Below are positions 1 to 64,000 of a stretch of 64,000 nt of DNA, one piece after another (within the stretch, counting starts at the first letter, position 1; each line of letters starts with the position of its first letter). The translations under genes and the position numbers were made by a program. The stretch is taken from the NCBI RefSeq assembly GCF_004766055.1, contig NZ_SPQR01000002.1, positions 124,001 to 188,000 on the forward strand. The letters run 5' to 3'. Below the pieces are notes generated by a model. It was not told the DNA's origin. It saw only the letters and a list, made by a program, of their open reading frames with translations, and did not search any database. Origin of the DNA: Desulfosporosinus sp. Sb-LF (GTDB lineage Bacteria; Bacillota; Desulfitobacteriia; Desulfitobacteriales; Desulfitobacteriaceae).

Positions 1-971
1 GTGATTTCCACCATTCCATTCAAGTCTATCCCTGTCTTGACAGGGCGCTCCGCTGCTTTGTCCACGTTAACTACGTAGACTACTTTTTTGTCGCCCTTAT
101 CAACTATGGCAGCTTTCGGAACGGAGATTACCGCCTCCAGCCTGTTATACTTCAGTTTTATCTCGGCAAACATTCCTGGTTTTAATACCCGTTTCTGATT
201 ATCAACCTCCACCCACATAGGATAGGTTTTATCTTTATCACTAGCGTAGGGGCTAATCTTGGCTACGATTCCCTTGTATGTTTGATTGGATATGGCAGGA
301 ACAACAATATCGACTGCCTGCCCGACCTTAACGTAATTAACCTCGTCTTCCATTAAGCTGGCGTTAACTAGCACTTTATCTATATTTACTATGGTATATG
401 CCGCCGTACTGCTTGAAACGGTTTCTCCCAAGCCGACATTTTTTGCGGTTACGATTCCATTAATAGGGGACCTAACCTGGGCGTTAGCTAGGTCGTTTTC
501 GTTCTGCTGCATGGTAAGAAGATAAGTATTATATGTATTTAGAGCTGTATCGAATTCAGATTTTGAAATAGCTCCGGAATCCAAAAGCGTTTTCTTCTGG
601 TCCGAATTGCGCTTGGCGTCATCAAGCAGAATGCGTGTTTTTTCAATTTGAAGGGCTGAATCACTGCTTTCCAGTGCCATCAGAACTTCTCCGGCGCTAA
701 CTTCCTGTCCCACATCCTTTTGAACTGATTCAACCCGACCAGCTGATTTAGGCGACACTGTAATCTCTTCACTGGGAAGAATCTTCCCGACGACGGATAT
801 GGTATTGGTTAAAGCTGATTTATTCACTTTAATAACTGAAACACTCTGGGCCTGACCCTGTCCGTTGGCATTTGCTTGGGTAGGCTGGCTTGTAGCTGTA
901 GATTTATTACAACCAACAATATTAATTAATAGCATGAAAATTAGGACTAATAATAGGATTATTTTCCTCAC
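1..971 (-). CDS. HlyD/MFP-family efflux adaptor lipoprotein (3' end beyond window)
   Basis: The reading frame is open from a GTG at 971 to the window edge, so the C-terminus is not seen. The start is chosen because GGAGAG lies just upstream. The N-terminus is a lipoprotein signal: basic VRK, a run of Leu/Ile, then IVGC with Cys21 as the lipidated residue. Next comes the adaptor layout: a biotinyl-lipoyl half (KSAGRVESV..VGQEVSAGEVL), a coiled-coil hairpin, the second lipoyl half (RSPINGIVTAKNVGLGETV) and a beta-barrel. Such proteins join an inner-membrane ABC (MacB-like) or RND pump to its export path. The partner gene would be downstream, outside the window. It is distinct from the second adaptor at 10.2-11.5 kb. 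Confidence 0.85.
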   Translation of the reverse strand, partial: MRKIILLLVLIFMLLINIVGCNKSTATSQPTQANANGQGQAQSVSVIKVNKSALTNTISVVGKILPSEEITVSPKSAGRVESVQKDVGQEVSAGEVLMALESSDSALQIEKTRILLDDAKRNSDQKKTLLDSGAISKSEFDTALNTYNTYLLTMQQNENDLANAQVRSPINGIVTAKNVGLGETVSSSTAAYTIVNIDKVLVNASLMEDEVNYVKVGQAVDIVVPAISNQTYKGIVAKISPYASDKDKTYPMWVEVDNQKRVLKPGMFAEIKLKYNRLEAVISVPKAAIVDKGDKKVVYVVNVDKAAERPVKTGIDLNGMVEI

Positions 972-1509
972 GACAGCAATCACCTCTCCTTATTCATATA
1001 TACCGAAATAAAGTTTATTCTAAAATTCACCTCCAATCAAGGCCCAAATATCCAGTATTATTTAAGCACATAACTTTTCAGGTTAATCTTATACTCTAAT
1101 CCTTTAAACTACCTTTAGAAATAGCGAAACTATCTCTAACCGATTCCAGGGAAGCCTTCTCACTGGTATCCCGACATAACGGAAAATGTAAAGAATTTGC
1201 ACATATTGTAATGCTACAAAAAGAGCCCCAAAGGACTCTCTTATCGCCTATGTATGGCGGAGGCAAACTTACATTGCTGGAAACCCAACATTGAAGCAGT
1301 GATTCCTGTTCAATTGACCTGTTAAAATTTGTTATTTTGCTATGAATTTAGCAGTTCTAATATATTGCTCTAACTATATTTAGACAGTTGATCAAGTTTG
1401 TAATTACCGGAACGAAAAGTACAAATGAAGAGGGTAATTAAGGGCTACAATATTTCGCAAATAGCCAGCATTCTATCGATAAGGACGCTGGGCTATGATC
1501 TGGCATTTA
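972..1509. other. Intergenic stretch without a supported gene
   Basis: About 540 bp separate the MFP lipoprotein from the NlpC/P60 gene. I see no convincing gene. It holds the MFP ribosome-binding site, a weak imperfect hairpin near 1220-1245, and at 1255-1264 the sequence TGGCGGAGGC, which begins a stretch resembling one at 22722. A short plus-strand run around 1430-1480 vaguely resembles the helix-turn-helix start of a transposase, but it is too short to call. Confidence 0.5.
1461..1496 (-). terminator. Hairpin downstream of the NlpC/P60 gene
   Basis: ATAGCCAGC pairs with GCTGGGCTAT across a 17-nt loop with one bulged G. It lies 14 nt beyond the minus-strand stop at 1510. The U-tract is poor, so this is only a possible terminator. 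Confidence 0.35.
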
Positions 1510-2895
1510 TTAAGGTTTTTCCAGTTGCTTGGCTGTGGTAAGCTCATCCAGCCACTGGTTTCCATTGTACCGCATTAAGGATAGATCATTAACCACTACA
1601 CTTCGCACCCGGACCGTTTCCAGTTCACCATCCCCAGTTTTATAGCGATCATATCCGCCCAGAGCATTGATCACATAATAACGCCCACCTTCTTCTCCCA
1701 CGTAAAGCATCTCATGACCGGAAAAGTATAGTACAGCTCCCGGCATGATCTGATTCATAAGGGTCGCTCTCTCAACTCGATCATGATTATTAAAGCTAAT
1801 CGTCTTCCCAGTAGAAATCTCTTGGGCATCGGTATTGCGTGCCAGTCGGAAACCAAAACAGCGATATAACTCCATGACCAGTGAAGAACAATCACGGCCA
1901 TTCAGCATACCTCCCCAGCAATAACGATCTCCTTGCATTTTGAAGGCCTGGCGAATGATATTAGCCCGAGTATAAGGTAAATAACCTTCAGCAACTTCAT
2001 TGGAGATAGGTAGTGCTGCAATTTTAAATACTAGTTGACCAACCGCATTCCGAGTCGGTATTTTTATCAGATAATTTCCATGGGCTACGCGCATATCCAG
2101 AGCAACGCTAGACTCAGTCGCACCTACCAGGGGCAGTTTGCACCCCATGCTAAACTCCAACTCAGAAATCTCCGGGGCAAGTGGATTGGCATCAAGTTTG
2201 AGATGATTGGCAGTTACCACCAAAAATTCCTTCTCTTCTTGGTATTCAAGCCAAGTTTCTCGATCACTGATAGCCACATCTGCAACCGGTAACCAGCCTG
2301 CATAATTATATATTTGCACAAAATACCATTGCTGGTCCGCACTGTGATGCAAAATCAGAAGAGGTTCCGCTGCTAAAACCGAACTGTCCTGGAAAAGATC
2401 AAATCCAGGATCGCCTGGCTCATCTCCAATTATGTTGTCAGTCGGGAAAGTTTTTAGGTTAGAGCGCCTTACTGTAAAACCATATTTAACTTGATTTGTC
2501 TCTTCAATACTATCTAAGCTAATCTGCTTTTGGAGTTCAGTCCAGAACCCAGGCTCTACCGCTTGATCCCCTATGTAAGATGGCTCATCCGGAAAAGATC
2601 GGTCTAATAACTGGCATAATTGAGCACGGGAGAGTGATTCCGAATAAGTCTTTAAATCTAAGACTGATCCAGGAACATCTCGCTGTATATCTTGATTGAA
2701 ATTATCAATTTCCTCAACAGACATTATAATCTTATCAGGATTCGGTAATTGTTTGATCCAATAATCTGCACGAAGCATTTCATTATGGACATTAGGCATC
2801 TTGCTAAATTCATAGGCAGCCACCGGTCTGATAGTCCCGTTGATAGCGATGACTATGCATATGAGCATAAAGAGTTTAACTACATATTTATACAT
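1510..2895 (-). CDS. Secreted SH3-domain and NlpC/P60 cell-wall peptidase
   Basis: A 461-residue exported protein predicted to cleave peptide bonds in peptidoglycan. Residues 1-27 form a signal peptide ending near VAAYEF. The middle (about 150-290) reads like SH3b-type wall-binding modules (SNLKTFP.., WYFVQIYNYAGWLPVADVAI). The C-terminal third is an NlpC/P60 domain: YCWGGMLNGRDCSS holds the catalytic Cys336, GHEMLYVG the His394, followed by YVINALGG. The order SH3-SH3-NlpC/P60 matches dipeptidyl-peptidase VI-like enzymes of Firmicutes. The start is set by GGAGGAGGGG upstream of the ATG. It stands alone between mobile debris and a truncated efflux operon. Confidence 0.85.
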   Translation of the reverse strand: MYKYVVKLFMLICIVIAINGTIRPVAAYEFSKMPNVHNEMLRADYWIKQLPNPDKIIMSVEEIDNFNQDIQRDVPGSVLDLKTYSESLSRAQLCQLLDRSFPDEPSYIGDQAVEPGFWTELQKQISLDSIEETNQVKYGFTVRRSNLKTFPTDNIIGDEPGDPGFDLFQDSSVLAAEPLLILHHSADQQWYFVQIYNYAGWLPVADVAISDRETWLEYQEEKEFLVVTANHLKLDANPLAPEISELEFSMGCKLPLVGATESSVALDMRVAHGNYLIKIPTRNAVGQLVFKIAALPISNEVAEGYLPYTRANIIRQAFKMQGDRYCWGGMLNGRDCSSLVMELYRCFGFRLARNTDAQEISTGKTISFNNHDRVERATLMNQIMPGAVLYFSGHEMLYVGEEGGRYYVINALGGYDRYKTGDGELETVRVRSVVVNDLSLMRYNGNQWLDELTTAKQLEKP

Positions 2896-3085
2896 TTATT
2901 TGCCCCTCCTCCAGTTTTATGGTTATTCTCTATATCTTTACAAGTATCCTCCTTAACTTTCGAGAAAATATCATCCTAATAAATTGTCTTCTAAAGAAAA
3001 TAGCCCTAGGAGCTAATCCTAGAGCAGTGGTGACAGGGCGATAACCCTTGTGGATCTAGTTAAGGTAGGTAATGGATGATTCCCA

Positions 3086-3195
3086 TTTGGAAACCACGTA
3101 ACTAATATTGGTGACGGTGATAACAGAAATTTCTTACCAAAATGCAAAAAAGGCCTTGAGGCCGTACAACTTTATGTACCTCAAGGCTTTCGTCA
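3086..3195. repeat. Repeat family B, copy 1 (hairpin-tailed)
   Basis: About 110 bp nearly identical to 4606-4715. Both carry TTTGGAAACnACGTAACTAA, then TATTGGTGACGGT, then ATGCAAAAAA followed by a long hairpin in which GCCTTGAGG..GTAC pairs with GTACCTCAAGGC (3153-3187 here). The hairpin with flanking A/T runs could end transcription on either strand. The two copies are direct repeats bracketing 1.4 kb of broken genes, as expected for remnants of an insertion sequence or a dispersed intergenic element. Family not recognised. Confidence 0.7.
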
Positions 3196-3576
3196 TTTAT
3201 TGTAGCTTAACTCATTTCTTTTCCAACTACAGAACGATATCTTTTCCGTTACAGGCCGTTTCCCGACCTTTGAGTTAGCTAGATTCCCTAACTTTGGAAC
3301 CATAACCTTTCCTTTAGAACAAAAAGGAAGCATAACATTTCCTACAGGATTTCCCTTTCCTTCCTTGAACGTATCTTTGACTTAACCATGTAGATGGGTT
3401 AAGCCAGAAGAAGAGCGGTTAAATCGAAAGCCCATTACTTCGTAGAATCTACGGGTATCTTTCATTTACCACTCTTCTTCTTGAAATCGATGGCCTCAAG
3501 GGTTTTGCGCTTAACCCCTTGTGTGTCCATTCTACCAAGAACTTCGACTTAAGAAAAGTGAAAAATGATAACGATA
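3196..3576. other. Gene-free segment rich in nested hairpins (possible structured RNA)
   Basis: No credible coding frame. Palindromes are dense: CTTAACC/GGTTAAG at 3381-3403. Then comes a 74-nt hairpin at 3407-3480, with an outer GAAGAAGAG/CTCTTCTTC stem continuing through GGT/ACC and AAAT/ATTT. Inside it are GAAAG/CTTTC and CGTAG/CTACG. On the minus strand, GGAAATGTTATGCTTCC and GGAAAGGTTATGGTTCC repeat near 3310-3350, each closed by GGAA/TTCC. It could be a structured RNA, or the folded end of a lost element. The strand is undetermined. Confidence 0.4.
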
Positions 3577-3666
3577 TAGCACTTTTAAGCACTCCACGTG
3601 ACCTGTCTCTGAGACATAAATCTCCTTAAAACCTTCAATGAAGTAACACCTACGTGCCCTGTCACG
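3577..3666. repeat. Repeat family A, tandem pair
   Basis: Contains CACTCCACGTGACCTGTCTC, TGAGACATAAATCT and then CAATGAAGTAACACC followed by TACGTGCCCTGTCACG (3636-3666). The same core occurs at 9984, 14971 and 19320, in the same orientation. Two units spaced by about 40-45 nt, as here and at 9984-10071, resemble the multiple transposase-binding repeats at IS21-type ends. That comparison is inference. The leading part recurs at about 17168-17202. Confidence 0.65.
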
Positions 3667-3897
3667 TTAATAAATTTCTATATGGGGAACTGCCGTTACC
3701 CAGGTGTTGAGGTAGTAAATTCAGAGGTACTGGCGTTTTTATATATAAACCTTTTGAGTAACCTCTCTACCTTCTCAGTCTACATGAAAATTAAGGGCTT
3801 GGTTTAACGCTTGCTTCTGTTATTTAACTAATTGCATTATTTGTGACATCGCATATACCAGCCAACATCCAGCAACTTATTAGTTACTGTATCTTAA

Positions 3898-4075
3898 CCT
3901 CTTTCAACTGCCTTTTCTCCAATTTTCTTAAATATTGAATTGAGCTTACCTTTATTTATGTTTTCTACTGCAGTAAAGGCTTTAATTTCCTCAAAGTACT
4001 TCTCTATCAACTGGTCGTAAAGCTCGGCCTCCAGATAGGTTGTGATTCTCAGATCACGTCTTTCAAGGGGTCTTT
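3898..4075 (-). pseudogene. C-terminal fragment of an unidentified protein
   Basis: A minus-strand frame of about 58 codons ends in TAA at 3898 and is closed upstream by a stop near 4080. It reads ..RRDLRITTYLEAELYDQLIE.. then ..YFEEIKAFTAVENINKGKLN.. and ends EKAVERG. It has no start codon with a ribosome-binding site. The sequence looks protein-like (helical, charged) but I do not recognise the family. It lies between repeat copies in a graveyard of mobile DNA, so I read it as a truncated remnant. Confidence 0.35.
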
Positions 4076-4160
4076 CAGCTAGAGCAGCAGTCGTTCAATG
4101 ATAAGGCCATTCCTCATCTAGTTCAAATGCTAAATGAATACCAGCTGAAACATCACTAAC

Positions 4161-4547
4161 ATGAGTGAAGAAGTTTTAGAAATGGAGATCAAACTAAAGG
4201 AAATCAAGCAACAAATAGCCAATGTCATAACAGCTATTGAAAATGGTTTATATCACGAATTCTTCAAGACCCGCATGACTGATCTAGAACAAGAAAAACA
4301 GTCCTTGGAGATATCCATCCAGCAGCTGAGCATTAGGAACACAGCGGTTGAAGTAACAGAGGAAAAGCTACGGAATATGTTCAAGATGTTTAAGCAATTC
4401 GTAACTGAGAAAACATCCCAGAATGCAAGAAGTTTATCGACAGCTACGTCGATAAAGTCATCGTTTATTAAGACCACCTTGAAGTAACATTCAAGGTGGT
4501 CTTTTCTTTTGAGCAGAAAAATAACATTACTCATTTGAAACATCTGT
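4161..4547 (+). pseudogene. Large serine recombinase, C-terminal coiled-coil remnant
   Basis: The segment starting MSEEVLEMEIKLKEIKQQIA is the coiled-coil tail seen in large serine recombinases. Near 4420 the frame shifts: the alternative frame gives KKFIDSYVDKVIVY, then a stop, then DHLEVTFKVVFSFEQ, the usual end of these enzymes. Resolvase, recombinase and zinc-ribbon domains are all absent. The ATG at 4161 is therefore not expected to be a genuine start. At least one frameshift and one nonsense change show it is dead. Two other tails of this family lie at 8.8-10 kb and 27.3-27.7 kb. Confidence 0.75.
4470..4503 (+). terminator. 14-bp perfect hairpin inside the recombinase tail
   Basis: AAGACCACCTTGAA and TTCAAGGTGGTCTT form perfect 14-bp arms around a 6-nt loop, followed by TTCTTTT. 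It overlaps codons for the last beta-strand of the recombinase remnant, so the same bases encoded protein and a terminator-like hairpin. Confidence 0.6.
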
Positions 4548-4605
4548 AGAAATAACCGATCTTACTAAGACTTACAGGAACGCCGCTGGACAATAAATGG
4601 TATCC

Positions 4606-4715
4606 CCTTTTGGAAACAACGTAACTAATATTGGTGACGGTCTGATGAAAGTTTATTGCTGAAATGCAAAAAAGCCTTGAGGCCGTACAACTTCATGTAC
4701 CTCAAGGCTTCTGTT
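4606..4715. repeat. Repeat family B, copy 2
   Basis: Second copy of the element at 3086-3195, same orientation. Its hairpin is at 4674-4708 (GCCTTGAGG..GTAC with GTACCTCAAGGC). Immediately downstream a copy of repeat family C begins. Confidence 0.7.
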
Positions 4716-4745
4716 ATGTATCTCCACCAAATTCGAGAGTTTAGA

Positions 4746-4814
4746 TGTCTAATGACTCAATAATTGATACAAATTAATTATATGTTCCCTTGTTCTCAAA
4801 GGGGGTGCATTTTT
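4746..4814. repeat. Repeat family C, copy 1
   Basis: TGTCTAATGACTCAATAATT, then GATACAAATTAA, then after about 23 bp GGGGGTGCATTTTT. A matching copy lies at 23228-23296. A partial inverted copy of the first half lies at 22695-22718, and the GGGGGTGCAT part recurs at 22578. Probably the end of an insertion sequence; family not recognised. Confidence 0.6.
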
Positions 4815-4951
4815 CAGGGGGGTGCAAATATGGAGCGATTTATCACTTGGTGGAATTATTTTTTCCTATTAAAATCAGATGGTGATTCATATTAAAAAAA
4901 GTAAAAGCCAGAGTGTCAAAATTTCTGGCCTTTACTATTCTGATATTCTAA

Positions 4952-5494
4952 TTATTTGGCAAGCAATCCAAATTCATCAAATGGCCAGTACCTAAACACT
5001 TCTCTTCCAATAACGTTTTTAGTCGGCAATACTCCCCAGATATGACTATCAAGACTGTTATTTCGATTATCACCCAATACAAAGTACGAATTTGCAGAAA
5101 CTAATAATGGCCCATAATTATAATCCGGTTTTGCCATTTCATAAGGCTCTGTTAAGGCTTTGCTATTAATATATACTTGCCCATCTTTAATTTGTACAAT
5201 ATCTCCCGGCAAACCAATAACTCTTTTTATCCACGGCCCACCAGTTGGATTACTTACATTTTTAGGCGGGTTAAAAACTATAATATCTCCTCTATTTATC
5301 CCCGAAAATTTATAGTATATTTTGTCAACTATTACTCTATCTTGTAATTGAATAGTAGGTAACATCGAACCTGATGGAATAGTCATTGCCTCAACAATAG
5401 TACTCCGTAATCCCCATGATAGTACGAACGCAAAAATTAAGATCTCTAGCGTCTCAAACAAAAACTTATAAATACTTCTTGATTTATTGACCAT
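4952..5494 (-). CDS. lepB: Signal peptidase I (S26 family)
   Basis: A 180-residue membrane-anchored peptidase that removes signal peptides from exported proteins on the outer face of the membrane. One N-terminal transmembrane helix (about 12-30) precedes the catalytic region. PSGSMLPT holds the nucleophile Ser43 and KRVIGLPGD the general base Lys90; GDNRNNSLDSHIWG is the conserved box E. Length and motif order fit the short Gram-positive (SipS-like) enzymes. GGAG lies 7 nt before the ATG. It has no obvious operon partner; a 33-codon membrane ORF sits upstream on the same strand. Confidence 0.95.
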   Translation of the reverse strand: MVNKSRSIYKFLFETLEILIFAFVLSWGLRSTIVEAMTIPSGSMLPTIQLQDRVIVDKIYYKFSGINRGDIIVFNPPKNVSNPTGGPWIKRVIGLPGDIVQIKDGQVYINSKALTEPYEMAKPDYNYGPLLVSANSYFVLGDNRNNSLDSHIWGVLPTKNVIGREVFRYWPFDEFGLLAK

Positions 5495-5600
5495 TTTTTC
5501 TCCTTTAACTAAGTGAACTCACCTCATAATGTAATCAACGGGGTGCATTTATTACTTTGCTTCGTCGGCTTTCATACCATGTTTTTTTACGACTGAGTAA

Positions 5601-5702
5601 TTATTTCTTTCTGATTTTTCGATATAAAATCCCGAGAATATATCTGGCTGCAATCACTACGACCAAAGTTAATACCCACGTTTCCCCACTTGATAAATTC
5701 AC
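5601..5702 (-). CDS. Small single-pass membrane protein (hypothetical)
   Basis: A 33-residue frame starts at GTG 5702 with GGAG 8 nt upstream and ends at TAA 5601. It begins VNLSSGETWVLTLVVVIAAR and ends in a basic tail, so it would be a single transmembrane helix with a positive cytoplasmic end. It could be a real small membrane protein or a remnant. A GGGGTGCATTTAT stretch of repeat family C lies just beyond its stop. Confidence 0.35.
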   Translation of the reverse strand: MNLSSGETWVLTLVVVIAARYILGILYRKIRKK

Positions 5703-5758
5703 TTTAAGCACTCCTTTTATTTGACATTAAAATAAACAATTATTCTTCAAGAAAAATC

Positions 5759-6531
5759 CTATTGTTCAAGAAAATCCGTAACTACTTTTAAAAAGCGTTC
5801 GGGTTCTTCTGCTGGAGGAATATGACCAGAATTCTCAAATTCTACAAAAGACGCATGTGGCAAAAGTATAGCTATTTCTCTTCCTCTTTCTGGCGGATTA
5901 AGACCGTCATACTTTCCACTAATAACAAGTGTTTCAGCAATTACATAAGGCAATTGTTGACGAAAATCAAACGCTTCCAATGCTTTGCTGGCAGCTTCTT
6001 GTTGCTCAGAAGTTAATATTGTTTCATATTGACCTATTTCCGTTATTCTTTTTTGTATTGCAGAAAAATTATGATAGATATGCTTTGATAAAAATTGCAT
6101 CTGTTCTTCTCCGCCTAATCCCTTTAATTCATCTTTATGACGAGCCAAAAGTTCCTTCATTGATGTGGTTTTTCCATTTGACTTTGGAACCACAAGGATT
6201 AGTTTATCAACTCTTTCTGGATGGGTTACAGCTACTCCCTGCGCAATATAGCTTCCCATTGATACACCAAGGATACTTGCCCGCTCTATTTTTAAATGAT
6301 CTAGCAGGGAAATAACATCTTTAACATGGTCATCCAACGTGTACTGTAAAGGTTTATCGGATTTTCCATGTCCTCGTGAATCTAAGGCGATCACACGATA
6401 ATTTTTCTGTAAATTTCAATTTCAATTTTAAACATTTCAGAATTACTTGTTAATCCATGAAGCATAATAAGCGGTCTGCCATTTCCCTTGTCGACATAGT
6501 GCAGATTAATACAGTTAGAAATAAAATACAT
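5759..6531 (-). pseudogene. Alpha/beta hydrolase with a single frameshift
   Basis: The gene should start at ATG 6531 (GGAGGTGC upstream): MYFISNCINLHYVDKGNGRP, then LIMLHGLTSNSEMFKIEIE. After that the frame reaches a stop near 6392. One base added near 6410-6416 would restore the frame and give a strand of the type ..LQKNYRVIALDSRGHGKSDKP. The rest is intact: nucleophile elbow GVSMGS, late Asp in SGKYDGLN, His in NSGHIPP. The downstream frame alone would start at MIALDSRG and lack the first strand and oxyanion loop. It is a very recent pseudogene or a sequencing error. The TetR and VC0807-type genes upstream may share its regulation. Confidence 0.8.
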
Positions 6532-6621
6532 TAAAGCACCTCCAATAGGGCGTTCTAGTTTTTGAGCCCTTTCCCGAACAAGACGTAAAATGCAAAATGG
6601 TAATTCTCAGCTCTGAAATAG

Positions 6622-7233
6622 CTATTTAATTTTCGGAACAATCACTTTTGCAAATAATATCAAAGCTGCAATTATTGCAATGCTTATTAAATTATTTACC
6701 GCGAGAAAGGCACTAGTTGGTAATATTAACGCCGTTACAATGTGTGTCAACGCTCCAATTAAAGATACTCCACCAAACAATGCAGTCATAATTGTCAGTT
6801 TCTTAAGCATTAACGGATTGTTAAAATGCTCATTGTTTTGACGCCTGAAAGTGCCAACCATTATAACTAACAATGGTCTTCCTACCAGAACTGATCCAAG
6901 AAACACTAAGCCAATCAATCCGAATATTGCGGGTTGAATAAGCTTAAGTGGCAATGCACTGCCACCTGAGAGATAAGTTACTATTAACGCTATTGCTAAA
7001 ATAGTAATACTCACAAATCCAATCCAATCAAATCGGCGATGACTTACCCACTGAACTATAGTCTTTATAGTAGGAATGATAGCCGATATGGCAAGAGGAA
7101 TGGTGTCATTAGTAAAATGTGGACGTAAAACTACGTATAATAACCAAGGTAGGATCAAGTTTATTATTAAATTGGGAATTAGTTTCTTTTGTGCATGCCT
7201 AATGCGTTGATTTCTATCCTCGACTGAGTACAT
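6622..7233 (-). CDS. VC0807-like multi-pass membrane protein
   Basis: 203 residues with about six hydrophobic segments (LIINLILPWLLYVVL, IPLAISAIIPTIKTIVQW, IGFVSITILAIALIVTYL and others). Its general form, including a QPAIFGLIGLVFLGS segment, resembles the VC0807/intracellular-septation-A-like group, whose function is poorly known. It lies directly downstream of the TetR gene on the same strand, which suggests it is the regulator's target. The family assignment is from general resemblance. Confidence 0.6.
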   Translation of the reverse strand: MYSVEDRNQRIRHAQKKLIPNLIINLILPWLLYVVLRPHFTNDTIPLAISAIIPTIKTIVQWVSHRRFDWIGFVSITILAIALIVTYLSGGSALPLKLIQPAIFGLIGLVFLGSVLVGRPLLVIMVGTFRRQNNEHFNNPLMLKKLTIMTALFGGVSLIGALTHIVTALILPTSAFLAVNNLISIAIIAALILFAKVIVPKIK

Positions 7234-7416
7234 TTCATCTACTTCCTTTAAAGTTTATTTCTTTTGTACTTTATTTTTACAACAAATATGTTTTAGTATG
7301 TCTCTGCCTGTGGAATGAAAAACAAAAATAGAAATTAGTTCTGTAGATAGAGTGCCTCTGGGGGCACTAGTTTAAATAATTTTTAGTTTAATAAGCAGAA
7401 AATGGATATATTTGGC

Positions 7417-8076
7417 TTATGGTTTTAACATACGCATGATAATTTCGGTATATGGATAATATTTTTCAAAATATTCCAGTTGATCTAGTGCAAACCTTGT
7501 TAGGCTTTCAATACAAGTGATTATCATTAGTGCCAACTTAGAAGGATTGTCCAGCGCAAACTCACCGCTGTTTTGACCTTCAACAATCAACTGAGTGATA
7601 ACATCACGCAGAGATTGAAATCGTTTCTTCATTAATTCTTGAAGGTCTTTTACCTCCGAATCTTCACTCGGTAGATTTTGAAGTATCCTTCGCATGATTT
7701 CGTGGTTATTACCTGTCGACGGAACATCCATCGCCAGTTTAACGGTAATTCCAATTGTTTTGATGGATTCGTGCCTGTATTTGATTATTCTTGTAATTAG
7801 CGTTTCCAGACGTTGAGTAGGTGTTCCTTCAGATTTAAGGACTGTCTCAAACGATAACGAATCAGATTGAATGGCTTTTGCCATGAGTTCGCTAAATATG
7901 GCTTCCTTGTTTGAAAAATAATGATAAATTAGTCCCTGACTCACTTTAGAGGCAGCTGCAATATCCGCTACGGTGCTAGCCCAACCCTTTCGAGCAAAGA
8001 CTCCTTTAGCTGCTTCTAAAATACTTGCACGTTGTGAATCCCGAATGCGTTGATTTTCCATTTTATTACGTGGCAT
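7417..8076 (-). CDS. TetR-family transcriptional repressor
   Basis: About 219 residues. The helix-turn-helix is clear near the N-terminus: ILEAAKGVFARKGWASTVAD, then IAAASKVSQGLIYHYFSNKE, the standard TetR signature. The remainder is an all-helical ligand-binding and dimerisation domain, ligand unknown. The frame opens at ATG 8094, but the ATG at 8076 has AAGGTGAT at good spacing and is the better start. A 13-bp inverted repeat sits directly upstream and suggests autoregulation. The adjacent membrane protein is the likely co-regulated gene. Confidence 0.9.
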   Translation of the reverse strand: MPRNKMENQRIRDSQRASILEAAKGVFARKGWASTVADIAAASKVSQGLIYHYFSNKEAIFSELMAKAIQSDSLSFETVLKSEGTPTQRLETLITRIIKYRHESIKTIGITVKLAMDVPSTGNNHEIMRRILQNLPSEDSEVKDLQELMKKRFQSLRDVITQLIVEGQNSGEFALDNPSKLALMIITCIESLTRFALDQLEYFEKYYPYTEIIMRMLKP

Positions 8077-8094
8077 TATAATCACCTTTTTCAT

Positions 8095-8125
8095 TGACTT
8101 ATTTATTCATTCAATAAATAAGTCA
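8095..8125. promoter_or_regulatory. Palindromic operator of the TetR gene
   Basis: TGACTTATTTATT and AATAAATAAGTCA form a perfect 13-bp inverted repeat with spacer CATTC. It lies about 20 bp upstream of the chosen start of the TetR gene, where a self-repressing TetR protein would bind. The symmetry is seen; the binding is inferred. Confidence 0.75.
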
Positions 8126-8409
8126 TAGCATTTCCTTATAATCTTGTCAAATATAGAGGCGAAAACTTTACAGACAAATTATGGTATCATAAATTTTATT
8201 AATTCTTTTAGTTTGTACATTATTTTCTGTTTAATCACAAAAGAGGTCTTTAGAAACATTGAAGCTAAATTAAAGTAAATGTAAGATAAAATCTCACGAT
8301 TTAAAGACTCATGACGGATACAAATGCTATTTTCGGAAATATTGAAACAATGTAGATGATTAAAGGTTAGCATAATTCCTAATCAGCTTGATGATATAAA
8401 AAGTAACAG

Positions 8410-8763
8410 GTGAACAGGATGGCTAGCCTTCGTAATTTGAGGCAAAAAGATTTGATTAAAGCCGGTATCACTGCTTCAGTTCCAATACGTGTTACAGAAA
8501 ACGGATGGCCTGCAGGAAAGAACCCTGTTGCCAATATAGAAAGGTCTTTCGAACAACAAACGAAGATTCTGGAAACAATTATCCGAAAGATTTGTAATTT
8601 GCGCCATGAGCTTAATATTTCTCATTATGAGCTTTTTGGACTCCGGGATGCAGACAGTTCCAAAGAGGAGCTTTTCCATCAATATGGTATCATGAGGGAT
8701 GATTATTCACCAAAACCGGCTTATTTTACCTTTAGGAATTTAATAAATGAGCTTAGCGTTTAA
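8410..8763 (+). pseudogene. C-terminal fragment of a glycoside-hydrolase-like protein
   Basis: 117 codons from a GTG without a convincing ribosome-binding site. TENGWPAGKNP, with Glu-Asn-Gly-Trp, is typical of the end of a TIM-barrel glycosidase. It is followed by HYELFGLRDADSSKEELFHQ, then YGIMRDDYSPKPAYFTF. Full-length relatives should be several hundred residues, so most of the barrel is missing. The 316 bp upstream (8094-8410) holds the TetR operator but no recognisable 5' part. A truncated import is most likely. Confidence 0.55.
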
Positions 8764-8778
8764 ACCACAAAAAAAAAA

Positions 8779-8812
8779 CCGCAAGGTAGACATTAAACTG
8801 ACCACCTTACGG
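8779..8812 (-). terminator. Terminator after the serine recombinase
   Basis: CCGCAAGGT and ACCTTACGG pair with one mismatch; on the minus strand a run of about ten U follows. It lies just beyond the recombinase stop and resembles the hairpin after the recombinase tail at 27.2 kb, so it probably travelled with the element. Confidence 0.75.
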
Positions 8813-8833
8813 GTTCTTTTTCTGTGATAAATA

Positions 8834-9954
8834 TTACGCTTCAATTACCATACCATCCCTAAAAGTAAACTGGATATCATGGAAGCATAGACCGTGACTT
8901 TATCCATCACCGCAAACCAAAGAGTTTCGTCAAACTCTATCAAAACAGAATCCTGCCGTAGCAACGTAGCAAGAAAGGCATCCAGTTGCTCTCTCTTCAC
9001 CCGACGGGCTTGACGAAGCTCCTCAATTTTTTCAAGTGTATTTTTGGCTTTCTCGTATCGTGCCACAAGCCCATTATAGCGTTGTTGGTATTCAACCTGA
9101 TCGATAACCGAGCGGGCATTCTCATCTACACATTGGTGAATCAGCTCTGTAACCACCGCAATCTCGCTTTGCAGGTTTTCAGCTTCAGAATTCAAGGCGG
9201 CATTGTCTGTCAATACCTGCTTGATCATTTCACAGTTTTCCATGATTTCATACTTGTTTGTTATCAGTTGGTTAAAGGCATTTAAAAATAACTGCTTAAG
9301 GGTGGCTTCATCGAAGTGTGGTGTTCCGCATTTTTCGGAACCTTTGAACTTATAGTTGCATTGCAAAATCGTGCGGCGGTATTTGCTGGTGGAGTGCCAC
9401 ACCTTTGATCCATAGAAATGGCCGCACTCACCGCAAACTAGTTTACTTGAGAAACAGCTGGCCCCACTGTGGTGCCCGCCTTTTTCTTTACGGCGTTTCA
9501 TCTCAAATTGAACTATATCGAATATTTCGGGTTCGATAACCGCTGGATGACTGTTCTCAACATAATACTGAGGAATCTCGCCCTCATTGACTTTTTTCTT
9601 TTTGGTGAGAAAGTCCACTGTGAATGTCTTTTGCAACATTGCATCGCCTTTGTATTTTTCGTTGGTGAGAATACTCTCAACCGTGCTGACCGGCCATTTT
9701 ACTTTACCGGATGGTGTTGGCACTCCGCTTTGTGTGAGGTGTTTTGCAATACCTGATTGCGTCTTGCCTTCAAGGAAAAGCCGATAAATCAACCGAACGG
9801 TGACGGCTTCCGATTCCACAATCCTCGGCAAACCATCCTTGCCCTTTTCGTAACCAAGGAATTGTCCATATGGCAAGCTGACCTTCCCATCTGCAAATCG
9901 CTTTCTTTGACCCCAAGTAACATTTTCAGAGATGCTTCGGCTTTCCTCCTGCAT
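8834..9954 (-). pseudogene. Large serine recombinase lacking its catalytic domain
   Basis: About 370 residues. Recombinase domain: GQRKRFADGKVSLPYGQFLG..VRLIYRLFLEGKTQSGIAKHL..VESILTNEKYKGD. Zinc ribbon: LVCGECGHFYGSKVWHST..LQCNYKFKGSEKCGTPH. Then a long coiled coil. The N-terminal resolvase domain with the catalytic Ser is absent; the frame runs into repeat family A at 9984. The C-terminus is also damaged: the annotated frame ends ..ASMISSLLLGMVW at 8845, but a one-base shift gives HDIQFTFRDGMVIEA ending at 8834, the usual family end. It would have catalysed integration/excision of a mobile element and cannot now do so. Confidence 0.85.
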
Positions 9955-9983
9955 CGTCTATGGGAACATAAACCAAAAAACTT

Positions 9984-10071
9984 CAATGAAGTAACACCAA
10001 CGTGCCCTGTCTATGAGACATAGATGTACTCTAGAACTTACTATGAGGTAACACATACGTTCCTTGTCATC
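9984..10071. repeat. Repeat family A, tandem pair abutting the recombinase
   Basis: CAATGAAGTAACACC, AACGTGCCCTGTC (9984-10011), then TGAGACATAGATGT and a second, diverged unit CTATGAGGTAACACATACGT ending near 10071. The first unit begins about 30 bp upstream of the truncated recombinase, so this copy probably marks the event that removed the recombinase's 5' end. Confidence 0.65.
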
Positions 10072-10090
10072 CCAATAGAGCTATATAAGA

Positions 10091-10147
10091 GGGACGAGGT
10101 ACCTGTCCCCTCGTCCTGTTCGTTGGTACCTTGTCCCGTTTACTATT
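10091..10147. repeat. REP-like double palindrome
   Basis: GGGACGAGGTACC (10091-10103) pairs with GGTACCTTGTCCC (10135-10147) with one mismatch. A second fold, GGACGAGG with CCTCGTCC (10092-10116), competes with it. Such GGGAC..GTCCC palindromes between genes resemble REP sequences mobilised by TnpA-REP (RAYT) proteins; no such gene is in the window. Confidence 0.5.
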
Positions 10148-10187
10148 CTATCTGAAAGCCCCCATGCTGTCATAAATAATGCCCATA

Positions 10188-10223
10188 AATAAATGGGATG
10201 TCCCCAAAGACATCCCATTTATT
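10188..10223 (-). terminator. Hairpin downstream of the RND operon
   Basis: AATAAATGGGATGTC and GACATCCCATTTATT form perfect 15-bp arms with a 6-nt loop, 10 nt past the stop of the adaptor gene. The U-tract comes mainly from the A/T ends of the stem. Confidence 0.75.
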
Positions 10224-10233
10224 ATGGAGTACA

Positions 10234-11466
10234 CTATTGAACCATGTTAACTTTTTCTCCTTCATTTAAGAAGCTCTGTCCTTCAGTGATGACATTCATG
10301 CCTTCGGTGATATTTCCGGCTACTTCGGTACTTTTATTGTTGGAAATACCCACTGACACCGCCACCTTTTTGACCATCCCATCGATCACTACAAATAAAT
10401 AATTTACATTATTTTCAATTTTAAGGGCTTCATTGGGAACTGTCAATATATTAGTTTTGCTTTCAGCGGGTAGCGATAGTTTGATAAACATGCCTGCGGT
10501 TAATTCACGCTTCGAGTTATCAATTTTTACTTTCACCAGATAGCAATTGTCTTTTGAATTGGCGTTAGGACTAATCTTGTCGATGACTCCCGACACACTT
10601 TTATCCTTTGCGGCATTGATGCTCACAGGCACTGTTTGTCCAACCTTGATTTTGCCGATCACAATATCTGGAACGTTGATTTCCGCCATCATATTACTGG
10701 CATCAATCACAGTCACTGACCCTGATTGACTACTGGCGATTCCTCCAACTTTAACATCTTTCACCGATACTATTCCCGAAATAGGAGAGGCTACGGTGAC
10801 ATTATTAAGCTGAATCTGAGCAGAACTCACACTTGCCTTCGATTGTTCGACTTGTGCCGCTGCAGCTGCCGATGCTAAATCTCCTTGAGCCGCTTTGAGA
10901 TCAATCGTGGCATTATCATATTTGGTTTTGGTACCGTCCAATTCTTGCTTGGAAACGGCTCCAGCATCGTATAAGGTCTTTGTCTTTTCATAATTGTTTT
11001 TAGCATCATTATAGGTTATTTGTGATTTATTTAAGGTTTGTTCAGACGTTAAGCTTGTTCTCGCTAAATTTGCCTGGGCTGTGGCCAAGGCCGCCTGTTG
11101 TATTTGCAACTGAGCCTGAAGCTCTGCCGTATCTAAGCTGAAGAGCACCTGTCCTGCGGTCACTTGATCACCGATATCAACATTGATACTTGAAACTTTT
11201 CCTCCTGTCTTGGGGAAAACCTGTACTTCCTGGGCCGGATCAAATTTACTCGCGTAGTCTACTATGGTCGACAACGAAGCAAGCGTTACCTTTTGTGTCT
11301 TAATGTTTTTTATAGTCACTTCGGCCACAACTTTTTTTTGTTTAAGACCATAAACTCCGCCAAAGACAACCGCTATTAAGAGTATGCCGATCAATACATT
11401 TCTTTTCTTAAAACCAGATTGCTTTACCCTGCTAAACAGCCCAATTTTGCTAAGATCCGATTTCAA
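10234..11466 (-). CDS. RND efflux membrane fusion protein
   Basis: A 410-residue adaptor of an RND pump. An N-terminal signal anchor (VLIGILLIAVVFGGVYGL, about 25-42) is followed by the first lipoyl half (GGKVSSINVDIGDQVTAGQV), a long alpha-hairpin rich in Ala/Gln (about 110-210), the second lipoyl half (VASPISGIVSVKDVKVGGIA), a beta-barrel and the membrane-proximal domain. Its 5' end overlaps the 3' end of the permease gene by 17 bp, so the two are translated from one message, permease first. No outer-membrane channel gene accompanies the pair, as expected in a monoderm. Confidence 0.92.
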   Translation of the reverse strand: MKSDLSKIGLFSRVKQSGFKKRNVLIGILLIAVVFGGVYGLKQKKVVAEVTIKNIKTQKVTLASLSTIVDYASKFDPAQEVQVFPKTGGKVSSINVDIGDQVTAGQVLFSLDTAELQAQLQIQQAALATAQANLARTSLTSEQTLNKSQITYNDAKNNYEKTKTLYDAGAVSKQELDGTKTKYDNATIDLKAAQGDLASAAAAAQVEQSKASVSSAQIQLNNVTVASPISGIVSVKDVKVGGIASSQSGSVTVIDASNMMAEINVPDIVIGKIKVGQTVPVSINAAKDKSVSGVIDKISPNANSKDNCYLVKVKIDNSKRELTAGMFIKLSLPAESKTNILTVPNEALKIENNVNYLFVVIDGMVKKVAVSVGISNNKSTEVAGNITEGMNVITEGQSFLNEGEKVNMVQ

Positions 11467-14400
11467 TTTGCTGAACCTCCCCGGTATTTATTGTTTTTCT
11501 TTTCTTGAAGAAACGTTTTGTTAAATCATCCATTATGGTATAAACAACGGGCAAAACAATCGGTGTTAGTAACGTTGACATGACCATTCCCCCAATAATT
11601 ACGATGGCCATACTCTTTTTCATCTCACTGCCTTCACCCATTCCCAGAGCGACTGGAAGCATGGCAACAATCATCGTTGCACTCGTCATGATAATAGGTC
11701 TTAACCTTGTGGTCCCTGATTGAATCAGAGCATCTTTTAAGCTCATGCCTTCATGCATCAACGTATTGGTATAGTCGATTAACAAGGTACCATTCTTCGC
11801 GGAAAGTCCTTCCAGCATAATTAAACCAATAAACGACATCATATTTAGGGTTTGTCCGGTTAAAGCCAAGAAGGGAAGAGCTCCAATGATCGCACAGGGA
11901 AGGGAAATCATTCTGATGGCCGGAGTTAAAAAGGACTCATAAAGCACAACTAAGATCATATATACCAGCGCCAAAGACGCAGCTAACGCCAAGCCAAGTG
12001 AAGCAAAGGAATCGGCCATATTCTTCTGAGTTGCACCATAACTTATGGTGTAGCCTGAAGGAACAGTAACCGTTTTCATTTTATCTTGAATATCCTTCGT
12101 AACCTCGCCTAGCACCCGTCCTTGGAGATTGGCTCCGATGGTAATAACGTCCTGTTTATCTTCTCTCGATAAGGAGGGTTGATTCTCGGCTCGAACCACA
12201 GTAGCAACCTGACTTAGAGGGACTAGCTTACCTGCTTGACTCATGATTTTTATGGATTTAATATCTTCGGCATTCTTAATCTGTCCATCCATGAATTTAA
12301 GGGTAATATCATTTTCCGAATCATTGGATCTAAATACCCCGGCGTTGGCACCCTGCAAAGCCATTCGAATCGTACTACCGACATCGGTGGTGGAAATCCC
12401 GGCCTGCACAGCAGCAAGACTATCCATGGTAACTCTTAGTTCACTGCTTTTGGCATCCGAGGTGTTACTAACATCTGTGACACCGGGAACTGTCTTGATC
12501 ACATTTTCTACCTGCTTGGACAGAGTTTCGAGTGTAGCCTGGTTACTTCCTTTAATACTGATGGAAACAGGCTTCGAAGAACCTCCCCCAGAATTAGATT
12601 CTGCTACGTTAAACTCTACACCAGTCATGCTTTTCCCGAAGCTACGAACTTCACTGGCAACTTGACTCTGGGTTTTTTTACGGTCGCCTTTGGGAACCAG
12701 ATTGACATAGATTTGGGCAACGGATTTATCTTTGCTGTTTTGCCCAGTTAGGCCGATCATGGCAAAGTAGCTTTTGACTTCTTTTGTATCATGCAAATAA
12801 CTTTCTAGCAAGGCGACCTTATCATTCGTCTGCTTTAAGGTCGAACCAGGGGCAAGGGCAATATCAACGCTGAAACTGCTTTGATCGGCGGTCGGTACAA
12901 ATTCTGTCTTTAAGGCTCCCAAAGGAACCAGTGCAAAGCTTAAAATTATTCCTACTAGGACAAATAATAGGACTCTTTTCCTGTGTTCCAGTGACCATAT
13001 GAGGGCCTCACGATATTTTTTCGTAACTTTACCAAAAAGACCTGCTTTTTTATGTTCAGGAGTGACCTCTTTCTTTTCTGTTTTTAAGAGTCTTGAGGCA
13101 AGCATCGGCGTAATCGTAAAGGATACCAGCAGAGAAAACATCGTTGCTACAACGATGGTCAAACCAAATTCTTTAAAATACTGGCCAATCATGCCGGACA
13201 TCAAAGATACCGGAGCAAAGACAACAATGTCGCAGAGACTAATCGCCACGGCGGCCATTCCGACCTCCATCCGACCATCAATGGCAGCTTTGAATAGGCC
13301 TTTACCCTTATCCAGATGCCTCTGAATGCTTTCAAGGACAACAATCGAATCATCCACTAAGGTACCAACAACTAACGATAATCCCATCAGGGACATCATA
13401 TTTAAGGTGAAATTTAGTTTATACATCATAAAAAAGGTCGCAATCAGCGAGGTCGGTATCGATATTAAAACGACGAAGGAGGATCTGAAACTGCGGAAAA
13501 AGGCATATAGGACTAAAGCGGTAATAATAATCCCTTCAAAAAGGTTGGTTTTTACCTCAGATAAAGAATTTGTGATGAACGTAGTCGTATCAAAGGCGAT
13601 ATCCATTTCTATTCCACTGGGAATGGTCTTTTTAATGGTCTCTAATTCTTTTTTGACACTCTTAGCCACTTCTACAACATTCGCATCACTTTGTTTGCCG
13701 ACAACTAAGGTTATTGTTTGCCCGCCATTAAACCTGGATAAGGAGGTGGCCTCTGGCTCCTCCAGACTAATCTGAGCAATATTGCCAAGTCGTACCGTTC
13801 CTCCATTGGCTGTCGGGATCATCATATTTTGGGCATCCTCGATTTTTTGGAATTGCCCAATAACTCTCACTGACTGATTAACATTATCCTGTTTAATTTC
13901 TCCGGCAGGTACGTTGGCATTGGCGGAGTTGAATTTACCGATTAAAGCGTTAACACCTATGCCATAATACTCCATGGCAGATTTATCAAGCTTAATCATT
14001 AATTGTTTCTTGCTTCCACCGCTCACATTAATATTACCGACACCAGGAATCTTTTCGATCGCTTGTTTGATGATATCGGCTTCATTGTAAAGTTCATCAT
14101 TCCCAACCGTATCGCCTTTAATAGAAAGCAACAAAATCGGAATGGCGTTAGTATCCATTTTATATAACACTGGCTTACCAGCATTTGCAGGAAGAGCAGC
14201 TGACGTCGTTTCTATCGCTTTTTGGACATCTAAGTAGGCGGTATTGATATCTGCAGACATTTTAAACATCACCGTGACTGTACCATATCCCTCTTTGGCG
14301 GTCGAGTTAATGGTGTCTACCCCGCTGATCCCTGAGACAGAATCTTCAATCGGTTTGATGATGTCTTTTCGAATGTCCTCGGCACTTGCGCCATTATAGG

Positions 14401-14548
14401 CTGTCGTGACAGAGATTATGGGAATATTCATCGCTGGCAGTAAATTGGCGCCCATGCTGTTGTAGCCGATGATTCCTAACCCTACAAATAGTATGACCAC
14501 CATCCACATAGCCGCTGGTCTTTTGACCGATATTTCTGTAACATTCAT
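11450..14548 (-). CDS. RND-family (HAE1/AcrB-type) efflux permease
   Basis: 1032 residues, the normal size. The usual layout is present: TM1 (AAMWMVVILFVGLGIIGYN), a large external loop, TM2-6 with GLSLVVGTLVDDSIVVLESI, where the paired Asp of the proton relay lies in TM4, then the second loop and TM7-12 (SLALVYMILVVLYESFLTPA; PIIMTSATMIVAMLPVALGM). Substrates would be amphiphilic compounds; none can be named from sequence. It is the first gene of a two-gene operon with the adaptor. No regulator gene lies next to it. Confidence 0.95.
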   Translation of the reverse strand: MNVTEISVKRPAAMWMVVILFVGLGIIGYNSMGANLLPAMNIPIISVTTAYNGASAEDIRKDIIKPIEDSVSGISGVDTINSTAKEGYGTVTVMFKMSADINTAYLDVQKAIETTSAALPANAGKPVLYKMDTNAIPILLLSIKGDTVGNDELYNEADIIKQAIEKIPGVGNINVSGGSKKQLMIKLDKSAMEYYGIGVNALIGKFNSANANVPAGEIKQDNVNQSVRVIGQFQKIEDAQNMMIPTANGGTVRLGNIAQISLEEPEATSLSRFNGGQTITLVVGKQSDANVVEVAKSVKKELETIKKTIPSGIEMDIAFDTTTFITNSLSEVKTNLFEGIIITALVLYAFFRSFRSSFVVLISIPTSLIATFFMMYKLNFTLNMMSLMGLSLVVGTLVDDSIVVLESIQRHLDKGKGLFKAAIDGRMEVGMAAVAISLCDIVVFAPVSLMSGMIGQYFKEFGLTIVVATMFSLLVSFTITPMLASRLLKTEKKEVTPEHKKAGLFGKVTKKYREALIWSLEHRKRVLLFVLVGIILSFALVPLGALKTEFVPTADQSSFSVDIALAPGSTLKQTNDKVALLESYLHDTKEVKSYFAMIGLTGQNSKDKSVAQIYVNLVPKGDRKKTQSQVASEVRSFGKSMTGVEFNVAESNSGGGSSKPVSISIKGSNQATLETLSKQVENVIKTVPGVTDVSNTSDAKSSELRVTMDSLAAVQAGISTTDVGSTIRMALQGANAGVFRSNDSENDITLKFMDGQIKNAEDIKSIKIMSQAGKLVPLSQVATVVRAENQPSLSREDKQDVITIGANLQGRVLGEVTKDIQDKMKTVTVPSGYTISYGATQKNMADSFASLGLALAASLALVYMILVVLYESFLTPAIRMISLPCAIIGALPFLALTGQTLNMMSFIGLIMLEGLSAKNGTLLIDYTNTLMHEGMSLKDALIQSGTTRLRPIIMTSATMIVAMLPVALGMGEGSEMKKSMAIVIIGGMVMSTLLTPIVLPVVYTIMDDLTKRFFKKRKTINTGEVQQIEIGS

Positions 14549-14888
14549 TTTCCGTACTTCCCCTTTATTCTAGTAACTAACTGATCTTTTTTTATGCATT
14601 TGAGAACCTTATCTATAAGTCCCCCGCTTGTCAAGACACGATGGTGTTTTTCAGTTGACAATTCCCCCTTCCCTATCGGCCAGACTTCACCCCGGCGATC
14701 AGGTTCAATCTTGTTTATATGATTGTTTTAAGTTTCCGAATGATACACATCCTAAAATAGTTCGACACTTTTCATTATTCTCCTCCATGCTTATGATCTT
14801 GATCCGAGAGAAGATAAGAGCAAAACTAATTGCTTCCAAAAGATGAAAAAGACGGATCGGGATGCCTCATCCCACTATTTGAAACAAA

Positions 14889-14929
14889 AATGCCTTGGTG
14901 TGAGAATTCCATTTCTCAACCAACGCATT
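14889..14929. repeat. Repeat family D hairpin, copy 1
   Basis: AATGCCTTGGTGTGAGAA pairs with TTCTCAACCAACGCATT (one mismatch, one bulge) around a 6-nt loop, followed by AAATATTTG. Related copies are at 21211-21269 and, truncated, at 21886-21913. Confidence 0.6.
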
Positions 14930-14970
14930 AAATATTTGTTTATCAAATTCTAAGCACTAACCAAACCTTA

Positions 14971-15001
14971 CAATGAAGTAACACCAACGTGCCCTGTCAC
15001 G
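14971..15001. repeat. Repeat family A, single unit
   Basis: CAATGAAGTAACACC followed by AACGTGCCCTGTCACG; the core matches 3636 and 9984 almost exactly. Only one unit is visible here. Confidence 0.6.
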
Positions 15002-15177
15002 ATGAAAGAGCTATATTTCATTTTGTCATTTACTGCTACAGACGACTGTGCCAATGGAGGCTCATCCTTTCCAGAGCGACGTTTTTTACATGCCTTCTGC
15101 AGAAATTTTTCAGAACTAGAACGTCTAAAGAATGAGACTTGGTAACGACGTAAAGCCCCATCAAATCTTATTATAAC

Positions 15178-15933
15178 TTATATTAACAACCTTACAGCTG
15201 CTGCTGCAGTCATGATGATAATTAGAATGCGAAATTGTTTTTCGTTTACCTTCTTAATTACGATTGCCCCTAATAGAGCACCTGCAGCAATTGCAGGGAT
15301 CATACCTATAGTAATCCCAAACGTTTTAAAAGAAATATTATGCCAGAAAAAAATCTGTAATGGTACTTTAGATAAATTAATAATAAAAAAGAACCAGGCA
15401 GTTGTACCCATGAAGCCATTCTTTTTGAAATCCATGGCTAGTAAATAAACGCTGAATATTGAACCTGCAGCGTTACCAATCATAGAAGTAAAACCACTTA
15501 GAGCTCCCATGACAACATAAAACCACGCACTCTTCGGAACCTTAAAGTTTTCTCCTTTTCTTTCCATGTAAATTAAGATGATCAGACATAAGATAACCGA
15601 AATAGCTATGAACAGCTTAAATTGTTTGTCATTAACGTTGCTTCCAGTTATTACTCCTATTATTAGCCCCAGGTATGTCCATGGTAAAAGCTTTATAATA
15701 TTACTCCACTCCGCATGGCGCTGATAATAGTATAATGCAAAAGCATCCCCTACGATAAGAAGGGGCAGTATAATACCTGTAGACTCCTTCCCGCCAAATA
15801 AGGAAGCTAGTATAGGTATTACAGGCATTAAAAATCCGCTTATTCCAGTTTTGGAGAATCCAACCAAGAATGCAGCAATAATTACACATACCCACTGCCA
15901 TACCGATAAATCAAATGCATGAATTATCCCCAT
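15178..15933 (-). CDS. TauE/SafE-type (TSUP) membrane permease
   Basis: 251 residues with about eight hydrophobic helices. The opening VCVIIAAFLVGFSKTGISGF and the second-half counterpart YVVMGALSGFTSMIGNAAGS show the internal duplication of this family of sulfite, sulfonate or organic-anion exporters/importers. Length is normal. AGGAG lies upstream of the ATG at 15933. The upstream neighbour on the same strand is a DUF1847 protein, separated by a hairpin. The substrate is unknown; a sulfur compound is the usual guess for the family. Confidence 0.88.
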   Translation of the reverse strand: MGIIHAFDLSVWQWVCVIIAAFLVGFSKTGISGFLMPVIPILASLFGGKESTGIILPLLIVGDAFALYYYQRHAEWSNIIKLLPWTYLGLIIGVITGSNVNDKQFKLFIAISVILCLIILIYMERKGENFKVPKSAWFYVVMGALSGFTSMIGNAAGSIFSVYLLAMDFKKNGFMGTTAWFFFIINLSKVPLQIFFWHNISFKTFGITIGMIPAIAAGALLGAIVIKKVNEKQFRILIIIMTAAAAVRLLI

Positions 15934-16010
15934 CCGGTACTCCTTTCTCCTTTAGAGATTTCATAAAAAATCTATTTCGAACTTCTTGTCTTTAGTGCAG
16001 AGCAAAAGTG

Positions 16011-16033
16011 TACCCCCTAAAATAAAGGGGGTA
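16011..16033 (-). terminator. Hairpin between DUF1847 and TSUP genes
   Basis: TACCCCCT and AGGGGGTA pair around a 7-nt A/T loop. On the minus strand CACTTTT follows, 8 nt past the stop of the DUF1847 gene. It may end or attenuate transcription before the TSUP gene. Confidence 0.6.
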
Positions 16034-16040
16034 TATTCTT

Positions 16041-16700
16041 TTATTCAGTATCATTTTCCTCAAGCAATCTTGTATAGTAAAATCCGCTTGTATATAATGC
16101 TCCAGCAGGATTATGGGCAAGTACACGATCCTTAGTAATAAGCGTTGTCACAGGTGCCTCTGAGTACTTAATGAAAATAGAGTCATGACCAACACATAGC
16201 CCGACGATTACATTTAGCTCTGTCTTTTCTTTATTAAGTAACTTTGCTTGCAAAACAGGATTACATAAGGATTCATGACTGCCCTTTTTGATTTTAAATT
16301 TTTCGTCTATTCCGATTTCTGTTTTGTCAATTGAGCTTACCTTACAGACCACACAAAAACTTTCCAGTCCTTTTGAATTAAGTATTTTTGCAAAGGTTTT
16401 AGCTTCACTCATTAAACCAACACAGGTTGCGATCCCAATTTTTTTTGCTCCAATTCTTTTAGCAAAGAGAACAATTTCTTCTACACGAGTTATCTTACCA
16501 AAGTATGTCCCCTCAATCTCTGCCGCCGCATGGGAAAACTTAGAAACGAACTCATCGTTTTGATAAAGCCTATTCGCTTCTTCGATCATTTCATTATTAG
16601 TATTCGTTGTGAGGCAGAATTGTGGAAAGCTTTTTTCTCTCCTATAGCAGTTTACAAGTCCGCAGTCTGCGCAACTAAGATTCTTAGTTTCTTTACACAT
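16041..16700 (-). CDS. DUF1847 cysteine-rich protein
   Basis: 219 residues. The N-terminal cluster CADCGLVNCYRREKSFPQFC holds four Cys that probably bind a metal. Further Cys lie in IGIATCVGLMSE, FCVVCKVSS, HESLCNPVLQA and IVGLCVGHDS. The ending (RVLAHNPAGALYTSGFYY) is typical of DUF1847 proteins of anaerobes. The biochemical role is not established; spaced single Cys suggest metal, cluster or thiol chemistry. Its neighbour is a TSUP-type transporter. Confidence 0.8.
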   Translation of the reverse strand: MCKETKNLSCADCGLVNCYRREKSFPQFCLTTNTNNEMIEEANRLYQNDEFVSKFSHAAAEIEGTYFGKITRVEEIVLFAKRIGAKKIGIATCVGLMSEAKTFAKILNSKGLESFCVVCKVSSIDKTEIGIDEKFKIKKGSHESLCNPVLQAKLLNKEKTELNVIVGLCVGHDSIFIKYSEAPVTTLITKDRVLAHNPAGALYTSGFYYTRLLEENDTE

Positions 16701-17594
16701 TTTTTAAAACCCCTTTTTAAATTGGTCCAATAATCAACTGATGTTGTTGTCATCCCTCCTTTCACCAGTAGAAAATTAGACCCTTTTGATAATTCTTCAA
16801 TTTTCGTTAGTTTCCTTCTTCTTTTGTACAAAAATAAAAACAACTGTCATAAGTCCCGTTGACCCAACCAAGCTTTAAGAATTGCAAACTATTGTAAGCG
16901 TCAAACCCATCGTATCCAGCAATGAACCAACATTTTTGAAATAATACTTTAATGTAATAAGGAACAGAATATAAAAGAGCCTCCATTATCAGCAGGCTCT
17001 GTCTAGTTAAATATTCTTTTTGAATAATGTGCTCCATGAGAGGCATCAAATACGCAAAAGTTGAGCCACCTTCTGGCTCAATTTGTATATTCCCCCGCAC
17101 AGCACGACACTATAAAAGACAATCACTCTCTCAAACCCACTCATACCAAGGCTTTTACTTAAGGCAAATATAGCACTATTATACACTCCACGTGCGTTGA
17201 TGATGATGTTGATGTTACTTCATTGTTTACTTCTACTCATTTTTTAGGGCTAATAACTTTGAGGTGAATTTTACTAAAACCTTATCCTTTTCGCGTATTT
17301 GTTTGTTTCCACGTAAAAATACGACTCCCCCTTAACAAAAATTCCCTCAAGCCATTTAAGTCTGAGGGAACATAAAACACACTACTACTTTTACTTTAAA
17401 TCCTCTAAAGCCTTTGATACAGTGCTATTTCCTCACTAGTGATACTAAAGCGCTTAAATAATGTTATGCGTAAATGTGCGACCTCCTAAAAGCAAGGGGG
17501 GGTACGCATCAATTCGATTTTGTTCCTTTTCGCAAATATGAAATCACTATTTCCGCCTGTCAAAATAACTGTTGACCTGGTTACTTTTTCGAAA
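16701..17594. other. Gene-poor stretch with hairpins and repeat scraps
   Basis: About 900 bp. A minus-strand frame of 97 codons (16807-17100, ..MEHIIQKEYLTRQSLLIMEA..) shows no known domain, and a hairpin TTGAGCCA/TGGCTCAA (17061-17081) cuts through its 5' part, so I do not call it a gene. A piece of repeat family A is at about 17168-17225: TAGCACTATTATACACTCCA in the usual orientation, then GTTACTTCATTG inverted. A further hairpin, TTCCCTCA/TGAGGGAA, is at 17342-17370. Confidence 0.5.
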
Positions 17595-17870
17595 TTACTC
17601 TCCTTTGTTCATTTGGATTATAGCCTTGAATAAATCTCCATCTATTTCTATATTAAAGCATCCTTTTTGAATTTCTACGAGACTCTTGGCAATAGATAAA
17701 CCTAACCCGCTGCCCTGACTGCTTCGCGATTCATCCCCTCTTTTAAAACGTTCCATGAGCTCGTCAGTAGAAATATTCAGTTCATAGGCAGAGATGTTTT
17801 TAATCGCCAGAATTACCACAGGGCCTGAATCAATAATATTATTTGCGCTTTCGTTTATGTTTTCGTACAG
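17595..17870 (-). pseudogene. Sensor histidine kinase, C-terminal ATPase fragment
   Basis: Codons ending at 17595 read ..VVILAIKNISAYELNISTDE, LMERFKRGDESR, then GSGLGLSIAKSLVEIQ and IEIDGDLFKAIIQM. These are the F- and G-box region and end of a VanS-like HATPase domain. Upstream of about 17870 the homology stops and the opposite strand encodes an amino-acid permease, so the kinase has lost its sensor, HisKA and N-box. The minus-strand frame runs on to 18104 only because the permease antisense happens to be open. Confidence 0.75.
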
Positions 17871-18509
17871 GCGGCCTGCATCGGAGCGCTTGGGACAGAT
17901 GCCGTAATCAATGAACCAAACTCGCCCATGCTGTTGCTCGCTCAGCAGTCTTTCGGAAGCGTCGGTGCGACGATTACCGTGTTTATGCTGATTGCCTCTA
18001 TGGTTCTGATCATCCAGACCGCGTTTTTCGGCTCCGCCAGAGCGATGGAGTCTATGGCGAAGGAGGAGAATCTTCCGGCGATTTTCGGAAAAACGAATAT
18101 TCATGGAACTCCAGTGTTTGAAATGGTGGTCACGGCGCTTTTCAATATGGCGCTCATCATGCTAAAATCCCCTGCGGCCGTTCTTGCCGCTTCGGCAATT
18201 GGCTACATTTGCGCCAACGGCATCAGCCTGTTCGCCTATGTAAAAGTATACTCCGACAAAAGGTTTCGTTCGCTACCCAGAGAATTCAAGGCTCCTTCCG
18301 GATGGAAGATCATCGCTCTGATTTGCGCGCTGATCAATATTCCGCTGTACCTTGTTGGAATTACGTATCTGAACGCCCTGGACTCCGGCTGGTCGTCCAC
18401 ACTTGTGGGACTGGGTGTGCTTCTTTTATATATCCCGCTGTGGTTTTATACCCAGCGCCTTGTCTCGAAAAATCAACAAAACCATGTTATCAAATCAAAA
18501 GCAGCCTGA
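17850..18509 (+). pseudogene. APC-family amino-acid permease, 3' half
   Basis: The frame runs from about 17850 (..FVQAACIGALGTDAVINEPN..) to TGA at 18509 and encodes the last five or so helices of an amino acid-polyamine-organocation permease: MLIASMVLIIQTAFFGSARA, FEMVVTALFNMALIMLKSPA, IIALICALINIPLYLVGITY and LVGLGVLLLYIPLWFY, then a basic tail. The first half is absent, replaced at about 17850 by kinase DNA on the other strand. Base composition is visibly richer in G+C than the surroundings, which points to import. The nearest in-frame ATG is 17928. Confidence 0.75.
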
Positions 18510-18596
18510 GCGTTTTATACCCAGCTCCTTGTCTCGGAAAATGCGCCCCTTCCCCTAAAGCCGCTTACATACGAGGACGAATGAGCAGACCTTATT

Positions 18597-19019
18597 ATCG
18601 GGTAGGATGCTGATCATTAATTGATCAGCCGACACCCCCCACAGTACCGTACGTACCGTACGTACCGTCCGGTATACGGCGCTTCCAAAGTTCACACGCT
18701 AATTCGCAGAATAAGATTCACTGAAACTAAGGTATCCGATTCGTTTGAATCGCTCGTTGGATAGAGCTTCCGTCAAAATAGGGCTATGGGCTACACGCCA
18801 ATAGCCTTTTATTGTGTTTACCCATCCATGCTTGCTCCTTGTTAATACCTGCTTTCTTCAGGTTTTCAAACCATATCCACTACACATTTGTAACCTTCTG
18901 TGATATAGGTTTGGCATCTTGTACTCACGATGGACACCCTTGGTCTTGGCTGTACTCTTCTCAATATCAGGGTGTGTAAAGAACTTACACCTATTAGACT
19001 ATGCCCATGCAGGGCGAAC
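18597..19019 (-). mobile_element. Internally deleted group II intron
   Basis: Read on the minus strand, the element opens with GTTCGCCCTGCATGGGC, like group II 5' ends (consensus GUGCG). It continues with degenerate sequence, then the last codons of an LtrA-type reverse transcriptase/maturase (..NTIKGYWRVAHSPILTEALS..). Next come a domain V-like segment (GCGCCGTATACCGG..GTACGTACGGTAC), a domain VI-like stem (GGCTGATCA/TGATCAGC) and an end at CCTACCCGAT. Intact introns of this type are about 1.9-2.5 kb; only about 420 bp remain, so most of domains I-IV and the reverse transcriptase are gone. The exact ends are approximate. Confidence 0.65.
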
Positions 19020-19156
19020 CAAAAAAGGCCCCGCCACATTCTAAATATTTAAGGCTCTACAACCCCGCATGAATAGCTGGTTTTTATTATGTAACTGTTT
19101 CCAGAACCGACACGGTCTCAACGTGCCATGGTCACGGCAATAGGCAATACGGGTAT

Positions 19157-19219
19157 ATTCTAATATGTTTCCGTACTCGAAGGTACCCCAATTTTTCGTG
19201 TACGGAAACATATTAGAAT
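19157..19219. repeat. 20-bp perfect inverted repeat
   Basis: ATTCTAATATGTTTCCGTAC at 19157-19176 is repeated inverted at 19200-19219, with a 23-nt spacer. It lies in a stretch (19020-19534) where I support no gene; a 70-codon minus-strand frame (19041-19253) merely reads through the palindrome. Possible insertion-sequence end or recombination product. Confidence 0.7.
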
Positions 19220-19319
19220 GTGCTTCAAACTCAGCATTTTCAATGCTCAACACCGATATAGCAATATTACCGTCTCAATGTGCCCAGTCTGCGGGAACAT
19301 TTAGCCCTAAATAAACTTA

Positions 19320-19347
19320 CAATGAAGTAACACCATCGTGCCCTATC
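19320..19347. repeat. Repeat family A, single unit
   Basis: CAATGAAGTAACACC followed by ATCGTGCCCTATCC. About 50 bp upstream ACCGTCTCAATGTGCCCAG resembles the second unit of the tandem copies. Confidence 0.5.
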
Positions 19348-19534
19348 CCTAAGTTAAATCTTCTCATAATACGAACAGGAATCACATATTTTATGACTCA
19401 CGCAAGAATATTAGTAACCCTTCACATATACAAACGAACCTATCTTGTAAGTCAGCCACTCCAGCGGGATTCGCCAAGGACATGATCAGGTGACGGTCCA
19501 CGGTAGGATACTTATCTAATTAAAATAAACCTCA

Positions 19535-19978
19535 TTATTCGGATACCTCTAATAATTCTTCTATTATTTCAGACGAATCCCTAACGAACTTGGGACAAAG
19601 TATGCTGAAAAGTTGCTTTTCCTTTACAGTATCCAGATCTTCGGGAATACTAAGATCAAAACCTAGCAACTCTTTACACTTCACCGAGCTATTAATAGCT
19701 TTAAATCTTTTAGTAAACTCTTGAACGAGTTCATATGTTATATCTTTTGCCGCATTATCGTCTACATCAACCTTACCATATTTCAAACCGATCAACATAA
19801 TGGCACCAGTTACCGCACCGCAAGTTTCACCAATATATCCCATACCAGCCCCGAAACCGCAAGCAATTCTTTTTGCCAGTTCTGTTTCTAATCCTAAGGC
19901 ATCACAGTAAGTTGAAAATACAGCTTGAGCACAGTTAAATCCTGATGAAAAACATTCAATAGCAACATCAGATTTCAT
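19535..19978 (-). CDS. C_GCAxxG_C_C family protein
   Basis: About 147 residues. The family motif is complete: C in AIECFSSGFNCAQAVF (GFNCAQA stands in for the GCAxxG-like centre), a second Cys in RIACGFGAGMG, a third in GETCGAVTGAI, and later Cys in VKCKELLG and ILCPKF. Proteins of this family are small redox-type proteins of anaerobes, often beside electron-transfer or metal genes; their reaction is unknown. The frame opens at 20011, but AAGGGG sits 8 nt before the ATG at 19978, which I prefer. It stands between scarred DNA and the YfiT-like gene. Confidence 0.85.
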   Translation of the reverse strand: MKSDVAIECFSSGFNCAQAVFSTYCDALGLETELAKRIACGFGAGMGYIGETCGAVTGAIMLIGLKYGKVDVDDNAAKDITYELVQEFTKRFKAINSSVKCKELLGFDLSIPEDLDTVKEKQLFSILCPKFVRDSSEIIEELLEVSE

Positions 19979-20126
19979 TAAATAGCCCCTTTCAAATTCA
20001 TCTATTTTCACTAACTATATCAAAGTGTTTAACATTTGCGAAGAAAGTCACCATGGCGAGTTCGCCATATTAGAACATGCATCCTATCATGACGGACTGG
20101 TATACACAGGAGTAGTGCTATTATCA

Positions 20127-20654
20127 TTATAACCCTATGCTCTTTCTAAAGTTAAGAATATGAGCTAAGTGATGATTGCCATGCCAAGCATATAATCCTA
20201 TCGCCTTTTTGAGGTTTAGATCTCCGGCCTCAGGATGACGAAATTGACGATTAAGTTCACTATGAGATAACGATTTAATTAATGTAACCAACCTAATGTT
20301 TAAACTTTCTATTAAATTCAAAGATATCCCGACAGGTAAGGTTTGAGCGTCTGGAAGTTCAGCCCATAATTCTTGATTAAATAGTTTGATTGTTGGTTTA
20401 TCCTCTGTTATGGCAAGTCTAATTCGAATGTGTAAATTGATATAAGTATCAGCTATATGATGGACAACCTGTCGGATTGTCCATCCTCCTTCCCTGTACG
20501 AAGAATCTAATTGTTCTATTGACAAATCTCCAACAGAATTCGCGAGTTTATGAGGCAGATTCTCTATTTGAGTAATTAAATCTTTAATTTCCTCGACGCC
20601 AACGTCTTCTGACATGTTGAATTGCCCGATTGGGTACCTAATTTTATCAATCAT
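20127..20654 (-). CDS. DinB-superfamily YfiT/BstA-like metal-dependent protein
   Basis: 175 residues. The opening DKIRYPIGQF and the helix-bundle motifs EGGWTIRQVVHHIADTYINL and YAWHGNHHLAHI are characteristic of YfiT. The three His of the metal site lie in VVHHIADT and WHGNHHLAHI. Homologues act as thiol transferases (BstA, bacillithiol) or metal-dependent hydrolases; which one applies cannot be read here. GGAGG precedes the ATG. The upstream neighbour is a broken sensor kinase. Confidence 0.88.
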   Translation of the reverse strand: MIDKIRYPIGQFNMSEDVGVEEIKDLITQIENLPHKLANSVGDLSIEQLDSSYREGGWTIRQVVHHIADTYINLHIRIRLAITEDKPTIKLFNQELWAELPDAQTLPVGISLNLIESLNIRLVTLIKSLSHSELNRQFRHPEAGDLNLKKAIGLYAWHGNHHLAHILNFRKSIGL

Positions 20655-20688
20655 TTAACAAGACCTCCTTTAAATACTGATTATTTTC

Positions 20689-20955
<267 letters not shown>

Positions 20956-21210
20956 CTCCATATTGGACACAAAAAGCGATAACCCGGGTGACAAAGATTA
21001 GACTTAGGATAAAACCAAGGGTTTAATGTCAAGTTTCACATTTACAGCTTCTTTCTATGCTGTCTAATACGTCTTTAGAATCAAAATTCTAGCAACTCCA
21101 GAAGGAGCGTATGGGATCTCACTTTATAAGACCTAAATTCTGCTTTAACTTCTAAAATCCCTTTTTAAACACAAAATATTTGTTTAACCCTTATCTCTCT
21201 CGACAAAATT

Positions 21211-21269
21211 AAATATCTAATGTGCCGTTGTGAGAATTTCTATCTTCTCAACCAACACATTAAATATTT
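21211..21269. repeat. Repeat family D hairpin, copy 2
   Basis: The left arm starts AAATATCTAATGTGCC and ends TGAGAA; the right arm starts TTCTCAACCAACAC and ends AAATATTT. The arms are 25-26 nt and mostly paired. It lies 5 bp beyond the stop of the stay-green gene, so it may also act as its terminator. Confidence 0.6.
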
Positions 21270-21273
21270 ACTC

Positions 21274-21729
21274 TTAATCTCTTCTCAATGAATAATCTTT
21301 AAAAATCCCCCAACACTCGACCCTGTTATATGCTGAATATATAGAACTAAAATTAATCCAAATCTCTGATTCATCCAAGTATGGATGGATCTCAAATAAA
21401 GTTCTGTCCCCATATCGAATACTTTCAAGCGCAAGCCTCAGTTCCTTCTTGAATATCATGTATCTAATTTTTGCGCTTTCTTTTCCCGTTTCACCACCTA
21501 CATGGCAAAATGCATTTAATGTATATTGATTGCTAATAATTAACCATTCTCCCAATACCTCATCCCTCGTCACGTTAACTTTTTCGTAGGCAAACGTTAA
21601 TCCTACTGTGAGAAATAATTCAGCAGTTACATCAGAATGAGTTAAAGTATATTTTCTACCCTTAATCGGTACTATTGGTGTAACTCCATTTCGAAATTCA
21701 ACATGTAATTTGTCTGGATTAAATTTCAT
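21274..21729 (-). CDS. Stay-green (SGR) family protein
   Basis: 151 residues matching the compact bacterial form of the stay-green domain. FNPDKLHVEFRNGVTP, GRKYTLTHSDVTAELFLTVG, RDEVLGEW, LALESIRYGDRTLFEIHPYL and WINFSSIYSAYNRVECWG follow the family in order. In plants SGR removes Mg from chlorophyll a; Mg-dechelatase activity has also been reported for a bacterial homologue. The His31/Asp33 pair of THSD sits where conserved His/Asp residues are found in that group. Nothing else here suggests photosynthesis, so the natural substrate is unclear: possibly another metallo-tetrapyrrole. It is an isolated gene framed by hairpin repeats, which suggests acquisition. Confidence 0.85.
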   Translation of the reverse strand: MKFNPDKLHVEFRNGVTPIVPIKGRKYTLTHSDVTAELFLTVGLTFAYEKVNVTRDEVLGEWLIISNQYTLNAFCHVGGETGKESAKIRYMIFKKELRLALESIRYGDRTLFEIHPYLDESEIWINFSSIYSAYNRVECWGIFKDYSLRRD

Positions 21730-21885
21730 ATTTAATCACTTCCTTGTTTATAGGTCCACTTATACTATTAAAACATTGAGCAAAATGTACCCTGTTACAT
21801 GCAAAAGCGCTAATACAATGATGCCTCCAAAGAAATCACTCACCTCTTTTCTCGACCCTCATCTCGCTCTTCAACTCAGAAACAA

Positions 21886-21913
21886 AATGCGCTGGTGTGA
21901 GAATTTCTATCTT
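21886..21913. repeat. Repeat family D, truncated copy 3
   Basis: AATGCGCTGGTGTGAGAA then TTTCTATCTT matches the left arm and loop of copy 2. The right arm is missing; homology ends where the IS3-type inverted repeat begins at 21913. Confidence 0.55.
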
Positions 21914-21977
21914 TGATATGCTACCCCCAGACAGGAAGTGAAATAAATAACTGTTCATTCTGGGGGTAGCATATCAA
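21913..21977. repeat. 19-bp inverted repeat formed by an inverted copy of the orfA end
   Basis: TTGATATGCTACCCCCAGA (21913-21931) is repeated inverted at 21959-21977, with 27 bp between. The right copy encodes the last residues of the IS3-type orfA (..IDMLPPE). The left copy is therefore an inverted duplication of the orfA end, where orfB should begin. Confidence 0.75.
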
Positions 21978-22368
21978 TCTGCCGATATGATTTTTCTACA
22001 AATTCCAGTTCCTGTCGTGTATATGCCAGTTCATGCTCCAACCGGGCAAGTTTTTCTTCTGTAGTTTTTGCCCTGCCATAAATAGCACTGGGTGACCACT
22101 GCACCTTACGGTCGGTAAAGCCGTGTCCGCTTTTACCCTGTTGCACTGCATGCATTCGAATGCTGACGATACGCGATTCGCCCAATGTTTCCGGGTTAAT
22201 GCCCATTTCACGCAGAATCTCTTTCGGTGATTTTCCTTTCGTATATTCCTCATAAAAGCGTTGCTTGAATTCTGCAGTAAAGCTAACCTGCCGCACAGTA
22301 ACACTTGCAACGTAAGGACTGCTCTTTAATAGTTCTATTTGCTCAAAACTTAATGTACTTACTCCCAT
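21955..22368 (-). pseudogene. IS3-type transposase orfA remnant
   Basis: 137 codons. A helix-turn-helix part (FTAEFKQRFYEEYTKGKSPK, then EILREMGINPETLGESRI) is followed by a leucine-zipper-like coil (EEKLARLEHELAYTRQELEF) and stops at PPE. This is the DNA-binding OrfA of an IS3-group element. The catalytic DDE OrfB, normally reached by frameshift, is absent downstream and replaced by an inverted duplication. It therefore cannot transpose on its own. Confidence 0.7.
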
Positions 22369-22660
22369 ATCCCGAGCTCCTCTTGTTCAGCTCCCTTTTG
22401 TGAAATAATTGCGTTTTTCGATGAACCTTAACGTGTCCATTTTATGGTGTTTCTTATTGTGAGTATAATCAGGTGAACCTTTCGAATGTCCATTCTACAG
22501 GGTACATTTTATGTTTTATTCCTTAAACCTTTTAACGATTCCTATACTTTTTAACGAAAGGTCAGATTTCTGCCCAAGGGGGTGCATCTTTTAACGAAAA
22601 GGATGCAAAAAGCACAAAAGCACCGCTCTGAACGATGCTTAACCCGCCCTAAAACGCTGA

Positions 22661-22683
22661 AAAGCCCGCTATTAGCGGACTTT
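22661..22683 (+). terminator. Terminator-like hairpin
   Basis: AAAGCCCGC pairs with GCGGACTTT (one mismatch) around TATTA and is followed by TTATG. No intact gene lies upstream on the plus strand. Confidence 0.45.
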
Positions 22684-22720
22684 TTATGTTCCATAATTGT
22701 ATCAATTATTGAGTTCATAT

Positions 22721-22733
22721 TTGGCGGAGGCGA
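22721..22733. other. 13-nt copy of the tmRNA 3' end (possible att remnant)
   Basis: TTGGCGGAGGCGA is identical to the bases at 28032-28044 that encode the tmRNA 3' terminus, in the same orientation, 5.3 kb away. Such duplications of an RNA-gene end are left by integrases. Thirteen bases alone cannot prove it. Confidence 0.4.
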
Positions 22734-22862
22734 ACTGACACTATTAAAAACCCTGCATGTCAAATTTTCATCTTCTTTCTTAGGGGGCTAGCATCCTTAT
22801 TAAAATGCTTATACTCTCTGGGAAATAACTTATAGCCTCTGGAATGAAATCAAATGATAAGC

Positions 22863-22888
22863 ACTTACCCTTTCGTGAAAGGGTAAGT
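22863..22888. repeat. 26-bp perfect palindrome
   Basis: ACTTACCCTTTC, GT, GAAAGGGTAAGT. With almost no loop it would extrude as a cruciform or bind a dimeric protein rather than fold as a typical terminator. No gene adjoins it. Confidence 0.5.
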
Positions 22889-23227
22889 TATTTATAAAGT
22901 CAGTAAAAATCGCTATGCTATCCTTTCTCAAGCTAATCTGGATATACTCAGTACTACTGGAAAGCTCATCGCCCCGAAGACTGGCTTTTGTACAGCAGGA
23001 ATAATACTAGTACTCATATGACGACTAAACTGTTCAAGATCTAATCCAACCTGCTCTGTCAACTATTCAAGCCGCCCTCATGAACGATTTTTCGACTTAC
23101 TTCTGCGGAGTGATAGTTTTCCGGTTATCAAGCTCCGTCTTCTGAGTTGTAGAATTCAGAAGTCTCCACGTGCCTAGGCATTTCTTTATTGATGATTTAT
23201 GAGGGGTAATAGTCCCCTCGTCTCCAC

Positions 23228-23296
23228 TGTCTAATAACTCAAAAATTGATACAAATTAACGATTCGCCTGCTCATTGAAAAGGGGGGTGCATTTTT
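23228..23296. repeat. Repeat family C, copy 2
   Basis: TGTCTAATAACTCAAAAATT, GATACAAATTAA, then GGGGGTGCATTTTT at 23283-23296. Same order, orientation and spacing as 4746-4814. Confidence 0.6.
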
Positions 23297-23394
23297 AGGA
23301 GGGAATTTCTGAATATATTCTGGCTTCGCCCCTCATTCATTTTTGTGTGTCACGAGTGAGATCCTCTTTAGGCCCACATACTTGCGGTTAGGAC

Positions 23395-23949
23395 CTACTC
23401 AGAAAAAAATATCATACTAAAATAAGTTACTGTGTCGGATCCATTGTTGTAACGAATGCCTACAGAGGGGGCCAGTTGCATTACCAGGATGCCAAAGCCC
23501 TCTGTTGCCGGGAACATGCGCTTTGGAAAGCGGCAAGGATTCTCCGGATAGGTACATTTCGGACATATAGTACAACCTTCTGTTGAAAGAATCATCGGAT
23601 TGCTAAATTCCTTACGAAAAATCTGCGCAACTTTTTCAGTAACTGCCTCGTGTGCGATTCTTGCCTCACGCCAACCAGCCATGTCATACTTCTTTTTTAG
23701 CCTAGTCACTGTTGTAAAAATTAGAGCATGCTTATATCCCAGGCATTGCTTTTTACAGTCTTCGATACTGCCGATTGCCGGTGGACAGGCCCATGAAGTA
23801 CCATACATTCCGCAGGAGTTCTTTTCGCACAGTCCTCTTACTTCCTGAGAAAATATAACTTCCTCAGCCTTGATAAAAGCGTATTCATGAATTTTGAGGG
23901 CCATTTTTTCTCGGGACATAATTCCCTCTATTTGCATCGTATAATCCAC
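23395..23949 (-). CDS. DUF2284 cysteine-rich metal-binding protein
   Basis: 184 residues starting at GTG 23949, chosen for GGAGG six bases upstream. The family pattern is clear: CEKNSCGMYGTSWACPPAIG, then SIEDCKKQCLGY, and the ferredoxin-like CTICPKCTYPENPCRFP, giving about nine conserved Cys that could hold an iron-sulfur cluster or other metal. Function in this family is not established. It is the last gene of a probable operon with two flavin reductases and may serve their electron supply (inference). Confidence 0.88.
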   Translation of the reverse strand: MDYTMQIEGIMSREKMALKIHEYAFIKAEEVIFSQEVRGLCEKNSCGMYGTSWACPPAIGSIEDCKKQCLGYKHALIFTTVTRLKKKYDMAGWREARIAHEAVTEKVAQIFRKEFSNPMILSTEGCTICPKCTYPENPCRFPKRMFPATEGFGILVMQLAPSVGIRYNNGSDTVTYFSMIFFSE

Positions 23950-24055
23950 CTCTCGCCTCCAAGAGCCTATTTAAATCTAAGGCAAAGATGTTTCAGTCAG
24001 TACCATAAGCCGGCTACAATGGTTAGGGAATGGCAAAGCCGGTGCTATTTAATAT

Positions 24056-25129
24056 TCAATCATTAAAGATACATTTTATTTCCTTACCAAAACACTTGGT
24101 GCAAGAAATACATGTCGCAGGTGTCTTATCTCCACTGATCCAGCGATTAATCAGACCAGGTTCTCGTATGAAAGGCCTACAAAACGAAATATACTCAATT
24201 TTTGTTTGAATTATAATCTCTGTTAATTTATCAAAGTCTCGATTTCCACCCACTAATAAAACCGGTATATCAATTTCTTCTGCAATTTCTGCTGCATATT
24301 GCTTGAAATATGATTCGCTTTCTGGAGTGATTTTCCTAATCGTTCCCTCATTAGGCCTGGATGATGCGAGGCCTCCGCTTATTTCAAGAGCAGACACTCC
24401 TGCTTTTTCTAACATGTTACAAACATACTTGCATTCTTCATAAGTCATGCCTTGCTCCATAAAATCATCACAGTTGATTTTAACCAGCACAGGGAATTCC
24501 ACTCCCACAACCGCTCTAATACGGCGATAAGTTTCCAGCACTGCTCTCACCCTATTTTCCATGCTACCACCATATTCATCTGTTCTACGGTTGTAATATG
24601 GAGTTAGAAATCTGCTCAAAAGATATCCATGAGCGACGTGAATCTGTATACCATCAAAGCCCGCTTTTTTAGCCCTAATAGCTCCATTGGCAAAAGCATC
24701 TTGCATAATATATATATCGTCTTTTGTCATTTCCTTTGGTACTGTTCCCAATACCAAATCCGCCACTGCACTTGGTCCCCATAATAATCCATCGGCAGTA
24801 CTGGAATTTTGGGCGCCATTGCAAACGAGTTGAACAATGATATTTGTATCATGCTGATGAACTAGGTCAGTTAGTTTTTGATATTCATCAATAAATGAAT
24901 CGTTATAAATTCCCATTTGTCCTGGCACTAACTTTTCTACATCCGTCACATTTGTTAGTCCGGTGATAATGGTACCGACCCCTCCTTTAGCAAGGGTTTC
25001 ATAAACATGTAGTAGTTTTTCTGTTACGTGCCCTTCTTTATCAGCCGCCCCATCATAGGTTGCCGAACGGATAAATCTGTTTTTCAGCTTCATTCCTGAT
25101 ATTTGTGTTTGGTCAAATAATGTTTTCAT
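24056..25129 (-). CDS. Old Yellow Enzyme family NADH:flavin oxidoreductase (paralogue 1)
   Basis: 357 residues, a single FMN-binding TIM barrel. Family marks are FIRSATYDGAADKEG, GFDGIQIHVAHGYLLSRFLT, YNRRTDEYGGSMENRVR and the phosphate site VLLVGGNRDFD..ISFCRPFIREP. The C-terminus CISCTKCFGKEIKC retains four Cys reminiscent of the 4Fe-4S motif of the longer 2,4-dienoyl-CoA reductase branch, without its FAD/NADH domain. Such enzymes reduce activated C=C bonds or nitro compounds. The gene is 33 bp downstream of its paralogue, with the same ribosome-site region and first residues (MKTLFDQT), indicating tandem duplication. Confidence 0.92.
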   Translation of the reverse strand: MKTLFDQTQISGMKLKNRFIRSATYDGAADKEGHVTEKLLHVYETLAKGGVGTIITGLTNVTDVEKLVPGQMGIYNDSFIDEYQKLTDLVHQHDTNIIVQLVCNGAQNSSTADGLLWGPSAVADLVLGTVPKEMTKDDIYIMQDAFANGAIRAKKAGFDGIQIHVAHGYLLSRFLTPYYNRRTDEYGGSMENRVRAVLETYRRIRAVVGVEFPVLVKINCDDFMEQGMTYEECKYVCNMLEKAGVSALEISGGLASSRPNEGTIRKITPESESYFKQYAAEIAEEIDIPVLLVGGNRDFDKLTEIIIQTKIEYISFCRPFIREPGLINRWISGDKTPATCISCTKCFGKEIKCIFND

Positions 25130-25161
25130 TTAATTCGCTCCTTCAAATCTACTAGTAAATG

Positions 25162-26376
25162 CTAAGAATTGCTTACCGGAACCTTACCATAGTAGCATTT
25201 AAGCGGTGACTTTTCACAACCGATGATACAGAAATTACATTGTATACATTTTGTTTGTGTCTGTTTTTTTGTTTTAAATTTATTGACTATATCTGGTTCG
25301 ATGATAAATGGCCTACACATAGAAACTGCAACAAACTTATCATTATTAATTATGTCTTCTATTTCTTCTAATTTTGTTATTCCTCCGACTAGAATCACCG
25401 GAATATTTACAGCTTTCTTGATTGCCATGGCTGCTTCTAAGTTATATAAGTTTTTCGGCTGAGGTTGTGGTACCGCTTTATTTGAGATGACACCAACAAA
25501 TTTTTTCACAAATTCAGGCATTTTATTTAACTTTTCATTTTGTGCTACTATCATTCTCCATGGCACCTGTCCACGAATTGTCGCCATCCCAGCTTTTAAT
25601 GATCCATTTGAAACTTCAATCCCGTCACATCCAACCTGCTCTAAAAGTTTTGCAATTTTTTCAGACTCTTCAATTGTCATGCCATTTTTTAAAGGTTCAT
25701 ATCCATTTACTTTTACGATTAGTGGATAATCCCCGACTTCCTTCCTGGCCTTTTCAAAAATCATTTTAACAATCCTAAATCTGTTTTCTGTACTACCGCC
25801 CCATTCATCGTTTCTCCTGTTCATTCTTGGCGATACGAATTCTGAAAGTAAATATCCATGCGACATATGAATTTGTACACCATCAAAACCTGCTTCTTTT
25901 GCGTTTTTTATTCCTTGAACAAACTCTTCTATTACTTCTAAAATTTCGGCTTTAGTCATTTCTCTTGCTTTATAGTCCGATATTTTAGAAGGTGCAACAA
26001 TCGGCATATGGGCACTTTCTTCTTTTGACTGACCTCCACAATGATTAAGTTGGGCAATAACTGGAGTTCCCAGTTCGTGCATTCTGTTCATTAATTTTTT
26101 TAAGACCTCAATATTTCCAGCTTCATTAAGCATAACCATATTACTTGAAGCCTTTCCTTGCTGACCCACTCCAATAAAGCCAGTAATAATTCCACCAACC
26201 CCGCCTTTCGCTAATGCTTCGTACTTTTTAAGTAACTGATCACTAGGCTTGCCTTTTTCATCAGCGATTCCTTCAAATGTTGCCGATCTAATTATTCGGT
26301 TAGGAAATGTTATACCTGCCAATTCAAAGGGCTCAAATACCTTATTTCCTTTTGTTTGGTCAAATAATGTTTTCAT
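25162..26376 (-). CDS. Old Yellow Enzyme family NADH:flavin oxidoreductase (paralogue 2)
   Basis: 404 residues. FPNRIIRSATFEGIADEKGK, GFDGVQIHMSHGYLLSEFVS, RMNRRNDEWGGSTENRFRIV and PVILVGGITKLEE..VSMCRPFIIEP identify the FMN barrel, with HMSHGY carrying the usual His pair. The tail CIQCNFCIIGCEKSPLKC has five Cys. It is longer than paralogue 1 through an N-terminal insert and a segment before GGITKL. First enzyme gene downstream of the TetR gene; a TetR-type operator half (TTTTGAGAACGTTC) is about 30 bp upstream, so the pair is probably induced by a substrate-like compound. Confidence 0.92.
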   Translation of the reverse strand: MKTLFDQTKGNKVFEPFELAGITFPNRIIRSATFEGIADEKGKPSDQLLKKYEALAKGGVGGIITGFIGVGQQGKASSNMVMLNEAGNIEVLKKLMNRMHELGTPVIAQLNHCGGQSKEESAHMPIVAPSKISDYKAREMTKAEILEVIEEFVQGIKNAKEAGFDGVQIHMSHGYLLSEFVSPRMNRRNDEWGGSTENRFRIVKMIFEKARKEVGDYPLIVKVNGYEPLKNGMTIEESEKIAKLLEQVGCDGIEVSNGSLKAGMATIRGQVPWRMIVAQNEKLNKMPEFVKKFVGVISNKAVPQPQPKNLYNLEAAMAIKKAVNIPVILVGGITKLEEIEDIINNDKFVAVSMCRPFIIEPDIVNKFKTKKQTQTKCIQCNFCIIGCEKSPLKCYYGKVPVSNS

Positions 26377-26402
26377 TAAACTCGCTCCTGCAAATATTTT
26401 TG

Positions 26403-26421
26403 TTTTTGAGAACGTTCATTC
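26403..26421. promoter_or_regulatory. Probable operator before the flavin reductase operon
   Basis: TTTTTGAGAACGTTCATTC shares TTTTGAGAACGnTC with 27052-27072, in front of the TetR gene. It lies between the regulator's stop and the first reductase start, where the cognate TetR protein would act. Binding is inferred. Confidence 0.5.
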
Positions 26422-26440
26422 TAATTTGCATAAAAAAATC

Positions 26441-27019
26441 TCATTTGTTTAATATTGCTAAGGAAAAATCTGCTATACGATGTAACTTGTCTTTGCTAGC
26501 TGAGGTTCTTGCAAGTACCCGAATCCCAAGCAAAGTATTGTTCAAGGTTTCTGCCACAAGCTCAGCATCATAATCGCATGTAAATTCACCTGTTTGTTGT
26601 CCTTTACGAATAAGCTCTGCAAGTAAATGCTCTGCTTGCATAAATGCTTCTTTCGTCTTTTCATTTACATCCTTATCTCGGGGAGCCAGCTCAGTTGCTG
26701 AGTTTACAAATAGGCAACCCAATGGTCTGTCTTCATTTCCTTCGATGACAAAGTCAAAGATAAACTGTATCGCTTGTTTTGCAGTTTCTGCACGTGAAAT
26801 TTCCGATTTTAGTCTGGAATTTATAAATTCTCCGAATAAATTTATCGCTTTTAGAAATAATGTATGCTTATCACCGAAGGTATCATATAAACTTCTACGA
26901 TGGATTCCCATGTGCTCTACCAGGTCGCTCAGTGATGTCTTTTCATAACCTTGTTCCCAAAATAATTCCATGGCTTTCTGGAGAACTACACTTTCCTCAA
27001 ATTCCTTGCTTCGTCCCAT
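26441..27019 (-). CDS. TetR/AcrR-family regulator of the flavin reductase operon
   Basis: About 192 residues. The N-terminal helix-turn-helix is standard: AMELFWEQGYEKTSLSDLVE, then HMGIHRRSLYDTFGDKHTLF. The C-terminal part (CLFVNSATELAPRD.., LNNTLLGIRVLARTSAS) resembles the YxaF/AcuR-like group that often controls reductases. The open frame begins at 27052, but AGGAGGG lies before the ATG at 27019, the better start. It reads into the two reductase genes in the same direction, and near-identical operator-like motifs precede both it and them. Confidence 0.9.
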   Translation of the reverse strand: MGRSKEFEESVVLQKAMELFWEQGYEKTSLSDLVEHMGIHRRSLYDTFGDKHTLFLKAINLFGEFINSRLKSEISRAETAKQAIQFIFDFVIEGNEDRPLGCLFVNSATELAPRDKDVNEKTKEAFMQAEHLLAELIRKGQQTGEFTCDYDAELVAETLNNTLLGIRVLARTSASKDKLHRIADFSLAILNK

Positions 27020-27051
27020 TACTTTCCCTCCTGTTATTAGGAATAGTAACA

Positions 27052-27072
27052 TTTTGAGAACGATCGGTCAAG
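27052..27072. promoter_or_regulatory. Probable autoregulatory operator of the TetR gene
   Basis: TTTTGAGAACGATCGGTCAA contains the shared half TTTTGAGAACGnTC, with partial dyad symmetry around CGATCG (TTGA..TCAA). It is about 33 bp upstream of the chosen TetR start. Confidence 0.5.
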
Positions 27073-27215
27073 AATTATTTTCATAGTTGGATAGTACCAG
27101 CATCCATCAAGTACTATGAAATCTTTTATTATTAAATAAACTCATAGGCAGTTTTTCCACCGATTAGTTAAAGAGGGCCTACCTAGCATAACAGGTGGTT
27201 TTCGTGTAAAAAAAT

Positions 27216-27253
27216 ACCCGCAAGGTCGGCAAAGTTCAGCCAGCCCTGCGGGT
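27216..27253 (-). terminator. Terminator after the recombinase tail
   Basis: ACCCGCAAGG pairs with CCTGCGGGT (one bulge). On the minus strand TATTTTTTT follows. Very like the terminator at 8779-8812. Confidence 0.75.
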
Positions 27254-27274
27254 TCGTAGGTTATCTATACGATA

Positions 27275-27677
27275 TTAACTCTTGATTTCAGTACCATCCC
27301 TAAAACTAAACTGGACATCATCATCAGCAAAGACCGTGACTTTATCTATAACCACAGACCAAAGATCTTCGTCAAACTCTGTGAGAACAGAATCCTGCCG
27401 CAACAATGCGGTAAGAAAAGTATCCAGTTGTTCCCGCTTTATCCGGCTGGCTTGTCGTTGTTCTTCGATTTTTTCCAGCCTGCACTATAACCGCAATCCA
27501 AAGATCTTCGTCAAACTCCATCAGAAAAGAATCCTGCCGCAACAACGTGGTTATGAAGGTATCCAGTTGCTCCCGTTTTATTCGGCGTGCTTGCTGTTGT
27601 TCTTCAATTTTATCCAACCCACCCTTGGCTTTTTCGTACCTTGCTTCAAAACTTGCGTACCGTTGTGGGTATTCAGC
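27275..27677 (-). pseudogene. Large serine recombinase tail with internal tandem duplication
   Basis: Two successive copies of the recombinase end are readable. The first: AEYPQRYASFEARYEKAKGG, LDKIEEQQQARRIKREQLDT, TLLRQDSFLMEFDEDLWIAV. A frameshift follows. The second: LEKIEEQRQASRIKREQLDT, LLRQDSVLTEFDEDLWSVVI, then DKVTVFADDDVQFSFRDGTE and a proper stop at 27275. The copies differ at several residues, so they may come from two related recombinases joined by recombination. Catalytic and zinc domains are absent. Confidence 0.75.
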
Positions 27678-27704
27678 GGGTGACGGTGATCCACCAGTCG
27701 TTCC

Positions 27705-27837
27705 TTATAACTGTGTTTCTAAGTTATCTAAGATAGCATGTACTTGGTTTATTTTGTCTAAGATTGATCGCACTGCAGTTGCTCCGCTCACTTGTGGTGT
27801 TGGAGCTCCCTTCTGAGTAACACTAGTGTCCTCTTAA
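27705..27837 (-). other. Short open segment of unknown origin
   Basis: About 43 codons ending at 27705 read EDTSVTQKGAPTPQV..SILDKINQVHAILDNLETQL, bounded upstream by a stop and lacking a ribosome-binding site. It looks like a protein C-terminus with an amphipathic helix. I do not recognise it. It adjoins the recombinase tail and may be a separate gene fragment or a further piece of the same element. Confidence 0.3.
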
Positions 27838-27917
27838 ACTTTATGACTACTAAATATTTTTTCTCAAAATACACCAAGGTTTAGACAAACCGTGAAGATA
27901 AGGATATAGAATCAACA

Positions 27918-27946
27918 ATCCCCACAGGTCAGTTTCCTGTGGGGAT
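27918..27946 (-). terminator. Hairpin downstream of tmRNA
   Basis: ATCCCCACAGG and CCTGTGGGGAT form a perfect 11-bp stem around a 7-nt loop, about 87 nt past the tmRNA 3' end. The U-tract is weak (TTGTTGATT). Confidence 0.55.
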
Positions 27947-28032
27947 CTTCTTCTGAGATATATAATTTATAAGGAAGCATAAATTTTATGGGTAATGTCA
28001 TGGTTATTATTATTGACATTATTGGTAATTTT

Positions 28033-28383
28033 TGGCGGAGGCGAGGGGATTTGCACCCCTGTATCGAAGAGCTGCCACAAAAGCGTCTACGCGTGTATCC
28101 TTCATTTTAAATTTCGCCAGTCGTGACTCCTAAAGGAAGGGATTCATTTCAGGCTAGCTCGATAATCTTTGCTAACAACTCCGAGCATTGTTGTTAGAGC
28201 AACCTACTATTTGACACCCTGGCCCTTCACCGTAGGTTCAGAAGGCAGGATGCTAGCGGCACTTAAGCAGCTAGAGCGTATTCGTTGTTTGCAATTATAA
28301 AGGTCCACCGTTTAACGAGACCAGGTGGAATCTCGACGCGCAACCCTTGCCACCGCTTCTCCGAGCGAGTCTAGAACGCCCCC
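28033..28383 (-). ncRNA. ssrA: tmRNA (transfer-messenger RNA)
   Basis: Rescues stalled ribosomes together with SmpB. The 5' end GGGGGCG pairs with CGCCTCC before GCCA-3', giving the tRNA-like acceptor stem; the T-arm segment GGGTGCAAATCCCC lies just before. The tag frame is at 28263-28292 (minus): GCA AAC AAC GAA TAC GCT CTA GCT GCT TAA, that is, ANNEYALAA, with the expected ALAA end. Length is 351 nt. It lies 140 bp downstream of smpB on the same strand. A 13-nt copy of its 3' end occurs at 22721. Confidence 0.95.
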
Positions 28384-28404
28384 ATATGAAGGATCTACAC
28401 ACAT

Positions 28405-28410
28405 AGTATA
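28405..28410 (-). promoter_or_regulatory. -10 element of the tmRNA promoter
   Basis: On the minus strand TATACT lies about 20 nt before the mature 5' end; a weak -35 (TTGCTT-like) is about 15-17 nt further up. So tmRNA probably has its own promoter in addition to read-through from smpB. Confidence 0.5.
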
Positions 28411-28522
28411 TCACATTTGGACTAAAAGCAAAGCTGAATATCAATGGAATTATTACATCTTATTGGAAAACAAAACATTTTGTTTTCACTTACAACACAT
28501 TTAGTTTTTTGTATCTTTAAGT

Positions 28523-28993
28523 TTAATAGGCTTTATTACGATCCCTTAGAGCCCGCTCAATGTCACGCTTGCCTTCACGTTCAGCAAGGACCTGACGCTT
28601 ATCGTAGTTTTTCTTTCCTTGGCCAACTGCCAATTCTACTTTTGCCATACCCTGTTTTAAATATAGTTTAATCGGAATAAGAGTCAACCCTTGCAGCTGA
28701 ATTTTCCCGACTAATTTGTTGATTTCAGTACGATGTAGTAATAATTTCCGTGGCCGTAGTGGATCGTGATTAAAGCGATTTCCTTGCTCATATGGGCTGA
28801 TATGCATCTGATGGACCCAAACCTCGCCATTATTTATACGAGCATAACTATCCTTCAAGTTTACCTTCCCGTTTCGGATGGATTTAATCTCCGTTCCAGT
28901 AAGAACGATTCCTGCCTCGACTCGATCATCTATAAAGTAATCGTGAAACGCTTTTCTATTGTCAGAAACAACTTTAATTCCCTCAGAAGGCAT
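28523..28993 (-). CDS. smpB: SsrA-binding protein SmpB
   Basis: 156 residues from the ATG at 28993 (GAGGAGGG upstream); the open frame extends 22 codons further but without a ribosome site. SmpB is an OB-fold protein that brings tmRNA to stalled ribosomes. Seen motifs: [72 protein letters not shown] and the basic tail [25 protein letters not shown] that inserts into the decoding site. Adjacent to ssrA, its RNA partner. Confidence 0.97.
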
Positions 28994-29111
28994 AACTATC
29001 CCTCCTCTCACTGTTACTTTAGTATAACATGCATTTCCTGAATTTAAACCTCTAGGCATTCGGCAGGCTAGCTAAACTAAATAGCTAAACTAACCAACGG
29101 TCGAAATTAGC

Positions 29112-29666
29112 TTATAGTTCGAGTGCCTCAGAAACTCCTTGCATTGCTTCCAACCCATAGCCCAAGAACTCCTCCAACGTAAGTCCTAGTTCACTACACG
29201 AGAGAATTTGTTGTCGATCTGCTCCCTTAGCGAATGACTTTGAATCGAACTTTTTCCGGAGAAACGGAACATCAACACCAGAAAGCTTCTTGTCTGGTCG
29301 AATCAGTGCTCCAGCGACAATAAGACCGGTCATTGGGTCGGTCGCATAAAGTGCCTTATCTAATAGAGAGATACGCGGTAACCCGTGCCTCTCGTTGTGA
29401 ACTTTCACGGCATAGACAATTTCTTCCGAAAAACCCATACTTTCTAGAATTTCCGCACCTTTGAGAGAATGAACATGTGGCTGTTCTTTCGTATCCTCAT
29501 AATCGATATCATGTAAAAGGCCAGCCATCCCCCACAAATCTGGATCCTGATCGAAATGCTTGGCCAAACGAATCAGAACCACTTCTGTTGAGATCATGTG
29601 TTTTAATAAATTCTTATTACCAACATATTTTGTTAATTCAGCATAAGCTTCTTCCCTTGTCATCAT
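29112..29666 (-). CDS. HDIG-type HD-domain phosphohydrolase
   Basis: 184 residues. The HD signature is present: His in NLLKHMISTEVV, the metal pair in GLLHDIDYED, and later His in HVHSLKGAEIL and KVHNERHG. Short HDIG proteins of this type are common in clostridia; the substrate is unknown (a nucleotide or cyclic nucleotide is usual for the superfamily). GAGGAAG precedes the start; ATG 29666 and the next codon are both possible. It sits between an esterase gene and smpB on the same strand. Confidence 0.88.
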   Translation of the reverse strand: MMTREEAYAELTKYVGNKNLLKHMISTEVVLIRLAKHFDQDPDLWGMAGLLHDIDYEDTKEQPHVHSLKGAEILESMGFSEEIVYAVKVHNERHGLPRISLLDKALYATDPMTGLIVAGALIRPDKKLSGVDVPFLRKKFDSKSFAKGADRQQILSCSELGLTLEEFLGYGLEAMQGVSEALEL

Positions 29667-29761
29667 ATCCGTACAGCTTCCTCTCTATTGTTTAGAAACT
29701 TTTTGTTTTCTTCCCATTGTTAAAAGCTTTATTTCCAAATTGTTACCTCATGAATCCTATC

Positions 29762-30523
29762 CTAATTCTTACAATTTAAATCCTCTTTGGTGAATTGTCG
29801 AAGAAATTCGTGGACCTTTTGAGCAACTGCTTCCCGTTCTGGGCCAAGTGTTAAGATGTGCCCAGAGTTTCCCCAATAGAGAACGGCTGGATTAGCTTGC
29901 TGGGTCTTCCTTGCAATAATTTGAACACTGACAGGATCTACTGTCAGGTCTTTAGTGCTTTGCATCAATAATGCAGGGCATTTTATTGCATAGAGGCCCC
30001 GGCGTACCTGGCGAATTGCACTGTTAAGGGAAATTAGGCCATCCACTGGAATCCGATCATAGACAAATCGCTCGACGGAGGCAAGTCGATGGGCCTTCGG
30101 TTTTCCTACAAACTTTCTGAACGGCCTAATAAGCTGGATATAACGAGTTCTCCGGTCATTAAGTACCATTGGTGCATTCATGCTAATGATTCCGTCAAGC
30201 AAGCCAAGAGTTGCCAAGTGTAGTACCAACAACCCTCCCATGGAGAGGCCCACTCCAACCACGGTATCGCAAGACTTCCTAAGCTCTTTGACTCCATTCT
30301 CCCCGTCCTTAGCCCAATCATCCCAGCACGTTTCAGCCATTTGTTCTGGAGTGGTTCCATGCCCTGAAAGACATATTCCCAGGACTGTCCATCCCCATTT
30401 GGTTAAACGTTCTCCCAATAAGCGCATTTCTGAAGGTGATCCAGAAAAACCATGGATGAGTAAGCAGCCAACACGATTTCCCGAAAAATAAAAGGGCTCC
30501 ACTAAGCGCCTTTGTGGTTCCAC
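29762..30523 (-). CDS. Alpha/beta hydrolase, Est30-like carboxylesterase
   Basis: 253 residues from a GTG with GGAGG upstream. Oxyanion loop CLLIHGFSGSPSEM, nucleophile elbow GVGLSMGG, acid in MQSTKDLTVDPVS and His in GNSGHILTL give the catalytic triad. It resembles the Bacillus/Geobacillus Est30/YvaK carboxylesterases, which lie next to secG, eno or smpB/rnr clusters in Firmicutes. Here it follows secG, separated by a strong hairpin. Confidence 0.92.
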   Translation of the reverse strand: MEPQRRLVEPFYFSGNRVGCLLIHGFSGSPSEMRLLGERLTKWGWTVLGICLSGHGTTPEQMAETCWDDWAKDGENGVKELRKSCDTVVGVGLSMGGLLVLHLATLGLLDGIISMNAPMVLNDRRTRYIQLIRPFRKFVGKPKAHRLASVERFVYDRIPVDGLISLNSAIRQVRRGLYAIKCPALLMQSTKDLTVDPVSVQIIARKTQQANPAVLYWGNSGHILTLGPEREAVAQKVHEFLRQFTKEDLNCKN

Positions 30524-30559
30524 CAGAACGTCCTCCTTCTGGTAAAAATAAATAACTCG

Positions 30560-30589
30560 AAAGGGGCACCTCGTATGAAGTGCCCCTTT
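30560..30589 (-). terminator. Terminator after secG
   Basis: AAAGGGGCAC and GTGCCCCTTT, perfect 10-bp stem, 10-nt loop, followed on the minus strand by CGAGTTATTT. Lies between secG and the esterase. Confidence 0.75.
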
Positions 30590-30617
30590 TAAAAAGCGTT
30601 GAAGTGTTCTCTTGCGA

Positions 30618-30839
30618 CTAAAGCATAGCTAAACCTAAAGAACTCAGTAAAAAGACGCCTGCCAAGCCCGCCGTAAGTTTCGCGAACAATTCATCCATAC
30701 CCTTCTTTTTACCAAAGATCGACTCTCCAGCGCCTGTTATAGCCCCTGATAATCCGGCACTCCTTCCGGACTGGAGTAATACAGCCGCAATCAATCCTAA
30801 AGAGCTAATGCATAAAAGAATTACTAAAGCAATTTTCAA
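30618..30839 (-). CDS. secG: SecG, preprotein translocase subunit
   Basis: 73 residues, two transmembrane helices (IALVILLCISSLGLIAAVLL and LTAGLAGVFLLSSLGLAML) joined by a Gly/Ser loop with SAGLSGAITGAGESIFGKKK, the SecG hallmark. It assists SecYEG in protein export. Placed after eno, as in many Firmicutes; secA, whose ATPase drives the same channel, lies at the other end of the window. Confidence 0.95.
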   Translation of the reverse strand: MKIALVILLCISSLGLIAAVLLQSGRSAGLSGAITGAGESIFGKKKGMDELFAKLTAGLAGVFLLSSLGLAML

Positions 30840-30963
30840 AATTAACTCACCCCTCTAAGGCAACCTTGCCACGATTCATAAACCCATTTATCAGTAGATT
30901 TATTTTAGCACAGGCCTGATCAAAACTCAAGAAGCTTCAGAGCGGAGTAATTTCACTCTATCT

Positions 30964-32289
<1,326 letters not shown>

Positions 32290-32428
32290 TTAATACAAAA
32301 CTTTTAATGGCTCGGCTCTATAGTTCTGCTCGAAAAAGCTGAGCATGATACCTCTTTCATTTACCGTTGTTACAAAAATTACGTGGATATCTCTTCAGAA
32401 GCACTCTCCTGCTCAATTGGCGTTAACG

Positions 32429-33973
32429 TTACAACCTAAGCAACGACGTTCCTGTCATCTCCTTTGGTAGTGGTATCTGAAGTAATTTCAAAATGGTAGG
32501 CGCAACGTCGCACAGAGCACCTCCTTCGCGCAACATTTGCCCTTTAAACTTATCGTTGATTAGAATAAAAGGCACTAGATTTGTGGAATGGGCAGTTAGA
32601 GGAAGTTGCGTCCTCGGATCCACTTTTTCTTCGGCATTTCCATGATCTGCGGTCACGAGGAGGGTACCGTTCATTTTCTGTAATTCGTCATAAATCTCGC
32701 CCATACATTGGTCCACCGTCTCCACCGCTTTGATCGTTGCCTCAAACACGCCCGTATGCCCCACCATATCCGGGTTGGCGAAGTTAAGAATGATCACATC
32801 ATATGTAGTTTTTCGAAGCTGTTCAATAAGCTTTTGGGTTAATTCCAGCGCACTCATTTCAGGCTGAAGGTTATACGTCGCGACTTTGGGTGAAGGGACA
32901 AGAATTCGTTCTTCACTAGGATACGGATCTTCGAGCCCACCATTAAAAAAGAAAGTAACATGCGCGTATTTCTCAGTCTCTGCAATTCGCAACTGCTTTA
33001 ACCCTTGATCTGAAAGCACTTCTCCCAAGGTATTTTCTAAGTTTTGCTGGGGAAAAGCGACGGGTGCCGAGATCGTTTCATCATACTGTGTCATACAAAC
33101 ATAATGGACATGAGGGCGATTGGGACGTTCGAACCCTGGGAATTCCTCATCTACGAAGGCACGTGTAATTTCTCGTGCCCGATCTGAGCGGAAGTTAAAG
33201 AACAGGACACTATCTCCCTCTTGAATTCTACCCACTGGCTTTCCTTCGCCATCAATAATCACCGTTGGAAGCACGAATTCATCGGTCACACGCACATCAT
33301 AGGAAATCTCCACCGCAGATAAAGCGCCCGCTGCGCGTTTTCCCTCCCCATAGGCCAAGGCTTGGTAACCCTTCTCTAAGCGTTCCCAGCGCTGATCCCG
33401 ATCCATGACATAATAACGACCGCTCACAGAGGCAATTTTCCCAACTCCCAATTCCATCATCTTTTCTTCGAGCTGAGTTATGTAGACCTTAGCACTCTGT
33501 GGTAAGACATCACGACCGTCAAGAATGGCATGGATATACACTTTCTCTAAGCCTTGTTGCTTAGCCATCTCTAGGAGAGCAAACAAGTGTGCAGTATGGG
33601 AATGAACCCCTCCATCCGAGAGTAAGCCCACAAGGTGGAAGGCCTTATTATTAAGACGTGCATGGTTCATCGCTTCTAGGAGAACCAAATTCTCGAATAA
33701 CGTTCTATCGTTAATTGCTTTAAAAATACGGGTTAACTCCTGATAGACCACCCTCCCGGCGCCCAAGTTCAGATGCCCTACTTCAGAATTTCCCATTTGA
33801 CCATCTGGTAGTCCTACAGCTTCCCCTGATGCTTGAAGTGTGGTGCTAGGGTATGTGCTTTCCAAGCGCCTGAAATTTGGTAAGTTCGCTTGAGCAATGG
33901 CATTTCCCTCGCTAGCCACTCGATGACCCCACCCATCCAAAATCATAAGGAGAAGAGGATTTTTAGCCCCCAT
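32429..33973 (-). CDS. gpmI: Phosphoglycerate mutase, cofactor-independent
   Basis: 514 residues. Interconverts 3- and 2-phosphoglycerate with two Mn ions and a phosphoserine. LMILDGWGHR carries the first metal Asp; GNSEVGHLNLGAGRVVYQ carries the nucleophile Ser; VLFFNFRSDRAREITRAF, NFANPDMVGHTG and LVTADHGNAEEK complete the sites. The ATG follows AAGGAA and is 2 bp past the tpiA stop, so the two are co-translated. Confidence 0.98.
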   Translation of the reverse strand: MGAKNPLLLMILDGWGHRVASEGNAIAQANLPNFRRLESTYPSTTLQASGEAVGLPDGQMGNSEVGHLNLGAGRVVYQELTRIFKAINDRTLFENLVLLEAMNHARLNNKAFHLVGLLSDGGVHSHTAHLFALLEMAKQQGLEKVYIHAILDGRDVLPQSAKVYITQLEEKMMELGVGKIASVSGRYYVMDRDQRWERLEKGYQALAYGEGKRAAGALSAVEISYDVRVTDEFVLPTVIIDGEGKPVGRIQEGDSVLFFNFRSDRAREITRAFVDEEFPGFERPNRPHVHYVCMTQYDETISAPVAFPQQNLENTLGEVLSDQGLKQLRIAETEKYAHVTFFFNGGLEDPYPSEERILVPSPKVATYNLQPEMSALELTQKLIEQLRKTTYDVIILNFANPDMVGHTGVFEATIKAVETVDQCMGEIYDELQKMNGTLLVTADHGNAEEKVDPRTQLPLTAHSTNLVPFILINDKFKGQMLREGGALCDVAPTILKLLQIPLPKEMTGTSLLRL

Positions 33974-33975
33974 CT

Positions 33976-34761
33976 CTATATTCCTTCCACGCGCGCCACA
34001 AGGGGGTTTGCGTTATGAATAAGTTTCGAAAAGCCTATAGGGTCAAGGCTAGCACCACCAACAAGTGCTCCATCAACATCCGGCTCAGTCATTAGTTCCG
34101 CAATGTTGTCCGCTTTAACACTCCCGCCATAGAGTATTGGCACTCTTTCTGAGGCAAGTCCCATAAGATCGCTTAGGGTGGCTCGAATTGAGGCACACAT
34201 TTCTTGGGCGTCTTTGCTGGATGCGGTTTTCCCAGTGCCAATTGCCCAGATAGGTTCATAAGCAACGATAACTCGGCTCAAATCCTCTGTCGATAAGCCG
34301 GAAAGAGCACGAGACACCTGACCTTGTACCCTCTCTGCTGCTTTTCCTTCCTCACGGACGTTCAGATTTTCCCCCACACAAAGGATGGGCGTTAAGCCCG
34401 AGGTCAACGCTTTTTGGACTTTCATCGCAATCTCTTCATCCGTTTCTCCGAACAATTCTCGCCGTTCTGAGTGCCCAATTATGACATATGTACAGGCAAC
34501 ATCGAGGAGCATCTGGGCCGAGATTTCACCAGTAAAGGCACCTTGGTCTGCTGAAGCCATGTTTTGTGCTCCCAAATGTACAATACTTTCTTCCAGTTCA
34601 TTTTTCAAGGGGTAGAGGGCTGTAAACGGCGCGCAAAGGATAATGTCGAGGTCTGTAACCGCCTTAACCTCTTCCAAGAACTTCACAGCATAGTCCTCTG
34701 CCTCGCTAACGGTTTTAAACATTTTCCAATTGCCAGCAATGACCGGCCGTCGATTTGCCAC
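33976..34761 (-). CDS. tpiA: Triosephosphate isomerase
   Basis: 261 residues from a GTG with GGAGG upstream. GNWKMFKT holds the active-site Lys, IIGHSERRELFGE the His, VAYEPIWAIGTGKTAS the catalytic Glu and mobile loop, and LYGGSVKADN plus GALVGGASL the phosphate site. The length is slightly longer than the usual 250 owing to a C-terminal extension. Lies between pgk and gpmI. Confidence 0.98.
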   Translation of the reverse strand: MANRRPVIAGNWKMFKTVSEAEDYAVKFLEEVKAVTDLDIILCAPFTALYPLKNELEESIVHLGAQNMASADQGAFTGEISAQMLLDVACTYVIIGHSERRELFGETDEEIAMKVQKALTSGLTPILCVGENLNVREEGKAAERVQGQVSRALSGLSTEDLSRVIVAYEPIWAIGTGKTASSKDAQEMCASIRATLSDLMGLASERVPILYGGSVKADNIAELMTEPDVDGALVGGASLDPIGFSKLIHNANPLVARVEGI

Positions 34762-34865
34762 TTATTTATTCCTCCAATTCATATACGAGGTGCGGTGCAT
34801 TATGTTCCAATCCCCTTAAATCTCTCTAACTCTGCCACTAACTTCGTGTCGATCTCGACCTTGAT

Positions 34866-36053
34866 TTACGCTTTATCCTGAAGTGCGGCAACACCTGGTA
34901 ACACTTTTCCCTCTAAGAATTCCAGAGAAGCACCGCCCCCTGTTGAAATATGGGTCATCTGATCTGCGACTCCCATTTTCTCCACAGCTGCTACAGAATC
35001 CCCACCTCCGACAATCGTGGTTCCTTTGCAGATGGCAACAGCTTGAGCAACCCTCTCAGTTCCTTTGGCAAAGGCATCCATTTCAAAAACACCCATCGGA
35101 CCGTTCCAAATAACCGTCTTAGCTGTCGCAAGGCGCTCGGCGAATCTCTCGGCACTAGCCGAACCTATATCTAGGGCCATTTCATCGTCCTGAATCTCGG
35201 ACACACTGACCGTACGGTGAGGCGCATTTGCCTCAAAGGCACGGGCTACCACTACATCGATGGGGAGTTCTAGGGTAACCCCTTTTTCTTTGGCCTTTTC
35301 AATAAGTTGCTTGGCTAATTCAACTTTTTCCTCTTCGAGAAGGGATTTCCCCATCTTAAACCCTTGAGCTTTCAGGAAGGTATTCGCCATCCCACCGCCG
35401 ATAATCAAGATATCGACCTTTTCTAGGAGGTTTTCAATGACGCCTATTTTATCGCTTACTTTGGCTCCGCCGATAATAGCCACAAAGGGACGTTCCGGTC
35501 GTTCCAAAGCATTGCCCATAAATTCAACTTCCTTCTGCATAAGGAAACCAGCCACGGCAGGAAGATAGTGTGTAACCCCTTCTGTTGACGCATGAGCACG
35601 GTGTGCTGTTCCAAACGCATCATTCACATATAGTTCTGCCAGAGATGCTAGATCGCGGGCAAATGTAGGGTCATTCTTCTCTTCTTCCGCATGAAAACGT
35701 ACATTTTCTAATAACAGAACTTGACCATCCTGCAACGTGTGGGCTGCTTCAATCACTGGGTCGCCTACGCAATCCTTTGCGAGAACCACGTTTTGCGCTA
35801 AGAGCTCACTTAGGTGTTTGGCCACGGGCGCTAAGGAGTAACTTAGATTCACTTGCCCTTTAGGGCGCCCTAAATGGGAAGCTAGAATGATACGCGCGCC
35901 CTCTTGAATGAGATACTCAATCGTGGGAAGAGCCGCTCTTATCCTAGTATCATCCGTTATTGCTCCTTGCTTATCGAGTGGGACATTAAAATCCACTCGA
36001 ATAAGCACTCGTTTTCCACGCACCTCAACCTCTGAAATACTTTTTTTGTCCAT
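34866..36053 (-). CDS. pgk: Phosphoglycerate kinase
   Basis: 395 residues from the ATG at 36053, which has AAGGGG upstream; the frame opens 6 codons earlier. [45 protein letters not shown], the hinge region [12 protein letters not shown] and the nucleotide site [17 protein letters not shown] are all present. First gene of the pgk-tpiA-gpmI-eno run. In most Firmicutes cggR and gapA precede it; here a 550-bp gene-free gap does. Confidence 0.97.
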
Positions 36054-36071
36054 CCAAAAATCCCCTTTCAC

Positions 36072-36621
36072 TTTGACCCAAGGGTTCGGGGCCGACTATT
36101 CATACTAACTACTATAATTACGTTAAATCCAAAAATATACCTTAGTATGCCAAAAGAAGAAATATTTACTCTCAAATTATTAATTATTCCAATTCCCCAG
36201 CCTATAACCATTCTACATTTAACGGCAGTTTCCTGCCCCAAAAGAGGCTTTGTCCTATAAACAAGGAAAGTATGGTCTAATTACCGAGAAATAACCTAAT
36301 AGTTAGCTTTCTGCTCCAAAGCGCTTGTCCAAGGTTCATCATCCCTGCATTGACGAACTCTACCACCAAAACAGTTGTCGCTGCACTACTTTGAAAGGCA
36401 CAGTCATGAAGGTCGCATCCATTTCCTACGAAATTTAGAAGCATGTAGTTTCGTCAAACTTATACCTATAGTATGCATAAAAAGCCGCAAATGAACCTGT
36501 TTATTCAACAGATTAATTTGCGGCTTCTCTCTATGACTTCAGCCTTTAATATCCACGTCGTGAGCAAGGATATTAGGATAATATACAAATATAATATAGC
36601 TTTCGCTGTTGGGAAATCGCT
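36072..36621. other. Gene-free gap where cggR and gapA would be expected
   Basis: About 550 bp between pgk and rpoN. No GAPDH or CggR motifs are visible in any frame. A minus-strand stretch at about 36290-36400 can be read as ..VVEFVNAGMMNLGQALW.., which may be a short gene relic but lacks a start. The promoter of the pgk operon must lie here, near 36090-36140, but I cannot place it securely. The rpoN terminator occupies 36482-36526. Confidence 0.55.
36482..36526 (-). terminator. Terminator after rpoN
   Basis: AAGCCGCAAAT and ATTTGCGGCTT, perfect 11-bp arms around a 23-nt loop, followed on the minus strand by TTTATGC. Lies about 95 nt beyond the rpoN stop and isolates it from pgk. Confidence 0.7.
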
Positions 36622-38025
36622 TTAATACCTCTTCCTCACAGAGGCCGCCGCAATCCCCAACTCGTCTCGGTACTTAGCAACCGTTCGCCTGGAAATCTCC
36701 ATATTCTTGGTTTTGAGAAGATCCGCTAATTTTTGATCAGAATAAGGACTTTTGAGATTTTCAGAAGCAATGATATCGCGCAAGGCTAGTTTGATGCTCT
36801 CGGTTGTGACACTTGAGTCGTTATTATGCCCTCGCCCAATGCTATTAGCAAAGAAGAATTTAAATTCATAAATACCCTTAGGAGTTTGAACATATTTATG
36901 AGAAGTCGCCCGGCTGACAGTTGACTCATGAACTCCAATTTCCTCGGCAATATCTCTTAATGTAAGTGGTTTTAGGTGACGGGGTCCATGGCGAAGGAAT
37001 TCTGTTTGCCATCTTACAATAGCATCTGCCACTTTGTAAAGCGTTAGGCGTCGCTGTTCAATGCTACGAATGAGCCAAGCCGCAGCATTGAGTTTTTGTT
37101 CTACAAATTTGCGAGTATCCGTTCCCTCATCATGACTTAAAGCGTCACGGTAGGCCTTGTTGATCCCTAAGCGGGGTACCGTAATATCATTGACCAGGAT
37201 AATAAACTCGCCTTCGATCTCCTCAATAACCACATCTGGAACGACGTAGCGCACATCTCCAGGTCCAGAAAAACGAAGACCTGGCTTGGGATCCAGTTTA
37301 CGTACTAAATCAGCCAATTCTTGAACACGATTTAAAGGGATTTTCAGGGCATGGGCAATCCGTTGTAGCCGCCCGGCCGCCAAATCTTCGAGGTACTTTA
37401 AAAATTCCGATAATTCCGAGGGATAGTCTGGAAGGAGTGGTAACTGTAATCGAAGACACTCCTCTAAATTCCTTGCTCCCACCCCCAAAGGATCAAGACT
37501 TTGAACGAAGACAAGAGCTTTTTCAGCCGTTTCGAGAGAAACATTAGTTTCACGAGCAATCTCTTCTAACGATAACATTAGATAACCCTTGTCATTCAAA
37601 TTTCCAACAATATACTCTGCTACGTGTAAAGAAGAGTCCGTAACCTTTTGGACATGGAGTTGTTCCATCAAGTGTTCTAAGAGAGTAGGTGCCGCAGCTA
37701 TAAAGGGGTCCATCCGTTGTTTTTCATCTAAAACCACTCGTTCCTGACGAACACTATTCTCATCCTGATCATGGAAATAATCCTGCCAATCTACTTCCCA
37801 TTTCTCCTCTAACGAGCTTTCCCGTTCCACAGGGGGCTCTGCTTCCTCTTTTGTATCTGGACTTTCTTCCTGAGTTTCCAGTAAGGGATTTTCCAGCAGC
37901 TGCTCCTCAACATACGTGGAAAGTTCGAGTGCGGACAACTGTAAAATAGTAATTGCTTGGCGCAATTCCGGAGTCATAATAAGTTTCTGAGTTTGCTCTA
38001 GACTCAAGCCATACCCTAACCGCAC
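36622..38025 (-). CDS. rpoN: RNA polymerase sigma-54 factor
   Basis: About 467 residues from a GTG at 38025 with GGGGGG upstream; the frame opens at 38067. The N-terminal activator-response region LGYGLSLEQTQKLIMTPELR, then QAITILQLSALELSTYVEEQ, an acidic linker, the core-binding domain, the helix-turn-helix (LRDIAEEIGVHESTVSRATS) and the RpoN box (SRRTVAKYRDELGI) are in order. It directs transcription from -24/-12 promoters with AAA+ activators. No such activator is in the window. It precedes the glycolytic cluster, as SigL does elsewhere. Confidence 0.97.
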   Translation of the reverse strand: MRLGYGLSLEQTQKLIMTPELRQAITILQLSALELSTYVEEQLLENPLLETQEESPDTKEEAEPPVERESSLEEKWEVDWQDYFHDQDENSVRQERVVLDEKQRMDPFIAAAPTLLEHLMEQLHVQKVTDSSLHVAEYIVGNLNDKGYLMLSLEEIARETNVSLETAEKALVFVQSLDPLGVGARNLEECLRLQLPLLPDYPSELSEFLKYLEDLAAGRLQRIAHALKIPLNRVQELADLVRKLDPKPGLRFSGPGDVRYVVPDVVIEEIEGEFIILVNDITVPRLGINKAYRDALSHDEGTDTRKFVEQKLNAAAWLIRSIEQRRLTLYKVADAIVRWQTEFLRHGPRHLKPLTLRDIAEEIGVHESTVSRATSHKYVQTPKGIYEFKFFFANSIGRGHNNDSSVTTESIKLALRDIIASENLKSPYSDQKLADLLKTKNMEISRRTVAKYRDELGIAAASVRKRY

Positions 38026-38080
38026 CTTGTTCCCCCCATATCTCCGATTTACTTTACGGATGCACAACGTTCGAGAACAT

Positions 38081-39013
38081 TTATTGCTTCCTGATGCGCT
38101 CAGCTAATTCATCGATCTTTCTCATTCGGTGATTGACGCCGGATTTCCCGACTTTTGGCTTTAGCATTTCTCCCAGTTCTTTTAAACTAGCATCAGGATA
38201 TTCCAGACGGAGCTCCGCCATATGTTGAAGTTGGGGCGGCAAGGAGTGCAACCCTATCTTCTGTGCAATAAGTTGAATGTTCTCAAGCTGCCGCACAGCG
38301 GCATCGACAATTTTATCAAGATTAGCGGTCTCACAATTGACTAGGCGGTTTACCTGATTCCTAACATCCTTGAGAACGCGAACATTTTCAAATTCCAAAA
38401 GGGCATGATGTGCACCTATAGAGCCAATAAACTCTACTATCCGTTCACTTTCTTTGATATATACGACATACCAATGCTTACGCATGCTCACTTTGGCCCC
38501 TAATTTAAAATGATTAATCAACTGACACAACGCTTTGGCATGTTGCTCATCATTACTGACAATCTCCAAGTGATAGGTACCTTCCGGATTATTAATCGAA
38601 CCTCCTGCCAAAAAGGCTCCTCGTAAATACGCTTTTTGATCACAGCGTTTTTTGATTAGATTAGGAGCTATCCCTGGATAAATCTGCCCCTCTGCGTCAA
38701 CAAGACCCAGATTTTGTAGGTCTTCCAACCCACGAGGATAGATTCTAACCATGTACGAATTATTTTTGCGAAGTCGAAGTTTGCGTCGAACTACAATATC
38801 CACGGGGCGCCCCAATACATCCTTAGCCAAGTGGTAGATTTTGCGAGCTACTGGAGCACTCTCCGTGGTCACATTCAAAGCGTACTGCTGATTGGCACTG
38901 ATTTGGAGCGTTCCATCCATGCGTACTAAAGCCGCCAGTTCCGCCATATCACAACAGGACTTCTGACCGCTTAAGCGTGCAAGTTCCTCTTTGGTAACAG
39001 CGCTAAAGGACAA
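38081..39013 (-). CDS. whiA: DNA-binding protein WhiA
   Basis: 310 residues from a TTG with GGGGG upstream. The N-terminal LAGLIDADG-like fold (AYLRGAFLAGGSINNPEGTY, then HLEIVSNDEQHAKALCQLIN) lost endonuclease function in this family. The C-terminal helix-turn-helix is ELRLEYPDASLKELGEMLK..SGVNHRMRKIDELAERI. WhiA affects cell division or chromosome segregation in Gram-positives. It stands in the conserved order rapZ-yvcK-whiA, 16 bp after yvcK. Confidence 0.97.
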   Translation of the reverse strand: MSFSAVTKEELARLSGQKSCCDMAELAALVRMDGTLQISANQQYALNVTTESAPVARKIYHLAKDVLGRPVDIVVRRKLRLRKNNSYMVRIYPRGLEDLQNLGLVDAEGQIYPGIAPNLIKKRCDQKAYLRGAFLAGGSINNPEGTYHLEIVSNDEQHAKALCQLINHFKLGAKVSMRKHWYVVYIKESERIVEFIGSIGAHHALLEFENVRVLKDVRNQVNRLVNCETANLDKIVDAAVRQLENIQLIAQKIGLHSLPPQLQHMAELRLEYPDASLKELGEMLKPKVGKSGVNHRMRKIDELAERIRKQ

Positions 39014-39028
39014 CTCCCAGCCCCCTTT

Positions 39029-40402
39029 CTAAGAATCCTCGCGGAGCTTCTGGGTGAGCAAATAAGCATCCACTAATGCAATACGCTCTCCCATGGGTTT
39101 TAAGCGAAAAAGCAAACGAATCAGTTCCTTCGCTAACCGATCCGAGTCGTGACGGACCACATTCCCCTCTTGCACTAAGTTAGCTTCAAAATACTTTGCC
39201 CCTAATCGCTCAACCTGTTTAGGATCTGCAATGACTGGAACAGCTTCTTCCTGGACGTAACGTTTTAGAATTGGGGCCGTAATTTCTCCCTTAGTGGCAA
39301 GTACTGCATTGACAAAGCCTGAACCGCAATGGTCCAGAATTGCCTTAAGGTGGTCTGACACCCGATAACCATCCGTTTCCCCTTTTTCCGTCATAACATT
39401 ACACACATAGACACAAGGGGCATTCACTTCTCGAATTTTTTCTCTGAGGCCCTCTACCAAAAGATTCGGTAAAACACTCGTATAGAGGCTTCCTGGACCC
39501 AGAACAATAAGATCGGCTTCTTCGAGAGCCTTCATGGCTTCAGGTAAGGGAGTACAATTACTGGGTTCAAGGTAAACTCGGTGAATTTTCCCCTCAGTAT
39601 CTCGAACCGCAGTCTCCCCTGCTATACGGGTACCGTCTTCTAAATCTGCTATGAGCACGACTTGCTCCAAAGTGGAGGGAAACACCTTTCCGCGAATTGC
39701 AAACACTTTACTGACCTGTTCGATACCCTTTTGAAAATCCCCAAAGGTATCCGTAAGTCCTGCCAGAAGGAGGTTTCCTAAACTATGACCCTGAAGTGCT
39801 CCGCTTTCAAAACGATAAGAGAAGAGTGTGTCCATAATATCCTCGGTATCAGCCAAAGCAACCAGGCAATTTCGTACATCTCCCGGAGGTTGGATACCCA
39901 TATCATGCCGCAATTTCCCTGAACTCCCACCATCATCGGAAACTGTCACAATGGCCGTTAGATTACACGTATATTGCTTAAGTCCGCGCAGAAGAGCTGA
40001 GAGCCCGGTCCCCCCCCCAACCACTACAATCTTCGGTCCTCTGCGTAAATGATGGCGGGCATAAATCATATCCACGATTCTTCCCTCGTTATCTGGCAGT
40101 ACGGACGAAATAATGGAATAGAGCATGCGTTTAAAACCTATAATGATTGCAAAAATCCCAAACAGACTGATGACGGCTCCCGTTGGTACTGCCGTGTGTT
40201 GAGCACTGCCTGTTATTTGATAAATAACTTCTCTGAACTGCAACTCCGCGTAGCCAAGTGCCACTCCATCATTCATGACTGCAAACCCCGTTGCGAAGAG
40301 AAAGATGCCCAGAACTGCAAGAATAAACCATCTTTTCACTTTCAGATTGGGATAGAGCCATTTCAGATAACGTGAAAATCCCTCACGTTTTTCAGAGTTC
40401 AT
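39029..40402 (-). CDS. yvcK: YvcK/GlmR-type gluconeogenesis factor
   Basis: 457 residues. After two N-terminal transmembrane helices (WFILAVLGIFLFATGFAVM; GAVISLFGIFAIIIGF), a feature of clostridial forms absent from the shorter Bacillus protein, comes the CofD-like fold: KIVVVGGGTGLSALLRGLKQ, TAIVTVSDDGGSSGKLRHDM, PPGDVRNCLVALA, LQGHSLGNLLLAGL and DLIVLGPGSLYTSVLPNLLV. GlmR binds UDP-GlcNAc and steers carbon to the cell envelope. Its ATG overlaps the rapZ stop by 4 bp (ATGA). Confidence 0.96.
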   Translation of the reverse strand: MNSEKREGFSRYLKWLYPNLKVKRWFILAVLGIFLFATGFAVMNDGVALGYAELQFREVIYQITGSAQHTAVPTGAVISLFGIFAIIIGFKRMLYSIISSVLPDNEGRIVDMIYARHHLRRGPKIVVVGGGTGLSALLRGLKQYTCNLTAIVTVSDDGGSSGKLRHDMGIQPPGDVRNCLVALADTEDIMDTLFSYRFESGALQGHSLGNLLLAGLTDTFGDFQKGIEQVSKVFAIRGKVFPSTLEQVVLIADLEDGTRIAGETAVRDTEGKIHRVYLEPSNCTPLPEAMKALEEADLIVLGPGSLYTSVLPNLLVEGLREKIREVNAPCVYVCNVMTEKGETDGYRVSDHLKAILDHCGSGFVNAVLATKGEITAPILKRYVQEEAVPVIADPKQVERLGAKYFEANLVQEGNVVRHDSDRLAKELIRLLFRLKPMGERIALVDAYLLTQKLREDS

Positions 40403-41292
40403 CTCGCCGTTCCACCTTTTTGATTTCTTTGAGAGTCCCGGTGTTTAACACTAATGGCATAATCGCGTTCGATTAAAAATTGTCCGACTCGTTCTGCTAT
40501 AGCCACGGAGCGATGTTGCCCGCCTGTACAGCCAATTCCGATAACCAAGTGGGTTTTTCCTTCGATAACATAGTTCGGAAGGATGTACTCGAGTAAGGCC
40601 AAATATTTTTCCATAAATTCCTGAGCTATTCGATTTCCAAAGACATAATCTTGTACCAACGTGTGCTCACCGGTCAACGGCCGTAGCATTTCGACATAAA
40701 ACGGATTTGGTAGAAACCGCACATCCATGACTAGGTCAGCATCCAAAGGAATTCCATATTTAAAGCCAAAGGATATCACTGAAACAGCCATTTGTTCCAG
40801 ACCCTGTGCTCTTGAGAACAGCTCGGCTACTTGGCTGCGTAGTTGCTGAGCACTTAAGTTAGATGTGTCAATAATATTGTCAGCTCGGATTCTAAGCTCC
40901 TCTAATTGCTGTCGCTCGGCCTGTATTCCGTCCAGGACTCGTCCTTGCGGAGAAAGAGGATGCCGACGCCGAGATTCTTTGTAACGACGAATTAACGTTT
41001 CATCTGAGGCATCTAGAAAGAGAACTTCGAGATGAAAACCCTCCTTCTCCAGATTGTTCAAGGCCTCACTCAGAGAGGAAAAAAACTCCCCTCCACGCAG
41101 ATCACACACAATCGCGGCTTTGGAAACCTTTCCTTGGGACTGGGCACAAAGTTCCGCAAATTTCACAAGAAAGGTGGGCGGTAAATTATCCACACAGAAA
41201 AACCCCTGGTCCTCCAGACTCTGCATAGATTGAGTTCTTCCCGCGCCAGATAAACCGGTGATGACAACAAGCTCTAATTCATGATTATCCAT
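40399..41292 (-). CDS. rapZ: RapZ-family nucleotide-binding protein
   Basis: About 297 residues from ATG 41292 (GGAGGGGG upstream; the frame opens 3 codons earlier at GTG). The P-loop-like start is [20 protein letters not shown], with Arg where the Walker A Lys usually is. It continues with GFFCVDNLPP, FLDASDETLIRRYKESRRRH, FGFKYGIPLDADLVMDVRFL and the C-terminal IGIGCTGGQHRSVAIAERVG. E. coli RapZ controls glmS through small RNAs; the Firmicute role is less clear but is tied to yvcK and envelope sugar metabolism. Confidence 0.95.
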   Translation of the reverse strand: MDNHELELVVITGLSGAGRTQSMQSLEDQGFFCVDNLPPTFLVKFAELCAQSQGKVSKAAIVCDLRGGEFFSSLSEALNNLEKEGFHLEVLFLDASDETLIRRYKESRRRHPLSPQGRVLDGIQAERQQLEELRIRADNIIDTSNLSAQQLRSQVAELFSRAQGLEQMAVSVISFGFKYGIPLDADLVMDVRFLPNPFYVEMLRPLTGEHTLVQDYVFGNRIAQEFMEKYLALLEYILPNYVIEGKTHLVIGIGCTGGQHRSVAIAERVGQFLIERDYAISVKHRDSQRNQKGGTAR

Positions 41293-41315
41293 TCTTTTCA
41301 CCCCCTCCGCCTTAA

Positions 41316-42482
41316 TTAAGGTTGCGCCTTTGATAAGGTGTTTCCTGCTTGCCCTTGCGCACTAGCCAGTGCATTCTCTGGAGTGGCATTTCCTGCAAGG
41401 ACATCACCCCACGCTTTATCCTGCAATGGAATCAACTTCCACTCTGGGGCAGTTCCTTCTAAAGCCCACGCTTTAGTAAAAGCAAGATTCGCCTGTGGAA
41501 AGACCCCTTTCTGGACCTCAGGACTTCGATAGTACCCCATGTTGGCTGGAAGAAGACGCCCTGCTTGCAACATAGCTCCTTCCACATCTGGCGTGAGTAG
41601 TGCTTTTTCAACGGTTTGAATCGCCTGCATCATTGTTTCATTCGTCTTGATCTGAGAATTGGCGATTCCCAGTGTCGTTCCTAAAAGCGGCTGTCCTTGC
41701 CCACCCGCCAAATCAGAAAGTGGCACACTCCCCCAGGGTACATTTTGCTGAGTTAAGAGTTTAGCTGAACTTGCGCCCGCGACTAAATAGGGCGTTTGCC
41801 CACCGGCAAAGGCAGAAAGTGCCGATGCATCGATGCGAAGTACTTTGGCGTTTTTCCAAGTTGAGAGTTCTTGCAAAAATGCAAGATTATTGGGATCCTC
41901 TAAACTTGGATTCCCCCCATTCATTAGCCGCCCGCCTTGCCCACTCCACCAAGCCGACAGTGTTGCAAAATCTGTAGCGACGACGGAAAGCCCTCCTTTA
42001 GCTGTGAAAAGATCCGCTAAATTAACCGGAACACTGGCTGTATCCGTTCTAAAATAGAGCAAAGGGACATCTGTCAACCAAGGAAGTGCGTACTCCTTTC
42101 CCCCAAATCGGAAGTTTGCCAAGGCAGCTGGAAACCCCTCATGATCAGAATATGCAGTAGGTGCCAATGCCCCTTGTGCATAAAGTTGACGTAGATTCTC
42201 CCTAGAAGCAATGAATAGTTCGGGCCCTTCACCACCTGCTTCAGCTTGATAAGCGAAGGCTACAAAGGTTTGTTCTGGCACATAGTTTAGTTTGATCATT
42301 ACCTCGGGATGTGCCTTCGTAATCGTTTGAACTTGCGTCTGTAGCGCATCCGCCTCTGACCCTTGTAGGGAATGCCAAATATCTACTACTGCCGGAGCCA
42401 AACCGCCCGGCTGTCCCGCCTGAGGTGCACTGGCACACCCAGTAACAAGTAAGAATATCGCCACTATAGAAAGCCATCTCAA
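41316..42482 (-). CDS. Extracellular solute-binding lipoprotein (sugar ABC type)
   Basis: 388 residues. The signal MRWLSIVAIFLLVTGCASAP has a lipobox with Cys16. The mature part follows ABC family 1 binding proteins: VDIWHSLQGSEADALQTQVQ, EGPELFIASRENLRQLYAQG, DHEGFPAALANFRFGGKEYALPWL, GMAQ-free hinge segments and a C-terminal LIPLQDKAWGDVLAGN. The ligand is probably a sugar or oligosaccharide (inference). No ABC permease genes accompany it, which is unusual. The gene starts 4 bp after the radical SAM gene's stop and continues to rapZ. Confidence 0.85.
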   Translation of the reverse strand: MRWLSIVAIFLLVTGCASAPQAGQPGGLAPAVVDIWHSLQGSEADALQTQVQTITKAHPEVMIKLNYVPEQTFVAFAYQAEAGGEGPELFIASRENLRQLYAQGALAPTAYSDHEGFPAALANFRFGGKEYALPWLTDVPLLYFRTDTASVPVNLADLFTAKGGLSVVATDFATLSAWWSGQGGRLMNGGNPSLEDPNNLAFLQELSTWKNAKVLRIDASALSAFAGGQTPYLVAGASSAKLLTQQNVPWGSVPLSDLAGGQGQPLLGTTLGIANSQIKTNETMMQAIQTVEKALLTPDVEGAMLQAGRLLPANMGYYRSPEVQKGVFPQANLAFTKAWALEGTAPEWKLIPLQDKAWGDVLAGNATPENALASAQGQAGNTLSKAQP

Positions 42483-42485
42483 TTT

Positions 42486-44273
42486 TCACTGCACTCCATT
42501 CAAACCTTCGTACCGATAGACCTTTACTTTTCCCTGTTGATAATGGAAAAGATACCAACTTGGCCTGTAGGATTCACCCACATTTAAGACATCTGTGCTG
42601 AAATAGGCCACTGCTGTGTTGCGGTTCCATTGACGTCGGTCAATTTCTGTGAACTCTGGAATTACTCGCTTCCAATAATCATTTCTGCGAATCTCTTCCT
42701 GCTTGGCCTTCCACTGACCTGCCTTTTCTTCAGTTTCTGCGCTCGCTTCGACACTTAGATAGTCAGGGATGAAGTTTGGGCGCTCCCACAAGAAATAATC
42801 AAAGCGCAATGATTCGCGGAGTTTCTCCCACGAAACCACCTCAAGATTCCCCTTCATCTTCGGATCATAAACCGCCTCAATGAATTCCCACAATTTGTCA
42901 AAGAGTGCTTTTCCCTGCCATTGCCGTTGAAACCACCCTCTTTGCTGCCAAAACTCAGCAAACAAATGGTAAAAATCAAAAGGAGTAGAAAAGAGTTCCA
43001 GAGCTTCATTCAAGGCGTGCGCAAACTTCCCAGAATTATAATATTTATCAAGAAGATCTTCCATGCGATGTAATTGAAGTATTTCACCATGTGACAAGAC
43101 CTTAGTTTCTAGAATTGTATACGGTGGGTCTGGTGTGAAAACGAGACCATAACAATCCCCGTTCTGGCGAAGTCCCGATCCTTTAAGGACTTTTAAAAAG
43201 CCTAGCTGCAACATATCAGGTTTTACTATATAGACATCGTTAAAGGATGTTCGAAAGTTCGTCCAGTTCTCCTCTGGTAATCCCACGATCAAGTCAAGAT
43301 GAAGTGGTATCCCTAAGGCCTTCATTTCTGGTATATATTTTTTCCACTCCCCAAAGTTTTGCGGACGCGAAACTATTTCAAGGGTCTGTTCGTGTGTTGA
43401 CTGTACCCCTATTTCTAATTGGATTAAGCCCTTGGGATAGGTCCTAAAATACTCCATCCACTCCTCATCCAGGAGATCCCCTGCTATTTCGCAGTGAACG
43501 CGCACCCTTCCAGCATCCGGAAGACTTTCGCTTTCTTCCCGCACGATGTTCAAAATCCGAAATGCATGACGCTTGTTGGCATTAAACGTTCGATCTACAA
43601 ATTTTATCGTGCGAGCACCGTTTTCTAGTAATTGGCGAAACATCTTGCGGAATCGCTCAGGCTCCAAAAATCGAACCCCCTGAAAGGTTGAGGACAAGCA
43701 ATACTGGCAGTTGAACGGACATCCCCTAGTCGTTTCCACATAGACAAGCCGACCTGTGAAGTCTTCATACTCCGTATAGAGAGGTGGGAAATCATTTAAA
43801 TTCAAAGAGACTAGTCTCGGAGGATTGACAACAATCGTTCCGCCATTTGTCCATGCAATTCCGGCAACATGAGATAGATTCGAGCCTTTCTGCCACGTCT
43901 GCAGCAACTCCAAAAATGTCTTTTCCCCTTCTCCCAGAACAAGCGCATCCACCTCCGGATGGTCGTGAAGAAACGCCTCGGCCTCGAACGATACTTCCGG
44001 GCCCCCTATAACAAACCGCACATTTGGACAAACAGGGCGAAGATGCCTGATCAGAGCCACGATTTCTCGGAGGTTCCAAATATAACACGAAAAGCCAATG
44101 ACATCTGCCTTGGCTTCATAGATTTCCCCCGCAATTCGCTCGAGGTGTTCGTTTATGCTGAATTCCCGCAGCAAAACGTCCTGGTAAACAGCGACGATTT
44201 CTTCTCGCAAATAGCGAAGGGCTAGATTCGTATGGACATATTTAGCATTGAGGGCAACCAAAAGAACACGCAA
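42486..44273 (-). CDS. B12-binding radical SAM protein (DUF4080 type)
   Basis: About 595 residues from a TTG at 44273 with GGGGGTG upstream. The N-terminal B12-binding fold (LLVALNAKYVHTNLALRYLR; DVIGFSCYIWNLREIVALIR; VRFVIGGPEVSFEAEAFL) is followed by the radical SAM core with the 4Fe-4S motif ETTRGCPFNCQYCLSS, KFVDRTFNANKRHAFRILN and IQLEIGVQSTHEQTLEIVS. The C-terminal region about 430-598 fits DUF4080. The reaction is unknown; relatives do methyl transfers or rearrangements. Occupies its own start of a string reading into the solute-binding lipoprotein. Confidence 0.92.
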   Translation of the reverse strand: MRVLLVALNAKYVHTNLALRYLREEIVAVYQDVLLREFSINEHLERIAGEIYEAKADVIGFSCYIWNLREIVALIRHLRPVCPNVRFVIGGPEVSFEAEAFLHDHPEVDALVLGEGEKTFLELLQTWQKGSNLSHVAGIAWTNGGTIVVNPPRLVSLNLNDFPPLYTEYEDFTGRLVYVETTRGCPFNCQYCLSSTFQGVRFLEPERFRKMFRQLLENGARTIKFVDRTFNANKRHAFRILNIVREESESLPDAGRVRVHCEIAGDLLDEEWMEYFRTYPKGLIQLEIGVQSTHEQTLEIVSRPQNFGEWKKYIPEMKALGIPLHLDLIVGLPEENWTNFRTSFNDVYIVKPDMLQLGFLKVLKGSGLRQNGDCYGLVFTPDPPYTILETKVLSHGEILQLHRMEDLLDKYYNSGKFAHALNEALELFSTPFDFYHLFAEFWQQRGWFQRQWQGKALFDKLWEFIEAVYDPKMKGNLEVVSWEKLRESLRFDYFLWERPNFIPDYLSVEASAETEEKAGQWKAKQEEIRRNDYWKRVIPEFTEIDRRQWNRNTAVAYFSTDVLNVGESYRPSWYLFHYQQGKVKVYRYEGLNGVQ

Positions 44274-44360
44274 TACCGACACCCCCCTTTGTCATTAGTA
44301 TATCGGTTTAGCCCTTGCATTGCAATTCCTGTACCAGATTACACGAACTCTTAACACGTC

Positions 44361-44422
44361 GATAAATGAAGGGATCTGTAATAAACTAAACGATTAGTTT
44401 ATTACAGATCCCTTCATTTATC
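44361..44422 (-). terminator. 29-bp perfect hairpin after the deacetylase gene
   Basis: The left arm 44361-44389 begins GATAAATGAAGGGATC; its exact inverse ends at 44422; the loop is ACGA. It begins 12 nt past the deacetylase stop at 44435. The arms are far longer than a normal terminator needs. Confidence 0.7.
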
Positions 44423-44434
44423 TAAAACCAATTA

Positions 44435-45472
44435 TCAGCTATGAAATCCACCAGGGAAGAGGATTGGAGCGACTTTTGGAGTAAGTACCCCAAAGGTGTA
44501 CCCCTGCTGTTTGAGGTACTCTATTATCTGAGGAAGAGCGTCCACCGTTGTGACCTTTGCCCCGGCATCATGCATCAAGATAATAATCCGCGACTTACCG
44601 GGCACTTGAGTTTCAATATTATGAATGAGTTGATTTGCCGGGACGAGAGGAGCTGCAGTATCTCCGCTGCTGACATTCCAATCATAGATTAAGTAATCCG
44701 CGGCATCAAGTGCATTGTAGTAATTCACATGAAAATGACCCTGAGTTCCTCCGGGTGCCCGCACAATTTGGGGGCGGGTCCCAATTGTTCTAAAAATGAG
44801 TTCTTCTGTTTGTTTGATCTCTGCCAAAAAAGCTTCTGGACTGCGATAAAGCGAACGATAATCATGGGAATAACTATGATTTCCGATTCCCTGCCCCTGT
44901 TCAAATTCGGCTTTCAAGAGGTCTGGATACCGCTCTACTTGCCCCCCCAGGACAAAAAAGGTCGCTTTAACTCCCTCATCTTGAAGAATCTTAAGGATTC
45001 GAGGGGTCGTTCCTGGATAGGGACCGTCATCAAAGGTCAAATAGGCTATCTTTGGAGGCTCTACATTAAACACTCTCACTCGCATAGCTAGACCGGGTGC
45101 ACTCGGCGGCGCTCCACCCAAATCATAATAAGGGTGAATCGGGGTTTGGGGGAGAGCCGGTGGGGGTGTAGGCGCAGGGTTGTTGTCACTCTCATCCACT
45201 GGAACTAACGGGGATGTTTCGGTACTTAGTTTTGGATCCACTTTCTCTTTCTGTCCTGAGGTTGAAGCCTGCGGTATTTCCGGAGGACGAGGTGTTTCTT
45301 TCCTTTCACTGCCCAACTCTGGTGTAGGGGAAGGGGAAGGCACAGTCGTCTCCAATCCAGGAACTCCCTCTTGAGTTTGCTTAGTCGGCTGACACCCGCT
45401 CAGATATACACCTGTCAGAAGCACCAACATCACAAGAATTACGCGCCATTTCTGTTGGTGTTTAGTCCACAT
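44435..45472 (-). CDS. Polysaccharide deacetylase (NodB domain) lipoprotein
   Basis: About 345 residues from ATG 45472, which has GGGGG upstream; the open frame begins 37 codons earlier without support. A lipoprotein signal (WRVILVMLVLLTGVYLSGC) precedes a long Pro/Ser/Thr-rich linker (about 30-130), which spans the wall. The NodB domain then shows motif 1 AYLTFDDGPYPGTTPRIL, motif 2 GNHSYSHDYRSLYRS, motif 3 RAPGGTQGHFHVNYYN, and IILMHDAGAKVTTVDALPQI. It would deacetylate peptidoglycan or another N-acetylated glycan outside the membrane. Confidence 0.93.
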   Translation of the reverse strand: MWTKHQQKWRVILVMLVLLTGVYLSGCQPTKQTQEGVPGLETTVPSPSPTPELGSERKETPRPPEIPQASTSGQKEKVDPKLSTETSPLVPVDESDNNPAPTPPPALPQTPIHPYYDLGGAPPSAPGLAMRVRVFNVEPPKIAYLTFDDGPYPGTTPRILKILQDEGVKATFFVLGGQVERYPDLLKAEFEQGQGIGNHSYSHDYRSLYRSPEAFLAEIKQTEELIFRTIGTRPQIVRAPGGTQGHFHVNYYNALDAADYLIYDWNVSSGDTAAPLVPANQLIHNIETQVPGKSRIIILMHDAGAKVTTVDALPQIIEYLKQQGYTFGVLTPKVAPILFPGGFHS

Positions 45473-45643
45473 TAATGTCAGACCCCCTTGCTCTAAGTCG
45501 AGGTTTTTGAAGATCACCATCGCACATTTAGTTCTTGGAGACATTGAACTAAACTTCAAAAACCGAGTGAGTCTGATGAACAAATTCCCTACATGATTTA
45601 TATGTCGTTATGGTCAGAAAAAGTTCCTCTGTACCCTTTTTGT

Positions 45644-46642
45644 TTACGACAACACATTAAGGTTTATGTCGTCAAGCGTTGCGCATCCTGTCAAAAGCAT
45701 GGCTTGTTTTAGTTCTTTTGTCATTCTTCTAATCGCTAGGGCAACCCCCTCTGCGCCTCCACCATAAGCGGCAATAACAAGTGGCCTTCCAATTAGGACC
45801 GCGTCAGCACCTAATGCCAGCATTTTTAAAACATCAGTTCCCGACCTAACTCCACCGTCAACAATGACAGGAATTCTTCCATCCACTATCGCAACGATTT
45901 CTGACACAACCTCAGCTGTTCCTGGCGTATGATCGAGCACCCGCCCGCCGTGATTAGAGACGACAATCCCTGCAGCACCAGCTTCTATCGCTATTATTGC
46001 CTCATCCACCGTCATGATTCCTTTGATGATAAACGGCAACGACGTGCTGGAAATAATCGTTTTCATTTCCTCTTTAGTTTTTGGACCGACAGCTATAGTA
46101 ACTAGGCCCGCCGCATCTATGTCCATGCCCACCGCAACGGCGCCTGCTTCCTCGGCTCGACGAAGGTATTTGGGCACTTCATCTAGCTCTCTCGGTTTTA
46201 TAAACGGAATACCACGACCTTGAGCTTTTGCAACGACCCCCGCACCCGTATTATACATTGCAGGGTCTGGCGCATCACCCGTGCACCCTAAGGACCCTTC
46301 CGTGAGGCAACCTTGAATTATAGCCTCAGCCCATTCTTCTTCATTCAGTGCACCACCCATGTTGAAATTGTTGCCAGTAATGGGTGCAGCGAGAATTGGG
46401 GTTGAAAGTTCTTGACCAAAAAGTTTGCACTTGGTATCCGGTTTCTTAACACTATGAAGCGTCCTCAGATTTAGGCGAAACGCTGCCAGTGCTTCCACGT
46501 TATTTTTGAAGGATGCACCTGTCCCCATTCCTCCCATACCTGGTACTTCCCCGGCACAGGCTTTACCATTACATTCTGGACATACCCGACAATATCCCTT
46601 GAGTTTTTCTCGCGCAGTTTCACGAACTGTTTTTATGTTCAT
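45644..46642 (-). CDS. FMN-dependent alpha-hydroxy-acid dehydrogenase family protein
   Basis: About 332 residues; ATG 46642 has GGAGG 8 nt upstream (the frame opens at a TTG five codons earlier). A Cys-rich start, YCRVCPECNGKACAGEVPGM, could bind a cluster or metal. The FMN barrel follows: TPILAAPITGNNFNMGGALN, LPFIIKGIMTVDEAIIAIEA, GIVVSNHGGRVLDHTPGTAE with the catalytic His, IPVIVDGGVRSGTDVLKMLA and ADAVLIGRPLVIAAYGGG. Probable oxidation of an L-2-hydroxy acid such as lactate; the electron acceptor is unknown. The Cys-rich N-terminus marks an anaerobe-specific subgroup. Confidence 0.88.
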   Translation of the reverse strand: MNIKTVRETAREKLKGYCRVCPECNGKACAGEVPGMGGMGTGASFKNNVEALAAFRLNLRTLHSVKKPDTKCKLFGQELSTPILAAPITGNNFNMGGALNEEEWAEAIIQGCLTEGSLGCTGDAPDPAMYNTGAGVVAKAQGRGIPFIKPRELDEVPKYLRRAEEAGAVAVGMDIDAAGLVTIAVGPKTKEEMKTIISSTSLPFIIKGIMTVDEAIIAIEAGAAGIVVSNHGGRVLDHTPGTAEVVSEIVAIVDGRIPVIVDGGVRSGTDVLKMLALGADAVLIGRPLVIAAYGGGAEGVALAIRRMTKELKQAMLLTGCATLDDINLNVLS

Positions 46643-46695
46643 CTCAATAACCTCCAACTTTTAATCTATAGTTCTCGAAGTATCCCTTTTCTTCT

Positions 46696-47505
46696 TTAAA
46701 TTTTATTCAAAACAAATCGTTCAATGGCCTCTGCCACCCCATCTTCCTCATTTGTAGAAGTGACGATATTTGCCAGGTCTTTAATTTCCGTTCGGGCGTT
46801 TCCCATGGCTACACCAATGCCAGCATATTTAATCATTTCTAAGTCGTTAAAGCTGTCACCGATCGCCATAACATCTTCCTGGTGTATACCAAAGAGCTGT
46901 GCCAAAGCAGCCAAAGCGACGCCTTTATTCACAGAGCAATCCGTCATTTCCAGGAAAGTGGGCTTAGATTTTGTAATATGCACTTTGTCTCCATAGCGTT
47001 GTCTCAGCGAAGGAGCTAACTGATCTAGTTCTGATTCCTCCGCCATAAGAAGAATTTTCTCTATCCCTTCTGGTTCCTGAGAAAGTAAACTAAATAAATC
47101 TGCTTCCTCAATATGAACACTCGCAATTTGCTCATACTTCTGTGACCATTTATTGAGTTCCTGCACAATGACACGATTTCTAAGGTAAACTTGGGCATGC
47201 GCTCCCAGTGACAAAACATCCTGAACGATTTCGGCAGCCACAGCGCTGGGGATCACGCGCCTATATAGTATATCACCGCTTAAAGCCTGTTGAATCATCG
47301 CCCCATGATAGGTGATTACAGGGACATCTAGCCCTAGTTGTTCTGCATAAGGACGTGTCGAAATAGGCATCCGCCCCGTTGCAATCGTCATTTTGACTCC
47401 TTGGGCCTGAGCTTTTTGAATTGCGTTTACCACACGCGGAGAAATAGTCCAATCATCCCTAAGCAATGTGTCATCCAAATCCATTGCTACTAAACGAATC
47501 GCCAA
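46696..47505 (-). CDS. Cof-type HAD-IIB phosphatase
   Basis: About 269 residues. Motif I is AMDLDDTLLRDDW with the nucleophile Asp; motif II is in TIATGRMP; motif III Lys is in SVNKGVALAALA; motif IV is MAIGDSFNDLEMIKYAGIGV followed by AMGNARTEIKDLA. The cap region places it with Cof/YidA sugar-phosphate or flavin phosphatases. A GTG at 47517 and a TTG at 47505 are possible starts; the TTG has the better ribosome site and gives the usual family N-terminus. Confidence 0.92.
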   Translation of the reverse strand: MAIRLVAMDLDDTLLRDDWTISPRVVNAIQKAQAQGVKMTIATGRMPISTRPYAEQLGLDVPVITYHGAMIQQALSGDILYRRVIPSAVAAEIVQDVLSLGAHAQVYLRNRVIVQELNKWSQKYEQIASVHIEEADLFSLLSQEPEGIEKILLMAEESELDQLAPSLRQRYGDKVHITKSKPTFLEMTDCSVNKGVALAALAQLFGIHQEDVMAIGDSFNDLEMIKYAGIGVAMGNARTEIKDLANIVTSTNEEDGVAEAIERFVLNKI

Positions 47506-47633
47506 GACTGCCTTCACTCCTTATATACCTAACCCATTATTTCTTCGAAAAGAGACATTCCTTTCATAAGCGACAACTATTCCGAAGACTTATTCGGGCT
47601 TATCTGATTTCATTGTTGATCGACATTAACCCG

Positions 47634-50450
47634 CTAAGCTAAATAACGTTTCAAATACTGCCCCGTATACGAAGCGGAAAAAGCAGCGATATCTTCAGGG
47701 TTCCCTTCTACCAGAACTTCTCCGCCCCGGTTTCCCCCTTCTGGTCCAAGGTCAATCAGCCAGTCTGCCGTTTTGATAACATCGAGGTTATGCTCAATGA
47801 CGAGCACAGTGTCTCCCCCATCGACCAAACGATGAAGCACTTGGAGAAGTTTATCAATATCTGCTGTATGCAACCCTGTCGTAGGTTCATCGAGAATATA
47901 GATCGTTTTTCCCGTACTACGCCTGCTCAACTCCGTAGCCAACTTAATGCGCTGGGCTTCTCCCCCGGATAAGGTCGTTGCGGGTTGACCTAGGCGAATA
48001 TAGCCAAGCCCCACATCCTGTAGCGTCTGTAATTTGCGAGCAATTTTCTGGACCACTTGAAAAAAATCCACCGCTTCATCCACGGTCATATCCAGGATTT
48101 GAGCAATGCTTTTTCCTTTATATCGAACTTCTAAGGTTTCTCGGTTATAGCGTTTTCCCTCACAAACTTCACAGGGAACGTAGACGTCCGGAAGAAAATG
48201 CATTTCAATCTTGATGATTCCGTCTCCCCGGCACGCTTCACATCGTCCACCTTTCACATTGAAGCTAAACCGCCCTGGTTTGTACCCCCGCATCTTAGCT
48301 TCTGGCGTTATGGAAAAGAGTTCACGAATAAAATCAAAGACTCCAGTATACGTAGCTGGATTTGATCGAGGCGTTCGTCCGATCGGAGACTGGTCAATAT
48401 CAATGACCTTTTCTAGATGTTCTAACCCTTCCAAGCGCTCGTGAGCTCCAGGACGAAGACGAGCACCATTAAGCCTGGATGCTAATCCTTTATAGATGAT
48501 CTCATTGACCAAGGTGCTTTTACCAGAACCGGAAACCCCCGTCACGCAGGTAAACAAGCCCAGCGGAATGCGGACATGGATACCCTTTAGGTTGTTTTCT
48601 CGAGCGTCAAAAACTTCGAGCCACTTATCATTCGGCTGTCGACGCTCCTCTGGAACGACTATCTGTTTTTTGCCACTCAAATACTGCCCAGTAATCGATT
48701 CCTTATTAACCTTGATTTCTTCAATCGTACCTTCAGCAACCACTTTCCCACCATGAGCCCCTGCTCCAGGACCAATATCAATAATATGGTCTGCGGCAAT
48801 CATCGTATCTTCATCATGCTCTACTACGAGCAAGGTATTTCCAAGGTCACGTAAACGTTTGAGTGTTGAAAGCAAACGCGCATTATCTCGTTGGTGAAGC
48901 CCAATGCTCGGCTCATCCAAGACATAAAGAACGCCCATTAAACTTGACCCAATCTGAGTCGCCAAGCGAATCCGCTGTGCTTCTCCCCCAGAGAGCGAGC
49001 CAGCGGCACGACCCAGTGTCAGGTAGTCCAGTCCGACATTGATCAAGAATCCGAGTCTCTCCCGGATTTCCTTCAGAATTTGGAAGGCAATCGTTTCCTC
49101 TTTCGGTGTGAGAGTTAGTTGATTCAGAAAGCTTATTGCTTCGGTAATCGGAAGACGAGATAAATCATCGATTGAAATTTCGCCTACCTTCACAGCTAAT
49201 GCTTCCGGTTTCAGACGTTTCCCATGACACCTCGGGCAGGGGTGTTCACTCATGTACCCTTCGATTTCAGTTCGTACCATATCTGAAGTTGACTCCCGAT
49301 ACCGACGTTCGAAAAGGGGCACTAGCCCTTCAAAGTTGGTATTATACGTTTTTAATTGATCAAACATATTTTGATACTGAAAGAAAATCGGGGTCTCTGT
49401 CCCATAGAGCAAACCCTTCCATTGGCTCTCTGTTAGGTCCTTCAAAGGAGTAGCCATCTCAAAACCAAGATTAAGGGCCGCGGCTTCCATCATTTTCGGG
49501 TAATAACTTGACGTTGATTTAGCCCAAGGCACAATCGCCCCTGAAGCCAGGGACAAGGAACGATTAGGAATGAGAAGGTCAACATCTACGACAAGATTCG
49601 CCCCAAGCCCGGTACACGCAGGACAAGCTCCATAAGGGCTATTAAAGGAAAAAAGACGCGGAGAAATTTCTTCGAGAGCAATCCCACAATCGGGGCATGC
49701 GAAATTTTCGCTAAAGAGCAACTCCTCTCCGTCGATAATGTCCGCAATGACATTTCCCTCGCCAAGTTTAAGCGCTGTCTCCAATGAATCAGCCAAACGC
49801 TCAGCACTTTCAGGCTTCAGAGAAATACGATCGATCACCACTTCAATGGAATGTTTTTTATTTTTTACCAGTTCGATCTCTTCACTAAGGTCTCTCGTCT
49901 CTCCGTCTACTCGTACTCGAACATACCCGCCCTTGCGGGCTTCCTCAAATATTCTCTGATGTTCTCCTTTTTTGCCTTTAACAAGCGGTGCTAAGATTTG
50001 AAGTCTGGTCCGCTCAGGTAAACGCATCAGTTGGTCCACCATTTGCTGGACAGTTTGTTGGGAAATTCCTCGACCACACTTTGGGCAATGCGGATGCCCA
50101 ATCCGAGCATAAAGCAGACGCAGGTAATCAGAGACCTCCGTTGCGGTGCCGACAGTGGAGCGAGGATTTCGATTCGTTGTCTTTTGATCAATAGATATTG
50201 CTGGGGAAAGTCCCTCGATGGAATCAACATCCGGCTTGTCCATCTGTCCCAGAAATTGTCTTGCGTAGGCTGAAAGAGATTCCACATAACGCCGTTGTCC
50301 TTCAGCATAGATTGTATCAAACGCCAGGGATGATTTCCCCGAGCCGGATAATCCAGTGATGACGACTAGCTTGTCGCGAGGGATATCGATGTCGATGTTT
50401 TTTAAGTTGTGGGCGCGTGCACCACGCACGCGCAGGTAGTCTTGGGTCAT
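47634..50450 (-). CDS. uvrA: Excinuclease ABC subunit A
   Basis: 938 residues. DNA-damage recognition ATPase of nucleotide excision repair. The two ABC halves each show Walker A ([28 protein letters not shown]), signature ([28 protein letters not shown]) and Walker B ([24 protein letters not shown]). Zinc modules include [23 protein letters not shown] and [22 protein letters not shown] precedes the ATG. It lies 30 bp after uvrB and is co-transcribed with it. Confidence 0.98.
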
Positions 50451-50479
50451 GCGTTGGCCTCCTAGTTTGTCGTGTAACT

Positions 50480-52510
50480 TTATTTCTTGTTTCCTCGCTT
50501 AGATTGTTTATACCTAGTATTACCACGTTGCTGACTTGTCATCTTATATTTATTTTCTTCCCCTTTTAGCTCAATCATCGCATCCCGGATTTCGGCTGCA
50601 CGCTCGAAGTCTAGGTCGCGGGCCGCTAGGCGCATTTCGTCTTCTAGGCTTTTAATGAGTGAGGCTAGTTCCTCGGGCGGTAGTTTCGTTCCGTAGGCTC
50701 TTTTCGTTTCTGCTACTTTAGTTGCCTCTGGTGCTTCGTGAACTGCTTTACGAATGGTTTGTGGTGTGATTCCCATTTTCTCGTTCATCGCCATTTGAAT
50801 GGCTCGGCGCCGGTTTGTTTCGTCGAGGGCGTTCTGCATTGAGCGAGTGATTTTGTCTCCATACATAATGACCTTGCCCTGGGCGTTGCGCGCTGCACGA
50901 CCTATGGTTTGTATGAGTGAGCGGTCTGATCTTAGGAACCCTTCTTTATCGGCATCCAGAATTGCCACTAGAGAAACTTCTGGTAAGTCCAGTCCTTCGC
51001 GCAGGAGGTTAATTCCTACGACTACTTCAATCAGACCTAGGCGAAGCTCTCGAAGAATTTCAACTCGTTCAAGTGTTTTGATATCCGAATGAAGGTACTT
51101 CACATTAATCTCTAGGTTTTTGAAGTAATCCGTTAAATCTTCTGCCATCTTCTTGGTTAAAGTCGTGACAAGAACTCGTTCATCCTTAGCGATCCTTGCT
51201 TTAATTTCACCTAGCAAATCATCAATCTGTCCTTTGGTTGAACGAACTATGATTTCAGGATCTAACAACCCGGTGGGGCGAATAATCTGCTCGATTACTT
51301 CTGGACAGTGTGCCAATTCATACGGTCCTGGTGTAGCACTGACATAAATGCTTTGCTTTATGGTTCGTTCAAATTCCGTAAACGTCAAGGGGCGGTTATC
51401 CAAAGCAGAGGGCAGTCTAAAACCATAGTTTACCAGGGTAGTCTTGCGCGACCGGTCTCCTTCGTACATTCCTCTTACCTGGGGTAGCGAAACATGGGAT
51501 TCATCTACAAAAAGGAGAAAATCGTCCGGGAAATAATGCAGTAGAGTGTAGGGTGTCTCCCCAGGCTCTCGAAACGTCAAGTGTCGCGAATAGTTTTCAA
51601 TTCCGTTGCAAAAGCCCATTTCTCTGAGCATTTCTAGGTCGTAGCGCGTTCGCTGTTCAAGGCGCTGTACTTCTAAGAGTTTATTTTCCGATTCTAAGAC
51701 CTTCAGCCGGTCATCCAGTTCCTTTTCAATATTCACTGCCGCTTCCATGACCTTTTCATGAGCTGTCACATAGTGCGAATTCGGGAAGATCGAAACATGA
51801 TGCCTCTCCCCTAGGATTTCCCCAGTGAGCACATTAATTTCGTAGATGTGTTCAATTTCATCTCCGAACATCTCCACCCTAATCACTCGTTCACTAGAAG
51901 CAGCTGGATAGATTTCTACGACATCCCCTCGCACACGGAATGTTCCCCGGGTAAAAGCTATATCATTTCGGTCATATTGAATCGCTATCAGTTTGCGCAA
52001 AATCTCATTCCGATCAATCACTTGTCCCTGGCGTAACGAAAGGACAAGATCACGGTAATCATCTGGAGAACCTAAACCGTAAATACAAGAAACGCTGGCC
52101 ACCACAATCACATCGCGACGCTCTAGTAGGGAAGCGGTCGCGGAGTGTCGCAATTTCTCGATTTCTTCGTTGATAGAAGCGTCTTTTTCTATAAACGTAT
52201 CGCTCGATGGCACGTAAGCCTCTGGTTGATAATAGTCATAATAACTTACAAAGTACTCCACCGCATTCTCTGGAAAGTATTCTTTAAACTCACTATAGAG
52301 TTGTGCAGCTAAAGTTTTGTTATGTGCGAGAATCAGTGTGGGCCTTTGTACTTTTTTAATAATATTCGCCATCGTAAAGGTTTTTCCTGATCCTGTAACC
52401 CCTAGTAACGTCTGGTGGTTCCGACCGTCGTTTACTCCTTCGACCAGAGCATCAATCGCCTGGGGTTGATCCCCTGCAGGTTGGTAAGGGGCATGTAAAC
52501 GAAATTCCAT
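50480..52510 (-). CDS. uvrB: Excinuclease ABC subunit B
   Basis: 676 residues. Loads onto damage handed over by UvrA and recruits UvrC. Walker [15 protein letters not shown], the beta-hairpin region [33 protein letters not shown], the helicase C-terminal motifs ([57 protein letters not shown]) and the C-terminal UVR motif ([20 protein letters not shown]) are all present. First gene of uvrBA. I looked for a LexA box upstream (52511-52670) and did not see one. Confidence 0.98.
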
Positions 52511-52672
52511 GCTCCGCTCTTCCTTTCAAATAAAATCACCTAACCAACAAAAGCTGAACAAACTACAAAATTCAACCTTAAAACCGCTAATTTAGGAAGA
52601 ATAATTTATAATTCTTCTTAATTATTTTACATCTAAGACTACTGTAATTCAAATTATACTTTCACAAAAACT

Positions 52673-52703
52673 ATTAAAAGCCGAGGTATTTTCGGCTTTT
52701 AAT
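52673..52703 (-). terminator. Bidirectional terminator between solute-binding protein and uvrB
   Basis: ATTAAAAGCCGA and TCGGCTTTTAAT, perfect 12-bp stem, 7-nt loop, with TAGTTTTT after it on the minus strand and TGTTTTTT on the plus strand. Ends the lipoprotein gene at 52721. Confidence 0.8.
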
Positions 52704-52720
52704 GTTTTTTATATATTATT

Positions 52721-54103
52721 TTACTGTTGCTTTTCCTTATCTGCCTTTTTACCTTGATCTTCTGAGCTTCCCGCCGCTTTAGGTTGCTCTGTCTGTTGCT
52801 TTAACATTTCAGGAGGCACTGTTTTCACTTGTTCATTGGCAGTTTTCTCTGTACCAACGACTTTACCTTGGGCGTCAAGATATTCACGGGTTGTTTCTGT
52901 CTTTATCCGTTCCGTCACCTTCTCAACTCCTGCAGGAACAGCGCTCGAGTCTTTTGACTTGCCCTGTGAATCGGAGGCTGAGCCTTGCTTATTCCCGCTT
53001 TGCCCCTGGTCCTGACTCTTCTTGTCTCCTCCTTGATCCTTCGATTGATTTTTAGATTGAGACGCTTTCTCCGTTTGAGCCTCTTTTTGTTTTTTATCTT
53101 GTTCTGCGTTCTTCAGTGTTTTGGTGTAACTCTTTTGGACAACCGCAATATTTTCTGGTGTTACCGCCTTTACTGGGATAACCTTGGCCGGAATTTCCCC
53201 TTGATCACTCGTGATCGATTCAGTAACTTCTAAGGGTTCCTTTTTTATAATCTTTTGTGCCCATTGATAAGCATTGACTCCTTGAAGATAAGGGGATGTA
53301 TCAATATCTCCGGCCTGAGTACCGCTAACCATCCTATCTAAAGATGAAACACTGGCCTGTCCTCCGATCAGGACAACCTTTTTATCTAATTGTGCCTGCT
53401 TCAACACTTCGTTGGCCTGAGCAGCTAACTTTTCGGTATGTGCCAAAATTCCTTGAACCTTACCGGGATTCTTCTGGATAAAATCAGCTAAAGCAGCTTT
53501 AGCAACTGATTCAGAACCCGAAGGACTCGGAATACTTTGTACTGTTATCTTAGGATATTTAGTTAATACGGCTCTATTCCCAGCTAAGCGTTCTTGGAAT
53601 CCACCTTCAGTTGGGTCTCCTTGTAATACAATAATCTGACCCTCTGTTACTTTACTAACCAGAGTTTGAGCCATCAACTCTCCCACCTTCTCTTGGTCAG
53701 GAGTGATGATCCCTTCAGGTTTGACACCCGCAGGAAGTTGGGTCAAGGCCAAGACCGGAATTTTGTCGGATTGAGATTTCTGCAGAATGCTTTCATTCCC
53801 GCCTTGATAAATCAGGATCTTTGCATCTTTAAGGGGAGATTCTTCTGTTGTTGATGCATTTTTGTCTATATACTTCACTTTCACGTTTTCTTTCTTAGCC
53901 AAATCATCGATTCCTTTGGAGATAAGTAGTTTATTGGGATCATCTTCATTTAAAGAAACTGCTATGATAGTTTGCGATCCACTCGTCTTTTTAGAACTAT
54001 TTTTGCTTTTGTTCCCTAAAAGGCCTTGTAGACCACAGCCAGTTATGGTTAAACTAAGACATAAAGAAAAAACGATTAATAATAACCGTACTCTCCTTGA
54101 CAT
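52721..54103 (-). CDS. Periplasmic-binding-protein-like lipoprotein with charged C-terminal tail
   Basis: About 460 residues from ATG 54103 with GGAAGGAG upstream; the open frame starts 11 codons earlier. Lipoprotein signal LLLIVFSLCLSLTITGCG. Residues about 45-310 follow the sugar-type periplasmic-binding fold (Peripla_BP_4): IIAVSLNEDDPNKLLISKGI, PVLALTQLPAGVKPEGIITP, GQIIVLQGDPTEGGFQERLA and QGVNAYQWAQKIIKKEPLEV. The last 130 residues are low-complexity Gln/Lys/Ser/Asp, unusual in this family and perhaps a wall-spanning linker. No transporter genes are adjacent, so it may be a sensor part rather than a transport part. Confidence 0.85.
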   Translation of the reverse strand: MSRRVRLLLIVFSLCLSLTITGCGLQGLLGNKSKNSSKKTSGSQTIIAVSLNEDDPNKLLISKGIDDLAKKENVKVKYIDKNASTTEESPLKDAKILIYQGGNESILQKSQSDKIPVLALTQLPAGVKPEGIITPDQEKVGELMAQTLVSKVTEGQIIVLQGDPTEGGFQERLAGNRAVLTKYPKITVQSIPSPSGSESVAKAALADFIQKNPGKVQGILAHTEKLAAQANEVLKQAQLDKKVVLIGGQASVSSLDRMVSGTQAGDIDTSPYLQGVNAYQWAQKIIKKEPLEVTESITSDQGEIPAKVIPVKAVTPENIAVVQKSYTKTLKNAEQDKKQKEAQTEKASQSKNQSKDQGGDKKSQDQGQSGNKQGSASDSQGKSKDSSAVPAGVEKVTERIKTETTREYLDAQGKVVGTEKTANEQVKTVPPEMLKQQTEQPKAAGSSEDQGKKADKEKQQ

Positions 54104-54367
54104 AGCACACGCTCCTTCCCCCACGCGACCTTTCATTCTTTAGATTAGTTTTCCCTCCTGGTCCCAAATAATGCAATAGAAAAGGTAACTAAGTGGAATT
54201 TGGGGTTATTTACCTTAGTCGTTAACGGTGTATGCTCACCTTAACCGTTGAGCTTGTCCTAATATTTACATACAGAGTTTTTCCAGTGCTTTCGTAAGAG
54301 TTTCATCCTTAGCCTTCTTAGTTTCGTTCTGACTCATATCATTAAATAATAGAAAGGAGGGGTTTCA

Positions 54368-55210
54368 TTGCCCATCAAATTAGAACATATCTTAAAGCGG
54401 GTTCAGGCTTTACCCCCCCTGCCCACATCTGCAATGCACGTGATTGCCCTGACCAAAAACCCCGAAACAACCGCGAAAGAACTGGAAACTGTTATTGGGC
54501 AGGATCCGGCGCTGACTGCTGGCATGCTTCGCCAAGCAAATTCCGCCTATTATGGCTATGCGAGACGAATTTCTTCCCTACAGGAAGCGATTGTCATGCT
54601 AGGCTTTCAGGTGACACAAGGGTTAGCGATGTCTGCAGCGGTTGCCCCCTTACTAAAGACCCAACTTGTGGGTTATGAGATCGAACAAGAGGGTCTCTGG
54701 AGGCACTCTATGCTCACCGCTATGGCCGCGAAACGTCTGTGTCGAAACCGGAAATTCCCTTTCGGCGATGTTGCCTTTACCGCAGGCTTACTTCATGATA
54801 TTGGAAAACTGATTATCTCCGTTTATGTTCAAGAAGTGGGCGATTATCTTTTAGAAAAAGTAACTAAAGCGAATCTTTCCTATGTCGATCTTGAGGAAAA
54901 AGTCATTGGCTATAATCATGCGACAGTCGGTGGATTTTTGGCCAAGTCTTGGAATTTACCGGAGGACCTCGTGCAAGCGATTTCCTTCCACCATGCCCCT
55001 TCGCATGCGCCAGACTATTCTCAATTAGCGAGCGTTATTCATGTTGCCAATGGACTTGCGAGTTTACTAGGCGTGGGGGGTGGCGTAGACAGTTTTCTAA
55101 ATCCCCTACAACAAGAAGCTCTCAACCAGCTGGCGCTCAAAGAATCTGACCTTGAACTTCTCATGGCTGACCTTGGAGAGTTTCTTGTAGACCCAACCCT
55201 ATTCAGTTAA
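54368..55210 (+). CDS. HDOD-domain protein
   Basis: 280 residues from a TTG with AAAGGAGGGG upstream. HDOD is an HD-related output domain found in signalling proteins: LPPLPTSAMHVIALTKNPET, IGQDPALTAGMLRQANSAYY, ISSLQEAIVMLGFQVTQGLA, FTAGLLHDIGKLIISVYVQ and AISFHHAPSHAPDYSQLASV. HD-type residues are partly kept (LLHDIGK). No other domain is attached. The only clear plus-strand gene in the second half of the window. Its stop lies inside the 3' end of the convergent ATPase gene, a 12-bp overlap. Confidence 0.93.
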   Translation: MPIKLEHILKRVQALPPLPTSAMHVIALTKNPETTAKELETVIGQDPALTAGMLRQANSAYYGYARRISSLQEAIVMLGFQVTQGLAMSAAVAPLLKTQLVGYEIEQEGLWRHSMLTAMAAKRLCRNRKFPFGDVAFTAGLLHDIGKLIISVYVQEVGDYLLEKVTKANLSYVDLEEKVIGYNHATVGGFLAKSWNLPEDLVQAISFHHAPSHAPDYSQLASVIHVANGLASLLGVGGGVDSFLNPLQQEALNQLALKESDLELLMADLGEFLVDPTLFS

Positions 55211-56260
55211 GGGCCTCGATCCAATACAACCCATTGTTTTTAAATCACATAAAATTTGATTAAGCACAGTTTCCCGATAGCTATCCAATTGTTCAAAATT
55301 CACGGTATCCATATAGATCCCCTTAAGTTGAGACCTGTGTGTTTGCCAAGACGCTAAGGCCTCTATTAATTTTGGACTAAAAGGTCGTTCTAAGCCTTGA
55401 TCTCCCAAGCTTTCTGGATTTCCCTGCCAGATCGCCAAATGCCTTTCGGGGAAAACAATCCCAATTACTTCATCTGGATTTAGAGGATGCAAGACGATTT
55501 CGATCATTTGTCCCAATTGCTGCGCTTCGCGCAAGACCCAGTCTAAGGCATCGAGCGTTTCCTCCCCTTCAAGTCGAATTTGATCGAAATCTGCCAAAAA
55601 ATGGGGTGCTAGATTGAGCCACCCTTCCGACGTTAAGCCGTGCAAGAAATATGGCATAATAACGCTTTTTTGCAGCAGTTTAAGGGCATTTTCTGCAAGA
55701 TGCCAAGGACCAGTGTTCTCTTTTTTTACTTTTAACCTGGACGAATTCCCCAAAATCCAGGCTATATCTTCTTTCTCTATGCGAGGTTTATGTTCCCTTT
55801 TTCCGATCAATGACCCAAGTTCTGCCGCTAACTCTTCCTCCAAAGTCATCTGTAACCCCTGAAGTCGATTTTCAATCTTCAAGATCTTTGAGTGTTGCTT
55901 TTCTAGCTTGCGTTCATCGCTGAACATGCTAAAATCAATGAATTTCTCAACAACACCCGGAGCACGCCAACGCAGGGGAGAAACTTCCGTGGCATCCAAC
56001 ATCGCTAACCCCATGCAAGGCATAATAAATCCTGCCATTGAATCTGGATCCCGTGCCGAACGCAAGAAATCGATGTCATATCCCCTATCCAGCAATTCCA
56101 AACCAATAACCTTTATTAGGGTTGATTTACCTGTCCCTGGTCCTCCCAATAAGACATAGGCCCGTTGCCAATTCGGCATCATGTTCGGCAAAAGAGATAT
56201 GTACCCCCTAGTGGTCATTCCTTCGGCAAAGTAATGTCTCACCCCAGTCTTATTTCCCAT
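55199..56260 (-). CDS. P-loop ATPase, PRK06851-like
   Basis: About 353 residues from ATG 56260 (GGGGGTGA upstream). FAEGMTTRGYISLLPNMMPN, then YVLLGGPGTGKSTLIKVIG gives a clear Walker A, followed by DIDFLRSARDPDSMAGFIMP. A second, degenerate half (VIMPYFLHGLTSEGWLNLAP..) echoes the first without its P-loop, so the protein looks like a duplicated fold with one active site. Relatives occur mainly in spore-forming clostridia and bacilli; the role is unknown. It is convergent with the HDOD gene. Confidence 0.75.
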   Translation of the reverse strand: MGNKTGVRHYFAEGMTTRGYISLLPNMMPNWQRAYVLLGGPGTGKSTLIKVIGLELLDRGYDIDFLRSARDPDSMAGFIMPCMGLAMLDATEVSPLRWRAPGVVEKFIDFSMFSDERKLEKQHSKILKIENRLQGLQMTLEEELAAELGSLIGKREHKPRIEKEDIAWILGNSSRLKVKKENTGPWHLAENALKLLQKSVIMPYFLHGLTSEGWLNLAPHFLADFDQIRLEGEETLDALDWVLREAQQLGQMIEIVLHPLNPDEVIGIVFPERHLAIWQGNPESLGDQGLERPFSPKLIEALASWQTHRSQLKGIYMDTVNFEQLDSYRETVLNQILCDLKTMGCIGSRPLTE

Positions 56261-56383
56261 GTTTGTCACCCCCGTCATTTTATATTCAGCGTAGTCTATG
56301 CACAGAGGGCAACAACGGTCACTATCAGGTACCCTTAGTAACCTAGTTTCGCCAAATGAAAGGGATTCACTATGGAAAATAAT

Positions 56384-56415
56384 AATGGCACGCCTTTTTT
56401 ATAAAGCGTGCCATT
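56384..56415 (-). terminator. Terminator after ctpA
   Basis: AATGGCACGC and GCGTGCCATT, perfect 10-bp stem around a 12-nt loop, 8 nt past the ctpA stop; minus strand continues ATTATTTTCC. Confidence 0.8.
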
Positions 56416-56423
56416 TAAAACCC

Positions 56424-57605
56424 TTATTTCAGTTGCCCTTGTAACGTTTGGAGAGCCTTTTGAAGTTGCGGATCAAAATTCGTGTCTGTTGGCGAAATAG
56501 TAGCTGTTTGCCCTTTACCTAGTTCCACCTTAACATCCGGTTCAATTCCCTTTTTATGAATATCTACCTTGTTAGGTGTTAGATATTTGGCCGTTGTCAG
56601 TTTGACACTGGTCCCCGAATCCAAGGGGAAAATCGTTTGCACAATTCCTTTGCCAAATGTTTTTACTCCCACAAGACTTGCCGTTCCTTTATCCTTGATC
56701 GCCCCTGCTACGATTTCAGCCGCAGATGCACTTTCTTCATTGACCAGTACCACTACAGGCATTCCCAAATACGTTCCCGTGGCCATTTTTGTATCAACGT
56801 TTCCTTGCTTATCTACAATATAGACGACGGGTCCCTCTGGGATAAAGTAACTGGCAACCTGAACCGCTGCATTAAGTTCTCCACCGTGGTTATACCTCAT
56901 ATCCAGGATAAGTCCCTTAAATTTCTTAATGTCCATTGTATTTAAGGTTTCCTTAAGTTCCGTCCCCGTATCTGAAGCAAACTGAGAAATATTGATATAA
57001 GCAATATCTGGACGACCAGGTAATGCTTGACCCTCCACTGTTGGAACTGAGATATTCTCTCTCATTAAATTCACAGTTGAGGATTTCTTCGTGCTTTCCC
57101 GATAAACGCCCAGGGTTACTTTCGTCCCCGGATTTCCACGCATTAAGCTTACCGCTTTGTCTTGCTCCATACCGACAGTCTCTGCCTCATCAATCTTGAC
57201 AATGACATCGCCTGGTAGAATGCCTGCCTTACCAGCTGGCGAATTCTTGATGGGGCGTAAAACCACGAGTTTTTTGGGATCTTTAAGACTAAGAACAATT
57301 CCGACTCCACCGAACTTTCCTTCAAGCACCTGGAAAAGTTCTTGATTCTCCTTGGCATTCATATACGTCGAATAAGGATCTCCTAATACATCTACAATGC
57401 CTTTAGTCGCGCCTTCAACAAGCTGATCTGTCGTTACCTTTTCTAAATAATCATGACGAATTAGTTGTACAACGTGAACTAAGCGTCCCACGTTATCAAC
57501 GTTGGCAATCACGATCCCTCCTACCAACGTGGTCACCAATACCGAGAATATTAAAAGAACGACTCCGACGTGTTTAGCAATTCTCTTCCAGTTCCATTCC
57601 TGCAA
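56424..57605 (-). CDS. ctpA: C-terminal processing peptidase (S41 family)
   Basis: 393 residues. N-terminal signal anchor (VGVVLLIFSVLVTTLVGGIV), a tail-binding region, a PDZ domain (GKFGGVGIVLSLKDPKKLVV; SPAGKAGILPGDVIVKIDEA), then the peptidase core with the Ser in LVNEESASAAEIVAGAIKD and the general-base Lys in GVKTFGKGIVQTIFPL. It cleaves protein C-termini at the outer membrane face. In this gene order it follows the M23 gene and ftsEX, suggesting a link to envelope remodelling or sporulation. Confidence 0.95.
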   Translation of the reverse strand: MQEWNWKRIAKHVGVVLLIFSVLVTTLVGGIVIANVDNVGRLVHVVQLIRHDYLEKVTTDQLVEGATKGIVDVLGDPYSTYMNAKENQELFQVLEGKFGGVGIVLSLKDPKKLVVLRPIKNSPAGKAGILPGDVIVKIDEAETVGMEQDKAVSLMRGNPGTKVTLGVYRESTKKSSTVNLMRENISVPTVEGQALPGRPDIAYINISQFASDTGTELKETLNTMDIKKFKGLILDMRYNHGGELNAAVQVASYFIPEGPVVYIVDKQGNVDTKMATGTYLGMPVVVLVNEESASAAEIVAGAIKDKGTASLVGVKTFGKGIVQTIFPLDSGTSVKLTTAKYLTPNKVDIHKKGIEPDVKVELGKGQTATISPTDTNFDPQLQKALQTLQGQLK

Positions 57606-57678
57606 TCAAGTCAAACCCCTTCCCTCAAGTCTCGTTCTATTATATGCTAGTCCCTATGTAGAAATACTGCTTATCCCA

Positions 57679-58818
57679 TCAGTCCGGAAAAAAACGCAAG
57701 GGATCAGAAGGGTTTCCGCCTTCACGGACTTCAAAATGCAGATGTGAGCCTGTACTCCACCCTGTAGAACCGACATATCCAATGACTTGATTTGCTTGAA
57801 CCGATTCACCTTCAGTAACATTCAAGCTGGACTGATGCCCATAAAGTGAGGATACCCCACTTCCATGATCAATAATCACCATATTTCCATAGGCCGTATT
57901 CCATCCGGCCATTATGACGACCCCTGCTCCGGTAGCATGAACCTGCGTTCCTTGTGGAGCAACAATATCTGTTCCGGAATGCAAACTCCGTTTGTGGGTA
58001 ATGGGGTGAATCCGCCAACCGAAGGGATCACTGATTTCGTAAAAGCCTGGTACTGGCCATACAGAGATTGTACCACTCACTCCTCCGGTACGTGCCGCCT
58101 GAAGTTTCCGTATTTTATCTGCCATAGCATTCGATTCGGATTCTAAGCGGTCAATATCGTCAAACGCAGCTTGTTGGCTCTTCTGATTTTGATCTAAGGC
58201 AATACGCTGTTGTGACTTTGTCTTTTCAAGATCTGAGCTGACTGAAGACGCCTGCGCTTGAAGAAGGGCAGCTTGATCCCTTCGGCTCTGCAAATCGCGG
58301 TTTTTTTGGGCTATTTGTTCCTTTTGGGATTTAATATCCAACAATAGCTGCTTATCATTGTCTATTAACTTAGAAAAATACTCCATTCTAGTTATAAAAT
58401 CACTGAGGTCTGAAGACTGAAAAAGCAGTTCTAAATAGCTAATCTGACCACTCTCATAGATTCCCCGGGCTCTTTTTCCCAGGGCACTCTGGCGACCTTC
58501 TAGCTCTTTTTGTTTTTCGGCCAGTTCCTTTTGCGCTATGATAACTTGCGATTGGGCTTGGGCATAAGCGGCCTGTTTCTGTCCCAAAAGGACCTGCGCT
58601 GCGGCTATTTGCGTTTCAAGCTGAGTCAGTTGAGCCTTCATCTTCTCAGCTGTAAAGGTTAGTTTGTTAAGCTGACCTTTGGCTTGATTCTTCTGATTGA
58701 TAATGTCCTGCTGCTCCCCTAAGGCATCCCCTAGTTCATTGGCCCGAGAGGGCAATGCGGATGCCCCAAGTATCACAAGGCTCATTATTACCATCGGCGC
58801 CAATTTCTTCTGGAACAA
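57679..58818 (-). CDS. EnvC-like M23 family peptidoglycan hydrolase factor
   Basis: About 379 residues from a TTG at 58818 that has GGAGAGGAGGGAG upstream; the open frame extends 22 codons more without a ribosome site. A signal peptide (MVIMSLVILGASALPSRA) is followed by two long coiled coils (about 40-240) and a C-terminal LytM/M23 domain. The metal motif HxxxD is in SLHSGTDIVAPQ and HxH in GSHLHFEVREGG, with DHGSGVSSLYGHQS between, so it looks catalytically competent. Coiled coil plus M23 next to ftsEX matches the factors that FtsEX activates by its ATPase cycle. Confidence 0.93.
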   Translation of the reverse strand: MFQKKLAPMVIMSLVILGASALPSRANELGDALGEQQDIINQKNQAKGQLNKLTFTAEKMKAQLTQLETQIAAAQVLLGQKQAAYAQAQSQVIIAQKELAEKQKELEGRQSALGKRARGIYESGQISYLELLFQSSDLSDFITRMEYFSKLIDNDKQLLLDIKSQKEQIAQKNRDLQSRRDQAALLQAQASSVSSDLEKTKSQQRIALDQNQKSQQAAFDDIDRLESESNAMADKIRKLQAARTGGVSGTISVWPVPGFYEISDPFGWRIHPITHKRSLHSGTDIVAPQGTQVHATGAGVVIMAGWNTAYGNMVIIDHGSGVSSLYGHQSSLNVTEGESVQANQVIGYVGSTGWSTGSHLHFEVREGGNPSDPLRFFPD

Positions 58819-58947
58819 GGAACTCCCTCCTCTCCATAACCATACCGTTCTGTTTGAATCTTGGCATATGATAGCCTTTATCAATACACTTATGTCACCG
58901 AAATCGCATATCTAACCCAAAAAGCGGGGTATTTCTCTCATTAATTT

Positions 58948-59838
58948 TTATGCTCTGAGGAACTTCTGTAAAGATAGCCCGCTCCCAATAGCGCCCATTG
59001 CCATCCCTGCAAGCAAAAGACCCGCAGAGACTTGATGAAAGAGGATGGTATTTTGAACAACCGGAAGAAACGTTAAAGTCGACAGGATATACATAGTTAT
59101 CCAATTATAGCCCATGCCAACAATGCTGGCTGCCAGCGCACCTCCAACAAGGCCTAGTGCCATGCCCTCAATAAGAAAAGGCCAACGGATGAAGCTATCA
59201 CTTGCACCCACTAATTTCATGATTTGAATTTCGCGACGGCGGGAAAAGACATTCATTTTAACATTAATAGAAATCAACACGACAGCAGCGATTCCAAACG
59301 CTCCAACAACGCCCAGACCAATCCACCTCAACCATTGAGTGAACTTCAAAAGTTTATCGACATATCCCTGTCCGTAGCGGACCTTATCTACCCCAGGTAG
59401 AGCGGCTACCTTGTCAGCTAGAATTTTTACATTTTGTGGATCCGTTACTTTGACCGTTAACTTATCTGGGAAAGGATTCGTTCCCCCGAGATCTGCCAAT
59501 AGATTATTTTGCGTTCCACTCATCGTCTTGCCAAAATCATTAAGGGCTTGGTCCTTGGTCACAACCGTCACCGAAGCCACCCCAGGCATCCCTTGAACCT
59601 GAGTTTGCAAGTCTTGGACTTGTTGTGGAGTTGCGTTGTTTTGAACAAATGTTGCAATTTCCAGTTGAGATTCAAATGATTTCGCCATATTAGAGGCGTT
59701 GGCCAGAAAAAACACAGAAAAACCCAGAATCACTAAAGAAACCATGACGGTTAATACCGATGCAATGCTAAGCCAGGGATTTCGTTTCATGGAGTGAGCA
59801 GTTTCACGCAGAATATAGCCAGCAGAATTAAACATCAT
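58948..59838 (-). CDS. ftsX: Cell-division ABC transporter subunit FtsX
   Basis: About 296 residues. An N-terminal transmembrane helix (WLSIASVLTVMVSLVILGFS), the extracellular loop (about 45-165, with ATPQQVQDLQTQVQGMPGVA) that contacts a wall hydrolase, and three C-terminal helices with RRREIQIMKLVGASDSFIRW, as in all FtsX. The ATG at 59838 lies inside the last codons of ftsE with AGGGGGGA 7 nt upstream, so the two genes are translationally coupled. Confidence 0.94.
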   Translation of the reverse strand: MMFNSAGYILRETAHSMKRNPWLSIASVLTVMVSLVILGFSVFFLANASNMAKSFESQLEIATFVQNNATPQQVQDLQTQVQGMPGVASVTVVTKDQALNDFGKTMSGTQNNLLADLGGTNPFPDKLTVKVTDPQNVKILADKVAALPGVDKVRYGQGYVDKLLKFTQWLRWIGLGVVGAFGIAAVVLISINVKMNVFSRRREIQIMKLVGASDSFIRWPFLIEGMALGLVGGALAASIVGMGYNWITMYILSTLTFLPVVQNTILFHQVSAGLLLAGMAMGAIGSGLSLQKFLRA

Positions 59839-60514
59839 AGCCATATCCCCCCTGTTCTTCATCTCTCGCAACCCGTCCGTTTTCTATGGCAATAACCCGC
59901 TTTTGCATTTTATTCACGATTGCCCTAGCATGAGTGGCCATGACAACCGTCGTCCCTCGTTTATTAATATTATAGAGCAAATCCATAATCTCCCATGCTG
60001 TTTCTGGGTCCAGATTGCCGGTCGGTTCATCTGCTACTAACAGTGCGGGATTATTAATGATTGCCCGTGCCACGCAGACACGCTGTTGCTCCCCACCCGA
60101 CAATTCATGCGGATAGGATTTCTCTTTGGCTGCGAGCCCGACAAGTTCCAATGTCGTACGTGTACGTGTTAGGACTTCTCGCTTCGCCACACCGATTACT
60201 TCAAGAGCAAAACCCACATTTTCGGAAACCGTTTTATTGGGTAGCAGCTTAAAATCTTGAAAGATCACCCCAATGCTACGCCGTAAATAGGGAACTTCTC
60301 GTTCTTTCATACGTACCAGATTTTTATTATTAATCTGAACCTGTCCCCGCGTTGGAATTTGGTCACGATAAAGCAGACGAATTAACGTCGATTTACCAGC
60401 TCCACTCGGACCTACCAGAAAAACAAAATCCCCTTTGCCAATTTTAAGATTGACATCGACAAGGGCTCTGGCACCGTTTGGATAAATCTTGGACACATTT
60501 GTCAATTGTATCAT
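59828..60514 (-). CDS. ftsE: Cell-division ABC transporter ATPase FtsE
   Basis: 228 residues. Walker [20 protein letters not shown]-loop [20 protein letters not shown], signature [17 protein letters not shown], Walker [20 protein letters not shown] and switch His [13 protein letters not shown]. With FtsX it converts ATP hydrolysis into activation of a peptidoglycan hydrolase at septation or elongation. The downstream M23 gene is the likely partner. Confidence 0.96.
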
Positions 60515-60691
60515 ACTGTCCTCCTTGATTTTCGCACGCCTCGCCCTTTTTTCTCCATACCCTTTAAACCATTCGACACATGTCGTGAATTTCCTGTTTG
60601 AAATTTAAACAATCCGCTTAATAATCACTGTGCTTTGTTTCTTTGTCTGTTAGGTTCTTGTCTCTGACCACTCCCTACTCTCACTTACGCT

Positions 60692-60731
60692 AAGAAGGGA
60701 CCGGCGCCCACAAGAGTGCAAGTCCCTTCTT
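60692..60731 (-). terminator. Hairpin between transketolase and ftsE
   Basis: AAGAAGGGAC and GTCCCTTCTT, perfect 10-bp stem with a 20-nt loop, 37 nt past the transketolase stop. It separates the tkt operon from ftsEX. The rest of the 255-bp gap holds the unassigned ftsE promoter. Confidence 0.6.
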
Positions 60732-60768
60732 CATACGAAGACAGATTCAGCAATAGTTCTGCATAAAA

Positions 60769-61710
60769 TTACCTCTTTTTAGCAAGAACCTCATGAACTG
60801 CTTTGATTAAATCAGCCTTGGTTAAGCCGAATTTCTCAAGAAGTTCCAGCGGGCGACCAGATTCTCCGAACGTATCTTTAAGTCCTACGCGTACCATCGG
60901 TGTGGGCTGTTTCTCACCCAGAACCTCCGAAATTGCGCTTCCCAATCCACCGATAATATTATGCTCTTCCGCCGTCACGACAGCTTTCGTTTGCTTGGCA
61001 ACTCGCACAATCGTTTCCTCATCCAGTGGTTTCACAGAGGCCACATTAACAACGCTTACGCTGATTCCTTCGGAAGCAAGCGCAGCGGCCGCCTCTAAAG
61101 CTATGGACACCATCAAGCCATTAGCCATTATCGCTACGTCTGTACCTTCTTTGAGGACATTCGCCTTACCTATCTCAAAGTGATAATCCCCCCCGAAAAG
61201 CAGCGGAACCTCGAGTCGCCCCATCCGAATATAAACGGGGCCTTTGTAGTTAGCAGCAGCCAAAATCACTTGACGAGTTTCTTCCCCATCTGCGGGAACT
61301 AAAACCACCATGTTCGGAACGGCACGCATGATAGCCACATCTTCGATGGCCTGATGAGAACCTCCGTCCTCTCCCACAGTAATTCCTGCGTGAGTCGCTG
61401 CAATTTTAACATTTAGCTTAGGATAAGCAACAGAGTTTCGGATTTGCTCAAAGGCCCGTCCAACTGCGAAAATCGCGAAGGTACTGGCAAATGGAATTTT
61501 GCCTGTCGCAGCAAGCCCAGCAGCGGTCCCAATTAGATTTGACTCTGCAATACCCATGTTAAAGAAACGCTCAGGATACTTTTTCCCAAAGTCAGCGGTC
61601 TTGGTCGACTTCGATAAATCTGCGTCTAAGACAACAACATTGGGGTTTTCGGCCCCTAAAACTAGAAGAGCCTTGCCATACGCATCGCGTGTCGCTACTT
61701 TATCAACCAA
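60769..61710 (-). CDS. Transketolase, C-terminal subunit
   Basis: 313 residues from a TTG. The pyrimidine-binding half of a split transketolase: RDAYGKALLVLGAENPNVVV, FFNMGIAESNLIGTAAGLAA, GITVGEDGGSHQAIEDVAIM, VPADGEETRQVILAAANYKG and VVTAEEHNIIGGLGSAISEV. With the N-terminal subunit it makes a TPP enzyme of the pentose-phosphate pathway. Its 5' end overlaps the partner gene by 8 bp. Split transketolases are common in clostridia and archaea. Confidence 0.95.
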   Translation of the reverse strand: MVDKVATRDAYGKALLVLGAENPNVVVLDADLSKSTKTADFGKKYPERFFNMGIAESNLIGTAAGLAATGKIPFASTFAIFAVGRAFEQIRNSVAYPKLNVKIAATHAGITVGEDGGSHQAIEDVAIMRAVPNMVVLVPADGEETRQVILAAANYKGPVYIRMGRLEVPLLFGGDYHFEIGKANVLKEGTDVAIMANGLMVSIALEAAAALASEGISVSVVNVASVKPLDEETIVRVAKQTKAVVTAEEHNIIGGLGSAISEVLGEKQPTPMVRVGLKDTFGESGRPLELLEKFGLTKADLIKAVHEVLAKKR

Positions 61711-62533
61711 GGTTTAACGCCGCCTCTCGTAATTCTTTCAGTGCCTGCTCGCCTTGTTCAACGCTGGGCGCATTGCCATGCCAGCCTGCTTGATCTTCCA
61801 TGAAAGAAACCCCTTTGCCCTTGATCGTCTTAGCAATAATAATAGATGGTTTTCCCTTAACCTGCCTAGCCTCAGCAAACGCCGCGATCAGAGCATCTAT
61901 ATCATGCCCATCAACTTCGATCACGTGCCAACTAAATGCCCGCCACTTTTCCGCTAATGGAGCTGTACACATGACGCTATCAGTGGTTCCATCAATTTGT
62001 AAACCATTGTAATCTAAGACAGCGGTAACATTATCTAGTTTATAGTGCGCAGATGCCATGGCTGCTTCCCAAATTTGCCCCTCTGCCATTTCACCGTCAC
62101 CGAGTAAAGCGAACACGCGATAATCCTTGCCATCCAACTTGCCCGCTAGTGCCATTCCATTGGCAGCTGAAAGACCTTGCCCTAAGGAACCCGTCGACAT
62201 ATCCACGCCAGGTGTCTTCTTCATGTCAGGATGCCCCTGGAGCATGTGGCCGGTTTGCCGTAGGCCCTGCAACTCGCTTTTAGGAAAATACCCCTTCTCC
62301 GCGAGAGCGGAGTAAAGCACAGGAGCCGCATGTCCTTTTGAAAGAACAAAGCGATCTCGGTCTGTCCATTGTGGCTCTTCTGGATTGATTCGCATTTCAC
62401 GAAAAAATAACGTGGTTACAATATCAGCGGCAGATAAACTCCCTCCGGGGTGTCCAGATTTTGAAGTTACCAGCATGGAAATAATATCTTGACGAATAAC
62501 ATTGGCTATTCGCTTTAGGTCAATGGTAGTCAA
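61703..62533 (-). CDS. Transketolase, N-terminal (TPP-binding) subunit
   Basis: 276 residues from a TTG with GGAGGGAA upstream. TSKSGHPGGSLSAADIVTTL, DRFVLSKGHAAPVLYSALAE, DMSTGSLGQGLSAANGMALA, the TPP-binding motif LLGDGEMAEGQIWEAAMASA..VLDYNGLQIDGTTDS and ARQVKGKPSIIIAKTIKGKG identify the diphosphate-binding half. Downstream subunit overlaps it, so expression is coupled 1:1. Confidence 0.95.
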   Translation of the reverse strand: MTTIDLKRIANVIRQDIISMLVTSKSGHPGGSLSAADIVTTLFFREMRINPEEPQWTDRDRFVLSKGHAAPVLYSALAEKGYFPKSELQGLRQTGHMLQGHPDMKKTPGVDMSTGSLGQGLSAANGMALAGKLDGKDYRVFALLGDGEMAEGQIWEAAMASAHYKLDNVTAVLDYNGLQIDGTTDSVMCTAPLAEKWRAFSWHVIEVDGHDIDALIAAFAEARQVKGKPSIIIAKTIKGKGVSFMEDQAGWHGNAPSVEQGEQALKELREAALNLG

Positions 62534-62563
62534 GTAATTCCCTCCTTCAGCTATGTCATTTTT

Positions 62564-63668
62564 TTATTGCACAGTTTTAGTCTTCTGCAGAAATGATGCT
62601 ATAAACGCATCAATCTCGCCATCCATAACTGCCCACACATTTCCTGTTTCCTCGTTGGTACGATGATCTTTGACTAGGCTATAAGGATGGAAAACATACG
62701 AACGGATTTGACTTCCCCAAGCAATCTCTTGCTGTTCACCACGGATTTCAGAAATCTCGTTTTCCTGTTCCTTACGCTTTAATTCTAGCAACTTCGCCTG
62801 TAAAACGCGCATGGCTGCAGCTTTGTTTTGGGTCTGTGAGCGTTCACTCTGACACTGAACAACGACCCCGGACGGCAAGTGTGTAATTCGAATAGCAGAA
62901 TCCGTCTTATTTACGTGTTGTCCACCCGCCCCACCAGAACGGTAGGTATCCACCCGCAGATCTTCCGTATCAATCGTTATTTCATTGTCCTCCGTCACTT
63001 CAGGGATAACATCCACAGAAGCAAATGATGTATGACGACGTCCTGATGCGTCAAACGGCGAAATTCGCACTAACCGATGCACACCTTTTTCAGATTTTGC
63101 ATACCCGTACGCATTTTCCCCATTGAAGGATAGAGTAGCGCTTTTGACACCCGCCTCATCTCCAGCCAAGAAATCCAGAGTCTCCACTTTATACCCGTGT
63201 CGCTCTCCCCAACGTATATATAACCGATAGAGCATTTGCACCCAATCCTGGGCTTCTGTACCCCCGGCCCCCGCATGGAGAGTTAAAATAGCATTATTTC
63301 TGTCATAAGGACCACTAAGCAGTATTTCTAGTTCCAATGCTTCAAATCTCGAGTGAAGTGCCTTTATCCCTTGCTCAATCTCCGGCTCAAGACTCACATC
63401 ATCTTCCTCAGAAGCTAGTTGCCATAGGGTCGTAGTATCCTCGATTTGATGCTCTAGTTCTTCGTAAATCTTGATCTTCCCCTGATGAAAAGCCAACTCC
63501 TGCATGGTTTTTTGAGCAACGTCAGGGTTATCCCACAAATCTGGCCGCTGAAATTCTCTCTCCAGAGCACTAATCTTTTCTATACGTTGAGCGACGTCAA
63601 AGAGAAACCCTCAAATCTGCCAAGCTCAATGTTAACGTTTCCAATTCTTTTTTCCAATCAGAAAGCAC
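62564..63668 (-). CDS. prfB: Peptide chain release factor 2 (programmed +1 frameshift)
   Basis: Starts at GTG 63668 (GGAAGGGTGA upstream). The first frame encodes LSDWKKELETLTLSLADLRV, then SL and an in-frame TGA. The shift site CTTTGAC lies at 63596-63602; slipping +1 leads into DVAQRIEKISALEREFQRPD and the main frame. Main-frame marks: the peptide anticodon region, here APFDASGRRHTSFASVDVIP preceded by RLVRIS, and the catalytic loop RSGGAGGQHVNKTDSAIRIT. RF2 ends translation at UGA and UAA; low RF2 favours the shift, so the gene is autoregulated. Confidence 0.96.
63596..63602 (-). promoter_or_regulatory. RF2 +1 frameshift site
   Basis: Minus-strand CTT TGA C with a GAGGGT stretch a few bases upstream acting as the internal Shine-Dalgarno-like stimulator. 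This is the classic RF2 autoregulatory site. Confidence 0.92.
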
Positions 63669-63689
63669 TTATATTCACCCTTCCAAAAC

Positions 63690-64000
63690 CTACTTCTTAG
63701 TCTCTACTCCACAACACTTCTTATATTTTTTACCACTGCCACACGAGCAAAGATCGTTGCGTCCGATCTGGTCCCCGACATGTACTGGTTCGCTGGGTTC
63801 CCCTTCATAGCGGTTTTCTGTCACATTTCGCGGTTGTTCAGGAACTTCTTCCCGAACTTGAGGGGTAACGCGCATCACATAACGGATAATATCGTCCTGA
63901 ATCGAATCAATCATTGCTTGGAACATTTCGAATCCTTCACGCCTGTATTCAACGAGCGGATCTTTCTGCCCATAGGCACGCAAGCTAATTCCTTCACGCA
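63690..64000 (-). CDS. secA: Preprotein translocase ATPase SecA, C-terminal part
   Basis: Open to the window edge; about 100 C-terminal residues are seen. [20 protein letters not shown], then [19 protein letters not shown] belongs to the helical wing/scaffold end, followed by a flexible linker and the zinc-binding SEC-C motif [19 protein letters not shown]. SecA drives proteins through SecYEG. It lies 22 bp upstream of prfB, the usual Firmicute arrangement. Confidence 0.95.

Follow-up and report, generated by a model that had tools for sequence, protein, structure and literature searches.

A likely metal dechelatase gene of the Stay-Green type, present as a lone accessory gene in a sulfate reducer without chlorophyll synthesis

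The window, defined here as the whole 64,000-nucleotide stretch of DNA that was analysed, is likely to carry an intact bacterial gene for a Stay-Green (SGR)-type metal dechelatase, present as a single-gene accessory unit in a sulfate-reducing anaerobe that lacks chlorophyll synthesis. Computation supports this explanation on several lines: family membership, fold, active site, purifying selection, a patchy distribution, the lack of chlorophyll biosynthesis in the host, and recombinase remnants on both sides of the gene. The gene adds an ordinary further member to the bacterial SGRs already reported; that relatives of the host which do make chlorophyll also have intact copies looks more surprising. 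The role of bacterial Stay-Green proteins is stated in the literature to be unknown (PMC8531759), and this copy is a clean example, in that the gene is intact, encodes the whole active site and is under purifying selection although its host lacks chlorophyll synthesis.

Family, fold and active site

The SGR gene occupies positions 21274-21729 on the minus strand and runs uninterrupted from ATG to stop, encoding 151 amino acids. In an hmmscan search the Pfam Staygreen profile (PF12638) matched it over profile positions 1-147 of 147, with a score of 190.1 bits (E 2.5e-56) against a cut-off of 27 bits. It is the single Staygreen match in the host genome, and 14 control genomes yielded none; together, the full-profile match and the empty controls place the assignment far beyond chance. 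The best solved structure found by sequence (phmmer) is 7Y5Y, an Anaerolineae SGR (E 2.2e-28). An AlphaFold model built from a 21-sequence alignment of the window protein and fetched loci reached a mean pLDDT of 92.1 and a pTM of 0.87, as compared with a pLDDT of 31.5 for a single-sequence model. Foldseek aligned the model to 7Y5Y with an E value of 1.1e-18 and a TM-score of 0.91, and VIA-align did so with a Z of 23.4 and an rmsd of 1.8 over 147 residues; the next, unrelated chain scored a Z of 5.3. Cofilin-like and Tdp2-like fold matches (Z about 4-5) are middling and were not taken as kinship. The window protein is a full-length Staygreen family member with the SGR fold. The profile search and structure prediction proposed as checks both came out in favour of the earlier claim that it follows the family from end to end; all four sequence motifs quoted for it occur in the translation, and the His31/Asp33 site is intact and is joined by Asp56.

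Aligned with AbSGR-h, the protein of 7Y5Y (alignment A1), the predicted catalytic codons lie within 21562-21639 on the minus strand: H31 (21637-21639), D33 (21631-21633) and D56 (21562-21564) correspond to H32, D34 and D62 of AbSGR-h, and all three are invariant across 21 sequences (alignment A2). R25, Y27, T28 and D108 correspond to the structural residues R26, Y28, T29 and D114. Changing AbSGR-h to D34N or D62N leaves a soluble protein without activity, the H32A mutant is weakly active, and the four structural residues are required for solubility (PMC8531759); D34 has been proposed as the Mg coordinator, with H32 and D62 assisting (PMC11006732). Because every catalytic and structural residue of AbSGR-h is kept, we expect the window protein to carry out Mg-dechelation chemistry, and the gene is probably functional. 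By analogy with AbSGR-h, D33 would coordinate the central Mg of a chlorin with the assistance of H31 and D56, protons would replace the metal, and a free base of the pheophytin or pheophorbide type would be released. In vitro, the purified protein should accordingly be able to remove the metal from chlorophyllide or chlorophyll a.

The likeness to AbSGR-h covers length, fold, the H/D/D active site and the structural R, Y, T and D, and it extends to the type of host, since AbSGR-h is described among homologues from bacteria without chlorophyll (PMC8621299). The two differ in that AbSGR-h carries a five-residue insertion before the RDE motif and, unlike the window protein, has measured activity. 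Their identity is only about 40%, which we count against the preferred explanation, as Mg-dechelating activity differs widely between bacterial homologues (PMC8621299). Plant STAY-GREEN (NYE/SGR/SGRL) belongs to the same family, and in AtSGRL the aspartates that correspond to D33 and D56 are reported to be essential (PMC8531759); unlike the window protein, it is a plastid enzyme that serves to break down chlorophyll a, and its substrate range is narrower (PMC11006732).

Host and candidate substrates

The host genome (4.27 Mb, 99.99% complete) contains dsrA (554 bits) and, adjoining it, a second and weaker hit of the dsrA type, as expected for dsrB, indicating that the host is a sulfate reducer. 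Judged together with its class-mates, it is probably a Desulfosporosinus. Profile searches of this genome detected neither BchH/CobN nor BchY, and BchL gave below-cut-off matches only (208 vs 345 bits). These negatives are meaningful because the Bch searches were strongly positive in phototrophic class-mates. The host is a non-phototrophic sulfate reducer unable to make chlorophyll, in agreement with its earlier description as a non-photosynthetic anaerobe; a component of chlorophyll breakdown would be looked for in a host that makes (bacterio)chlorophyll, and this one does not.

The cellular substrate might, rather speculatively, be Mg-tetrapyrroles taken up from the debris of plants or phototrophs in anoxic soil or sediment. 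No gene for chlorophyll uptake or further breakdown was seen beside the SGR gene, and this counts against the dechelatase reading, as do the lack of a conserved neighbour and of a detected promoter. It is somewhat unlikely that the true substrate is instead one of the host's own tetrapyrroles (a cobalt or nickel corrinoid precursor, sirohydrochlorin, siroheme or heme), with Mg-dechelation of chlorophylls as a side activity. Such a substrate would suit a host that lacks chlorophyll yet holds its SGR gene under purifying selection, and the literature terms the Mg activity of bacterial homologues promiscuous and its physiological relevance unknown (PMC8621299, PMC8531759). However, the window protein has the catalytic residues of the Mg enzyme, no cobalamin, heme or siroheme gene shows a conserved link to SGR, and the proximity of CbiK to SGR in two heliobacteria is loose, with other genes intervening and CbiK occupying the same place where SGR is missing. 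Both kinds of substrate had been offered in the original prediction; nothing was found that would make a tetrapyrrole of cobalt, nickel or iron the better candidate than chlorophyll scavenged from outside.

Staygreen genes in heliobacteria-like relatives

Intact, full-length Staygreen genes are present in four of nine heliobacteria-like genomes of the host's own taxonomic class (G070, G066, G067 and G068; loci L022, L023, L024 and L025). They score 179-185 bits, and their products are 45-49% identical to the window protein. BchY was found in all eight genomes of this family (f4) that were tested; the four Staygreen carriers have BchH at 1255-1259 bits and BchL above the cut-off, and in G068 BchX (above cut-off) and BchZ stand with BchY. 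From gene content and class we infer that the f4 genomes are heliobacteria. Unlike the window host, the four carriers make bacteriochlorophyll (BchH, BchL, BchXYZ) and so have a native substrate available. Among sampled Firmicutes outside the class, about 5 of 380 have the gene; set against this, the frequency of four in nine gives, with rounded totals, a Fisher p of about 1e-5 by genome and 0.002 by genus. The four carriers amount to two pairs of related genomes, which makes the enrichment weak.

The heliobacterial Staygreen contigs look native: the genes match their surroundings in G+C content, and the G068 contig encodes an AlaRS with 95-97% identity to that of other members of its genus. 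In G069, which has no SGR gene, AlaRS stands next to CbiK, separated from it by short Fic-gene remnants, an arrangement that marks the SGR site there as a variable stretch; SGR may have been lost from G069 by deletion. We rejected CbiK as a tetrapyrrole link to SGR in the two heliobacteria where it lies nearby, since CbiK follows AlaRS even in a relative that lacks SGR. In two heliobacteria (L034:9001-10464 and L035:9693-11090) a double carboxymuconolactone-decarboxylase-like gene lies about 25 nt before Staygreen on the same strand, a possible operon.

Could Staygreen be a native tool of bacteriochlorophyll turnover in the heliobacteria of this class, with non-phototrophs such as the window host holding horizontally passed copies that demetallate the (bacterio)chlorophyll of co-occurring phototrophs? 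We consider this unlikely; if true, it would mean that the Staygreen family is not confined to non-photosynthetic prokaryotes. Prokaryotic SGRs in the literature that we found are described from non-phototrophs only, and a full-text search, which left out the main 2019 survey of bacterial homologues, returned nothing that links heliobacteria to stay-green. The novelty of the heliobacterial genes is not certain. They matter more than the window copy, in that they occur in bacteriochlorophyll phototrophs and are missing from some close relatives of these, which would make a native role genetically testable, and they qualify statements that place prokaryotic SGR solely outside phototrophs.

A maximum-likelihood tree of 31 Staygreen proteins has a split with 99/98 support between the Bacillus and Peptostreptococcaceae copies on one side and, on the other, the window copy, that of the congeneric genome G009, the heliobacterial copies, those of other Firmicutes, and AbSGR-h. 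Finer placement is weak, with long branches, and the positions of the window and G009 copies are poorly supported. In the best tree the heliobacterial copies form two groups, apart from the window copy; one clade of all six has an AU p of 0.068, short of a firm rejection. Vertical inheritance from a phototroph ancestral to the class is thus unsupported, as the heliobacterial copies are split and do not join the window copy.

Distribution, flanking DNA and mobility

Staygreen genes were reported from Clostridium and Bacillus in 2009, and horizontal transfer was proposed (PMC2716323). The original prediction was right that Mg-dechelatase activity has been published for a bacterial SGR; its picture of a rare curiosity with one active member does not hold in view of that report. 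Like those genes, the window copy is found in Firmicutes, sporadically and without conserved context. It differs from the sampled Bacillus and Peptostreptococcaceae copies, which fall across the 99/98 split, and from the Bacillus copies in having no fixed surroundings, whereas they mostly lie in a parE-parC neighbourhood. No SGR neighbour recurs across families, apart from a chromosomal block in Bacillaceae (parE, parC, symporter, hypothetical gene, SGR), in agreement with the 2009 statement that Sgr-like genes have no conserved context (PMC2716323). The fixed neighbourhood of parE, parC and an alanine symporter was seen at the Bacillaceae loci L004-L015, L017, L020, L021 and L045, where SGR usually stands directly behind a conserved, putatively secreted protein without assigned function.

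Phylum-wide, Staygreen was found in 8 of 398 sampled genomes. Within the genus, 2 of 29 genomes, the window's included, carry an intact SGR gene, the other being G009, and one (G011) carries a remnant (L031:7901-8158) that is frameshifted and truncated, shares 91% DNA identity with the window gene over 247 bp, and retains the near part of its upstream flank. The window and G009 have in common a block consisting of the SGR gene and its upstream flank (21253-21913, minus strand; 675 aligned columns, 78.7% identity). This block ends at or near a pair of 28-nt direct repeats, and beyond it the two genomes share no synteny except scattered repeats. Between the two copies, which are 79% identical in protein sequence, dN is 0.11 and dS is 0.54 (dN/dS about 0.2), indicating purifying selection at least since they parted.

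The direct repeats, both on the minus strand, are 89% identical and 667 bp apart. The downstream copy (21219-21246), just behind the SGR stop codon, reads as a decayed serine-recombinase C-terminus, IFNVLVEKIEILTTAH; the upstream copy (21886-21913) reads KIEILTPAHFVSELKSEMRVEK, a recombinase 3' end, and is also found 5' of the SGR gene in G009. The repeat copies read as the final codons of serine recombinases, FNALVEKIEILTPTHFVFELKSGMRVEE. The host genome also has a longer copy (L054), which contains a recombinase zinc-ribbon domain that scores just over the cut-off (25.4 vs 25.3 bits). An 18-mer repeat core has eight genomic copies at up to one mismatch, and a reversed control has none. The SGR gene of G009 has an intact serine recombinase about 3 kb away, and an ORF between the two resembles, by eye, a group II intron reverse transcriptase. 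Serine-recombinase 3'-end fragments are scattered through the host genome, with another in the window at about 14882-14943.

The gene had been described as sitting between two hairpin repeats. What flanks it is the direct repeat of recombinase 3' ends, and there is one hairpin, on one side only: a perfect 19-bp stem with a 27-nt loop (21913-21977; arms 21913-21931 and 21959-21977). Beside the hairpin is the N-terminal fragment of a transposase (21955-22368, minus strand; Pfam HTH_Tnp_2). A single ORF between direct repeats suggested an integron cassette with attC sites; we rejected this, because the repeats are C-terminal codons of a serine recombinase, the longer copy carries a zinc ribbon, and other copies are scattered recombinase fragments and not arrays. 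The flanks had no Rfam match at gathering score, and a simple scan found no sigma-70-like promoter upstream of SGR. Farther along the window, positions 23395-27052 encode two tandem old-yellow-enzyme-like oxidoreductases, a DUF2284 metal-binding protein and a TetR-like regulator, for which no link to Staygreen was found.

The patchy distribution, the lack of shared synteny and the recombinase remnants on both sides support the acquisition that had been proposed, and point to a single-gene accessory that was acquired or is mobile; the weak support for the window and G009 positions in the tree counts against naming a direction or route of transfer. Recombinase-linked movement, as opposed to descent, might tentatively account for its spread within the genus. 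A phage or plasmid origin was rejected, since no phage record has an SGR relative and the relatives in five plasmid records are all below 60% identity. We find it very improbable that this is a recently acquired gene heading to decay, with no present function: its place among recombinase and transposase remnants, the broken copy in G011 and the lack of a promoter-like site upstream would fit, but the low dN/dS between intact copies, the full length and the retention of all active-site residues argue against it.

AbSGR-h is reported to form a homo-oligomer, to have a hydrophobic patch surrounding D34 and to accept a broad range of substrates (PMC8531759, PMC11006732); the oligomer has been described as a hexamer, and it is dispensable for activity (PMC8531759). 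These properties would also suit a protein that binds tetrapyrroles or other hydrophobic ligands, for example by sequestering photosensitising pigments, and has no metabolic role as a demetallase. The family does include a scaffold without the H/D pair, on a Clostridioides difficile plasmid, but the window protein keeps all catalytic residues, and for it we regard simple binding as a very unlikely role next to the dechelatase reading. The C. difficile gene (plasmid pZ1322HCD0102-2; L047:7953-8405) encodes a divergent Staygreen protein with 30% identity, in which the THSD motif has become SYLE, so that other residues stand in place of the catalytic His and Asp, although the counterpart of D56 and the scaffold are retained; it possibly represents a non-dechelating subfamily.
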